Of a DNA stretch of 64,000 nt, positions 1 to 64,000 are shown one piece after another. Where the stretch lies: contig CM040447.1 in NCBI GenBank assembly GCA_022749755.1, positions 5,478,545 to 5,542,544 on the forward strand, read 5' to 3'. The notes under the pieces were generated by a model. The model saw only the letters and a program-made list of their open reading frames with translations, was not told the origin of the DNA and did not search any database. Each line of letters opens with the position of its first letter. Within the stretch, counting starts at the first letter, position 1. The translations under genes and the position numbers were made by a program. The stretch comes from Azadirachta indica. Its lineage: Eukaryota > Streptophyta > Magnoliopsida > Sapindales > Meliaceae.

Positions 1-1900
1 TCAACAAATTAGTCCCTACCATCTAAACTGATAATAAAATTCTATGTAATTACTTATTTATCCTGATTAAATAAACAAGAATCTAAAAAATCTCTCTACC
101 TAAGATTAAGTATAAACAAAAAAAGATATAAAGTCATTTAAACCCGCATAAATTACAAAATCCATTAGCATATTTGTTTATATCTTATCTTGATGGTAAA
201 TATATAGTAAGTACAAAATTATATATAGTATGAATATATTAAGAGTCTATAATTTTTGTTTAAAATATAGTACGAATTTGTATATTCTAAAAATATCTGT
301 AAATATTTACATAAAATATCTATTTTATTATTTTTGCAAATATTGTTACTAAAACAATGTCATTTTATATTTAAAAGTACAAAATATAATAGATTCTAAG
401 TCAAGTCTTAATTCTTAATTTATGTTTCTACTCTTAGGTCTTAGTCATGGATTTTAAATTTTTAATACTACTAAAAATATTTTTAAATAATGAAAAGTTT
501 TAGTTAATTAATTTTAAATTTGACAATTGCCTGTTTACATTACATGAGATACATCAAATTGTATCTTTAACTTTTAGGAATAATTAATTAGGTCAATTAA
601 TTTTTTGAGAATATTGTATGTATATATGTGCATATTATTGTTATTCATATATTGCAATTTATTACATTAATTAGCTTGAAAACTTAGTTTGTAATATTTT
701 TTGTGTTTGTTCATTAATTCTTTTCTTTTGAAATTTACTAATATTTATAAATTTTTTAGACTTTATTCTTTAGTATTTTATTTTGATTGGAGGAGGTTTT
801 AATAAATTTTTATTAAGTTTTTACAATTTTATGGATTGTAAGTTATTGAATTAAAATTTTATATTGTTAGAATTATTCTTATTTTCTATAATTTTAATAA
901 GATATTAATTTTTAATTTATTAATGTGATATATTCATTTGTGAAAAGTAAAACCTTAATGGTCAATTTTCATTTTTATTCTTAATTTTAATACCATTTAA
1001 TTTTATCACAACCATAAGGACTAATTTATTAAAATCAGGCAGATTATATTCTAATTTATTATTTTTTCAAAGTTGAGGGCTCAAAATATTATTACTCTAA
1101 AATGAATCTAAAATTTTCTGTTAAATTTATATTTTTGCCCTTGATTCTATTAAATGGTTATAAGTAAGGATGGTCACTGATTATTTTTATAAAATTATCT
1201 TTTAAGTGATATTATACTAATTTTTAAGGAAGAAATGTGGTAATACCTCTTTTTTTATTTATTATTTGTTGATTTAAAGATTTATGCAAGAGAGTGTGGT
1301 GTGGTGGGGAAATGTCAACGTTGACTCTGAATGGCCGATAAGAGAGAGAGTGTGGTGTGTTGTGGTGTTTAATTACTTTTTTATTCTTAAAAAGTAAAAT
1401 TTATTGTTATCTTAATTAATAGATGAATTTTATAGGTAAATTTTTAAATCTCGAGGTTAATAGGATGTTTCCAAAGACCTTAGGGAGTGGGGTAATTGAG
1501 AATTTGCCCTTATTTGCATATGTTAACATATTGCCTACTATTTTTTGCAAAACACAAAGGTGGATTTCTTAAACATTTAAGGACAACAATATTATTTATT
1601 ATACCACACAGCTGGGCTCATTTCATAGTTCATACCCACATAAATGCAAATTACATTGATTCTTCTCCTCAAATACAAATAAAAATTATAGTAAATCATC
1701 ATAACGTACACTTCAAGACATTATAATAATAGACAGCCTTATATGAATTTAACCATTTATCACAGCGAATCCTTCAAATTAACCACATATGTAAATTAGA
1801 GTCTATAATAAGGAAGATAAATGTTTGGTTTAAACTTTTTCAAATTAACCCTTTTACCGTGCAATTAAATAAATTCAGCGATAACGTTGACCTCCAAATA
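1..1900. other. AT-rich intergenic region
   Basis: No gene supported. The stretch is AT-rich with many short A/T runs. About 1541-1740 resembles 48600-48840 (shared wording around the CATAAATGCAARTTACATTG stretch and the downstream CATAACGTACA), so it is part of an older duplicated block. That block may be a very diverged BAHD 3' flank. Confidence 0.6.
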
Positions 1901-1959
1901 TAGTACATAAAATGAGAGGGATAACAATATTTTTTCCTTGTAACATGAATTTTAAAAAA

Positions 1960-3347
1960 TAAAATAAGATAAAATTTGGTAATACTTATAAGCAAATTAA
2001 GCAACTAAATGACTAAATGCCTTCTCTCACAGCTTTAGTTCTTCACTTCATGCTTATCTTTTATTATTCATTTTTTTAACTTAATTAAATTAATTAGTTG
2101 TTGTTTCTTTCTATTGGTAGTCATCAACTTTCTCTAAGGAAATGGAAGGCTTACAAGATTACTCAATTAATATAAAATCATTAGTGTGATGATTATAGTA
2201 CACTGCATAAAAAGTAACAGGTTATATATCACATTAATTTAAATAAAAGTTTCGATTAAATTTTATCTATAATTAAAAATATAGAAAATTTCCTTGATTT
2301 TCTAGTTTAATGATTTTTTTTTTTTAAAACTAAACTTTAGCTAGGAAAATTCATTAAAGAAGAAAAACAAGGAAAGCTCAAACAAACAAGGGGGACTTAA
2401 GAAGCCTAACTATTGACATAAACCATACAGAAGATGGGAAAGCCAAAATAAAGAATTAAAAAAAAAAAAAGAAAAAAGACGATAGCAAGGAAAACCGTTA
2501 GCATCATGAGACAGAAAACTCTCAATTGAAGAAGCACATGTTAGCTAATGCATCCGCCAACGGCTTCGTTTCCCTAAAGTTGTGAGAGCACCGAAAGTTC
2601 AATCTTAAGATAAAAGACTTACAATTCCGTCATCTATTATGCAACCTCCACGGCGGACGAAGAGAGTTCTTCACCAACAAATGAATGATAAGGAGAGAAT
2701 CGCTTTCCAGCCACAAATTAGACCACCCTCTAGTAGTAGCAAGCTCCAGAGCTAAGATGACAGCCATAATCTCAGCGTGGTATGCTGTTTGATGAACCAA
2801 AGCGAAGCCAAAGCTACTAAGAAAATGCCCACAATTATCGTAGAAAACCCCAGATATCTTTTATTGCATTGATAGTTTTCACTTTTTGTTCGGTGTAATG
2901 TGTTAAAGTTAGAAATATACTAGCTAGCATGTACAATTCATTTTTTCAAAAGAAAAAATAATTATCCTCATCTTAAATTATTGTTGTTACTTTGTCATTG
3001 TTATTACTGTTTACGTTTAGATATGCATATCCATTAAGTAATAACAACTGCTTTTTGATAGATCATAATAAATTTATTTGTAAAATATTTCAGGACAACA
3101 GTATTAATTAATATACATATAGCACACTTCACCTTATTTCACCCCGTAGGAATTAATACAAGTACCCATGGATCCAACAAAAATTACATTAAATCTTCAT
3201 AACACAAACAAATCGACTACACAGCACATGCAAGAGCAAATTACGTCACTCTCAATACAATCGTTATAAAGATTATCCCCTAAAACTAGACCATAAATTA
3301 TATTAAAAATAGAATAATCTTATCCCAAGGGCCCTAGATTTGGTAAA
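1960..3347 (-). repeat. BAHD 3'-flank repeat, copy 1
   Basis: This block recurs beside each BAHD unit: about 15552-16170, 34650-36105, 56110-57640 and 62270-63094. Shared landmarks are the AAATGCCTTCTCTCACAG stretch near 2014, a TATATATCACATTAATTTAAA stretch near 2223, and the TTATCCCAAGG end near 3320. It lies downstream of BAHD copy 1, which is on the minus strand, and is split by a LINE fragment. The repeats show that whole units, not only coding regions, were duplicated. Confidence 0.75.
2311..2856 (-). mobile_element. 5'-truncated LINE fragment with RNase H domain
   Basis: Read on the minus strand, this translates into the C-terminal RNase H-like domain (RVT_3 type) of a plant L1-like element. 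It contains HAEIMAVILALELA (catalytic Glu), LWLESDSL (catalytic Asp) and, near the end, LADALANMCF (last Asp), then a stop. A T-run at about 2316-2330 on the plus strand is the expected poly(A) tail of a minus-strand insertion. The sister BAHD flanks (for example near 57190) run through this site without the insert, so it landed after the duplications. One in-frame stop is visible, so it is dead. Confidence 0.75.
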
Positions 3348-3793
3348 GGGAGGAAACTTCATACCCCTGCCCTTAGGTCTAATATCCCATCAGTCCTAAA
3401 CTTTCACTAATACCCTATCACCTTCTTTCCATCATCTCCATTATTGGCATCACTAATTTTTAGGGGCATTTACCAATGTTAATTAATTTACGAACAAATT
3501 GATTTAGTGCTATTATATATTCTAATATATATATCATATGCATAAAATTTAATTTAAACTTTATTTTATTTTAAAATATACCTTCAATTGAGATCACAAT
3601 ACATAGTTAACAAACACAAAAAGGCTGCTTCTACAACCTTTTGAACATTATTGAGGATAATTTGATAAATGCCCCTAAAAATAATAGATACTAATAATAG
3701 GGATGATAGTAGGGGGTATTAGGAAATTAATCAAAGTTTGGAGGGGTGATTGGGTATTAAGCCTAAAAGTGGAGGGTAATCAGATATTCTTCC
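3348..3793. mobile_element. Long-TIR MITE at the 3' end of BAHD copy 1
   Basis: About 446 bp. Its two ends are inverted copies of each other over about 120 bp. The left arm (3348-3480) runs through CCCTTAGGTCTAATATCCCA and TTTTTAGGGGCATTTACCAA. The right arm (3670-3793) gives the matching series when reverse-complemented. Flanks are TTTGGTAAA on the left and ATCACTAAA on the right, an eroded target duplication of about 9 bp. The uninterrupted site in BAHD copy 2 reads TTTGGCAAA. Long TIRs and a 9-bp duplication suggest a Mutator-like MITE; a hAT origin (8 bp) cannot be excluded. The right arm is translated as the end of BAHD copy 1. Confidence 0.8.
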
Positions 3794-5125
3794 ATCACTA
3801 AATGCAAGTAATTCTTCCTCATGCTCTAAGAAAGCCATGTCTTCTTCACGTAAAGACACTAGCACATCAATCCCATCCCCCAGTCGCGTATCCATAAGCA
3901 TGATAACATTCATGAATGCGGGAGGTTATTCATCCTGAAAAAAACTCATCCAAACAGGTTTTCCCCATCGAAAATCAATATTATAAAATTCACTGTTGCA
4001 CCAACTAGTATAGGTAATTTTATCTTCTCCCTTAGAAGAAACTTCAAGTACATCTTGGACAACTTTCTGATAGTTAAGAAACCCTTCCTCTCCTTCTAGG
4101 CTCTTCACAAAATCCCCATTAATTAATTCTATTGCTTCCCTTAGTTTGGCCACCAAGCCATCTAAATCTCCTTCCTCAGTGCATAGTGCATTTGCATACC
4201 AAACAAGATTTCCCATACAATAATCTACAATTGGTGGCTTAATTCTCCAACGCAAATTTACTATATGCCTGAGCAAAGTTGGTTTGTGGATTCCTGATCT
4301 TTTCTTCATTGCAGAAAAAATGCATTTGGAAAGAAGTGCTGATACGGCTTCAATACGTGTTGGATTTTGCACGCATGAGCTAGTTACCTTGGATTTGAGT
4401 TTGGCTATTGCTTTTGCTTCAAATAAAAATGTCCTTGTAGCTACTCTTCTACCAGTTTTAACAAAAGGGAACACTTGGGCAGCGAAAGTTAATTCGCTGT
4501 GGAATTCATCACTTGGAGGAAATAAGGATGCAGCATCACAATTAGGACACATTCCTCCTTCAATATTTTTCTGCGCTACGGTAGACCAACATCTCATAAA
4601 GCAGCTGGTGGTTGTTGCATCATAGATCTTGTGTGAAAAGCATATGCAAATGGCAAGACCCCCACAAGCAAATACTGTTACTTGTATTTGACCCACATAC
4701 AGTTCTTCAATTTGTCCACTCTTCTCACTGTCGTTTACTAGAGAAAACTTACCCTTCAAGGAGTGATTGGGTTGGTTTAAAAATTGATTGAGAGGAATTT
4801 TAGCTCGAGCCTCTACAAAATAAATCCCCTTATCATTGCAGTCAACCGAAATATAATCTTTGATCCTTCCAGCAAGTGGGTAATAGAGAGTTAAGGCTTC
4901 TGACAGAGATTGCTTCAGTAGCTGTAATCTTTCCGAGACAATATGATCAATGTCAACCAAGGCGGAAGAAAGCTGTAAGTTTTCGTTCAGGCGATAAAAT
5001 AGAAGAACATAAGGGAAGTGGTGACTAACATATTGATCAAAGAGACAGAGCTTATGGGTTTTGAGGTAAGAAGGTGTAGAAGAAGAAGGTTGGATCCATT
5101 CTCTAGAAATTATTTTCAAATCCAT
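3731..5125 (-). pseudogene. BAHD acyltransferase copy 1 (nonsense mutation)
   Basis: BAHD family acyl-CoA-dependent acyltransferase, vinorine synthase-like, expected to be cytosolic. From the ATG at 5123-5125 the frame is open for 399 codons, starting MDLKIISREWIQPSSSTPS. A TAA at 3926-3928 follows, where the sisters have a Ser codon (TCA) after FFQDE. The frame then continues open to 3731, so one substitution separates it from a 464-residue protein. The catalytic HXXXD motif is present as HKIYD. The structural DFGWG motif reads DFRWG, a second damaging change. No introns are seen. The stop removes the last ~64 residues, including the whole MITE-derived tail. A truncated protein might be made, but activity is unlikely. 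Confidence 0.88.
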
Positions 5126-5184
5126 CTTCTTTTCCAGAGCTTAATTTTCTCAAGAAGATTTAGAAAACTCTGCATTTGGGGTTG

Positions 5185-5192
5185 TATATATA
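5185..5192 (-). promoter_or_regulatory. TATA box of BAHD copy 1
   Basis: TATATATA lies about 60 bp upstream of the ATG, at the same distance as in copies 3 and 4 and embedded in the same sequence. This makes it the likely core promoter. Confidence 0.6.
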
Positions 5193-5399
5193 TTCAAGGC
5201 TGTATATGTCAATTCTTCTAATGTGTACGATATTTTATTTTCTCAACCAAAATATTTAACTATTTTTAGTGATGTGTTACATCTAATTGTCATAATTAAT
5301 GTAATTTTTTCTTGTTAAAGGTTCACAATAATTGCATAAACACCAAAAATAATATATATATATATATTGCTTAATTAGATTGTACAATTTTGATAAAGC

Positions 5400-5690
5400 C
5401 AAAAAAAGTTATTAAAGCAACTTCCATCTTTGGTAAGAGACAGCATTATTGAACATTAAATTAAAGCAACTTCCATCTTTGATAAGAAAAAGCATTATTT
5501 CTATGGATACTCTGAAGATATCCCAAAAAAAATTATTAAAACAACTTCCATCTTTGGTCAGAGAAAGCATTATTGAACATTAAATTAAAGCAACTTCCAT
5601 CTTTGGTAAGAGAAAGCATTATTTCTATGAGTAATGTAAAAGAAAATTATTAAAACAACTTTCATCTTTGGTAAGAGAAATCTTCTAGAA
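5400..5690. repeat. Amplified upstream repeat, five units of ~50 bp
   Basis: Five imperfect copies of a unit built on CAACTTCCATCTTTGGTAAG followed by AGAAAGCATTATT. They are arranged as a ~120-bp higher-order pair plus a partial unit. Single copies of the same motif occur at matching distances upstream of BAHD 3 (about 41245-41285), BAHD 4 (about 59660-59705) and the relic (about 38400-38450). The motif is therefore an ancestral upstream element that expanded only beside copy 1. Confidence 0.8.
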
Positions 5691-5924
5691 TTTTAATCAT
5701 AGTAACTACTTTCTCTTGAAACTAATTTAGACTTATGCCACGCCTCCACGAGTTGTCCATTTCTACAACTTGTTGAATTAGACATTTAACGCTTCTTTAA
5801 AATGCTTGGCTCTAAGTCTTGGCAAACTTATTGGATCATGCAAATACTGCCCTTGAGTCCCTTTAAGCCCACGTATGAGTTCTCCCTCTTGTATGCATGG
5901 TTTGCAACATCCATTGCATCATTC

Positions 5925-6340
5925 TCCCCCTTTTAAAGAAAATTTGTCCTCAAATCATCACCTACATCGAAAGGAGATAAATTAGTAACATTAAGACTCG
6001 CACTAAAATCAAATCATCACCTTGTAATCTAAGCTTGTAGGCATTATCATTAATGTGTTCCACCACTCAGAACGGGCCATTACCCGTTAGAAGGAGTTAA
6101 TAACATCTTTGCTCAAGGAAACAGTCCTTCCTTATATGTGCCCAAACCCAATCTACTGGCTCAAAGACAACCTTTTTGTGTCCCTTATTAGCTTGCTTTG
6201 CATATTGTTCCATCCATCGTTCTATGTACTACTTTGCTTTCTCATGAATTTGCTTAACAAAATTAGCTTTCTTCTTCTCGTCTAAGTTAACACATTTGCT
6301 CAAAGGTAAAAGAGTTAAATCCAAAAGAGTCAACTTCACT
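5925..6340 (-). mobile_element. Ty3/Gypsy integrase C-terminal fragment
   Basis: The minus strand reads, with a few stops, through the pattern that ends Gypsy integrase: NLDEKKKANFVKQIHEKAK, then IERWMEQYAKQANKGHKK, VWAHI, TGNGPF, NDNAYKLRL, LNVTNLSPF and DDLRTNF. This is the GPF/Y-type module that follows the catalytic core. No reverse transcriptase or LTR was found nearby, so it is an isolated scrap. Confidence 0.72.
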
Positions 6341-8398
6341 AAACTCTGTAATTTTCCTTATAGCAAGGTTTTGATATGTGAGTAATAACATTGGTACACC
6401 TCTTTAAATAAATGTCTTAATTTTTTTTGTGGCTCTAAATATTATTCTACCCACATAATGGTTTATCTAAATTAGATGGAAAACATTGGTTATTCATTGT
6501 TAGCACAAACTAATATATGCTCTTGACAGTATAATTTTTTCCTTTTTTTTTTTCATAGTGCCAAGTTAATTAATCTAGTTGGTGATTACTCAACAATAAG
6601 CTCTTGATTATAGTCTCTATCCATGAAGTTTGTTCCAACACTGCTTCATCATTAAGATAAGTTTCATTTAACTTTAAATCAAAATTAATTATCTTTACCT
6701 ATAAATGATCTCTTGATATTTACTTTTAGAACTTAATGTTAAAATTTAATTATATTTGTAAAATAAAATTGCATTTTTTTTATCTTTGATAAAATAAATT
6801 ATTGTGAAAGTTAATATATTTAAATATTTTAATTTAATGATAGTATTCAATATTTTTCTTTATGTTTTTTTAATATTTAATCTTTAATTCATTAACCTAT
6901 TAAGCATTAAACTTATTACAAAATAAAAGTTTTATTTTTTATTAATTATTTATTTAACTATAAAGTTTGTTAAAATTTTAAATTTAAGTTAAATTGGATT
7001 TATTAAGTTTAGTAAAATCAAATATAATTAATTTTGCTTGGTTCTATCACTATTTTGATATCATGCTTGGTTATGGCATTTTTTCCTAGATTAGAACATT
7101 AATTTCATTTAAAAATGTTTCACACAAATTTTTTCCCTCCCAAAATTCTTTTGAAATTGAATGACTACTAATTACATGTACATTTGTTGCTACTTAAATT
7201 ATCCTTAAACTAAATAAATTTTCACAAGTTTTGTCAAATTTTTGTTGTAATTCCAGCACTTCGTCAACAAGTATGGAATGCTCACTCAAGCATTTTTTTA
7301 ATCTCATTCTGTTATTGTATATTTATAGATAATTTGTTTATTTTATGACTACATCTATTACATTGACATTTAATTTTATGGAGTTTCCTCTTTCATCATG
7401 AAAACTAATGAAACAAGCATATCTATTTTTCTAAATTAATTATTACATATATACGTTAAAACAATTGTAAAGGAACTCTATTTTTTTAAATTAATCTATA
7501 GTCTATGGTTGAACTCGTAAGAATTATTTTTTAATTATTTTTCATACAAATATTAATTATTATTTTGACCTATAATAAACTGCAGCTTCTTTTTTTTCTT
7601 TTTTTTTAACATAAGCCTTTGATAGGCAGATTCATTAAAATATAAAAGGGAAGTACAAACTGCATCTTCATGTAATAAAGTTGGACTGTTTTTTTTAATT
7701 TCATGTTTAATTAATTCCACTATATATCTACCCACAACCATGAAACATGTATATTTTTAGTTTACTAAAGTTGTCTTGAAATGGCTATGATATAAGTTTG
7801 TCCTTTTTGCCATGACTACGAAAGAATAACATATTTCTCAAAATGGTTATGAAAAAAAGATTTTATATGAAAAACATGCTATAAATTAGCAGAATTAAAA
7901 CATGTTAAAAAATTATCTTAATAATAGTAATTACTTCTCACTTCCCAATATAAATCTACAAAATAATTGTATACCTTTCTTTTAAAATAATCTAAAATTG
8001 CACGTAAATCTAATAAATTAATCCATAATTACATAGAATATAAAATATATAGTTAACTCAAAAATATTCATGTTTCATATCCAGTGTACTTCTAGAGTTG
8101 AAGTGCATCAAATTCTCAATGTTTAACAAAAAAATCTATTCTAACACCAATTTCAATGTCTACTAAAATATATAACTTCATTATCAATTGTAATATATGT
8201 GATTTATACATCAACGTCTATGGAAAAAAAAAAAAAATCCAAGGTCAATATCATTGTTATAGTACACCCCGAAATCTACTCAATTCCTTATCAATGTTAT
8301 AATACACTTCAAAAATCTTTTTGCAATGGTGTGAAATATCTATCTTCACAATGGAAGGATATCTACGCCCATACCGAGGGAAAATCCAAAATTTCAAC
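6341..8398. other. AT-rich intergenic region
   Basis: No gene, RNA gene or complete element was recognised. Short open frames here have low-complexity composition and no family resemblance. Confidence 0.6.
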
Positions 8399-8407
8399 TT
8401 TATTATT

Positions 8408-9643
8408 GGATGAATACCCAATACCCCCTCCTTATTTGGCCTAATATTTTATCACCTCCTTATTGTTTCAAAAATACTCTAACACCCCCTCCCTTGATGT
8501 TACTTTTGCTTGTGAAAATATTATTGAACTGAGGGTAATATAATAATTTACTCAAGATTGCTTGTATGACTGAATAATTTGAGACACAACTACAGTGAGC
8601 ATTAACTACATTTCATAAAATTTTTAAAAATAATGCTAATATAATCCTAATATAATGATTGATTTAAAAAGTTTAAATGAATAATTAAAAAAATTGAAAA
8701 AGATGAAAACACCTCAAATTTTTACAATACAATCCTAGTATAATGATTGATTTTTTTAATGCATGCCAGAAGATTTTTTTTAAAATAATTATAGTATAAT
8801 CATAGTATAACATTTGCTTTTCTTTTTTCAAATGTAAATGAATTATAAATTTTAAAAGGACATTACTTATTTTAATATTCTTTGCTTGTACTTAATAATT
8901 TTTCTTTTTCAATCTCACCGGCCTTTTCTACTGAACAATATAGCATTTCATGTTAAAAGAGATAATTTTTTTTTTATTTCAATTAAATTCAAATATTTTA
9001 TTTTTTTCATAAAATAATTAAGGGTATTAAAATAATTTTGTTTGTTTATTGGAGAGTATTAAAGTAATTTGAAATTTGAATATTACTTATTTTTATTTTT
9101 ATCAAATACTTATTTTTCATTTTGGAAAATAAAAACTTGGTTGACTTTTATTTTCTTAAATAAAATCATGAATAAGTTGAAAATGGATAGAATTCATTTT
9201 CTCATTTCAAAATTAAATAAAAGTGGAAAATATAAATTAAGAGAACAAAAAGGTCTAAAATAGTAGTAATACGAATTCCTTAAGAAAAATTTTAAAATAA
9301 TTAAGGGCATTAAAGTAATTTCATTTGATTATGGAAAGGTATTAAAGTAATTTGAATATTACTTACTTTAAAATGTTTTGGTTTTTATCAAATACTTATT
9401 TTACTTATTAAAGTAATTAAGAATATTAAAGTAAATTTACTTCTTGTGATCCCAAAGTACTACAACTGATAATATTACATAACTTTTGTAAAGTTCTGAT
9501 ATAACCGGAAGGATAAAATTATCATTATGCACAAAAACGTTACTAATGAAAGTATTATCAAAGGAATGTTGGGGTATTTTTGAAATAATAAGGGAGTAAT
9601 GGGATATTAGGTCAAACACGGTGGGGGTATTGAGCTTTCTCCC
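8408..9643. mobile_element. MULE-like non-autonomous element with perfect 9-bp TSD
   Basis: About 1.24 kb, bounded by identical 9-bp direct repeats TTTATTATT at 8399-8407 and 9644-9652. The ends are inverted repeats of roughly 80 bp. The left arm runs GAATACCCAATACCCCCTCC, GGCCTAATATTTTATCACC and TTTCAAAAATACTC. The right arm reverse-complemented runs CTCAATACCCCCACC, GACCTAATATCCCATTACTCC and TTTCAAAAATACCCC. The interior is AT-rich with repeated GGGTATTAAAGTAATTT-like phrases and codes for nothing recognisable. The 9-bp duplication points to Mutator-like transposition. The TIR resembles that of the MITEs at the BAHD 3' ends, so they are probably one superfamily. Confidence 0.82.
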
Positions 9644-9652
9644 TTTATTATT

Positions 9653-10800
9653 AATGTAATATATGCTATGTATACATCAATGTCTATTAAAAAATCCAAC
9701 TTCACAATTAGTGTAATTTATTAATGTTATAGTAAATCCAAAAATCTACACATAATAGTTTGGGATATTTATCTTCAAAATAAAGAGATATGTATCCTCC
9801 TATTAAGGAAAAATACTTCCAAATGTCCTTAATAATATTATAAGTTGATAGTTAACAATATATATATGAGGATGATTAAATAGTACATCTTGTGAGTTCA
9901 ACTGTTAAATATAGATAATATTATTTGTCATTAGAATGATCACCAGTCATTATACCTAATCACATATATACATACACAAATATGTTATAAATTGATCCGA
10001 ACCAATAAAACTAAATCCATGTAGTTCAATTTCCATAAAAGTTTGGTTCAATTATTTTGAAAACTAAACTAAATTCAAACATTTGCACTCACAGTCACAA
10101 ACGAAACAAATTATCCACAACTTTACTGTCAAAAAGAAACAAATATGAAATCAAGATATTTAAATAAACATTTATAACTTATTGAAGTGTTGGAATTGCA
10201 ACAAACATTTGATCTAGCTCATAATAATTTGTTTCATTTAATAATAATTTAGGTGACAACAAATAAAATTGCGGAATCAACCATTCAATTTCAAAAAGAA
10301 TAATATTGGATGGAAAAAATTTCACTCCCAACATCTTCGAATAAAGATGAATATTCTAGTATTAAAAATCATATAATAAGTGAATACAATATCAAAATAA
10401 TGACAAAATGCTATCATATATATGAGTGCGCATGCCCACTTACTATTATTTATTAATATTGATTATTAACATAATCATGTAAGTAAATTTTAATAAAAGC
10501 ATATTGATACAAATTGTCAATTTTAAAGTGTGGGCATATTATGTGTGACTCTAGCCTAGACAACTTTGAAGATAAACCAACTCCAACTATAAGATTAAAG
10601 AGTTTAACTTTTACATCAAATAAACTTCTTGATATTCTTTCATTTAGTTTTGTTCTTCTTTATTTCTTATCTTATCTTGTATCATGTATATATGTAAACG
10701 CACAGCAATGAATGAAGTGTTATTCATAAACAAATACCCAGTGTATATATATACACACACATAATACAGATTTCTCCATGATATTATATACATTTAATGT
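9653..10800. other. AT-rich intergenic region
   Basis: No supported gene. The stretch around 10600-10720 (pyrimidine-rich, then a TATATATGTAAACGCACAG segment) resembles the end of a plant LTR, but no partner LTR was found. Confidence 0.45.
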
Positions 10801-11640
10801 CACTACGAAAAAAGTTACTATTTTCAACTAACTATTTTTGATTGCTTTAAATTACCAATGTTAGTGATATCAATTACGACCAACAAAAACTAAGTTATCA
10901 AAAAAGAAACATCCAGAAAAGAAAAGGTGTTATATATTTTTGTCGGCTAAATAGTTGTCAAAATTAATCAAAAATGCAATCGATAATAAAATATTTTTTT
11001 CAAGAAATATTAACACCAATAACTTTGTAACAGTTATAATTTACCACCAAAAATACGAAATTATTTTTAATTGTTTCATTACTATTGTCGAAAAGTCATA
11101 ATTTTTCGACAAACATTACTTTATTATCGAAAAAAGAATAGCGTTTTCAATAGGACATTATATATAATTAAAATGATATTAAAAAAATTGCTGGAAACAT
11201 TGGTGCCAATATATTTTATCAACGAGGTGAATTGTAGTCAAAAATAAAATTTGATTTTTGACAAGAAATTAGATGCGGTCGAAATTGAAATCAAATTTAT
11301 ATAAATATCAGAAAAAAATTTTGGCACACCAATGTTATTTTCAATCATGATAAATGACTATTAAAAATAAAGTTTTATTTTCGACCAAATATAAGTTGTG
11401 TTGAAACTAAATTAAAATCATATAAAAATATTTGAGGGAAACATTGATGCAGATATTATTTTCGACTATGATAAATTTTTGTGAAGAAAACAAATTTATT
11501 TTCGACACGATATCATATGTAGTCGAAGTTGAAGTAAAAATCATATAAAAATATTGAAGCGAAATATTGGTGCCAATGTTATCTTCAAATACTGTCAAAA
11601 TTTTAAAATATTAGCGACAATATACATCAAAAGTGGTTCA
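10801..11640. mobile_element. CACTA-like transposon end (tentative)
   Basis: Begins CACTACGAAAAAAG, close to the usual plant CACTA terminus (CACTACAAGAAAA). It is followed by a dense field of short subterminal repeats in both orientations, with TTTTCGAC-, TCGACAAA- and GGTGCCAATRTTAT-like phrases between 10830 and 11640. No transposase frame and no matching right end were found, so the right limit is only where the subterminal repeats fade. Confidence 0.45.
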
Positions 11641-13590
11641 CATAAATGCTAAAATAATACAAATATTTTAATAGGAGTCATTTACTCTAATTGTAATTTT
11701 AATTGCATTTACTTGTTATTTAAAAAAAATAAAAAATAACATTTTCAATAACACTAAATTTTAAAAAATAGGCTATCAAACTTCAGATATTTTTAGTGGA
11801 TAGTTAAAAACAATTTAAGATAATATGAATAATCTTTTTAAGAAAAAGGCCAATATTATTATTTACCAATGTCACACATCAGAAACTAAAACAAAATAAT
11901 TTAATATATTATCTCCTTATTTTTATTAATTCTTAAATAAACTTAATTTTGAAAAAGATTAATATACATATTTATCTTTTTTTAACTGTATACAAATACA
12001 TATCATAAGAATTGATTTAAATTGCAACAGGTATTGATTATTTATGTCGAATTTGAAGATTCATACAATTAGTCATTTTTTAAATAATTGCTAAAATACA
12101 TGATGCATATTTATTCTTTTAAGATTTTTAAACTAATTTCAATTTTATAGTTTTATTGCTATTAATTTGCGACACTAGCCTAATAGAATAATTAAATATC
12201 CAATATAAGGTGTTTTATAATGTAAATAAATTGTAGTCAACATATTTAATATTAATGTTAATTAAACCTCAAAAAATTAAAACAAATATTAATAATTTAT
12301 TATTATTCAAATATATATTGATTGTCAAAGTAACTTAATTATGTAATAGTTTATTTTAAGAAATAATGTTATTATAGTCATTATACTTCACCATATAATC
12401 AAGTTTTAATATTTGGCCGTGACATGTGATTTATTGGACACATTTTGTTCAACTTATTGAAGGTCTACTTTATATGTATTGATCTTATTGGTTGATGTTT
12501 GATTTATAGTAGTTAATTATTATATGTTAATGTAGTTTAATTATTAACATTAAATTTTATTATACTATATTATAATTAACATTTATTAAATAAAAGAAAT
12601 TATAGTTGATCGTAATACATATAGTCGACGGTATTAATTTAAGTAAAAGTCATGCAATTGCTATTATATTCCTTAGATATTATATCAGTTACTCTATATT
12701 CCTTAGATATTATATCAATTACTATCACCAAACTATGTAAATATACTCTGCTAATTATTTTTTAATCAATCATATATTTGTAATTAACTAATTAGGATAT
12801 TTTAAGATATTTTTTAAAACTCATAAGACTTATTGATTAATTAAGTTAAATTTTAGGGACTCAAACGTTATTTATCTTTCATAATATAACTCTAGCGCTA
12901 AATTTTTATACAAGTAATAATACATATCCCAAATTTATTTCCTAAATTTTCATTTCACATAATTTGTCAGTCATATATAGATAAGTAGTGAGATGTGGTA
13001 AATAATCTTATAAATTATTACACTGCTTACTTAATGAATGCCACACAATTTAAAATAGAAATTTAAGATATGTAAGATTACTCTTGTTTATATATAGAGA
13101 GAGAAAGAATTTGTATAAGAGATTATATTTATAATATTATTAATTTCTCTCCGTAGTCTCCCTAATTTCTCTTATTTTCTCCGTAATTCCTTGTTGCCGA
13201 ACAAAGATTTTAATCAAGAAAGCTCATGTAATTGGTTACATAATTGGAATAATCATCCACCTAATATATCCGTCTATGTTTTGAATTGTACATATATTAA
13301 AGTTTATAAAAAAGAAAATACATGTTTGGTTTTAACTCTCTCAAAACATCCTTTATTTATCTCTGCAATATTTTAATAAAAGGGTATTTTTATATTTTTA
13401 AAATTTATAAAAATCACAAATAAATAGAATATTTGTAAAAATTCGTGGGAATCTTTTTACTATAATAATTACAAAATTTATATTTCAAATTACGCTCATT
13501 TAATATCTCAAATTTATGTTTCAAATTTATCCATATATATATTTATATTTTTTTAATTAAGATTCAAAAAATCAAAATCTAAATAAGAAG
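11641..13590. other. AT-rich intergenic region
   Basis: No supported gene. A ~30-bp phrase (ATTCCTTAGATATTATATCA) is directly repeated near 12669-12720. Confidence 0.55.
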
Positions 13591-14100
13591 AAAACAAAAC
13601 CCTAATGCATAAACATAAAGCAAGAGCCGCAAAGGAGTCGCCATTCTCACCACATCACCGCAACAACAAGAGAACCAACAGCAGCTGCGACAACAAGGGA
13701 ATCAACAGCAACCACAACAAAAACAGAAGCAAAAACAAAAAATTTCGATTCCCAATTTTAAATTTCCGGTTGGGTCTCCATGTTGAGTCCAAAAACTAAT
13801 AGCCTCCCAATCAGATTCTTTCCTGCCCAAAGAAATCTTCAACTACGTTTATCGCCAATCTTGGTCGTGCCCTGTGTTCACTTACAACTTATCATCCACC
13901 TTAAATCTAATCATTATCCTTGCTCACCCACATGTGTTAACTAACAATTTCACACATATAAAAGGCCAAAAGGGAAAGAATAAATGAATAGGATTTCCGA
14001 ATTTCAGGCAAATACAACTCATAACAGAAGCTAAACGACGAAGGGAGGCCAGTTTTGGGTTGTTTTAAGTGGGTATGGTAAAAATTAGGGTTATTGATTT
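13591..14100. other. Less AT-rich island, possible gene leader relic
   Basis: Base composition changes noticeably from the neighbours. On the plus strand an AAAACCCTAATG start context opens a 64-codon frame. The strand is also rich in CAA/CAG triplets (13650-13730), which in another frame reads as a Gln/Thr-rich stretch. On the minus strand ATGGCGACTCCTTTGCGG opens a 21-codon frame. None resembles a known family. It may be a captured or decayed 5' end of a host gene. Confidence 0.3.
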
Positions 14101-14833
14101 GTTTTTTTTTTTTAAATAAAATGTAATTTAAAAAATTTAAAAACAGAAATTGTATTCATGTAGTAAGGGTTATTTCAGTCTTTTAATACTTTTTTAAGGT
14201 CAACACATGATTAAATAGATAGAGTTATTGTAAATTTTTACAAACGTACTATTGAGGAGATTTGTGAAAATATTATTTTAAATAAATTAAATGATAATGT
14301 AGATAATAAATTAAAAAAAATTATAATTTAATTATCATTTATCCCCTAACATTATAACACTAACGGTGAGATTTGATAAATTTTATTAATTTGTATTCTA
14401 TAATTAAAATATTTACAAATATAGAAATATATATTTTTTTTAAATTATTTAATATTTTGTAAATAAATAAATTAATGGTGGATATACATAATATTATTTG
14501 TTAAATAATAATAAATATTTATTATCAAATTGTTACATATCTAATTTTTAAATTACAAAATTTTAGTTATATAACATTTTTTAAAATTTTTTTCAAATAT
14601 ATACCTGAAAAAAAAGCAATAAAAGATAGCATCACACATAAAAAAAAAAAAAAAAAAACTATTACATGTATCTTCATTCAAAATTGTATATTCAATCTAA
14701 TTATCAAAATTATCAAAATATATATAAATATATATCTAACATATATGCGTTACCAAAAGTTGATGTTCAAGTTTCAAAGTTTAATTAATTGTAACTATTT
14801 AAAAAGTAAAACATATTTGTTTTCAAATCACAT
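14101..14833. other. AT-rich intergenic region
   Basis: Nothing recognisable. Contains an A-run at about 14640-14658. Confidence 0.6.
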
Positions 14834-15550
14834 TCACACCATATTCTCATGCAAAAGCTTTCTCACAAATGCTAACTTACGTTCACTCCATAATGACTTA
14901 CCTACTAAAATATTATGAGATTTATGTAGTATAAGAGTTAAGGCCTCAAGTTCATCATCTTCAGTAACTCTCATAGTTGCAAGTTCATCAGCAATATCAC
15001 TTCTATCTTCTTTATAACCTAACATGTGCTCAGCCATCATATTCATGCTTTGTGCACACTGGTTATATGCTATTGAAAAATCATAGCAACCTCCTCAATA
15101 TTGGCACTGATACTGTCTTTTGATCTTGATATTTTCCTACTCAATATGTTTGAATGGACTCGAGAAGCATGTTGTGAACCTGAAGTTTGAGTAACTGATA
15201 CTGGAAAATAACCATCTTCTTCATTATCGTCATTAAGGTTAACTATATCAGTTACAGTTTCTACCCCTTATCCAGTTGCATGATCCTTTCATATGTATTA
15301 GCTAATCTCCAATAAAGTGGGCATGGCTTATTTCTCTAATTTTTGGCTTCCCTGAGAGACTACAATATTTCAAAAAGTTAAAAAGATATATATTCTTGTC
15401 AAAAGATATATTTTCTTGTCAAAATATATCTATTGATATTTTATATATGATTTCCACACTTCATCACTATCAACCTCCACACATTTCTTCACACCATTCC
15501 ATCCAAAACCACTAGTATTCCACATATCAAATATCACAGCATATTTCATA
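14834..15550 (-). pseudogene. Myb/SANT-like protein relic (PIF/Harbinger-type)
   Basis: The minus strand from about 15550 downward reads, with several breaks, FDMWNTSGFGWNGVKKCVEV then DSDEVWKSYIK. This is the plant Myb/SANT-like DNA-binding domain pattern found in proteins associated with PIF/Harbinger transposons. It continues with an acidic linker (NLNDDNEEDGYFPVSVTQTS), a basic stretch (SRKISRSKDS) and a C-terminal region ending in a 70-codon open segment at 14834-15046. Stops and frame changes interrupt it, and no transposase DDE frame was seen nearby. It is a decayed accessory gene next to the BAHD copy 2 flank. Confidence 0.6.
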
Positions 15551-15551
15551 A

Positions 15552-16170
15552 TAAGAGGGCTTGTGAGATTACTCAATTAATTTGAAGTAATTAATATTAA
15601 TGTGATAATTATATATTACATCAAATGAAGAGTAACAATGTATATATCACATTAATTTAAATATAACTTTTTTATATCAATTTTTTATGTATAGTATTAC
15701 TTCTTGTTATATTTTTTACGCGATTGAAGTTTTTACATTTTATTCTATGTGATGTCGTGATTTAGAAATAGACTAGCAAGTCTTTTTTAAAAAGAAAAAA
15801 ATATCTCAATCTACATTATTATCTTTGTTTTTGTCCTAGTTATTGCTCTTCACATTTATGTATATCCATTTATTAATAATATTTGCTTTTCGATAGACCA
15901 TTATAAATGTATTTATAGTTGATTTTCTAAAACATTTCAGGACAACAATATTAGATGTTATATAACACACTTCATCTCTCTTCACCGCATAGAAGTACAA
16001 CAATGGATCCAACCAAAAATCACACTAAATCTCAATATACAACACAACCAAATTCACAAAACACATACAAATATGTACACAAAAACACAAGTTACTTCAC
16101 CCTCAATACTTACATAATACTTGATTAACCTTAAAACCAAACCATAAATTACATTACAAATGCTATAATT
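15552..16170 (-). repeat. BAHD 3'-flank repeat, copy 2
   Basis: Aligned in wording with the flanks of the other units (for example GAGATTACTCAATTAAT near 15570 and ACATTTCAGGACAACAATATT near 15931). It runs directly into the coding end of copy 2 without the MITE, so it preserves the pre-insertion arrangement. Confidence 0.75.
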
Positions 16171-17522
16171 TTATCCCAAGGGGCTTGCATTCAATTTGGC
16201 AAATGAAAGTAACTCTTTATCATGTTCTAACAAAGCCATGTCTTCTTCATGCAAAAGAACCAGTGCATCAATCCCATCACCCAATCTTGTATCCATAAGC
16301 ATGATAAGATTCATGAACGCGGGAGATAATTCATCCTGAAAAAAACTCACCCAGACAGGTTTTCCCCATCCAAAATCAATATTATTAAGACCAGTGTTGC
16401 ACCAACTAGTAAAGGTAATTATATCTTCTGCTTTGGAAGAAACTTCGAGTACATCTTGGACAACTTTGCGATAGTTAACAAAACCTTCATCTCCTTGTAA
16501 GCTCTTCACAAAATCCTCATTAACTATTTTTATTGCTTCCCTCAATTTGGTCGCCAAGCCATCTAAATCAACTTCCTTCTCTGTGCACAGTGCATTTGCA
16601 TGCCAAACAAGGTTTCCCATACAATAATCTGAGATTGGCGGCTTGATTCTTCGACGCAAATTTACTATATGTCTGAGCAGAGTTGGTTTATGGATTCCTG
16701 ATCTTTTGTTCATTGCACGAAGGATACATTTGGAAAGAAGGGCTGATACGGCTTCAACACGCGTTGGATTTTGCACACTTGAGCTAGTTGCCTTGGGCTT
16801 TGACAGTGGCTATTGCTTTTGCTTCAATTACAAATCTCCTTGTAGCAACTCTTCCGGCTTTAACAAAAGAGATCACTTGGGCAGCGAAAGTTAGTTCGCC
16901 AAGGAATTTGTCACTTGGAGGAAATAAGGATGCAGCATCACAATCAGGAAGTATTGCTTCTTCAATATTTTTCCGAGCTACAGCAGACCAACTTCTCATA
17001 AATGAACTGGTTGTTGTTTCATCACAGACCTTGCGTGAGAGATATGCAAATGGCAAGACCTCCACAAGCAAATACTGTTACTTGCATTTGACCCACATGC
17101 AGTTCTTCAATTTGTCCTCTCTTCTCACGGTTGTTTACTGGAACAAACTTACCAATCAAAGAGTGATTGGGTTGGTTTAGAAATTGATTGAGAGTAATTT
17201 TAGCTCGAGCATCTACAAAATAAATCCCCTTATCATTGCAGTCAACTGAAATTATCTTTATCCTTCCAGCAAGTGGGTAATAGAGAGTTAAGGCTTCTGA
17301 CAGAGACTGCTTCAGTTGTTGCAATCTTTCCGAGACAATATGATCAATGTCAACCAAGATGGAAAAAAGGTCTACGTCTTGGTTCAGCGGATAAAACAGG
17401 AGAGTATAAGGATAGTGGTGACCAATATATTGATCAAAGAGACAGAGCCTATGGTTTTTGAGATGAGAAGGTGTAGGAGAAGAGGGTTTGATCCATCCTC
17501 TGGAAATTATTTCCAAATCCAT
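16171..17522 (-). pseudogene. BAHD acyltransferase copy 2 (frameshifts, lost catalytic His)
   Basis: Vinorine synthase-like BAHD gene read from an ATG at 17520-17522 (MDLEIISRGWIKPSSPTPS). It is broken in two places relative to copy 4. A 2-bp deletion within the HXXXD region (about 17035-17045) shifts the frame. A 1-bp insertion near 16790 (GCCCAAGG for GCCAAGG) shifts it again without restoring it. Even in the correct frame the motif reads SRKVCD, so the catalytic His is Arg. DFGWG is kept. The C-terminus differs from all sisters: ELLSFAKLNASPLG and stop, with no MITE. This looks like the ancestral ending. The TATA-containing segment upstream is also missing. It is certainly non-functional as an acyltransferase. 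Confidence 0.92.
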
Positions 17523-17690
17523 TTTCTTTTCCAGACCTGAATTTCCTCAAGATGATTTCGAAAACTCTATATTCAGGGCCGTCTATGTTTGCAACTATTT
17601 TCAGAAATATATTTGGACCAAAAATGAATCTAGATTGCAGGATGAACAAGTTCCAATCTACATTGGCTTGAATACAGGTGATACCCTCCT

Positions 17691-18796
17691 TCAAACAATC
17701 TCCTGAATTTGCTGTGACGACAAAACTGATGCCTCCCCATCAAAATTGGCATCCACAAGCTGATGGTGCAACTGCATGAACAGCAGAGCAACTTACGAAA
17801 GGGAGAGAGGTTCATTTCTAAGATCAACCATCAATGACTGGGTTCACTCACTAAATCATGCAAACACATTTAACTGAATAAAATTAAAATCAAATTCAAA
17901 ATTCCCATCCCATGTAGTGACACATAATGAGGTTGAGTTACTTTCAAGATAAAAGCAATTGCTGATGTGCATTCATGTCTGAATTTCAACCTGTCCCATG
18001 TGAGTCAAAAATAGATAAATAAAGTGGCATGTACCTTCTCAAGAATTACAGATCGGTCATCCAGGTGAAACCTACGCATGTATTTTAGCATCTCCAGTTG
18101 CTGCAAAAGAAGTCACCTTCTAGATTCAGTAACACCACATTGCAACCAATTTTGCTTTTCAAACTTTGGTTTCATAGTGCCTGTTCCTGTAGTTGACTAT
18201 GCATTCTTTCAGCAAATTCATCTGGTACAAGCTCAGCTTCGTCAGCGACTATCTCTTCCCTATCACAAGACAGTATGTATACTATTAGTGACAGACGAAC
18301 TAGATTCTAGATCCCCTGTATTAGATAAAATTTTCTTTTAAAGAATCAAAACCCACTACTAATTGCAAACATAAGGTTCACCTGTCAACAAAAGCCAGAA
18401 GAAACAGAGGCTAAAAAGATGGACAAAAGCACATCTCAAACTAAAGTAACACAGATGCTAAAACATCCAAAAAAAGCAAAAGTACATGTCAAGCATGCGC
18501 ATCACTTGCAAGAAAGGAATTCTACCTTGTTACCAAGACAATTTATATTGATCTAAATAGAAGGCTAAATCAACTACAAAATCTTATATTGATGTTGTCG
18601 AAGGATTATAGCAAATTCCACCAATTTAAAGAGAAAAATTGGCTTTTAAAATATTCATATTTTATTTAGTCATGCAAAGCATTTAAACTGTCAACACCGA
18701 GTGGGCACCAGGATTTGTATTAAATAACTTCAAAGGCAACCAAATTATCTAACACCTTTGATTCTACAACTCATTTGATATTAGCCCCATTTGATT

Positions 18797-18835
<39 letters not shown>

Positions 18836-19324
18836 TTGTTGCTATTTCGATTTTTAAATTTTCATTACACATCATACAAAATAGAACCCTCATTGAAATC
18901 TGTAAAATTTAGTCTATATAAGTCATTGACATGAAATTATAAAGAATAAAGTTGAAATGGATAATTATAATAAAATATGAAAATGCACGCATTGCACCAT
19001 TTGGCAGAAATTGGCATGCATTAGACTAATGAATTAAAAATTGAGGGGAAAAAAGGGAAAAACAATATAAAAATTGACAGTCTTTATGTTATGCCAGAGC
19101 AAGCAAGCATTAAAACTCGCAACTGAACTTCACTGTTTCAGCAGGACATCATCCAAGATATCAAAATTCATCTTATGACATCATCCAAGATCTACAGTAG
19201 CAGCTAGAATATCATTCAGAAATTGCAAAATCATTTTCAGTCATACGTCCAAGCAATGTAAGTTGGGAAAAAAGAAAAACCTGAATATCTGCATCCCAAA
19301 GTCTTTGTTCACCAGAGTTTCCAA
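17691..19324 (-). CDS. Unrecognised multi-exon host gene, 3' exons
   Basis: Three candidate exons on the minus strand join in one frame with good splice signals. Exon a is 19281-19324 (acceptor TTTCAG, donor CAG/GTTTTT) and reads GNSGEQRLWDADIQ. Exon b is 18035-18100 (acceptor TTTTGCAG, donor AAG/GTACAT) and includes MLKYMRRFHLDDRSVILEK. Exon c is 17691-17771 (acceptor CATGCAG) and reads LHHQLVDANFDGEASVLSSQ, ending QIQEIV and TGA. I do not recognise the family; the product looks like a small helical protein. A further open segment at 18172-18259 (VADEAELVPDEFAERMHSQL, then a stop) follows an AG acceptor and may be an alternative exon. No start codon was located. Its 3' end abuts the broken promoter of BAHD copy 2. 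Confidence 0.42.
18805..18834. repeat. Poly(T) tract, 30 nt
   Basis: An uninterrupted run of T inside the intron between putative exons a and b of the unrecognised minus-strand gene. Confidence 0.95.
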
Positions 19325-19599
19325 CTGAAACATAAAACCACAGATAATTATCAAGATTAAGAACATATTTAGTACTAATAAGAACAAAGCTAAAGAACAA
19401 GTCTACAAACACTTAACAGGCAAATTTAAATTAAAGGAAACTTATACAATTAGATTCATCAAAATAATTAAACGAAATTTTCAAGCGAAAGCCATTTCAA
19501 TCGCAAGAATATCACATTGTGAATTTATTTCACCATTAATTTGTTTAATTAATCCCCAAAAAAATATCATGATAAAATTATTCAATATTGAGCTGATAT

Positions 19600-20100
19600 T
19601 AAAACATACTTCGCCAATCTCGCCGTTGAAAATAGTTAGAATTCTTAAAAATCGAGGAAAATCTTGAGAACTAGACCTAAATGCAGCGTTTAAGCCCTTA
19701 TTAGCTAATATTTTCCGCGAAAATCTTGAGAAATAGACCTAAATAGAACTGTGGCAGAAACGGAAAGGTGAAAATTGTGAGAAATTCAATTCGAGTGCAA
19801 AGAATTATCGAATTGAACTGCGAATACCTTTTGAGACTGCTTCAATTAAGGATTAATTTCAAATAAAATAGAATAATTAGAGAAAAGAGTGGTCACTTCA
19901 AAGACATCAGATAAAAATGGAATGATACAGAGAAAAAAGTGATGAATAGTAGAGATTACCTTATCCCGCTAAAAATACGACAGATGGAAGGGACGACGGC
20001 AACCCAGGCAGCGACGGATAGAAGCGACGACGGCAACCCAGGCGGCGACGACAAGCTTCTAACGCAGATCCGTAAGCTAATAGACTTGCAAGAACATAAA
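19600..20100 (-). other. Possible 5' leader region of the unrecognised gene
   Basis: On the minus strand this holds a GC-richer patch (19975-20070) with a direct duplication of a GACGACGGCAACCCAGGC unit, and a donor-like AAG/GTAATC at about 19957. A second donor-like site (GGCGAA/GTATGT, near 19615) and a duplicated TCAAGATTTTCGCGGAAAA-like phrase (19620-19735) lie closer to exon a. This fits non-coding leader exons, but no ATG connects cleanly to exon a. Confidence 0.3.
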
Positions 20101-20149
20101 ATTACATTGATTTTTTTAAATAACATTTTGGTCCCCAACATTATCTAAC

Positions 20150-21832
20150 TAATAAAATTGGCTGTACTTTTATATATTTAAACATTTTAATCCAGATTAT
20201 TCAGGGACTAATGTATCCTTTCTAAGCAAATAATGATTTTTATTTTTAAATTAATTAAGATTATAAATTATTGATGTTTAACAAAAGAGAAGTTTTTCCA
20301 TATTTTTACATGATATATAACGTTTTATAAATTATTAAAATTCTTTCAATTCATGATATACCAAAAAAAATATGTTCTTTTTCTTTGAATTTTTCTAAAG
20401 TTCAATGATTGTAAAATGTTATGAAAAACAATTAGGGCTCAATGTATATAATTGATATTAAATAAATAAGAAGAGCAATACTATTTTAATTATTTAGGTT
20501 AAATTGTACATAATAAGAAATATATGATATTTTTGTAATAAATTTTTTGTCCGTAGATTGAGACAAATATTAATTTTTTTAAAAACAAGTGGGTTAAAAT
20601 TATATGTAATTTTTTCGTTATGGTAGTGTTTTAATTATTATCATTTTTAGCATGCTTTATCATGGGAAGTCAAATTTACCTATAAGATTATCGTACATAT
20701 CTATCATTACATTAAGTAGTTATTTTATTTTTTTTTTTAGTAATATCAATAGTCCGACCAACTTTGCTGTTTCTTCTAATCTCAAAAACTTTGTGCTCGA
20801 ACTTTATATGAAATGGATGGACTTCTAATTCATCCCAACGAAATTTATATATATATATATATATATATATTATGAGTTTTATGACATGTCTATCAAGTTT
20901 TAAGTTGTAAATTATTTTATTATTATTGGATTCATTTGCCGATGGATAAGTAAATTTTTATTTACAATATTAAAATAGTGAAATAATATCACAATGCACA
21001 TGAGTCTCCGAGGTGAGGATAGATTTGGATCTAATATTGATCTTTTGTATGTTACATTTTCAAGAATCTATTGACATAGCATGATTTAAGATAAAAAGCT
21101 GAGATAGTCTTTTAAAAAATTTATTAAGTAATTTTTAACTTATTTTTTTACTTCTTAATATAGTAAATTGTGTTGATTAATTAGTAAAATTTTTCAAAAT
21201 ATAATTTTAATCTTTATTTTAAATCATGCCATATGTAAATGAATTCTTGAAAGTTAATAATAAAAAAGATTAAAATTGTACCCGAATTCAGCGAAGATAA
21301 GAAAAATTTCAAAAAATGGTGAATCACAAGCAAAGAATCACATTAATGTAACCAAAGATAGCAAAACCATCTCTACAACTAAAATTGCCTCCATTAATCA
21401 AGAATAAAAATCTTTTGGAGTCCAATTTGATATAGGATGAGGGCATAATATTTCAAATCAAAGTTATTTCTAGTTTTCCACAAGCCAACGAAATCCACAA
21501 ATTAAAGTTTATTAAAGTTTATTAAAGTTAAGTCGTCCACCAATAACCTAATAGGGAGTTTTATCTTTTTTCTCATACAAGTTAGTGGTGTTTGAATCAA
21601 ATACTTATAATAAAATATTTTATTGAATGACAGTAGAAAGTTAATTTTGGTAATAATTATAATAAAATTAGAGTTTATAAAAAATATAAAATATAATGTT
21701 TTTTTTATAACAACGTTACAACAAGAATTTTGTACATTACACTGAACAATTTGATAGCCTACTTTTAAACGTAATCATTTCCTTATAAAATATTATATTG
21801 TCATAACGTAGATCTCAATTATAAAATAAGCA
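20150..21832. other. AT-rich intergenic region
   Basis: No supported gene. Includes a (TA)n microsatellite at about 20850-20870 and a GTTTATTAAA tandem triplication near 21506-21530. Confidence 0.55.
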
Positions 21833-22256
21833 TGAAAGCAAAATAAAAAATAAGAACGTACCTTTGAATATAATTGATCAAGTATTTTTTTTTAAATTCA
21901 AATTCACATCAAAGTGTCTTTTACTCTATTCCTCTTTATAAACTATTTATGATGAAAAATACTTTAAAAACTAATATTGCAGGCTTGTTACCCCTTTTAT
22001 AATAAAATATTTCATAACTTTAAATAACTTTTCTTCTCCTCACTTCCATCCATCATTAAAGTGACTTTAAAGTGTTTTCTACTAATCATAAAATGAGGAA
22101 GTAGTTAATTAAAATTGTCTTCCATTATCTTTAAAATAAAAAAATGCTTCATTAAAAAGAGATCAAAGAGATTCTACCAACCCTTATTAATTTATTTTAA
22201 TTAATATAATTTTTTGTCGTTAACATGTGAACCATATAATATAAAAAATTCTTACG
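21833..22256 (-). repeat. 3' LTR of the non-autonomous element
   Basis: Direct repeat of 24611-25045, sharing CTTTTCTTCTCCTCACTTCC-like and AACATGTGAACCATATAATA stretches. Reverse-complemented it starts CGTAAGAATTTT (TGTAAGAATTTT in the partner) and ends GCTTTCA. Confidence 0.75.
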
Positions 22257-24593
22257 TTCTCTCATTTGGTTCACATGTTAAATGAAATATCCATAAATAT
22301 TAATTAATAACTTGATATGATTGTTAAATCTTAAATTATCTATATATCAAATGGTAGTAATACCTTAAGAACATATCAATACATGAATCATGGGATTCAT
22401 GTCTCTATTAAAGCAAAAACATTTTCTTCCGTGTATTACATATAAGATATTTTCTATTGAATATTTTCATCTATATGAGCAAACTATAAAAAGTTATTTA
22501 GGGTCCAACTTAAATAGTTTCAAAAGACTTTCAAATTCTTTATATGCACAAATATAAGCTTATACTTTATTGTAATTATAAAAGTAACATGGAAGCCTAA
22601 AGATACATCAAAAGAGTAAATCTAATAAATTAAGTCAATAAGATTCATATGATCCACATGATCAATATAGCTAGCAAATTAATCTTTAGTTATGGGATCC
22701 ACTAAAATGAGCTCTATTCTTATATATTCATTTATTATTCTCAAAATAACCTTTTAAAAATAAAAACTTTATGTCGATATTCTTACTTTGGCTTCATCTT
22801 TTATTTTTCATACAGAATAAAACTTTATTGAAATAGGCATGATAAGTTGTTCACATGGTCTTTCTTCTTAAATCAACAACTTATAGACTATAAATTATAT
22901 TGCTTGCAATATAACTTTATAGCAAATAAATTTTATCTTCTGAGATAATCTCTCTTAGTAAATCATTTTTAGGTACATGTCTTTTAAAAAAATAACTAGA
23001 AAGCTCTTTTAGATTTGGTTATGAGCCCTCATGTCAATAAATGACATCACCCACATATTTTATTTAAAGTTTTAGAAAAGATTATTTTGTCTTGTATGAT
23101 AAAACCAAAATCAATATTCGCAAGCAAAATTATAGACCTTATATAAATTGATAATTATATGCTTCCACTAACCTTAAGGTATACACATTAATCTACAATG
23201 CCCTGAAAAAATTACATTGTAGGACTTTAGATATCAATAAATGGATTTTAGTCTAATCTTTAAAGCTTGCAAAACTCTATAGTTTTTCTTTTCCTTGTAA
23301 AATCCTTTATGCTATTAAATTTTTCTTTATAGCAAACTTGATTCATGGGAGAATAACTTTAGCCATAAGAAAACCTTAAATTTTAAATTAACCAATGTTA
23401 ATTTAATAGTAAATTCTAACCCTTATGTGGGTAAGGGTTGCAAAACGCATTAAATTTACTAAAAGACTTTTTATTGTTATAAATCTGTAATAATAAGACT
23501 AACAAGTATATATACCCATAAGAAAATCCTTACTTGTGGCGTTAAGAATTTTCTTATTTTAATGCACAAGTTACAATATTATTTCAAATTAAATCATTAA
23601 AATAATTATTTCACTTTGGGGCTAAATAATTATTTAATGAATTAATTAAAATTTTCTTTAATTTCATACATTGTGAAAACATATGTCTATACAATATTGT
23701 ATACTTTATGAATATCATCATATCTTAAAATGTTGTGACTACTTTTAAGATACAATAATATTTTAAAACTTGAATGATATCAAGTAAACAAATCAGATGG
23801 TATATACAAACATTATCACAAAAGTAAAATAGTTTAAAACTTTAGAATAGTGTAGAACTTTAAATGACATAAATATATCCTTAAGCACATAAAACCTTAA
23901 ACAATTGATATAATTTGATTAACTTTATTAATATGACAAAACCATACCACAAAATTCATATATACTTGATGAGAATTAATGTATTCTATCGATCACTTTA
24001 ATCCCTTCATAATCAAAATAGTAGGGCATATTAATCACACAATATTACACAAATTTGATATAAATAATAATCAAAATATAAAACTTGAAGAAGTGCAATA
24101 CTTAATTATAAAAAAATATCATTTCTTAAGTAGAGACTTTAAAAATATGTTTCTTGTCAAATCCTTCAAAATTAAATTGAGGACAAAATTGGTAAAAACC
24201 CAAATAAAAACAAGAAATATTCTTCTTAATGCAATTAGACTTTAAAAAATAAATTATTAAATTTTTAAGCAATTAAACTATCATACATAAATAAACATAT
24301 TTATGCTATCTTCCTTATAATAATAAATCCTTAAACAAATTCATATAAATACATATCACAATATGTATAACACTTACATGAATTAAAGAGAGTGCATATA
24401 TAATCAATCTTTTGAAAATAGCCATATATATAAACAAAAGTAAAACAGTATATGCACAATTTTTTATGTGTATTGAAAATGGAAATCATATTATGTGTGA
24501 CAAAATTGTCAATGATTATCAAACACAATAAAACATATATATTATTAAAACTAATTTCAATATAAATAATATTGATCAATATGGTTTGAAGAA

Positions 24594-24606
24594 GGCTCCG
24601 ATACCA
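24594..24606 (-). other. Primer-binding site (tRNA-iMet type)
   Basis: Minus strand TGGTATCGGAGCC matches the complement of the plant initiator Met-tRNA 3' end. It lies immediately inside the LTR at 24611-25045. Confidence 0.75.
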
Positions 24607-24610
24607 CTAC

Positions 24611-25045
24611 TAAAAGTAAAATAGAAAATAAGATCATACCTTCAAATATAATGGATTAAGTATTTTGGTTTTAATTTAAATTCACATCAAGGTGTTTCTA
24701 GCCTATTCCTCTTTATACCGTCTTTATGATAAAAAATACTTTAAAAAATAAGATTGTAAGCTTGTTTAGGCTAGGCTAGGGACCCCTTTTATAAGAAAAT
24801 ATTTCATAACTTCAAACAACTTTTCTTCTCCTTACTTTCATCTATCATTGAAGTGACCTTAAAGTGCTCCTCACTAACCATAAAAATAAGGAAGTGGCTA
24901 ATTAAAAATTGTCTCCCGTTAAAATAAAGAAATGCTTCATTAAAAAGAGATATAAAGAGACCACCACTAACCCTTGTTAATGTACTTTAACTAATATAAT
25001 TATTATCATTAACATGTGAACCATATAATATAAAAAATTCTTACA
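24611..25045 (-). repeat. 5' LTR of the non-autonomous element
   Basis: Partner of the repeat at 21833-22256. The two have drifted at many positions and by small indels, so the insertion is not recent. Confidence 0.75.
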
Positions 25046-25221
25046 AACGAAACCTAAAATTTTCTTTTCTTTTGCCAGAAATAAATTTAAAAATTTATAA
25101 TATTAAACTGTTTAGAGTGTTTCCATGGCAATCCCTAAAGGACTTCTTTATTTCTTCAATATATATATATATATATATAATATTATCTTTTTGACATTTG
25201 TTGCAAGTTTAAACCTATGTC

Positions 25222-26951
25222 TATGAAAAAAATTTTATCGAATAAATAGCGAAAAATTAAGTCAAGAGAGTTACAAAATTTATATGAGTATATGGTTTTA
25301 ATAAAAATAAAAAGAAGGAATAGAACAGATACCTTTTGATGCTTTTAAAATATTTTTATTGTAGGTTTTCTTTCACCAACGGATTCCAAATCAACTCTCC
25401 AGTAATTGCCGTAGATAGAAAAGTGGGCTTCTTTTGTAATGCAATGGTGATTTAGAGAAAATTGGTTTTTTTTTGTAATACACGTTAAAAAAAAAACTCT
25501 TTTTTATTTATTGGTACGGGTTTCCACCCCTTTTTTTTTTATATCACTTCTATTTTAATTAAAACAATTTTAATTATAATAGAATTAAATTAATTTAATT
25601 AATTAAATATGTAAGACAACTCTTAATAGAAGTAATATTTTAATTAAAACAATTTCAATTAAAATCAAATTAATTAGTCAATAACATTTATTAATTAATT
25701 AAATTTTATAAAACAACTTCTAATTGAAGTGAAATTCTAATTAATTCAAAATTAATATTTAAAAGAAATGATAAAGAGGATAAATATGTTTATGAGAATT
25801 TATCCATTTAATTTCTCAAATTAAATTATGTGGATATTAATGAAAGATATTTATCTTAAAATATCTTATTAATTAATTAATTAAATCCAAATTTAAACAA
25901 AACTATTTTCTGCACATACAAAAATTTAGTGTAATAATTTTGTCCATTGTATTATTTACTGCACTGATCTAAGAGGTGATATTGGAAACCTATGGACCTA
26001 CAATTTCAAGCTTCAATAAATTTAGATTATTAATTAAACTCTTTAATTAATTAATTCAATTTATTAATTTTAATATTATTCCACTCAAAATCTAGAATTG
26101 AATTCTTAAAATTATAAATATAGTTTACTCAGAAAACTTTGAACAGTCTATTGATATAATAACTATATGTAATTCAACCCTCCATAAACAGTCTATAACT
26201 AGAATTAGGTCAATTTTCTATTTTACCGCTCTAATTACATCTTTATCCTTAAATTTCATTAATTTTTCATTGAACAGTTAATTTATAAACCAATCATAAA
26301 TTGAGCACTCAAACTGTTCAATTTCAAGATTAACATTTAAGTGAACCATCTTTTTGACTTTCAATAGTAAGGAATAGATTATATATTTGTATGTCACATT
26401 CTCAGCTATTTATCCTAATAAATTTCCAAGATACGAGTGTTGAGTTTGTGTTAGAACAAACCTTAACAAGTAATTCAAAAGATTCAATAACATAAATAGG
26501 AGTTTATGACTACTCAAGATTAAGATTGATCTGCATATGATCATCTATTGACATTGTTTGAATTCTCAATTAGTAACGAAACTTATACAAGAATTCAAAT
26601 TATGTCTGGTCTAGTTCTATATAATTATATTATATAAAGTGTCTTCACCATAATGTCACTGCATTGATAATTCAAATAAAACTATCACATTCTTAATGCT
26701 AGTGGAATGAACTAGTAATATTTAATTAAAGAACTCAACTTTAATTAATTTATTACAGATTATTTCAGTTTATTATCTATAATCTCAATTCTCTTGTATT
26801 TATAACACTTATATATACAAGAGTATAGTTACATAAATAAATTAGGATTTTTATGATATTAAATATAAACATAATTAAGTATAAAGAAATGTTAATTTTA
26901 TTTATTCCAAAAATATACAAATTTCATGCTTTTAGGGCATTATCCCTAACA
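25222..26951 (-). repeat. 3' LTR of Copia element 1
   Basis: Direct repeat of 32687-34355. Minus-strand start TGTTAGGGATAATGCCCTAA is the classic Copia LTR beginning. The far end has mutated (CATA for the expected AACA). Confidence 0.88.
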
Positions 26952-26964
26952 ATCTCCCACTTGC
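26952..26964 (-). other. Polypurine tract of Copia element 1
   Basis: Minus strand GCAAGTGGGAGAT lies directly against the TGTTAGGG start of the 3' LTR. This is the typical Copia plus-strand primer. Confidence 0.8.
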
Positions 26965-26974
26965 TCTAAAGCAG

Positions 26975-27290
26975 ATGAGACATGTCTCTTAATCCCATGC
27001 TCTCTAAATGACCCTCAAGCATTTTGGCTGATAACGCCTTGGTAAATGGGTCCGTAAGGTTGTGTTCAAACGCTATCTTCATAATTGTCATGTCACCTCA
27101 ATGCACGATCTCTCTGATTAGGTGATATTTCCTCGTTATATGCTTCCCTCTCTTATGGATTCTCGGTTCTTTCAAATTCGCCACAACTCCATTGTTGTCA
27201 CTATATAGGGTCAATGGTTTATCTATATCTGGAACTATTTCCAGATTAGTAAGGAACTTCTTAAGCTATACTGCTTCCTTAACTGCTTCA
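26975..27290 (-). pseudogene. Copia element 1 RNase H, C-terminal end of pol
   Basis: Reads DNNGVVANLKEPRIHKRGKH, then ITRKYHLIREIV and, after an in-frame stop, GDMTIMKIAFEHNLTDPFTK, then AKMLEGHLESMGL. This matches the end of Copia RNase H, which removes the RNA strand during reverse transcription. Confidence 0.8.
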
Positions 27291-27589
27291 TAAGTTGTTA
27301 TATATTGAACTTTCATGGTTGAATCAACAGTGCTGGATTGTTTTACAATTCTCCAAACTATAGTTCCACCACTAGGAGTAAACACTGATCTAGAAATCAA
27401 CTTTCAAGTGTCTTTATCTGATTAAAAATCAAAGTTAGTGTAACCAATAGGGTTCAGGTCTCTACCTGAATATACAAGCATATAGTTTCTTATTCTCCTA
27501 AGATACTTGAGAATATGTTTTACTGCAATCCAATGACCATCTCGGGTTAGATTGGAAATGACTGACTATTCCTACTACATAATAAATGT

Positions 27590-28423
27590 GAGGCTTTGAA
27601 CATAACATGGCAAACATGAGGCTGCCTATTGCTGATGCATAAGGTACCCCTTTCATGTCCTTTTTCTCTTAAGGTGTCTTAGGACATTGCTCCTTGTAAA
27701 GGACAACTCCATGTTGAGTCGATAAATGACCCTTTTTAGAGTTTTGCTCAAAAATTACATAAGCACCTTATCAATGTACGATGCTTAAAAAAGTGCCAAG
27801 AGTTTATTTTTATGATCTCAAATAATCTGAATCCTAAGGATATAACTCGTTTCTCTTAAATCTTTCATTTGGAATTATTTGGCTAGCCATTTCTTTATGT
27901 TAGATAATGTATCCACATCATTCCTAATGAGTAAAATATCATTTGCATAAAGTACTAGAAATACCACCTTCTTTTCTTTGATGTACATGTATACACACGG
28001 CTTATCAATGTTTTGCTCGAAACCATAAAATTTAATTGTCTCATCAAATCTCAAGTTCTAAGATCTTAAAGCTTGTTTGAGTCCAAAAATAGACTTAAGT
28101 ATCTTGTAGACTTTCTGCTCCTGGCCTTTCACTACAAACCCTGCTGGTTGCATCATATAGATGCTTTCATCAAGATAACCATTCAGAAAAGTTGTCTTGA
28201 CATCCATTTGCCATATCTCATAATTGAGACATGTAGCAATGGATAATAGAATACATATGAATTTAAGCATTGCCACTAGCGAGAAAGTCTCCTCATAGTC
28301 GAATCCTTCCTTTTCGGTATAGTCCTTTGCCACTAGCCTTGCTTTGAAAGTCTCTATTTTCCCATCCACACCTCTTTTTCTCTTAAAAATATGCTTACAT
28401 CCAAAAGGGCTTAACATCTTCAA
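27590..28423 (-). pseudogene. Copia element 1 reverse transcriptase
   Basis: A 121-codon open segment at 28058-28423 contains FKARLVAKDYTEKEGFDYEE, QMDVKTTFLNG (first catalytic Asp) and IFGLKQALRS. Below it the frame continues with stops through KKVVFLVLYANDILLIRND, where YVDD has become YAND, and then the connection region. The loss of one of the paired Asp residues, plus the stops, means no polymerase activity. Confidence 0.88.
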
Positions 28424-28672
28424 GTGGATCTACAAGTTCCCAGACTGAATTGAAGTACATAGACTCTATTTCTTAGTTCATGGCTTCTTGCCATTTTTCC
28501 TTATCAAAATCCTCAATTGCATGCTTTTATGTTAATGAATCATTTTGGTTTGTATCAGATACAATAACTTGTGCTTCTCTGTCCTCTCTATAGCGACCAA
28601 GTAGTCTCACAACCCTCCATTACGTTGAGGTACCATGATGTTTTGCTTAAAAACAGTGGTTTCCTAATTTTG

Positions 28673-28933
28673 TCATTCATTAACTGTTAATGGTGATGGT
28701 TTGATCTGATTAGAGAGTAATTCCTCTAGTACAACCGTACTACGAGGTTTGAAGTTTATCATGTAGTCATTCTCGAGAAAAGTGGCATATGTCAATATAA
28801 ACACCTTTTCTTTGTAGGGATTGCAAAACAAGCCTCCTCTAGTGCCTTTAGGATAGCCTATAAACAGATACACTTCTGTTTGTGGTTTCAGCTTCCCAAT
28901 CTTTCTTTTAGCACATGTGCTAAACACCTCCAT
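28673..28933 (-). pseudogene. Copia element 1 integrase C-terminal/linker segment
   Basis: An 86-codon open segment with KLKPQTEVYLFIGYPKGTRG and GLFCNPYKEKVFILTYATFL. This is the conserved module between the integrase core and reverse transcriptase in Copia polyproteins. Confidence 0.82.
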
Positions 28934-29262
28934 ATGCGAAAATGTGTTAAACTAGGTTTACGACCATTTCATAACTTTAGAGATATATAATGAACAGACT
29001 TGGAAGTAAACCGTGATTTGTAGTGCATATTCCCAAAACGAAAGTGGCAATAAAGAGTAGCTCATCAGAGATCTAATCATACAAAGCAGGGTTTTGTTTC
29101 TTCTTTGTGCAACACCATTTTGCTATAGTGTTCTAGGTGTTGCAAGTTGGGATAGAATGCCATGCTCCAACAAATAATCCTTGAACTCTGAATCAAGGTA
29201 TTCACTTTATTGATTTGATCAAAGAGTTTTATGTGATTTACCTAACTGCTTTTCAACGTCTG

Positions 29263-29540
29263 CTAAGAATTCTTTAAATTTTCTAAAAGTTCGAATTCTC
29301 TTTGCATTATATATACATAGCCATATTTAGAATAATCATCAATAAAGCTAATAAAATATTCGTAACCACCTCCAGCTTGTATATTTAATGGGCCACAAAC
29401 ATCATTATGTACAAGTTCGTGTGGTTCTTTAGCCCTCTTGCCCTTTGTTGAGAAAGGTCTTTTAATCATTTTACCCTATAAACAGGATTCACAAACAAGT
29501 ACAGTGCCAACATTTAGCTCTTTTAAAGGACCATCCTTTA
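29263..29540 (-). pseudogene. Copia element 1 GAG-pre-integrase and integrase core start
   Basis: Reads LVCESCL before a stop, then KRPFSTKGKRAKEPHELVHN, DVCGPLNIQAGGGYEYFISF and IDDYSKYGYVYIM. HNDVCGP carries the first catalytic Asp and IDDYS the second. The third (Glu) lies in a degraded part below 29263. Confidence 0.82.
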
Positions 29541-30458
29541 CAAATCTGTTAATTCTATCTAGATTAATATGACCTAACTTAAGATGCCAAAGATATGTCT
29601 TGTTACTTTAAGAAACTTTTTGCCTTTTAGGTTTAAGATAATCTACTCTGAATAATTATATATTAAGCAATGGTTGTTCATTTGGCCTTAAAACATAAGC
29701 CCATTTTCTTCTTTAGTTGAACAAACATTTAAACTATTTTTTACAATAACAATCTGATTATCATTAAATGAAATGCCAAATAATTGTTCAACGAATTTAG
29801 AAATCCAAATCAAATTTCTTCTAAAACCAGGAACAAAATAAATATTATTCAAAACAATAAATTTATTTTAAAAATGTAAACAAACGACTCCCACTACTAA
29901 TGCAGAAATAACTACTCTATTGACCATTTTCATGGTGAAGTCTCCATTAACAAGCTCCTTGGAAGAACTAAGCATCTGCAATGAAGAACAAACATGATTA
30001 GTGGCTTCTAAATCAACTATCAAGAAGATAAATCATCTTCTACTAAACAAGCTTTTAAAACTAGTAAATCAAATTTACCATTCTTTTTTTCCTTCAGCTT
30101 GGAGAGATACTTTTTGTAGCTTCTCTTCCAATGCCCATCAATTCCATAGTGGAAACATTTCCCTTAGGTATTTTGTTCTTACTGACTTTGGAGCCTTTCT
30201 TGGCTTTCTGGATTTCTTGGATTATGCTCTAGAACTATTTTTTGTATTCTTTCTCTCTTTTTTTTTTTTCTTGCTAGAGAAAGCATGCTTATGTTTAGCA
30301 ACATTTGCCTTGCCTTCTTTAGGCTTCTCTTTAAAGATAGCCTCAAAAGTTTGCAGTTCATTGAGTAGTTGAGTTATGTTGTAATTCAACTTATTTATAA
30401 TATAGTTCATCTTAAACTGCATAAAAGTTGGTGATAATGACTCAAGTATAATACTAAT

Positions 30459-30701
30459 TTAAGTAGGCTCATCTATGGTCGCACCATGGATCTCTGCCTC
30501 ATTCATGTAATTCACCATGTTTAAAACATGTTCTTTAATTGAAACACCCTTTTTCTTCTTTGCATTTATATAGTTCCAAGTAGCTTGATGCGATTGATCT
30601 AAGGCTTGCCCAAACATGGCCTGGAAGGACTCCCATATCTCACATGCAATCTCCATCCGTTCATGCTCCTGTCTGAGCACGTCATTCATACTAGGTACCA
30701 T
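30459..30701 (-). pseudogene. Copia element 1 gag fragment (UBN2-type)
   Basis: An 80-codon open segment with ACEIWESFQAMFGQ, QATWNYINAKKKKGVSIKEH and VLNMVNYMNEAEIHG. It fits the gag capsid region of Copia elements (LKEGTSVREHVLRM-type motif). Downstream sequence to about 29990 holds lysine-rich remnants of the nucleocapsid part. Confidence 0.75.
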
Positions 30702-30739
30702 GCAACAGTGGGCCTTGTTATTGATTTGAATTCAATTAT

Positions 30740-32670
30740 CATATCGTTCTCGCACATTATGAGATGCATTGATAGCAGGTTCTAACGGACACTCCTTAAG
30801 GAGAACAAACTTTGGGTTCTCAGATATCAGCACTATATATATATTACTCTTTCATTTTATAAAATTTTCACAATTTAACTTTTCGTTTGCAAGTAAAGCG
30901 ATAATGGGATTGATTGCGGACATAATTGCTAAAATAAATAAATATTTCATTTAATATACTTAACTTAATATCACAACATTTTTGAAAATAGTAAACATGA
31001 TGCATGATGCATATAATAAATACATAATTAAATTATTAAACACGATAATTTAATTTTACAATTAATGTGCCATTATAAGATAGGTCACATTAATATAATT
31101 GAACTGGGACTATTTCAATTAATAAATGAAATTCAAAATATCTTATATTTTCATTCATGTATTAATTACCACTATTTTTGTTCAAGATACAATTAACAAT
31201 TTAATTGTTTGTTTGTATAAGTGTAATCTATTGTTTTGAATTCTAACAACTTAACTCAAAAATGCCGTCGTAAGGTAGGTAAAATTTGAAATACATTAGC
31301 TAAATCCTATCGTTAGGAAGCTAATCTTAATATTAATATACATAGACACCCTCTATGGAGAGGATGAAATCTAAGCGTTCTGAGGCGTTACCTATATCTT
31401 ACGGTGTTGTATTAACAATGGAGACTGTTAGGCATGTTGTCATATATCCCTCTCCCACTCATTATTTTAAAAATTATGTGTTTCTTATTATAAAATATCT
31501 TATGTTTTATAATCTTAGTGAATTATTTATATCTCATATTAATAATTATTAGATATATAGAATATAATTCTATGTTGGTTAATTATTTAGGTTAATAGAA
31601 TCCATTCTAATTGGGCCTAGGTTTATAATTTATTCTAATCTAATTGGACCTAACAATTTAGGATTACTTAGTTCTATTAATATGGGCCTAAATAATTACT
31701 AAATATTTAATAAAATCACACATTTTATTAAAAATAGAATAATACAGGCTAACCTAAAAATTAAAAATTAATTTAGATAAGTCTAAATTAAATAAATGAG
31801 ATAATTACCGAGTTTAATTATAAAACTTAATTACCCATTATTTAATTTATTATTCTATTCAATTAATATAATTAATTATAATCATTATTCATATTTAAGT
31901 ATTAAATAAAAATGATAACATGTGTGCATGACATTCAACAATAACAATGAGCGGGTATTATAAATGGCATGTTATTATGCATGATCGTATTATCATATCA
32001 CATAACTTATAACAATAATAATTAACTATCAAATAACTTTGGCCGAGTCTCTTAGGATATTTAATTACAAACCCAAATAATTAATTAAAATTACAAAGTT
32101 ATAGAGGCTCGCAGGCTCAAATAAAATAACAGTTTTCTGAAGTCCACAACAGACCCATCTTGATGAATCTTCATGAAATAAATATTCATATGAACTGAAA
32201 AACTTTTCTTAAGTCTAATATTTAATTATAGCAGCAGTAGGTACTTTACCCATTATAATGCACTCTTCACTTCTATTTTGTATCTTCATAAACTCCAATT
32301 TTAAGGTCTGCCAAATAATTATATAATAAAAACAAATTACATTGAACTTATACCCTTTATGGGTTTACAAGATTTTTAATCTAATTAAAATAAAATATTA
32401 ATTAAATTCAAATTCTAGGGAAATACAATTATTATATAATAAATTCATTGAATATACCCTTTATGGGTTTACAAGATTTTTTTTTAATCTAATTAAAATA
32501 AAACTAATTACAATTCAAATTCTAGGGAACTGTACAATTAACGACCAAAGTTTCGTACACAAAATTCATTGTATGATAAAATATACCATTCATAAAAAAA
32601 AATAAATAAAAAATAATGCGACAACCACTCATGCATACATCAAAATTAAAACCATATACTCATATAAACC
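30740..32670 (-). other. Copia element 1 leader region, non-coding
   Basis: Lies between gag and the primer-binding site, and is about 1.9 kb, long for a Copia leader. A 65-codon plus-strand frame at 31355-31552 has no family resemblance. A ~50-bp phrase containing TATACCCTTTATGGGTTTAC is directly repeated at about 32350 and 32454. It may include a secondary insertion. Confidence 0.5.
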
Positions 32671-32672
32671 TA

Positions 32673-32685
32673 GCTTTGATATCAA
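32673..32685 (-). other. Primer-binding site of Copia element 1
   Basis: Minus strand TTGATATCAAAGC is a mutated form of TGGTATCAGAGC (initiator Met-tRNA complement). It is one base inside the 5' LTR. Confidence 0.75.
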
Positions 32686-32686
32686 T

Positions 32687-34355
32687 TGTTAAAAAATTTT
32701 ATCAAATAAATAGAGGAAAATTAAGGTAGGAGAGTTAAAAAATTTATATAAGTATATGGTTTTAATAAAAATAAAAAGGAAGGAATAGAAAAAATACCTC
32801 TTAATACTTTTAAAATATTTTTTTTTGTAGGTTTTCTTTCACTAATGGTTTTCAAACCAATCCTCTAACAATTGCTGTGAAGAGAAGAGTGAGCTTCTTT
32901 TGTAATACCACGGTGATTTAGAGAAAATTGATTTTTCTTTATACTACACGTTAAAAGAAAAAATCTTTTTCTTTGTTTATCGCTACGGGTTTTACCTTTT
33001 TGTTTCTTTTTATATCACTTCTATTTTAATTAAAACAATTTTAATTATAATAGAATTAAATTAATTAAATTAATTAATAATACTTAATAATTAATTAAAT
33101 ACATAAGACAACTCCTAATAGAAACAATATTTTCATTAAAATAATTTCAATTAAAATCAAATTAATTAATTAATAACATTTATTAATTAATTAAATTTCA
33201 TAAAACAACTTTTAATAGAAGTGAAATTCTAATTAATTCAAAATTAATATTTAAAAGGAACGATAAAGAGAATAAATATCTCTATGAGAATTTACCCTTT
33301 AATTTCTCAAATTAAATTACATGGATATTAATGAAAGATATTTATCTTAATTCTTAATTAATTAATTAAATCCAAATTAAAACAAAACTATTTTCTAGAC
33401 ATACAAAAATTTAGTGTAATAATTTTGTCCATTATATTATTTACTGCACTAATCTAAGAGGTGGTATTAGAGATTTATGGACCAACAATTCAAAACTCTA
33501 ATAAATTTAGATAATTAATTAAACTCTTTAATTAATTAATCCAATTTATTAATTCTAGTGTTATTCTACTCAAAATCTAGAATTGAACTCTTAAAATTAT
33601 AGCTAAAGTTTACTTAGAAAACTTTGAGCAGTACATTAATATAATCACTACTTGTAGTTCAACCCTCCATAAACAGTTGATAATTAAAGATAGATCAATT
33701 TTCTGTTTTATCTCTCTAATTACATCTTTATTTTTAAGTTCCATTAATTCTCTATTAAATAGTTAATTTATAAATCAATTATAAATTGAATGCTCAAACT
33801 GTTCAATTCCAAGATTAACAGTTAAGGGAACCATTTTTTTTAACTTTCAATTGGAAGGAATGGATTCTATATCTGTATATCATATTTTCAACTATTTATC
33901 CTAATAAATCTTTAAAATAAGAGTGTTACACTTGTGTTAAGACAAAGCTTAACAAGTAACTCAAAAGAGAATTTTCAGTTAGTAACAGAATTTATACGAG
34001 AATTCAAATTATATCTGGTTTAGTCCTATATAATCGTATTATATAAATGCCTCCACCATAATGTCACTACATTAATAATGTAGATAAAATTATCACATTC
34101 GTAATGTTAGTGGACTGCACTAATAATATTTAATTAAAAAACCTAACTTTAATTAATTTATTACGGATTATTTTAGTTTGTTATCTATAATTTTAATTCT
34201 CTTGTATATATACACTTATATATATTAAGATTATGGTATATAAATAAAATAGGATTTTTCTGATATGAAATATAAATATAATTAAGTATAGAGAAATATT
34301 AATTTTATTTATTTCAAAAATATAATTACATGCTTTTAGGGCACTATTCCTTACA
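32687..34355 (-). repeat. 5' LTR of Copia element 1
   Basis: Plus-strand start TGTTAAAAAATTTTATC. It is a partner of 25222-26951, clearly related along its length but with frequent substitutions and indels, so the insertion is old. Confidence 0.88.
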
Positions 34356-34649
34356 ATGTCATCACGTATACTTTTTTTTTTCTTTTAAAGAAATAACATT
34401 GTTATTTATTTAAACTATATGTGGTATTTGTATGACTTCAATTTTGAGAGGCTTATCTAAGATATTTATTGACAGATTCTAACTTTCTTTTCTTATTTAA
34501 AGTATGGTTAATTTTACGTTTAGTTTAATCATATCGAATATACTTTCACTTTGAAGTGATGAATAAATTACAAATAAATATTATGATAAAGAGAATGTTA
34601 ATATATGACATTATATGATTATATGATCCTATGAAAATTGTTCTATTTA

Positions 34650-36105
34650 AAACATTTGTATTTCTAAATACCAAAATGATAATTATTGTAAATAGAAAAT
34701 ACCTAGTTGAGTTTTTATTCTGCCAAAATCAATATGCTGAGTCAAAAGACACACAATTATGAATCAATCAATCAATTAATAATTGTATGCAAAAGAAGAA
34801 AAAGTTATAAATATTATTTTATGTTATTCGTAAACATTATTTTTTGAGTACAATTTTTATTGACTCACCTATTTATCTTTGATACATTTTTAGATATGAA
34901 AAATGAAGGGCCACTAATTGCTTTCACATCAAAAGATACATAATATATTGCTGAAATTAGCACGGTCATGGACCTACAAAATACAATTATATGAAGGCCA
35001 ATACCATTTATAGAGGATTTCACAATTAAAAATTGTAGTACAAATAAAATTATCTAGTAATATAGATATACACAATAAATTATAGTAATTAATGCATAAT
35101 TAATACATTATAATTAATATATGCTACATTCAATTTTAACATTAAATGTGTTTAGATACAATGACCCACAAATAATGTAAATATATGTGAAAATAATGGG
35201 ACTACTAATCCTTTTCTTATATGTATAAATCTTAGAGTTTATAAGAAAATGTATGTGTGATTTAAACTTTACTGTACAATTAATTAAATTAAATGATAAC
35301 TTTGAGCCCCAAATATAGTAGAAAAATGAGATTGACAACAATATTTTTCCTTGTAAAATGAATTTAAAAAATAAAATAAAATAAAATTTGGTCATACTTG
35401 TAGGCAAATTAAGCAACTCAACGAGTAAATGTCTTCTCTCACAGCTTTAGTTCTTCACTTCAGCCTTATCTTTTAATTTTATTATTAATTTTTCCAGCTG
35501 AAGTTAATTAATTGTTGTTTCTTCGTACTAGTAATCATCAATTTTCTCTGAGGAAATGGAAGACTTGCAAAATTACTCATTTAATGTAAAATCATTAATG
35601 TGATAATTATATCACACGAAATGAAGAGTAAGAGGTTATATATCACATTAATTTAAATATAAGTTATTACTGTTATCGATAGTTTTCACTTTTTATTCTC
35701 TCTAATGTGTTAAAGTTAGAAATAAACTAGTATTTACAATTTATTTTTTCAAAAGAAAAAGTGGTTAGCCTCATCTTAAATTATTATTGTTATTGTTGCC
35801 ATTGTTTTACTGTTTACTTTAATTTATGTATATCCATTAATTAATAACAACTGCTTTTTTGATAAGACCATAATAAATTTATTAATTTCTAAAACATTTC
35901 AGGACAACAATATTAATTATTATATAAAGCACTTCACCTTACTTCATCCCATAGGAATATAAGTAGCCATTTAATCCAACAAAAATTACACTAAATCTTG
36001 ATAACAAAAACAATCGACTACGCAGACACATGCATTTCTATTATTGGCATATAATAACTTTTTAACGTTATTTACCAATGTTAATTAAATGCTATTATAA
36101 AATTC
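34650..36105 (-). repeat. BAHD 3'-flank repeat, copy 3
   Basis: Closely matches 56110-57640, from ATACCAAAATGATAATTATT near 34670 through TCACAGCTTTAGTTCTTCAC near 35440 to the AATCGACTACGCAGACACATG stretch near 36010. It then passes into part of a BAHD-type MITE (about 36034-36105), whose outermost end is missing. A minus-strand open frame at 35114-35416 is low-complexity and is not accepted as a gene. Confidence 0.78.
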
Positions 36106-37293
36106 CTGATTGCGTCCTATTGTTTACGCTAATATTTTAGGACCCCCTTATTGTTTTAGTAATATCCCAATACCCCCTCCACGATATTTTCGTTAAAAAA
36201 AAATTAGTCTTTTTGAGGGTAATATAGTATTTTAACTTTGATTTCTTGTGAAAGTTGTAATGAACTGACGCATAACAGTACTTTTGCTTTGATTAAAATA
36301 AAATATTGGATTTTTTATTTAAATAAGACCCATACATTAAATAAAATTAATAAAGTAATATATTGTTTATTAATTAAATTCCTCTTAAAATAATAAATTA
36401 AGATAAATTAAAAGAGTAATATTTGATAATTAAGTAAATTGTCTCTTATCATAATAACTGAAGGTAAATTAACACAATAATATATTTTTCAAATAAAAAA
36501 ATTATTTGATAATTAATTAAATTCCCCTAAGATAAATAACTTAATATAAATAAGAAAGTAGTAATTAAAACTAAATTAAATTTCTATATTTAAAACTAAA
36601 AAGGAAAAAGAAAAAAAAAAGAGAAAACCCTAAACATATCTGGGATTCCGATTAGGATCTATCTAAATTTTTGAGTCTTTTGTATTTGTGATTTGGTATG
36701 CTATTTTTCATTTGTTTTTGGAATTGTAATTTAAGTTAATTTGTTGGGAATTTTGGTCAACTAGGTTTTGGTTTTCAAATTAGTATTTGAACGTGTAGTT
36801 GGATTAGGTTGATTACTAAGTAAAAATTAGGTTATTATTAATAGTTCGAATTGATTCTTTTTAGTTGAATAGATTTCATTAATAGAATTTTGAAATGACT
36901 ACTAGTTTACTTGTTGAGTTTGAAAGGGGTAGAATTTTTGGCGATTGAGAGAGAAAAAGAATAAAATTAGCTAATTTGCTATGGGTTTTGATTTGGTCCT
37001 TAACTAGTTTTTTCCCTCTTTCTCTTTGTCTTCAATTGCATTTTTCATCTCAAGTTATGTGGTGGATTAATTTGATGCTTAGGTATGGAGAAAGAACAAT
37101 AACAATTCTTTAGGAGAAAAGGAGGCATAACGAAGAGTATTGTCTATTTCTTATTTATTTTTGTTAACAAAGAGAATAAATCTAGATGCTAGGAATGAGG
37201 TCTTAGAAGAAAGAAATGAATAAAAGAAATCAAATAAATAAATAAATAAATTTTTGTAGTACATGCCAATATTAGCACTAATGAATTCTCCGT
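36106..37293. mobile_element. Nested insertion inside the relic's MITE, MULE-like left end
   Basis: The MITE sequence stops at CTATTATAAAATTCC and resumes near 37294 (TCAATGTAAATATCATATGC), so about 1.19 kb is inserted. The left end (36108-36230) resembles the TIR of the element at 8408: CTAATATTTTAGGACCCCC, CCCAATACCCCCTCCACGAT and TTTGAGGGTAATATAGTATT. From about 36620 the composition shifts to a host-like 5' leader (AAAACCCTAAACATATCTGG, then a T-rich intron-like stretch ending near TTAGGTATGGAGAAAGAAC). No right TIR is obvious. Confidence 0.5.
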
Positions 37294-37513
37294 ATTTCAA
37301 TGTAAATATCATATGCATTAGAATATAATATAAAATTTTATTTATTTAATTTTAAAATATACCTTCAATTGGGACCCTAATACATAGTCAACAAACACAA
37401 AAAGGTTGCTTTCTACAACATTTAGAACATTATTGAGGGCAATTTGACAAATGCCCTTAAAAAGTAATAGATACCAATAATAGGATTGATAGTAAGGGAT
37501 AATAGAATATTAT

Positions 37514-38076
37514 TCAAAGTTTAGAGGGGTGATTGAGTATCAGGTCTAAAAGCGGAGGGTAATCAAGCATTCTCTCTTTGATAAATGCAAGTAATTCTTC
37601 ATCATGTTCTAAGAAAGTCATGTTTTCTTCACGTAAAGACACCAACACATCAATTCCCTCCCCCTGATCTTGTATCCATGAGCATGATAAAATTCATGAA
37701 TGCGGGAGGTGATTCATTATGAGAAAAACTCATCCATATAGGTTTTCCCCATCCAAAATCAATATTATAAAGTCCACTGTTGCACCAACTAGTAAAGGTA
37801 ATCATATCTTGTCTCTAGAAGAAACTTCAAGTACATCATGGACAACTTTCCAATAGTTAACAAACCCTTCCTTTTCTTGTAGACTCTTAGACAATATGAT
37901 CAATATCAACCAAGGTGGAAGAAAGGTGTAAGTTTTGGTTTAGGGGATAAAACAAGAGAATAGAAGGGAGGTGGTGACCAACGTATTGATCAATGAGACA
38001 GAGGTTAGCTTTTGAGGTGAGAAGTTGTAGGAGAAAAGGTTTTGATCCATTCTATGGAAATCATTTCCAAATCCGT
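37514..38076 (-). pseudogene. BAHD acyltransferase relic with large internal deletion
   Basis: Matches the first ~63 codons of the BAHD gene joined directly to the last ~125. About 840 bp, including the HXXXD motif, are missing, with the junction near 37889. The start codon is ACG instead of ATG (38074-38076). A 2-bp deletion follows in the LKTYNLC region, and a further 1-bp deletion lies near 37815. The DFGWG region survives (FGWGKPIWMSF-like). The end still reads DYPPLLDLILNHPSKL before a TGA, so the MITE-derived tail was present before this copy was gutted. Promoter-proximal sequence is retained but the gene is dead. Confidence 0.9.
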
Positions 38077-38079
38077 TTT

Positions 38080-39325
38080 CTTTTCTAGAGCTTAATTTTT
38101 TCAAGATGATTTAGAAAACTATACATTCGGGGCTGTATACATCAATTCTTTTCATGTGTATGATATTTCATTTTCGCAACCAAAATATTGAACTATTTTC
38201 AGCGATATGCTATATCAAATTATCTAGGCACATAATTAATGTGATTAAATATTTTTTTCTTGCTCAAGGTTCACAATAATTGCATAAACACACAAAAACA
38301 CATATATACATACATATATATATATATATTTTAAAAGATTGTAAAACTTTTGATGATTGAAAACCAAAAAAAAAAATTTTTAAAAATGCCTTTAAAAGCT
38401 TAAATTAAAATAACTTGCATCTTTAGTAAGAGAAAGTATTATTCGTATAGTAGCTACGTACCACCAAAACGAGTTGCTTATAAATAGACATGTTAGTCAA
38501 GATACCAGAACTGCTATGGTTAAACTTATCTGAAAACATTTCAAATGTAACAGACATTTAAAATTACATAAGCATCAAACAAATATTTCACCTCTTCAAA
38601 AGAGGCTAAATTTTTAAGTGGAAAATGATAAGCATAAAGTTACTCTCATTGTAAAGACAACAATGAGCTTCATCAATAAGTAATAATAATATATGCCATA
38701 GAGTAAAATAATGCTATTGACACAATCTCTCAAAACAAATTATAGAATATAAATGAACATAATATTATAATATTAGTTAATAAAAATATAAAATCCACTA
38801 AAAAGCTAACTTCTTTTGACTAACTAAAATGCTGACCATAATAACATTATTGTGGATTGCAAAGTCAAGTCATTAAAATAAAAAAAAAAAAAGAAAACTA
38901 AGAGTACAATATTTTTGACAAACGAAACACATGAAAAAATAATAACAAGATGGTCGATAATAAAAATAATTTCTTGAAAAATATTGATGCCGATAACTTT
39001 TTAAAATTATTCTATTAATGCCAATAACTTTTTTTTTAATTTTGATATTAACACTAGTATAAATACTATAATAGTTTCGACCAATTTACTTTATCTTTGA
39101 AATAAAAGAACATTTTCAACAACATATTCATTGTAAAAAAATATATGAGGATTTGGAAGTGATTTAGATTAACATCGACATCATTTTATTTTTAAATTAT
39201 TTTATGGCCAAAGTATCCTTATATCTTTAAAATTAAAGTACTTTTTAACTGTAATAACATAACATCAAGGATAGTGGATATATCTAAAAGGATGGGAGAG
39301 TGCATAATTAGGTCAAACACTAAGA
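38080..39325 (-). repeat. BAHD upstream block, copy attached to the relic
   Basis: Repeats the sequence upstream of BAHD 3 (40915-41401 then 47769-48540, split by the LINE) and BAHD 4 (59425-60440). It contains one unit of the CAACTTGCATCTTTAGTAAG motif and a distal part with TTGACAAACGAAACACATG. It ends abruptly near 39325, where the next unit starts inside the MITE. Confidence 0.78.
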
Positions 39326-39576
39326 TAATATAATATAAATTTTATTTTATTTAATTTTAAAATATACCCTCAATTGGAATCCCAATACATAGTCAACAAA
39401 CACAAAAGGCTGCTTTCTACAACCTTCAGAACATTATTGAGGGCAATTTGACAAATGCCCTTAAAAAGTAGATACCAATAATAGGGATGATAGTAAGGGA
39501 TAATGAGATATTATTTAAAGTTTAGAGGGGGGATTGGGTATCAAGTCTAAAAGCGGAGGGTAATCAGGCATTCTCC
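39326..39576. mobile_element. Partial long-TIR MITE at the 3' end of BAHD copy 3
   Basis: Only the gene-proximal half of the element is present. It begins at the duplication junction, corresponding to about 37320 in the previous unit. The gene-side TIR is intact and encodes the end of copy 3. Without the opposite arm, no long hairpin can form here. Confidence 0.75.
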
Positions 39577-40914
39577 CTTTGATAAATGCAAGTAATTCTT
39601 CATCATGTTCTAAGAAAGTCATGTCTTCTTCACGTAAACACACTAGCGCATCAATCCCATCCCCTAATCTTGTATCCATGAGCACAATAAAATTCATGAA
39701 TGCAGGAGGTGATTCATCCTGAGAAAAACTTATCCATACAGGTTTTCCCCATCCAAAATCAATATTATAAAGTCCACCGTTGCACCAACTAGTAAACGTA
39801 ATCATATCTTCTCCCTTAGAAGAAACTTCCAGTACATTTTGGACAACTTTCTGATAGTTAACAAACCCTTCCTCTCCTTGCAGGCTTTTCACAAAATCTC
39901 CATTAATTAATTCTATTGATTCCCTTAGTTTGGTCACCAAGCCATCTAAATCTCGTTCCTTCTCGGTGCATAGTGCATTTGAGATCCAAACAAGGTTTCC
40001 CATACAATAATATGGAATTGGTGGCTTGATTCTTCGACGAAAATTTACTGAATGTCTAACCAAAATTGGTTTATGGATTCTTGATCTTTTTTTCATTGCA
40101 GAAAAGATACATTTGGAAAGAAGTGCTGATACAGCTTCAATGCGCGTTGGATTTTGCACGTATGAGCTAGTAGCCTTGGCTTTGAGTTTGGCTATTGCTT
40201 TTGCTTCAAATACAAATCTCCTTGTAACTAGTCTTCCGCCAGTTTTAACAAAAGGGAACACTTGGGCAGCTACAGTTAGTTCGCTGTGGAATTCGTCACT
40301 TGGAGGAAATAAGGATGCAGCATCACAATCAGGACGTATTGCTCCTTCAATATTTTTTTGTGCTATGGTAGACCAACATCTCATGAAGCAGATGTCAGTT
40401 GTTACATCACAGATCTTGTGCGAAGGACATATGCAAATGGCAAGACCCCCACAAGCAAATACTGTTACTTGTATTTGACACACATATAGTTCTTCAATTT
40501 GTCCACTCTTCTCACTGTCGTTTACCGGAGAAAACTTATTAATGAAAGAGGGATTAGGTTGGTTTAGAAATTGATTGAGAAGAATTTTTGCTCGAGCCAC
40601 TACAAAATAAACCCCTTCGTCATTGCAATCAACTGAACTATGGTCTTTGATCTTTCCAGCAAGTGGGTAATAGATAGTTAAGGCTTCTGACAAAGATTGC
40701 TTCAGTAGTTGCAATCTTTCCGAGACAATATGATCAATGTCTACCAAAGTGGAAGAAAGGTGTAAGTTTTGGTTCACGGGATAAAACAGGAGAATAGAAG
40801 GGAAGTGGTGACCAACATATTGATCAATGAGACAAAGAGATTATAGGTTTTGAGGTGAGAAGGTGTCGGAGAAGAGGGTTTGATCCATTCTCTGGAAATC
40901 ATTTCCAAATCCAT
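39515..40914 (-). pseudogene. BAHD acyltransferase copy 3 (single 2-bp insertion)
   Basis: Vinorine synthase-like BAHD gene starting at the ATG at 40912-40914 (MDLEMISREWIKPSSPTPSH). The span is 1400 nt, exactly copy 4's 1398 nt plus 2. A 2-bp insertion near 40835 (CTCTTTGTCTC for CTCTGTCTC) shifts the frame about 25 codons in and quickly meets a stop. The remaining ~420 codons are open and look healthy: HKICD, DFGWG (NIDFGWGKP) and the MITE-derived tail MPDYPPLLDLIPNPPSKL. There is no in-frame ATG near the 5' end of the downstream frame. It is a recent-looking loss, and a sequencing or haplotype difference should be considered. Confidence 0.88.
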
Positions 40915-40973
40915 TTTCTTTTTAAGAGCTTAATTTTCTCAAGATGATTTAAAAAAATATGCATTCGGGGTTG

Positions 40974-40981
40974 TATATATA
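40974..40981 (-). promoter_or_regulatory. TATA box of BAHD copy 3
   Basis: TATATATA about 60 bp upstream of the ATG, in the same context as copies 1 and 4. Confidence 0.6.
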
Positions 40982-41469
40982 TTCGGGCCTGTATACATCA
41001 ATCCTTCTCACATATATGATATTTTATTTTTTCTACCAAAATATTCAACTATTTTCAGCGATATGTTATATCAAATTGTCTTGGCACATAATTAATGTAA
41101 TTAAATGTTTTTCTTGTTCAAGGTCCACAAAATTGCATAAATAGAAAAAATATATATATATATATATTGTTTTAAAAGATTGTACAAATTTTGATGAACA
41201 AAAATAAAAGACAAAAATTTTGAAAATGCCTTTGAGAGATTAAATTAAAACAACTTGCATCTTTAGTAAGAGAAAGCATTATTTCTATAGTAGCTATGTC
41301 CCATTGAAACGAGTGGCTTGTAAACAGACACAGTTAGTCAAACATATCAGAACTGCTATGATTAAACTTGCCTGAAGATATTTTAAAATATAACAGATAT
41401 TCTTTAGAAAAATAATCTCCAAGCCTAAGCTTAGAGCAATAACATTAAAGGAAAAGAAAGAAATTCAAG

Positions 41470-42350
41470 AGTCATTGAAAGACCAAAGTCTTGATTAAAT
41501 AGAACAAAAAACAATAAAAGAAAATTAGAAAGATTGCAAGGAACCACGTAGATTTTGGACTGCAGCAGAGTTGGTTAAAAAGCACCAGAGCTTCGGGAAG
41601 AAGACCAAAGAGAACCAAAGGATCATTGTCAATAGAACCTATAACTGGGAAAACCACAAAGATCCTTTGAAAGCAAGCAGTGAGTAGATAGCAGGGGAGT
41701 GTCCCCACCAATGAAGGGAAGGAAAACTAAGCCCCAAATTTGCCAAATGATCAGCTATACTGTTGTTTTCTCGATAAGTACGGGAGAAGCGAAAATTCAT
41801 TTTAGAAATTAAAAGTCTACAGTTGAACTAGCGAAGTGGCCATAGAGGAGGCAGAGAGAAGTTAGTCAAATGGTGGACACCACCATGGGATCAGATTCTA
41901 ACAATAAATTGTACCAATCTTTTTCATAAGCTAGTTCCACAACTAATATAACAGCCATCAATTCAGCAAAACAAGCTATAGCATGGCCGAGATAAATGCG
42001 GTACCCACCCAAAAATGATCCAGAATGGTCCCTAAAGACACCACTACACGCAGCCTCCCTAGGATATCCTTTAGCCAGCCCATCTGAATTAGCTTTGACC
42101 CAAGAAGGGGGAGGGGGAAGCCAATGCAAAATGTGAACTTTATGAGCCTTGCCTAGAGACCATGGATCCCCAAAGCGTGCAAAATGTCTTGATCTTTTCC
42201 AAAATATACAGAACATGGGCAAAACTTGGCAAAGTATCGAATGTGAACAGAAATATCGAGCCAAATACGAGACAGAGGAGTGGTAGAATTTTCAAAACAA
42301 AGCTTGTTTCTAGCTTTCCATAGGTGGTAAATGAGATGGTAAGCAGCCAT
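41470..42350 (-). pseudogene. LINE RNase H domain
   Basis: Reads PPPPSWVKANSDGLAKGYPR (first Asp in NSDG), GVFRDHSGSFLGGYRIYLGH, FAELMAVILVVELA (Glu) and LLLESDPMVV (Asp). It resembles the RVT_3 domain at the end of plant L1 ORF2, and the same domain occurs in the fragment at 2311-2856. A segment with AYHLIYHLWKARNKLCFEN (42270-42350) precedes it. Confidence 0.82.
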
Positions 42351-42387
42351 TAGCTATAAGTTAAATAGCTGAGGACTAAAGTTGTGA

Positions 42388-43309
42388 TTAATAATAAAAT
42401 TCCATAGATCCATGACTGAATGTAAAACAGGCACATGAAGTCAAAAAAGAGAGCCAAGCCAACGCCATAAATCCGTAACAAAAGAGCAAACAACAAACTA
42501 GTCGTCCGCCGATTCTGCATGAGATGGAGGACATAAAGAGCAACAAGAGATCAAGTAAACCCCACGGCAATGCAAAACATCATCAGTAGGTAGCTGATTA
42601 TGAAGTAAGTGCTAGACAAGAAAAGAGAATTTAGGGGGAATGAAGGATTTCCATTCCAAAAAAGACCAAGCTTGTTGATCATGTTGCACTCTAAGAAAAT
42701 TATAGCTATCTTAAAGGGAAAGGTTGCCATCTATTGAACATTTCCAAATCAAACGGTCAGCACAAACATCCAGTGAAGAATAACCTGCAAGATTGGCTGC
42801 TATAGATGAGGGAACAAAGTAAAAAAATTATTTGACAGAATCCAGGCCCCATTGCGAAATGACCTCTGAAACAGTTGTCTTAAGAAGAAGACCATGAGCC
42901 TCAGGCAGGATACGAGAGGACAACCAATTGTCTAACCAGAAGTTGATACAAGAACCATCCCCAATAATCCATTGCGAGCCATCATTGCAGTAATCGAGGA
43001 CCAACTGAAAGCCAGCCCATAAGGAAGAGCAATTGAAAACGTGATGGCTTTCTTTAAAGCCATAACGACCTTGTAAGAACGAACCACATAAAGTAATAGA
43101 ATTTTTGGCATCACAAATTGACTTAAATAGGCAAGCGCGGTTAAGCATATCAAGGTTCCAAAGACCAAGGCCACCTTCTTCCTTTGGAGTGCAGAAATGA
43201 TCCCAAGAAATAAGAGCAAGTTTTCGATGCTGAAAGTTACCAGATAGAATAAAATTTCAAGCCTACTTCTACAACGAGTTAAGTAGAGAACGAGGCCAAA
43301 GATAAACAT
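42388..43309 (-). pseudogene. LINE thumb/zinc-binding region of ORF2
   Basis: Contains LNRACLFKSICDAKNSI, QWIIGDGSCINFWLDNWLSS and a following segment in broken frames. The GDG.xINFWxDNW pattern is typical of the region between reverse transcriptase and the zf-RVT domain in plant LINEs. Confidence 0.78.
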
Positions 43310-44711
43310 GAAAGCTATGCAAAAGCATCGACGAGAAAGCAGACTTGACTAGCTCAACTCTCCCAGCCAAAGAGAGAATTTTACCTTGCCAGCCTGAAAG
43401 ATAGGACCTGGCCTTGTCAGCCAAAGCTTGGAAATATTGCTGCCGAGGGATACCACGGAAGATAGAAACTCCAAGATAATTGAAAGGTAAGGAGCCTTCT
43501 TGAAAGCCAAGGATTACAGCAACCCTATCCTTGCAAGATAGCACCGCCTTTCCCAGGAAAAAATGACTTTTATTCTTATTGATGATCTGTCCTGAGGCAG
43601 ACCCATAAACTTCAAAAAATCGAACCAAATGACGAATGGAGCTTGATACCATCGGCATATAGCATATGCGAGATAGGAGGACAACCTCTCGGGACTGAGA
43701 TTGGAAGTGTTTTCTGAGAAGTAATAAGAGCGGTAATACCTCTGAAGAGGACATCTTCTACCATGCAAAAAAAAAGAAATGAAGAAAGAGGATCACCTTG
43801 ATGAACTCCGCGACTGCAAGAGGAGAAGCCATAAGGAGAGCCATTGAACAAAATAGATTATTTGGCTGAATGAAGGAGAATAGACATCCAATTCACAAAT
43901 TTCTCATGAAAGCCGAAACTATGCAGCACGAAGAGAAGGAGGTTCCAATCTAAAGTGTCAAAGGCCTTGGTAATATCCAATTTCAGACCAATATTTCCAC
44001 CAAATGTTTTCCTATCCAGTAAGTTGATTCCCTCCGAACCAAAGAAATGCAATCCTGAATACTTCTACCAAGAATGAAGGCAGCCTGCTGAGGAGAAATC
44101 ACGTTACCTATGAAACCACCTAACCGGTTAGCAAGGATTTTTTTAATAATTTTGAAGAAGAATTAGCGAGAGCGATTGGCCGGTATTGCGAAATCTTATT
44201 AGCATATGAGCTCTTAGGGAGAAGAACAACAAAGCTGGAGTTGACATTAGGTAATAAATAACTATCATGGAAAAATTTTTGAACTCCCTTAATTACATCA
44301 ACATTTACAATATCCCAGCAGCTTTGAAAGAAAAGATCCCGGGAAACCATCGGGGCCCGGCGCATTAATAGGACCAAGCTGGAAAACTACTCTCTTGATT
44401 TCATCCTCGGTTGGCATGGAAACAAGATTATTATTCTCTTCAGCCGAAACAATATTAGGGATAAGTTGACAGAGCTCCAAAATCTTATTCGTATTTGAAG
44501 TGGACGCTGAACACAAGTCCTGATAATAACTGACTATGTGATTAGATATAGCAACAAGATTATCATTCCACGTATCATTAATAAACATCAGGGGGATAAT
44601 CTTAGACTGAGCATGACGAACTCTTGCATATTTGTGAAAAGTCTTCCTGCTTTTATCTGTATCTCGGAGCCACTTGACACGAGCACGATCCCTCCAAAAG
44701 GTAGCTTGCAT
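43310..44711 (-). pseudogene. LINE reverse transcriptase
   Basis: Split over several frames. Reading down the minus strand: WRDRARVKWLRDTDKSRKTF, INAPGPDGFPGSF, SSFVVLLPKS then YRPIALANSSSKLL, LKLDITKAFDTLDWNLLLFV (first catalytic Asp), SRGVHQGDPLSSFLFF, and HMLYADGIKLHSSF. The active-site YADD reads YADG, so the second paired Asp is lost. Frameshifts near 43858 and 44120 also break it. Confidence 0.88.
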
Positions 44712-44755
44712 ATTTACTTTTCAAGAACTCGACTTTTAGCGATTGTTTCTGAGTC

Positions 44756-45692
44756 TCAGATAGACTCAGAAGGACCTTCCAAAGCAAGCGGTTGTTGTAC
44801 TTCCATGGGCAGTTGACGAACTTGAGATACCGTATCATGAATATTGCCAAACACAGAGTGATTCCATTCACATAATTTGCATTTAAGAATTTTTAATTTT
44901 TTCACCACCATGAAGATGGGACAACCATGAACATCGACAGAGTTCCAAACTTGTTTCACAAAATGCTTGAAATTCGAATGAAGCAACCACATATTTTGAA
45001 ACCGAAAAGGTTTCAGACCAAGACTGGAAACTGCAACACAATTAAGAAGTAAAGGAGAATGATCAGAACTGGTATGAGGAAGAACGTGATAAGAAGACGA
45101 TGACTAGGCTTTAAGCCAAGATAAATCACATAACATCCTATCCAACTTCCTTTCAATGTGGCCACTAAAGTTTGTGGGAGCCCAACTATAAAATAAACCA
45201 TTTGAAGGAACATGATGAAGACCACTATCGTCAACCAAGGAGGCCTTCACCATATTGTTCAGGAGCTCCATGATTGGCATTGAAATTCCCAGCAAACAAC
45301 CGAGGACCATCCTGACCAGAAAGTAGAGAACTAAGATCCTCACAGAGGGTTCTACAAGAAACATAATACGTAGATGCATAAATGAAGGAGACATTGCACT
45401 GAACCCCGTCGAAAACACCTAATAAAGTGACGTGTTGTTCCCTAGAAGTAATAACATCTAGAGAGCTAACTGAATTAGCTTTCAAAACCTAAAGCTTAAG
45501 GGTGGTGTGTGATGAACAAGCCACCAAGGAAAGATTAAGGAGACGCCAGTAACCCGTTGACACATTCTGAAAATCTGTCATTGGCTCTACAATTGCGACA
45601 AGTTCTGTAAAATGTTGAATGCATAAATTGGCTAGGTCTTGTTTGGATTTAGGGTTAGCCACACTCCTAATATTCCAGGAAATAAGTTTCAT
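44756..45692 (-). pseudogene. LINE endonuclease (start of ORF2)
   Basis: Starts MKLISWNIRSVANPKSKQDL, the exonuclease-endonuclease-phosphatase domain start of plant L1 ORF2. Further blocks are VQCNVSFIYASTYYVSCRTL, GPRLFAGNFNANHGAPEQYG (GDFN-type motif, here GNFN) and SNGLFYSWAPTNFSGHIERK then LDRMLCD. The blocks lie in different frames. Confidence 0.82.
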
Positions 45693-46143
45693 GGAGAAGA
45701 AGGATGAGAATTGCTACCTTGTGAGAGGTACAGTTCATCTATCGCTTTTTGTCTAGCTATCTAACGCTTCCGGGTTGACTTAGATTGCACTATTTCGAAG
45801 CCATCCTCATCTGGGGCATTTGTGAGCATACTGGCAACTTGAGACAATTCTTGTTGGAAAGTCGTAGGAACAACAATATCTGCATTTTTTAACCTCCCAT
45901 CAATTGTGGATGCATTCAAAGCTTGAGGGATTGACAAACATGAACAATCTATTAGTTTCGAACCATCAACTGAGGACGTGGACAAATCTTTATCTTGTAG
46001 ATCTGTCCTACGTGACCCACTAGTGGCAAATATATCATTAACCTCAATGGTCTCACTTCTGCGAGGTGGAATATTTCTATCCATGCTCTCATTGTAGTCG
46101 TTAATGCTTTGACCTGTTTCTATCCTCTGAAGGAATGAAAGTC

Positions 46144-47310
46144 TCACTCACCAGGTTTATTTTTATCTTTTTCACATAACTTGTGTGGCATATGCACTTT
46201 CTCCCTTGCCTCTATGTTATCTTCTTTTGGAATAAGATCTGACCCACCTGTTTTATGTTTGTCCTCATCACATGGCTTATATGTGATATACATATGCTCC
46301 CCATCTTTCGTTTTCTGACTAGCATTATTATTGGCTATTATTAGATCATCTTCTGTTTCTTTGTTGACTCTTATCTTATGGTGCGCCTTTCCAACCATGC
46401 ACGTGCTGTTTGTCCACAAAGCTAGTATAATGATTATCACCACCTTCCATTTGTTCAACAATCTGATGTTGGTTGGATGGCCCATGCTTCACGGTTGAAT
46501 TTCAGCCACGGTATTCAGGTTCTCTGTTTCTTCGTTGGGTGCTTGTGAGGAGTGATTCTTTGAATTCAAGCTGTTTTCATTTATCCTCATATTCGGTTTC
46601 TCTAAAGGTTTAGATTGAGTTGGTTTGAATTTTTGTTTTGGGTTTGAAGCTTTGCTTATGAGCTGAGTGTTGGGATTTTCCTTAAGCCAGCATTGGTGGT
46701 CAGCATGGCCAAATATGTTACAGCTATTGCATCTGGTAAGAAGGTTTTCGTAATGGACTTCAACATGGAATCTGAAATCCGGCAATTCGACGGTTATAGA
46801 ATCTAGTAATGGCGTCGAGGGATCTACTTTTACCAGTATACACGTGTAGAAACCATACTTCATGTCTCTGGTTGCTTGATCTATCTGAAGAGGGATTGCA
46901 ACTCCTCAAGCGATTGTCATTAAGATTCTTGGGTGCCAGTATTGCATGCTTAATCCATATAAGTGAATCAATAGTTGTACTTACGACTCGATTTTTGGGT
47001 CATATGGATTGAAGATTTGCATGCCATCGATAAAGTTTAAATGTCTACTTCTTCCGTAAAATGTAAATCATAGAAACCGCAAGCCAGTGGTGTCATACGC
47101 CATTGTTTTTCTGGTTGCCAAACCTTGTGCAAAAATTTCTACAGATCCTCCGCTTTCAAAGGTTTGGAATCTGGGCGGAGAGCTATCCGCCTAATCATGT
47201 TCGTCTGACAATGATTAAGTTGTTTCTTATGGATTTCCGGCTCGATTATGACCACGGTAATGTCCCCTCAAAGCTGAGGGATTAGAAGTTGTTCGGAAAA
47301 TTCAGAGATG
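46144..47310 (-). pseudogene. LINE ORF1 (nucleic-acid-binding protein)
   Basis: The segment at 46489-46863 has LPDFRFHVEVHYENLLTRCN, then a CCHC zinc knuckle CNSCNIFGHADHQC (CX2CX4HX4C intact). A Lys/Asn/Pro-rich low-complexity tail follows, continuing through 46144-46485 after a stop. The region above 46863 to about 47310 corresponds to the DUF4283-type N-terminal part in broken frames (for example WNPYDPKIESxVQLLIHLYG near 46990). ORF1 proteins coat LINE RNA. Confidence 0.72.
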
Positions 47311-47768
47311 TCATTCGGAGCAGTTAATAGTGATGCAAATGTTGGTTTCTTCGTCGGAGATTAGGAGCGCTCTGAATCCTTTGATTTGGTGGCGCGAGCG
47401 GTTGATGAAGTTGATCTAGTAACACAGTTGCATCCGTCGAGGAGGAAGTCATTTTTCCCGGATAGACGTCACAGTGAAAGTCCTTGTCCACAAATCATGT
47501 TAGTGGTGTTCCTTTCACAAATCATCAAACACAGGTCAAACACAGTCCTTGTTCACAAGCCGATTCCTTTATATCCAGTTCTGGCACTATATCCAAATGG
47601 GAGACGATCCGACGAAGAGTGTCAGTTTCATTTTCATCTAACTTCGGAGATGGTGCCGGTGAAGGTGCCAGAGATGTTGCTAGATTAGTTGCTGGCTCAA
47701 GAGGCTTATCTATGTGTAAGACTTGATAGGTAGTTGAGCTCCAAGAAATAAATTTGAAAAGAGCACAA

Positions 47769-48540
47769 TGTAACAGACATTTAAAATTACATAAGCATCA
47801 AACAAATATTTCACCTATTCAAAAGAGGCTAAATTTTCTAAGTGGAAATACAGTTACTCTCATTGTAGAGACAAGAATGAGCTTCATCAATAAATAATAG
47901 TAATATATGCCATAGAGTAAAATAGTGCTACAGATACAATCTCTTAATACAAATTATAGAATATAAAAGAACAGAACATTATAATATTAGTTAATAAAAA
48001 TATAAAATCCACTAAAAGGTTAACTTCTTTTGACTGATTAAAATGCTAACAGTAGTAAATTATTGTGGATTGCAAAAGTCAAGTCATTAAAATAAAATTA
48101 AAAAAAAATTAAAGTACAGTATTTTGACAAACAAAATACATGAAAAAAATAATAATAAGATGGTCAATAATAAAAATAATTTCTCAAAAAATATTGACGC
48201 CAATAATTTTTTGAATTATTATATTAATGCCAATAAATTTTTTTCTAAAATTTTTATATTAAAATTGCTATGAATGTTATAATAGGTTCGACCAATTTAC
48301 TTTATCTTTCAAATAGAATAACATTTTCAACAACATATTCATTGTGAAAAAATATATGAGTATCTGGAAGAGATTTGGATTAATGTTAGACATCATTTTA
48401 ATTTTTAAATTATTTAATGGTCAAAATATCTTTATATCTTTAAAACTAAAGCACTTTTTAACTATAACAACATAACTTCAATGATATTGGGTATTTCTAA
48501 AATGATGGAGGATTGCGTAATTAGGTCAAATCCTAAGAGG
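47769..48540 (-). repeat. Distal part of the BAHD 3 upstream block
   Basis: Continues the block interrupted at 41401. It matches 38545-39320 and 59808-60440 (TAAAATTACATAAGCATC start, TTTCGACCAATTTACTTTATC-like core). Confidence 0.78.
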
Positions 48541-51168
48541 ATAATGACATTTTCCCTTACTTACACTATAGTATCCTAGATCTATACCATTTTTGGCGAA
48601 ACAAAAAAAATGGTTTTTGCAAACATTTGAGGACAACAATGTTGTTTGTTATACCACACAATTGGGTTCGCATCATACCCACATAAATGCAAGTTACATT
48701 GATCCCCCGCCCAAATACAAACGAAAATCATAGAGCAAATAACCATAACGTACAGAAAGAAAGTAAATATCATTTCAACATAGACATTATAAAAATTAAC
48801 CGTTATACCAAACCGTATATTACACCATGACACCAAATTCCAATGTATAAACCTCGCCTTTTCACCGTGGGATTCTCTTTTTAGTCTCTCACTTTTTCTC
48901 TAAATTTCTCCTTATACAAAAAGTTTCCTTTCGCCTTTTTCAACTATTTTAATCCTTTATTTGAGTAGAAGAATAAATGAGAGTTTAATGTGGTGCTATA
49001 ATTTGCTCTTGTGAATATAGGCTCAATGTCGAATCACATGTATTCTTTGTTTTGTCTATATATATATTTTATGTATTTCTCTTTATTACATGTTAATATT
49101 TTATTTAGTTCAAGAATTAATTATGATCAATTTAACTTATATTTTGATTATAAACAATCTCAATCCTATTACTTTTTGTTATATTAAGTATGCGTAAGGA
49201 TATTTTGATCATTTAAAATTTATTGTCGCATCCTCTATTGTGTAACCATAGTGTTGATTATTTAGCACCATAATCAAGACCTACACACTATAAACATAAG
49301 CTTTGTTATATCTTTCTAAATTCAACATGTGTGAAAATGTTTTGCAAAAATATTCAATAATTAGCGTGTTGAATTGCAAAAATCATTATGTTAATTAATC
49401 AGTCAATATTATATTGCCCAATTGTTTATATTGGGTTGAACGAACTGTTAGCAGCAGTTATTAGTTAATCACTGTTTATCACATTACATTTATATATATA
49501 TATAGCATAAGATAGCCCACCTTAATTCGTAATTAATTAATTTATTAGCTAGCCCATTGTCTTCATTATTGTTGGCTCCTACTAGCATTGAAATATATAT
49601 TTAATAAATTCTGAAACCTGAATTACTTCATATTAATTTGTTTTTAAACGTTATTTTATATTCAATATATGAAAGTCAATATATAATAGATATGAATGCA
49701 ATATTTAACAACAAATGATTGATTATTGATTAATTAAAGGCAGCAAAACAAAAACAAAAAGATGAAAATTAAGGATCACATTACACATATGAGAAATTTA
49801 TTGTAACAAGATATATTGGAACCGAAATTGAAATTGAATCACCACCCCGATCGGTTGAGACACCTGCTGCCCGCATTTACCCAAAATAATAACAAATAAT
49901 AAAAATATATACTTTTGAAAAGTAATATTTTAAATTAAGAGTGTTAGAACCTATTTGAGATTGTTGATAGAAGAAATAAAAATAATTTTGAGTGACTGAA
50001 AAGTTATCTTGAATGCGTGATCAAAATTGGTTAAATAGCAATTATTTATTATTTTATTTAAGTCAAATTTCATTAATAAAATCAATTAATTCGATTTGAA
50101 TATTTTTTAATCTGTCAACAGTGATTATATTAATCTTTGTTGATTAATTATCCAATTTCTTCTAAATATATCATTGCTGCAACGCTACTAGAGCTCTTCA
50201 GTTGACAAGGATACATAATTAATTTCTATTAATTGCAGCTTACCATTTTAATTAAATGATCTATTTTTAAAATAATTATATGTAATTAATATTATTGAAA
50301 ATGATAATAAATTTAAAAAAAATTAAGAGTCAAAATATTCTTATAATTTTTAAATTTAAATGTTGCAATAAAATTATATTAGAGATAAAACTGTTAATTT
50401 AAAAATAATAATAGTATATTAAAAAAATACTTTACTATTTCAACTAAAGTTAGGAGGACTTTTCAACATTTCTTTAAATGTCAGGGATATCTAAGTCGGA
50501 CAAAAAATTTAAAGGTATTTTCTCTTTCCCCAAAATCTAGGGGCTAAAGCGCATAATATCCCTAATTTTATTCATCTTAATAGATCTGCCAATTGCATCT
50601 CATTACAAGATTCTCAATAATAATAATGACAAAGATTAATAAGAAAAAAAAACTATTTTTGATATTTTTATTTTAAGCAGCCTACCATTAAATCATGCAC
50701 CATGTATGTAAAAGTTTTTAATTCCCTTGTGTACAACTATTTTCAATAATATATTATATATGTGAATGCAAGGAGTGACTCCATAATCGAGTTGATGACT
50801 TGCCATAAACTGTCAAAATTGGTGAAAATCAATGAGTTTGTAGCTGTAAACCAATAGCAAATTCAACACAACAAAACCCAACTATCAACAACAAAATACA
50901 ACAATTCAAGCAACTTCCAGATATTCAATACCATAAATGGATGGTATAGTATCGACAACCAAAACTCAAGCAATTCCACCAAAATTTACCAAAATCGCCA
51001 AAAGTAGATGACAACCATACACAAATGGTCGATTCACCAGTAATCATCAAGTTTGATATCTCATTGTGCAATATATGTAATTGAAAGCTAAACTATTACT
51101 GATCAAAACTCGTGCATCACCATTATCGATCATTACCTGGAGTATTCTTGATTGAAGCTTAAATTTTC
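48541..51168. other. AT-rich intergenic region with an old duplicated block
   Basis: No supported gene. 48600-48840 resembles 1541-1740. 50450-51168 matches 60470-61190, so it belongs to the BAHD 3/BAHD 4 duplication. 48541-50420 has no counterpart in the BAHD 4 unit and is probably inserted or deleted sequence. Confidence 0.55.
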
Positions 51169-51612
51169 TGTTATAAAAAATCAAGCAATCAAGCAAATAG
51201 AAAACAAATACAATCACAAACAACACCAATTTACATGAAAAACTTCTGAAAAATTTTAGAGGAAAATCACGGGAGAAAGAAATAAATTTCACCAAGATGG
51301 AGAAGAAGAAGAACAGTATATGGTTTACCTTAAGCCCCAAATATATAGTTCCAGTTTAGCTCGAGTTCAAAAAATAGAACCGAGTCAGGTCAGGCCCATA
51401 TATTAAAAACCGATACAATATATTTATACAATATATTTATATACATACACATATACAATATTATAAAAAGGCGAGGTCTTTACCCCCAGCCCCCAATAAA
51501 GGGCATTTCTACCCCTTCACCTCTGACGAGCTCTCCGAGAAGCTCGACCTTTATTGCGTCAGCGTATCCCAATATACTATACCGGTTATTAAATATGATC
51601 ACAAATTCTACA
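51169..51612 (-). repeat. 3' LTR of Copia element 2
   Basis: Direct repeat of 53788-54057. Shared landmarks are GATGGAGAAGAAGAAGAACA and CCCCAATATACT-like text. It begins TGTTATAAAAAATC on the plus strand and ends TTCTACA. Confidence 0.8.
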
Positions 51613-51659
51613 ACTCTGTACCTTGGCATATATTTTCCTTAACCTCTCCACTATACCCT

Positions 51660-52200
51660 TAAGGGCTCATCAAATACTGCAAACATAAATCAAGTCCAAA
51701 TAATGTTTGAACTTGGCCAGCGAAACTACTTTAATCAACATGTCAGTTGGATTCTCATGCATAGATATCTTTTATAGTGCAATAGAACCCTTTAAAAACA
51801 CATCTCTGACAAAATGAAATCTGACATCAAAATATTTTATCCTTTCATGAAACATTTGGCTCTTAGTTAAATGGATAACACTCTAACTATCACAATGTAC
51901 AACTGTCTGTTGTTGTGACAAATCAAGATCACTCATAAGAACTCTCAGCAATAAAGCTTCCTTCACTACTTCTACAATAGCCATGTATTCAGCTTCTGTA
52001 GTTAACAATGCCACTGTAGCTCGTAATGTTGCCTTCCAACTAATGGCACAATTAGATAAGCTAAAAACTTAAACTGTCAACAATCTCCTTTTGTCTAGAT
52101 CTCTTTCATAATCAGAATCTATATAACTTGTTAACTCAATCATCATCAGTCATAAGACTTTTAACTTATCTACCTGTCTGCTTTTCAATCATCATCTTCT
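51660..52200 (-). pseudogene. Copia element 2 RNase H
   Basis: Reads RDLDKRRLLTV, ALLTTEAEYMAIVEVVKEAL, QQQTVVHCDS, SQMFHERIKYFDVRFHFVRD, then HENPTDMLIKVV and LAKFKHYLDLI before a stop. This is the standard end of Copia pol, with stops inside. Confidence 0.8.
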
Positions 52201-52240
52201 ACTGTTTAAATGTCTCATCCTTAGTCTTCAAAAAATGGAC

Positions 52241-52531
52241 CTAAACAATCCTAGAGTAGTAATCAATAATAGTTATAAAGTATTTAGCACCATCGTTTGA
52301 AGCAACTCTACATAGACCACATAAGTCTGAATGCACATAATCTAATGTGGCTTTAGTCTTGTGAGCTGCCTTACTGAAATTCACTCTAGTCTGCTTCCCG
52401 AAAATACAATGCTCACAAAAACTGAGATTATCCATCTTCACTTTTCCAAGTAAATCTTGTTTGCTCAATTTTAGCAAGCCTCTTTCACTCATGTTTCTAA
52501 GTCTCATATGCCACAATTTGGTACTATCCAT
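52241..52531 (-). pseudogene. Copia element 2 GAG-pre-integrase and integrase start
   Basis: A 96-codon open segment with LWHMRLRNMSERGLLKLSKQ, CEHCIFGKQTRVNF, VHSDLCGLCRVASNDGAKYF and ITIIDYYSRIV. The HSDLCG motif holds the first catalytic Asp. The usual IDDYS reads IDYYS. The HHCC region is partly kept (LWHMRL, CEHCIFGKQ). Confidence 0.86.
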
Positions 52532-52579
52532 ATCATTACTCCTGACAGTTACTCAAGCTGTACCTTGAACAATTGTTCC

Positions 52580-52768
52580 CTAAAGAATATATAAATCACC
52601 ACGTACACTACTGACCACGTACACCATTGAGCCTTTTGTAATCTTCAAAACTCCATTTTCTCCATGAAATCTAAATCCCTTTGAATCTAAGATATTAAGG
52701 GAAATTAAGTTCTTTTTCAATCTTGGAACATGCCAACATTCTAATGTCCTGACTACACCATCAAACAT
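52580..52768 (-). pseudogene. Copia element 2 protease-downstream segment
   Basis: A 62-codon open segment (LECWHVPRLKKNLISLNILD, then GFRFHGENGVLKITKGS). This is the conserved stretch between the aspartic protease and the GAG-pre-integrase domain. The protease active site itself was not found intact upstream. Confidence 0.78.
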
Positions 52769-52995
52769 TTTAATTTATACAGTTCCAATTCCAACTATCT
52801 CAAGGACAGGATCATCGCCAAGATACACTTTGCCACTCATTTGTAAGTGATAAACCAATCTCTATGAAAATACATGTGAAACAAGGCACCTAAATCCATA
52901 ATCCATTGTCTAACAAAAATAAACAATACTTCACCAGTATCATCTGCCCCGTCATTCCCTAAAATTTTAGTGATTACATTCGCAAAACTCTCAAC

Positions 52996-53487
52996 CTATT
53001 TTTGCTTAGTATTTCTACGAGGACAATCTCTTTTAAAATGACTTTGCTCACAACATCCAAAATAATGTAATTTTTTCATCTTAGATTTTGATATAACCTT
53101 ATTCTTTTTCTTTTCAGAATTATCCTTATATTGTGTTTTACCACTTGACACCAAACTTGCACCCTCAACATTTTCACAACTAGAAAATTTTTTCTTTATC
53201 TCTTTAGACCTCAGTGCACTAGACACATCTTGTATACTAATTGACTGTTTTCCATACAGCAAAAAGTCAACAAACAAATCATATGATGATGGCAATGAAC
53301 ACAACACATGCATGGATTGATCTTTATTGGAAATTACAATGTCCACATTTTTCATATCCATAATTATAGAATTAAATTCATCTAAGTATGACTTCACAGA
53401 TATTTTCTCCTTCATTTTCAAAGTATAAAGTCTCTTCTTTAAATACAACTGATTAGTTAGAAACTTACAAGTATAAAGATCTTCCAA
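52996..53487 (-). pseudogene. Copia element 2 gag with damaged zinc knuckle
   Basis: A 163-codon open segment. Capsid-like part: LTNQLYLKKRLYTLKMKEK, then VLCSLPSSYDLFVDFLL, with SALRSKEIKKK following. The nucleocapsid knuckle reads LHYFGCCEQSHFKRDCP, keeping C, H and C but with the first Cys replaced. A truncated N-terminal part continues upstream to about 53750 in broken frames. Confidence 0.84.
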
Positions 53488-53774
53488 TCTCTTCCTTGCC
53501 TCTGAAGATTTCTGTATATCTACAATTTCTCACAACACAAATCTAGTTATTGACATTTGGATTGCACTTAGAGCTTGCACTTCCAAATGAGCCTTTTTCT
53601 CTTTCGTCACATCCTTTGAACACTTGTCATCTACTGCCTTCCATAACCCTTGAAATCTCATATACGCCTAAAACTGAATCTTCCACAAACTCAAGTTAAT
53701 TTTTCCATCAAACTTCTTTAGATCATATTTGATAGAAGAACCCATGATACGAACTTAGTCTCCAGACAAATTCT

Positions 53775-53786
53775 GCTCTGATACTA
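53775..53786 (-). other. Primer-binding site of Copia element 2
   Basis: Minus strand TAGTATCAGAGC is one base away from the initiator Met-tRNA complement and sits just inside the 5' LTR. Confidence 0.75.
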
Positions 53787-53787
53787 A

Positions 53788-54057
53788 TTTTTTATGAAAA
53801 ATCAAGCAACCAAGCAAATGGAAAACAAACGCAATCATAAACAACACCAATTTCTGTGAAAAACCTTAAAAAATTGCAGAGGAAAAACTATGGGAGAGAG
53901 AGAAAGAAAGGCGGATTTCACTAAGATGGAGAAGAAGAAGAACAATACATGATTTGCCCTAAGCCCCAAATATATAGAGGGAGAGCTCGACTCCTAATTG
54001 CATCAGTGTACCCCAATATACTGTATCAGTTACCAAATATGGGCCACAAATTCTACA
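53788..54057 (-). repeat. 5' LTR of Copia element 2
   Basis: Partner of 51169-51612. Minus-strand start TGTAGAATTTGTGGCCC. The inner edge is approximate because its TG/CA end has mutated. Confidence 0.75.
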
Positions 54058-55240
54058 TCTTCCTTTTCCTATTTTCGTTTTGGAAGCATATGTTGGATTG
54101 CTTTTCTAGGGAAGAAGAAAAAAGTAAAATTCTTAAGGGTGATATCATCATCTCTAATTAAAGCCATATACTTCATCTTTAATTAAAGCTGTAAGGGAAC
54201 AAAAAATAATAAACTCAAGCAAAAATTAAATCAAATTTGATATGAAAGTATATTTTAAGTTGAGATTTAGAAATTATTTTTTTAAAAGTTGTTAATTGTG
54301 TAAGATATGTGACATCTTTTAGTTGGATAGTCTCACCACATCACCATGTGAATGTGGTAAGATCGTCATACTTAAAACCTTTTATTGACAAATTTTTTTA
54401 ATAATAAATACTACAAAATTTTTTAATTAATTATAAACATAGATAATTAATTAAAATGTGAATGTGGCTATGTGGCTATCCCTTTTTCGTTACAAAGTTG
54501 GTTTCACTCTACGTGTCATTACAGTAATGGTGGAATATCAAATTTTATATTTATCCACTTAATTTAGCTAGATAATAGTTATGGCCTTTTAACTATGAAG
54601 CCAATATCTAATGAGTCAGCTTTTATAGGGACCACTTACTATATTGTTTAAGTATACATCATCCCCAAATCTAACAAGAATGTTTTAGACCTTCTCGTTT
54701 AAGAAGCCCATGGCCTATTTAGGTTGCATACTATGGTGATTGCATAGTTAACTTGGTGACATCATCGACGCCATGGTGATCAAACCGTGTGTCTAATTGA
54801 CACCCATCCCATGTGGGTCCTTTTTGAGATGCCACATAGGTGAACATATTCTATACATAACATGTTATACTAATTTACATGAATCACATACCTTGTCTCG
54901 TTCTTATAGATATATATACGACACTAGATGTTGAGATTGATGCTTGAGTCTTATTGCCTGAAGAAGGCATACTTTGTTACAGCTCAATACAGAATTATTT
55001 GCAGGGTAAATTTCTAACTATTCCCTAAGAGTTTTGGCAGTACCCTATTACCTCTCTCTCAAGTTTAAAGATTTATCCATTAAGTTCATCTATTAATTAA
55101 GATAACAAAAAAATTTATTTTACTATAATAACCCTGACAACAAACCTAATTTTTTTTATTTTATTATATATTATTTCTTTTAATTAAACATTAAATAATT
55201 CAAAAGTGTTAAAAATAATTCATTATATTTAAAAGAGACT
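54058..55240. other. Intergenic region, partly shared with 61200-61990
   Basis: No supported gene. 54058-54490 matches 61200-61960 in wording (ACATCTTTTAGTTGG and ACATCACCATGTGAATGT), extending the BAHD 3/BAHD 4 segmental duplication to this point. 54700-55010 is less AT-rich and unique here. Confidence 0.6.
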
Positions 55241-56040
55241 GAGGGCGCATTTGGCAATGCTTATTGATACTCTACAAGTACTAATTATCACTTATAAAGT
55301 CCTAAACTATATGTTTGACAAATTTTGATTATAATGTTTATTAAAATAATTTTAACACTTGAAGTAATTATTTGGTTAACACAAATTTGATACTTTTTCA
55401 AATTAACACTTCTAGCGTTTAAGAGGATAGCATTTATGCAATTTATAAAAATTTTATTTTTTCCAAAATATCCTTGAATATATGTGATGAATTATATTAG
55501 ATACTTGAAGATATATTATTTATCACATTTTTTTTTAGATAAAAATTACTATAATTGATACATTATTTGTGTTCAACATGTTATTTATAAATTTTATTTA
55601 TATTTTAATATTTAGTAGATAATTAAATTATTAAAAATTGAAGTTATTTTTATAACAAAAAAATTAATTTTTTTAAATTATTAACGTGGTAGTTATTTTA
55701 ATAATAAAATTTTTTAGAAAATATTTATAAAACAAAAATGTTATACATATATATATAATATTTGCTTTTATTAAAAATATCACTATACAGATATATTACT
55801 TATTTTAATATATGTCTATTTTAATAATTTGTTAATACAAAAATATTTTCTTAATTATACTTTGAAACACTTAATTTAGTACCAATAAGTACTTTTAGAA
55901 ATCATTAACCAAATTCCTAATTGCTTTTCAGAAATCGATAAAAAAAAAGTGCTAAAAATAAAAGTTCAAATATAAGTTAATTAATACCAAAATGATAATT
56001 ATTATAAATTAATTATTTTTTAGCACTACCAAACTGACTC
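55241..56040. mobile_element. hAT-like MITE (tentative)
   Basis: The left end GAGGGCGCATTTGGCAATGC and the right end, reverse-complemented, GAGTCAGTTTGGTAGTGC are inverted repeats of the kind found on plant hAT MITEs. The interior is AT-rich and non-coding. The flanks do not show a clean 8-bp duplication. It is absent from the matching position before 34650. Confidence 0.55.
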
Positions 56041-56109
56041 TAAAGTAAACATTTTTTAAGTGTTATTATGAAATTACACGATTCTTTTAAGATTGTTATT
56101 AGTTAAAAT

Positions 56110-57640
56110 TTTTCTCATTTTATAAATACCAAAAAGATAACTATTATAAATAGAAAATGCCTATATGAGTTTCCATTTTGCCAAAATCAATATGTAGAGT
56201 CAAAGATGCACAATCCTGAATCAGTCAATCACACAACATATATACTGCAGGCAAAAGCAGAAAAAAGTATATAAATATTATTTTATGTTATTTGTAAACA
56301 TTATTTTTGCGTACAATTTTTATTGACTGGCCTAATCTATTTTTGGTACATTTTTAGATATAAAAGATAAAGGGCCACTAATTACTTTTACATCAAAAGA
56401 TACATAATATGTTGCTGAAATTAGCACGGTCATGGACCCAAAAAATACAATTATATGAAGGCCAATACCATTTATAGAGGATTTCACATTTAAAAATTAT
56501 AATAAAAAAAATAAAATTATCTAATAATATTTTTTTTGATATACATAGTAAAGTGGGAGTGTTATTTATTGTAATTGATGAATAATTAATATATATATTA
56601 TATGTTATGTTCAATTCAATCATTTGATGTATCTAAATTCAACGACTTACAAATAATGTAAATTTATATGTAAAATAATAGAACTGTTAATTCTTATCTA
56701 ATATCTATAATTTAGAGTTTATAAGAAAATACATGTTTGGTTTAAATTTTACTGTCCAATTAAATTAAATGATAACTTTGACCCCGCAAATATGGTAGAT
56801 AAAATGAGAGTGATAAAAACAAATTTTCCTTGTAAAGTGAATTTAAAAAAATAAAATATGGGCATACTTGTAAGCAAATTAAGCAACTAAATGAGTAAAT
56901 GCCTTCTCTCACAGTTTTCTTTTTTCACTTCGGCCTTCTCTTCTAATTTTATTATTAATTTCTTCAACTTAAATTAATTAATTGTTGTTTCTTTGTATTG
57001 GTAATCAACTTTCTCTAGGAAACGGAAGGCTTGAAAAATTACTCATTTAATATATATATAAAATCATTAATGTGATAATTATATCACACCAAATGAAGAG
57101 TAACAGAATATATATCACATTAATTTAAATATCAGTTTCATATATAAATTTTTTATCTATAGTATTACTTTTCTTTTTGATATCTTTTATGTCATTGATA
57201 GTTTTCATTTTTTATTCTGTGTAATGTGTTACAGTTAGAGATATAGTAGTATTTACAATTTATTTTTTCAAAAGAAAAACTAATTAGCCTCATCTTAAAT
57301 TATTATTATTGTTGTTGTCATTGTTATTACTGTTTACATTTATATATGTATAGCCATTAATTAATAACAACTGCTTTTTGATAGACCATAATAAATTTAT
57401 TAATTTGTAAAACATTTCAGGGCAACAATATTAGTTATATAATAACACATTTCACCTTACTTCACCCCTATAGTAATACAATAACCATGGATCCAATAAA
57501 AATTACACTAAATCTTGATAACACAAACAAATTGACTACGCAGACACATTCAAGAACCAATTACTTCACTCTCAATAAAAACATTGTAAGATTAACCCCT
57601 AAAAAACCAGACCTTAATTATATTAAAAATTGAGTAATTT
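56110..57640 (-). repeat. BAHD 3'-flank repeat, copy 4
   Basis: Downstream flank of BAHD 4, matching 34650-36030. Near its end it lacks about 25 bp (TTATCCCAAGG and following) that precede the MITE in copies 1 and 5. Confidence 0.78.
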
Positions 57641-58089
57641 GGAAGAATACCATTTACCCTGCCTTCAGGTTTAATATCCCACTAATCCCTAAACTTTGAC
57701 TAATACCCGATTAATCCTTGCCGTTATTTCCATTATTGGTAAATATTACTTTTTTGTGATATTTACCGATGTTATTTAAATCATGAACAAAGTTATCAAA
57801 TGTTATTCTATATTCCAATGTATATATCACATGCATTAGAATTTAATTTAAATTTTATTTTATTTTAGAATATACCTTTTATTGAAACAGTAATACATAG
57901 CCAACAAACAGAAAAAAGCCTGCTTTCTACAGCCTACTAAACATTATTCAGGATAATTTGATAAATATCCTTAAAAAGTAATAGATATCAATAACAAGGA
58001 TAACAATACGGGTAATGGGATATAAATTAAAGTTTAGAAGGTTGATTGGATATTAGATCTAAAAGTGGAGGGTAATCGGGCATTCTTCC
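57641..58089. mobile_element. Long-TIR MITE at the 3' end of BAHD copy 4
   Basis: About 449 bp with both arms. Left arm 57641-57780: GGAAGAATACCATTTACCC, TAATATCCCACTAATCCC, CATTATTGG. Right arm about 57950-58089, its inverted copy. The gene-side flank is CTTGCTAAA (58090-58098). The distal flank is partly deleted. The right arm encodes the last ~22 residues and stop of copy 4. Confidence 0.8.
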
Positions 58090-59424
58090 CTTGCTAAATG
58101 CAAGTAATTCTTCATCATGTTCTAAAAAAGCCATATCTTCTTCACGTAAAGATACCAGCACATCGATCCCATCCCCCAATCTTGTATCCATAAGAATGAT
58201 AAGATTCATGAATGCCGGTGGTGATTCATCCTGGAAAAAACTCATCCAAATAGGTTTTCCCCATCCAAAATCAATATTATAAAAACCACCGTTGCACCAA
58301 CTGGTAAAGGTAATCATATCTTCTCCCTTAGAAGAAACTTCAAGTACATCTTGGACAACTTTCCGATAGTTGGCAAACCCTTCCTCTCCTTGTAGGCTTT
58401 TCACAAAACCTCCATTAATTAATTCTATTGCTTCCCTTAGTTTGGTCACCAAGCCATCCAAATCTCCTTCCTCCTCAGTGTACAGTGCATTTGCGTACCA
58501 AACAAGGTTTCCCATACAATAATCTGCGATTGGTGGCTTGATTCTCCGACGAAAATTTACTATATGTCTTAGCAGAGTTGGTTTATGGATTCCTGAACTT
58601 TTGTTCATTGCACGAAGGATACATTTGGAAAGAAGTGCTGATACGGCTTCAACACGCGTTGGATTTTGCACATACGAGCTAGTTGCCTTGGCTTTGAGAT
58701 TGGCTATTGCATTTGCTTCAAATACAAATCTCCTTGTAGCTACTCGTCCACCGGTTTTAACGAAAGGAAACACTTGGGCAGCGAAAGTTAGTTCGCTAAG
58801 GAATTCGTCACTCGGAGGAAATAAGGATGCAGCATCACAGTTAGGACGTATTGCTCCTTCAATATTTTTCCGCGCTACGGCAGCCCAACATCTCATAAAG
58901 CAGCTGGTCGTTGTTACATCACAAATCTTGTGTGAAAGACATATGCAAATGGCAAGACCTCCACAAGCAAATACTGTTACTTGTATTTGACCCACATACA
59001 ATTCTTCAATTTGTCCTTTCTTCTTGCTGTTGTTTACTGGAGAAAGCTTACCAATCAAAGAGCGATTAGGTTGGTTTAGAAATTGATTGAGAGGAATTTT
59101 AGATTGAGCCTCTACAAAATAAATACCTTCATCATTGCAATCAATTGCAACATCGTCTTTAATCCTTCCAGCAAGTGGGTAATAGAGAGTTAAGGCTTCT
59201 GACAAAGATTGCTTCAGTAGTTGCAATCTTTCCGAGACAATACGATCAATGTCAACCAAGGTCGAAGAAAGGTGTAAGTTTTGGTTCAGGGGATAAAACA
59301 AGAGAACAGAAGGAAAGTGGTGACCAATATATTGATCAATGAGACAGAGGTTATATGTTTTGAGGTGAGAAGGTGTAGGAGAAGAAGGTTTGATCCATTC
59401 TCTGGAAATCATTTCCAATTCCAT
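58027..59424 (-). CDS. BAHD acyltransferase, vinorine synthase-like (intact copy)
   Basis: A 465-residue single-exon frame, of normal BAHD length. It should transfer an acyl group from acyl-CoA to an alcohol or amine of a specialised metabolite in the cytosol. The substrate cannot be told from sequence; the nearest named type is vinorine synthase (alkaloid acetylation), which is a clade label only. It starts MELEMISREWIKPSSPTPSH. The catalytic HXXXD is HKICD at 165-169 and the structural DFGWG is at 385-389. YYPLAGRIKDD (81-91) and NFRRRIKPPI (290-299) are typical conserved blocks. Residues from about 446 to 465, ending DYPPLLDLISNQPSKL, are encoded by a MITE arm. A TATA box lies ~60 bp upstream. 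It is the only undamaged member of the cluster here. Confidence 0.95.
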   Translation of the reverse strand: MELEMISREWIKPSSPTPSHLKTYNLCLIDQYIGHHFPSVLLFYPLNQNLHLSSTLVDIDRIVSERLQLLKQSLSEALTLYYPLAGRIKDDVAIDCNDEGIYFVEAQSKIPLNQFLNQPNRSLIGKLSPVNNSKKKGQIEELYVGQIQVTVFACGGLAICICLSHKICDVTTTSCFMRCWAAVARKNIEGAIRPNCDAASLFPPSDEFLSELTFAAQVFPFVKTGGRVATRRFVFEANAIANLKAKATSSYVQNPTRVEAVSALLSKCILRAMNKSSGIHKPTLLRHIVNFRRRIKPPIADYCMGNLVWYANALYTEEEGDLDGLVTKLREAIELINGGFVKSLQGEEGFANYRKVVQDVLEVSSKGEDMITFTSWCNGGFYNIDFGWGKPIWMSFFQDESPPAFMNLIILMDTRLGDGIDVLVSLREEDMAFLEHDEELLAFSKGRMPDYPPLLDLISNQPSKL

Positions 59425-59483
59425 TTTCTTTTCCAGAGCTTAACTTTCTCAAGATAATTTAGAAAACTCTACATTAGAGGCTG

Positions 59484-59491
59484 TATATATA
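59484..59491 (-). promoter_or_regulatory. TATA box of BAHD copy 4
   Basis: TATATATA about 60 bp upstream of the ATG. It is conserved in position with copies 1 and 3 and missing from copy 2. Confidence 0.65.
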
Positions 59492-61960
59492 TTCGGGGCT
59501 GTAAACATCAATTCTTCTCATATGTATGATAATTTTTTTTTCTCTACCAAAATATTCAACTATTTTTAGCGATTTATTATATCAAGTTGCCTTAAAAGAC
59601 TGTACAAATTTGTTGAATGAAAACCAAAAAAAAGTTTAAAAAAATGCCTATAGAACCTTAAATTAAAGCAACTTGCATCTTTACTAAAAGAAAGCATTAT
59701 TTCAATAATAGCTACGTTTGACCAAAACAAGTCACTTGTAAACAAACATATTAGTTAGGATATCAGAATTACTATGGTTAAACTTCTCTGAAGACATCCC
59801 AAAATATATCAGACATCTAAAATTACATAAGCATCCAAATATATTTCAATTATTTAAAAGAGGCTAAATTAACATTTTTCAAGTAAAAAATGACAAGCAT
59901 AGAGTTAATCTCAATGTAGAGACAAGAATGAGCTTCATCAATAAATTATAGTAATATAAGCTATAGAGTAAAATAATGCATTGGACATAGTCTCTCTATA
60001 CAAATTATAGAATATAAACAACCACAACGTAATAATATTGGTTATTAAGAATATAAAATTCACTAAAAAGCTAACTTCTTTAGACTAACTAAAATGCTGA
60101 CCATAATAACATTATTATGGATTGCAAAAGTCAAGTCATTAAGGAAAAGTAAATAATGAAAGGTACAATATTTTTGACAAACGAAAAACATCAAAAGACA
60201 ATAACAACATAGTTGAGAATAAAAATAATTTCTCCAGAAATATTGATGCCAATAACTATTTTTAAATGTGATATTAATGCGAATAACTATTTTTAATTGT
60301 TATAACTAATGCAAATACTATAATAGTTTCGACCAATTTACTTTATCCTTAAACTAGAATTACAGTTTTTTTTATTGGGTGTTAATTTTAAAAATAATAT
60401 ATGAGGTTTTGGAAATGTTTTAGGACACATCTACAAGATTATATTAATTATTATAAAATAAAAATAAATAAATGTAGTTATTTTGTACATTTTAAGGATA
60501 TCTAAAGCTGACAAAATTCAGAGATATTTTCTCTTTTTCCAATACCCAATACAACATAGCCTAAAAGGGAAAAAAAAACCCAATAAAGTAAAACATCCCT
60601 ACTCTCATTTCTCTCAGTAGATCTGCCAATTACATCTCATTACAAGATTCTCAATAGTCAATAATAGTGATGATGACCATAATAACAACAATAAGAACAA
60701 CTATTTTCTAATTTTTTATTTTATGCAGCTCACTATTTTCAAGAATATATTATATATGTGAATGCAGTTAGTGGCTCCATTATCGAGTTGATAACTTCTG
60801 GTAACTGTGAAAACTGGTGGAAATTGGTGAAATCAATGAGTTTGTAGCTGCATTATTGGTTCCATTATTAAACAACCAGTAAACTAGCAGCAAATTAAGC
60901 ACAACAAAACCCAACTACTAACATTAAAACCCAACAATTCAAGCAACTTCCAAATATTCAATACTGTAAATGAACCACATAATACCAACTACCAAAACTC
61001 AAGCAATTTTACCATTAAAACCCAACAAAATCGTCGAAGTAGACTAAAACAATCACGCACAAATGATCAATTCACTTGTAACCATCAAGTTTGATGTTGC
61101 ACTATCAAGTATAATTGAAGGCTAAACTGTTGCTGGTCAAAACCCATACATCACCATCATCAGTCGTCGCCTAGGGCATTCTTGACCAAAGCTCAAATCT
61201 TGATCTTCATATTTTGATTTTGGAAGTGAATGTTGGACTATTTTCCTAGAGAAAAGGAAGAAAAAAGTAAAAACTCTAAGGGTTAGTTTCTATTTTTGTC
61301 CTTAATATTTTAACACCTTATAACTATGTCATAACATCAAGTATTAATTTGTTAAAGTCAGGCATATCATCTCATTATTTGTCATTTCATTAAAGTTTAA
61401 AGATCAAAATATTATTATCCCATTATATAGTTAATAACCAAAATTAATTTCAAATCTTTTTTTTTTCTAACGTCACTTAGTTTTCTTTACTTTTTTTTCA
61501 GCTAAGTAAAAATATAATATCATCCCTCCAACTGCCTCCAACCTGCTATAAAATACCATATATTTATGGTATCATTATTTGCTTTACCAAAATTATGGCG
61601 TTCGCAACTTCATTATTTTAACATTTTATTTGCAATATGTTTTATAAAATATCATATACTTAATGTTTAATTAAAGCAGTACAAAAATAAAAAAACATAA
61701 TGAACTTCAATAAAAAATTATATCAAATTTGATACAAAAATATATTTTAAGTTGAGATTTAAAAATTAAAAAATTTGTAAAACTTTTAATTATGTAAAAT
61801 ATGTCACATCTTTTAGTTGGGTAATCTCAACACATCACCATGTGAATGTAGTGAGACCGTCACGCCTAAAACTTTCTATTAACAAATTTTTTTTTAACAG
61901 TTAATAAATACTACAACTTTTTTAATTAATTATAGATATAGACAATTAAGAAGCAGAGCA
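59492..61960 (-). repeat. BAHD 4 upstream block (without LINE and Copia insertions)
   Basis: Parallel to 40982-54490 without the two retroelements. A single CAACTTGCATCTTTACTA motif copy lies at about 59660-59705. The LINE empty site is near 59808 (ATATCAGACATCTAAAATTAC) and the Copia 2 empty site near 61190-61210 (AATCTTGATCTTCATATTTT). No gene was found. Confidence 0.75.
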
Positions 61961-62269
61961 ACCAACAAGAAAGAGGAAACTATTATATATATACACATAG
62001 CAGGTGGCTCTAGGAAATTTGGAGCCTCGTGTAAATATATTATATTCAAACTTTTTTAAAATGAATCATTTGAAATTTATATTTATATAAAATATAGAGG
62101 TTTAAATTTAATGTTTAGAAGATTAATTTAGATTGGATAATAATTAAAATTTTTAAAATAGAATAAGTATCAATAAGCTTAAATTATTAACTATTAAAAT
62201 AAGTTTCAATCAATCTTTTTGTAGAAAAATAATATTGATAAATTTTAATTAATTAGTTACTCAAGATAT
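61961..62269. other. AT-rich spacer
   Basis: Nothing recognisable. Confidence 0.6.
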
Positions 62270-63094
62270 AAATTTGTGTCATACTTATAAGCAAATTAAG
62301 CAACTAAATGAGTAAATGCCTTCACTCACGGCTTCTGTTCTTCGCTTCAGGATCTTTTATTATTCATTTTCTTCGACTTAATAAATTAATTAATCGTTGT
62401 TTCTTCGAATTGGTAGTCATCAACTTTCTCTAAGGATCGAAATGCAAGGCTTACAAAATTACTCAATTAACATAAAATCAATAATGAGATAATGATATGA
62501 CATCAAATGAAGAGTAACAGGTTATATATCACATTAATTTAAACAAAAGTTCGTATATCAATTTTTTATCTATAATATTACTTTTTTTAATAGCTTTTAT
62601 GTCATTTATAATTTTCACTTTTTAGTCTATTTACTATGTTAAAGTAAGAAATAGACTACCATATGTAGTTATTTTTTTCGAAAAGAAGAAACAATTAGCC
62701 TCACCTTAAATTATTATTGTTATTGTTGTGATTGTTATTACTGGTTATATGTATACATCCACATATATATAAATATATATATATAGCCATTAATTAATAA
62801 CAACTACTTTTTGATAGACAATAATAAATTTATTTGTAAAACATATCAGGACAACAATATTAATTATTATATAACACACTTCTCCTTACTTCACCCCATA
62901 GGAGTACAAATAGCCATTGATCCATAAAAAATTGTACCAAATCTTCATAACACAAACAAATCAACTACGCAGACACATGCAAGAACAAATTACTTCACTA
63001 CAAACATTATAAAGAATAACTCCTAAAATCAGACCATAAATTATATTAAAATAGAATAATCTTATCCTAAGGGGTAAGAATCAAATTTGGCAAA
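62270..63094 (-). repeat. BAHD 3'-flank repeat, copy 5
   Basis: Contains the AAATGAGTAAATGCCTTC and CTACGCAGACACATGCAAG landmarks. It ends in TTATCCTAAGGGGTAAGAATC and TTTGGCAAA (63086-63094), the same site where the MITE inserted beside copies 1 and 4. Confidence 0.75.
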
Positions 63095-63240
63095 GGTAGA
63101 ATACTCGATACCCGCACTTTTAAGCTTAATACTCTACTATCCTGTAAACTTTGATTTATACCCCATCATCTTTCTGCTGTCATCTCCATTATTGGCGTCT
63201 ATTAGTTTTTAGGGACATTTACGTACGTTAACATGTTTAC
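63095..63240. mobile_element. Left arm of a fifth long-TIR MITE
   Basis: Starts GGTAGAATACTCGATACCCG and follows the distal arm of the BAHD MITE through CATTATTGGCGTCTATTAG and TTTTTAGGGACATTTACG. The gene-side arm and any BAHD coding sequence are not present in the remaining 760 bp. Confidence 0.65.
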
Positions 63241-64000
63241 GTGTAAAAGTGTATAAAAAAATTACCAAAAATCACCTATGTAAAATAGATGTGCTTCTGA
63301 ATTTTTTAAAAAATTTAAGTTAAAACATATTTTAAGAACAATATTTTTCATAAATGATTTAGATAATTTATTAATAAATTAATTTAAAATTTATACTGCT
63401 ATTTATATTTTTCCATAAATGTTAATTAATTTTTGAAAAAACAACCATTACACCTCTATAAGATTATTCTATTTTAATATAATTTATGGTCTGATTTTAA
63501 ATATAATAGGTCATGCATATTTTTTATAATATATTTTATAAATTAATTTTGGTTTACAAATTTATATTTAATTTTTTAATGTTACAAAATAATTATTACT
63601 TTAATTTTATGCAAATTTTTATACAAAATAATTAGTCTAATGCTAGAAAATATATTTTTTGTAATTTTATTAATTAATAATTTAAGTTCACAACTTTATG
63701 TTTAATGTATATATATTAATTATGCAAAAATTTGACATATTACTTAATTTGCCTTATTGGTTGGAATGCTTGCACTTTTGGTGGAGTGCAAGAGTTCAAA
63801 ACACTCCTTTAATTATATATATATCATACTATTTATGTTTTTTGATAAATGTTAACTAATGTATATAAATATTTAAATCCTAGATTAATTTAAGTTGATT
63901 TGAAATTTATGAATATCTTATCAATGGCGGTCGGCGACAAGTTGTCGCTCGTGACTAAATGCAAATAAATTGTCATTAATACTATTAGACTCCAAAGTTC
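63241..64000. other. AT-rich region at the window end
   Basis: No gene recognised. It is unrelated in wording to the MITE interior of copies 1 and 4, so the fifth unit is interrupted here by an insertion or a rearrangement. Confidence 0.5.

What the first reader, a model, noticed from the sequence alone, without database searches (positions are those of the whole stretch)
57641..58215. A transposon TIR encodes the C-terminus of the BAHD acyltransferases
Seen: the last ~22 codons and stop of copies 1, 3, 4 and the relic (ending DYPPLL.LI..PSKL) lie inside the right arm of a ~450-bp long-TIR MITE. The other arm is the inverted copy, downstream. Copy 2 has no MITE, an uninterrupted TTTGGCAAA site, and ends ELLSFAKLNASPLG, which looks like a normal family ending. 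Inference: the MITE inserted into the final codons of an ancestral gene, its TIR supplied a new in-frame tail and stop, and the chimaeric gene was then multiplied by duplication. The tail frame is open in all four descendants, including the gutted relic.
Basis: partly seen in the sequence, partly recalled or inferred. Interest (0 to 1): 0.88.

Follow-up and report, generated by a model that had tools for sequence, protein, structure and literature searches.

The report
Transposon end gives enzyme new tail
In a neem-like tree, a small transposon landed in the last codons of an acyltransferase gene and its end became a new protein tail and stop; in many copies the tail ends in serine-lysine-leucine, a standard address label for peroxisomes, so a transposon may have moved a plant enzyme to a new compartment.

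Summary
Confirmed and extended. Copy 4 (58027-59424, minus; 465-aa BAHD acyltransferase) ends inside one terminal inverted repeat (TIR) of a 449-bp MITE (57641-58089; arms 70% identical). The genome, probably neem, holds many elements with this TIR; 13 of 14 checked have 8-9/9-bp target duplications, as Mutator-type elements do. At least 13 array copies carry the tail, 4 of them intact. Copy 2 keeps the empty site; in other copies the old last codons and stop survive as a fossil behind the MITE. Melia azedarach has both forms. Arms elsewhere read GRMPxxPLLxLIPxxPx in the same frame, so tail and stop are TIR sequence. The tail looks selected: pN/pS 0.28 against 0.90 in neutral simulation, P about 0.0005. 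Best reading: a MITE turned a BAHD with an ordinary ending into one predicted to be peroxisomal. Translation and localisation are untested; 3 of 13 copies have lost the tail frame or stop.

The parts
58027..59424 (-). copy 4 (n5536): intact BAHD acyltransferase gene, 465 aa, HKICD and DFGWG motifs
57641..58089 (.). MITE of copy 4, 449 bp, long TIRs
57965..58089 (-). TIR arm 1 (coding arm) of copy 4, approximate inner edge
57641..57765 (+). TIR arm 2 (non-coding, inverted) of copy 4, approximate inner edge
58030..58089 (-). TIR-encoded tail GRMPDYPPLLDLISNQPSKL, 20 codons
58027..58038 (-). codons SKL plus stop: canonical PTS1 tripeptide (predicted function)
58090..58098 (-). target-site duplication, gene-side copy TTTAGCAAG (codes F-S-K); the far-side copy of copy 4 is lost in a deletion
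3348..3793 (.). MITE of copy 1 (n5482), both arms; tail codons and stop 3731-3793
3320..3347 (-). copy 1: far-side duplication TTTACCAAA (3339-3347) and decayed remnant of the old C-terminal codons and stop (3320-3338)
3794..3802 (-). copy 1: gene-side duplication TTTAGTGAT
16171..16203 (-). copy 2: empty site TTTGCCAAA (16195-16203) and old ending LNASPLG plus stop
39338..39577 (.). copy 3 (n5518): truncated MITE, tail open and ending PSKL
37293..37576 (.). relic (n5516): truncated MITE, tail open and ending PSKL
63062..63094 (-). far side of the MITE of copy n5543 (gene just outside the window): duplication TTTGCCAAA (63086-63094) and fossil codons FDSYPLG plus stop (63062-63085)

Best explanation
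A Mutator-type MITE of about 450 bp inserted, with a 9-bp target duplication (TTTGCCAAA at the empty site), between the codons for ...F-A/S-K and L-x-x-x-P-L-G-stop of a Meliaceae BAHD acyltransferase gene. Its TIR happened to be open in the gene's frame for 20 codons and supplied a new tail and stop (majority form GRMPDYPPLLDLIPNHPSKL-stop). The old last codons were stranded on the far side. The chimaeric gene multiplied in tandem, and both neem and Melia have it. The tail has since been held by selection. Its most likely function lies in its last three residues, SKL: a PTS1 that would hand the enzyme to the receptor PEX5 and bring it into the peroxisome, where several acyl-CoAs are made by beta-oxidation (general knowledge, recalled). 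Shown: insertion, TIR origin of tail and stop, presence in two genera. Statistically supported: selection. Inferred: translation, peroxisomal import, metabolic role. My step estimates: insertion and chimaera 0.97; tail translated 0.9; tail selected 0.75; peroxisomal targeting 0.6.
For: Inverted arms. Members of the TIR family at unrelated places, with 8-9/9 duplications in 13 of 14 whose two ends I had; one 267-bp member gave 955 first-look candidates, of which 40 were scored and matched. Arms elsewhere read GRMP..PLL.LIP..P in the gene's frame; 9 of 16 arms stay open for 20 or more codons. Old ending in copy 2, Melia P0005 and the paralogue relics n5614 and n5620. Fossil FDSYPLG-stop beyond TTTGCCAAA in n5543, related remnants in n5572, n5588, n5611 and n5482. 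Copy 2 pairs with Melia P0005, 92/82. Tail in Melia P0001, P0002, P0006; two tail-directed searches returned only Melia proteins. Tail pN/pS 0.28 (0.26 with another counting) against a neutral median of 0.90; P 0.0005 at the rate of the adjacent non-coding MITE, 0.005 at 0.6 times it. Windows as low: 5 of 256 in non-coding MITE, 0 of 108 in the non-coding arm. SKL fits the plant PTS1 consensus (passage of PMC11662444); canonical tripeptides are called stand-alone signals, SKL being 655 of 2562 example sequences (passage of PMC3487989). AlphaFold gives the last residues low confidence, consistent with a free C-terminus. The benzoyltransferase HSR201 (BAHD label recalled) needs peroxisomal localisation for salicylic acid synthesis.
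Against: No RNA, protein or localisation data. One of the 4 intact neem genes (n5543) ends SIL, so not every tailed enzyme has a canonical PTS1. In the SKL clade the fragment n5603 lost the stop (8 of 9 keep SKL-stop). Neutral retention of SKL-stop in those 8 has P 0.013, but 0.07 at 0.6 times the rate, and the set was chosen after seeing it. The two duplication copies of one BAHD element now match at only 5-7 of 9 positions, and one of 14 family members (C11, L032) shows no duplication (6 of 9). A single origin of the tail is not resolved by the tree: the branch uniting tailed rows has 70/23, and in the unrooted DNA tree copy 2 lies next to the n5543 clade, so loss of the element in the copy 2 lineage is not excluded by the trees. 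Selection rests on 20 codons in 4 genes. Two annotated Melia proteins of this lineage (P0003, P0004) lack a full tail.
Confidence: 0.66

Rival explanations
1. Same insertion and chimaera, but the tail is a tolerated passenger: an unstructured extension with no function, its SKL a coincidence of the TIR motif CTAAACTTTGA.
For: The motif TAAACTTTGA also stands in the non-coding arm of most copies, so SKL probably came ready-made; 9 of 16 family arms would give open tails by chance; n5543 ends SIL; most copies are decaying.
Against: Tail pN/pS 0.28 against neutral 0.90; the only indel in an intact tail is 3 nt; Melia P0001 and P0006 match the majority neem tail at 20 of 20 residues.
Confidence: 0.25
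2. The tail is selected for something other than targeting, for example stability, or packing of the conserved DYPPLLDLI stretch on the enzyme.
For: DYPP and LLD are kept also in n5543 (SIL) and n5611 (FIL); the model shows a short helix at 454-458.
Against: pLDDT of residues 451-465 is 50 falling to 35; SKL is unchanged in the three full-tailed Melia proteins and 8 neem copies.
Confidence: 0.2
3. The tail is not made: an intron or early polyadenylation removes it from the mRNA.
For: No transcript data; one Melia model (P0004) stops at LIAFT, just at the insertion point.
Against: The four intact genes read as single open frames up to the TIR stop; three Melia annotations include the tail; the selection signature.
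Confidence: 0.07
4. The ending is an old BAHD ending and the element acquired it from the gene (Pack-MULE-like capture; the concept is recalled).
For: Mutator elements can capture gene pieces (recalled).
Against: The same reading stands in arms at unrelated places; among 120 listed homologues only Melia proteins have it; fossil old ending beyond the element.
Confidence: 0.01

Closest known systems
BAHD acyltransferases of the vinorine synthase kind (PF02458; PDB 2bgh)
   Same: Fold, HXXXD and DFGWG motifs, best sequence and fold hits
   Different: These copies end in a TIR-encoded tail instead of the family ending
Limonoid 7-O-acetyltransferase L7AT of Melia (PMC9976607, passages seen; P0019)
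   Same: Same enzyme family and plant family; 55% identity
   Different: Ends AFAKMDPSPM, no tail; activity of the tailed copies unknown
Non-autonomous Mutator-like elements with long TIRs and 9-bp duplications (definition recalled)
   Same: Long TIR, 9-bp duplication, large copy number
   Different: One insertion became coding and was multiplied with its host gene; transposase not identified here
Mariam in wild emmer wheat (PMC6824096, passages seen)
   Same: Miniature element with 9-bp duplication in an exon, giving a stop and an altered C-terminus
   Different: [quoted passage not shown] here two genera share the insertion and it lies after the domain
Peroxisomal benzoyltransferase HSR201 (PMC11662444, passages seen)
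   Same: An enzyme of the same superfamily (label recalled) that works in the peroxisome
   Different: Its signal is non-canonical; nothing in the passages links it to a transposon

Membership tests
Mutator-like MITE | long terminal inverted repeats | tested here: met
   70-73% over 118-139 columns, above all 1000 shuffles for copies 4 and 1
Mutator-like MITE | 9-bp target-site duplication | tested here: met
   Family members with both ends in hand: 13 of 14 match at 8 or 9 of 9 (9/9 in 10; 8/9 in L064, C6, C9), C11 (L032) only 6/9. BAHD insertion: far-side copies equal the empty site in 9/9 (n5543, n5572, n5588) or 8/9 (n5482, n5611), but the two copies of one element match only 5-7 of 9
Mutator-like MITE | mobilised by a MULE transposase | not tested
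BAHD acyltransferase | PF02458 profile | tested here: met
   E 7.9e-79, residues 1-440; the tail lies beyond the profile
BAHD acyltransferase | HXXXD and DFGWG motifs | tested here: met
   H165, D169, G387, W388, G389 invariant, D385 and F386 nearly so, in 58 sequences
PTS1 protein | C-terminal tripeptide [S/A]-[K/R]-[L/M/I] | tested here: met
   SKL in copy 4 and 7 other neem copies, and in P0001, P0002, P0006; consensus from a passage of PMC11662444. Not met in n5543 (SIL)
PTS1 protein | accessible flexible C-terminus | tested here: inconclusive
   pLDDT 50 then 35 at residues 451-465; low confidence may also reflect few tailed sequences in the alignment
PTS1 protein | signal kept in relatives | tested here: met
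   3 of 5 Melia proteins of the tail lineage end in SKL; P0003 and P0004 are cut short
PTS1 protein | PEX5-dependent import | not testable with these tools
   needs a localisation experiment

The most novel reading that the evidence does not exclude
A MITE terminal repeat delivered a ready-made canonical peroxisomal targeting signal to a plant acyltransferase, relocating it in one step, and selection has kept the transposon-coded address label since, by a rough clock some 30 million years, in both neem and Melia.
Probability: 0.55. Interest if true: 0.87.

Novelty: new variant of a known kind. Interest (0 to 1): 0.74.

Why it matters
Transposons in coding sequence are mostly discussed as breakers of genes or donors of exons. 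Here one insertion can be read almost completely: empty site, target duplication, stranded old ending, TIR-coded tail and stop, multiplication in an array, presence in two genera, and a signature of selection. If SKL works, it is a one-step route by which a common MITE can change the compartment of an enzyme, in the plant family that makes limonoids such as azadirachtin. It is directly testable with a fluorescent fusion.

Tried and rejected
Capture of the ending by the transposon was rejected (fossil ending, arms elsewhere). Gene conversion as the cause of low pN/pS was considered: it would lower synonymous differences too, but tail pS is 0.40 against 0.19 in the body. Other frames of the tail: +1 gives 0.88, +2 7.5, reverse 0.75, 0.28 and 1.59; the low reverse frame shares its third positions with the true frame. 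The control on the non-coding arm had to use n5482 in place of n5460, which lacks that arm; for that set the tail itself gives 0.31 and the lowest of the 108 arm windows is 0.49. The set of tailed plus old-ended copies in the rest of the genome could not be listed, as the protein search did not complete.

Papers: searches for a transposon-derived peroxisomal signal or a MITE-derived C-terminus (15 of 70 listed, 2 of 2, 8 of 8, 15 of 417) showed no such report in the titles and abstract starts listed, apart from the wheat case PMC6824096; only open-licence papers are covered. SIL as a whole word does not occur in PMC3487989. No paper was read in full; those cited were seen as passages.

Rows dropped before counts: from the tail alignment the three non-MITE rows n5494, n5614, n5620 and the near-identical duplicates on C8 0.66-0.83 Mb. 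The array between 5,470,000 and 5,478,544 was not fetched, and the search tool calls its counts lower bounds, so 13 is a minimum. The selection test used the 4 intact of 13 tailed copies. The SKL test used 8 of the 9 copies of that clade. The first homologue search scored 7994 candidates and listed 120 of 2207 matches; the tail-directed ones had 9 and 5 candidates. The structure alignment used 57 of the 120 listed homologues, the protein tree 15 of them and 10 neem copies. Of the family members with arms in hand, L041, L049 and L061 had one end only and were not counted for duplications.

Full report
OBSERVATION. Copy 4 is one open frame of 465 codons at 58027-59424 on the minus strand. It matches PF02458 with E 7.9e-79 over residues 1-440, and its model is closest to vinorine synthase, PDB 2bgh. 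Its last 20 codons and stop lie inside a 449-bp element, 57641-58089. The two ends of the element align as inverted repeats at 97 of 139 columns with score 49, against a maximum of 30 in 1000 shuffles; copy 1 gives 86 of 118 columns and score 51, against 28.

ELEMENT FAMILY. The same TIR occurs outside the array. C9:13676249-13677723 is a 1.48-kb element with 82% identical ends. Searches with it and with a 267-bp member found members on many chromosomes; the second search had 955 first-look candidates, of which 40 were scored and matched. I had both ends of 14 members: C9, C6, C13, C8 (L026), C7 (L027), C11 (L032) and eight MITEs of about 265 bp. In 13 of 14 the two flanks share 8 or 9 of 9 bases; C11 shows only 6. 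For L065 and L066 the motif script missed the ends and they were read. Of random flank pairs with the same freedom of shift about 0.7% reach 8 or 9 (which allowed 9 shifts; allowed 16). Long TIR, 9-bp duplication and a 6.7-kb member on C13 make this a Mutator-type family; that this is the mark of Mutator elements is recalled. The transposase itself was not seen.

THE TAIL IS TIR SEQUENCE. Read from its outer end in the frame used by the gene, arms of members elsewhere give GRMPITPLLFELMPHYSPIF, GRMPNTPLLLSLIPHHPPIFF-stop, ERMPNTPLLLNLIPHHPLIFF-stop and the like; 9 of 16 arms are open for 20 or more codons, the other 7 are not (more arms). The gene's tail is GRMPDYPPLLDLIPNHPSKL-stop in majority form.

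INSERTION SITE. Copy 2 reads TTTGCCAAA TTGAATGCAAGCCCCTTGGGATAA (FAK-LNASPLG-stop) with no element. In n5543 the far side of the element reads TTTGCCAAA TTTGATTCTTACCCCTTAGGATAA, that is FAK-FDSYPLG-stop: the old last codons and stop survive as a fossil behind the MITE. n5572 and n5588 are alike; n5611 and n5482 keep decayed versions; n5536, n5561, n5568 and n5577 have lost this stretch by a shared deletion; n5603 has unrelated sequence there. The gene-side copies of the duplication have drifted (TTTAGCAAA, TTTAGCAAG, TTTATCAAA, TTTAGTAAA, TTTAGTGAT), so the two copies within one element match at only 5-7 of 9 positions.

ARRAY AND AGE. The window lies at C8:5478545-5542544 of a 280.8-Mb genome in 21 contigs. 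In the parts of C8:5.45-5.62 Mb that I held (5.470-5.4785 Mb was not fetched) there are 13 MITE-tailed copies and 3 without the element. Four tailed copies are intact: n5460, n5536 (copy 4), n5543 and n5561. The best protein matches are from Melia azedarach, up to 87%, so the plant is a close relative, most likely neem, Azadirachta indica (inference). Melia P0001, P0002 and P0006 have the full tail, P0003 a shortened one, P0004 stops at the site, and P0005 has the old ending FSKLDPSPLG. Two searches directed at the tail, with P0001 and with the n5543 protein, returned only Melia proteins (3 and 2 matches among 9 and 5 candidates). In the protein tree neem copy 2 and Melia P0005 pair (92/82). 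The tailed rows lie on one side of a branch, but with weak support (70/23), and in the unrooted DNA tree of ten neem rows copy 2 lies next to the n5543 clade; so the trees allow one gain but do not prove it, and the shared site, phase and fossil carry the argument. Body synonymous divergence between the two tailed clades, with the rate 3.86e-9 quoted in PMC13063475 (passage), gives 30-34 My; MITE non-coding divergence gives 33-44 My. These are rough.

SELECTION ON THE TAIL. Among the four intact copies the tail has pooled pS 0.40 and pN 0.10, ratio 0.25; the body has 0.44 (tail with the junction codon). On the 20 tail codons the ratio is 0.28. Neutral evolution along the tree of the adjacent non-coding MITE, runs with a stop set aside, gives a median of 0.90, with P 0.0005 at equal rate and 0.005 at 0.6 times that rate. 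Plain nucleotide divergence of the tail (0.17) is only a little below that of the non-coding MITE (0.21) in these copies, so the signal is in the kind of change, not the amount. Controls: 5 of 256 overlapping windows of non-coding MITE and 0 of 108 windows of the non-coding arm are as low. The only indel in an intact tail is a 3-nt one (n5561). The sample is small.

SKL. The tail ends in SKL in 8 of 13 neem copies (n5457, n5460, n5482, n5516, n5518, n5536, n5561, n5577) and in Melia P0001, P0002, P0006. n5543 ends SIL, n5611 FIL, n5572 and n5588 are frameshifted, and n5603 has the SKL codons but no stop. Of the 8, three genes are intact. Of 120 listed homologues four end in a canonical tripeptide: the three Melia ones and Citrus P0035, QSKL, which has another tail. 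The non-coding arm also has TAAACTTTGA in most copies, so SKL-stop probably came with the element and SIL is derived; many members elsewhere read PIF there instead. Neutral retention of SKL-stop in the 8 copies has P 0.013 (0.07 at 0.6 times the rate), with the set chosen afterwards. Passages of PMC11662444 give the plant consensus [S/A]-[K/R]-[L/M/I] and show a benzoyltransferase, HSR201, whose peroxisomal localisation is required for salicylic acid synthesis. A passage of PMC3487989 calls canonical tripeptides stand-alone signals and counts SKL in 655 of 2562 example sequences. The AlphaFold model gives pLDDT 73, 50 and 35 for residues 441-450, 451-460 and 461-465, consistent with a loose end but also with a shallow alignment there.

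CONCLUSION. What it adds up to is more interesting: a transposon end that became a protein tail with a signature of selection and that carries, in its last three codons, a targeting signal. Insertion and chimaera are as good as shown. Function in targeting is a prediction.

Noticed in passing
C8:664000-693999 and 820000-829999 (L019-L022): Near-identical second set of array segments (copy 4 match 99.5%), one inverted: recent segmental duplication or an assembly artefact.
   Followed up: partly
C13:17191863-17198533 (ends in L055, L056): Two facing TIRs 6.7 kb apart with a perfect 9-bp duplication GTGAGAAGA: candidate autonomous relative; interior not read.
   Followed up: partly
copies n5543, n5572, n5588, n5611: About 1.1-1.5 kb of other sequence sits inside the MITE between position about 310 and the second arm.
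   Followed up: no
P0035 (Citrus): A related BAHD ends ...HNVIPQSKL, an apparently separate gain of a PTS1-like end in the same enzyme group.
   Followed up: no
L058 (C7:11389273-11389537): A 265-bp member of the MITE family sits in what looks like gene sequence by eye.
   Followed up: no
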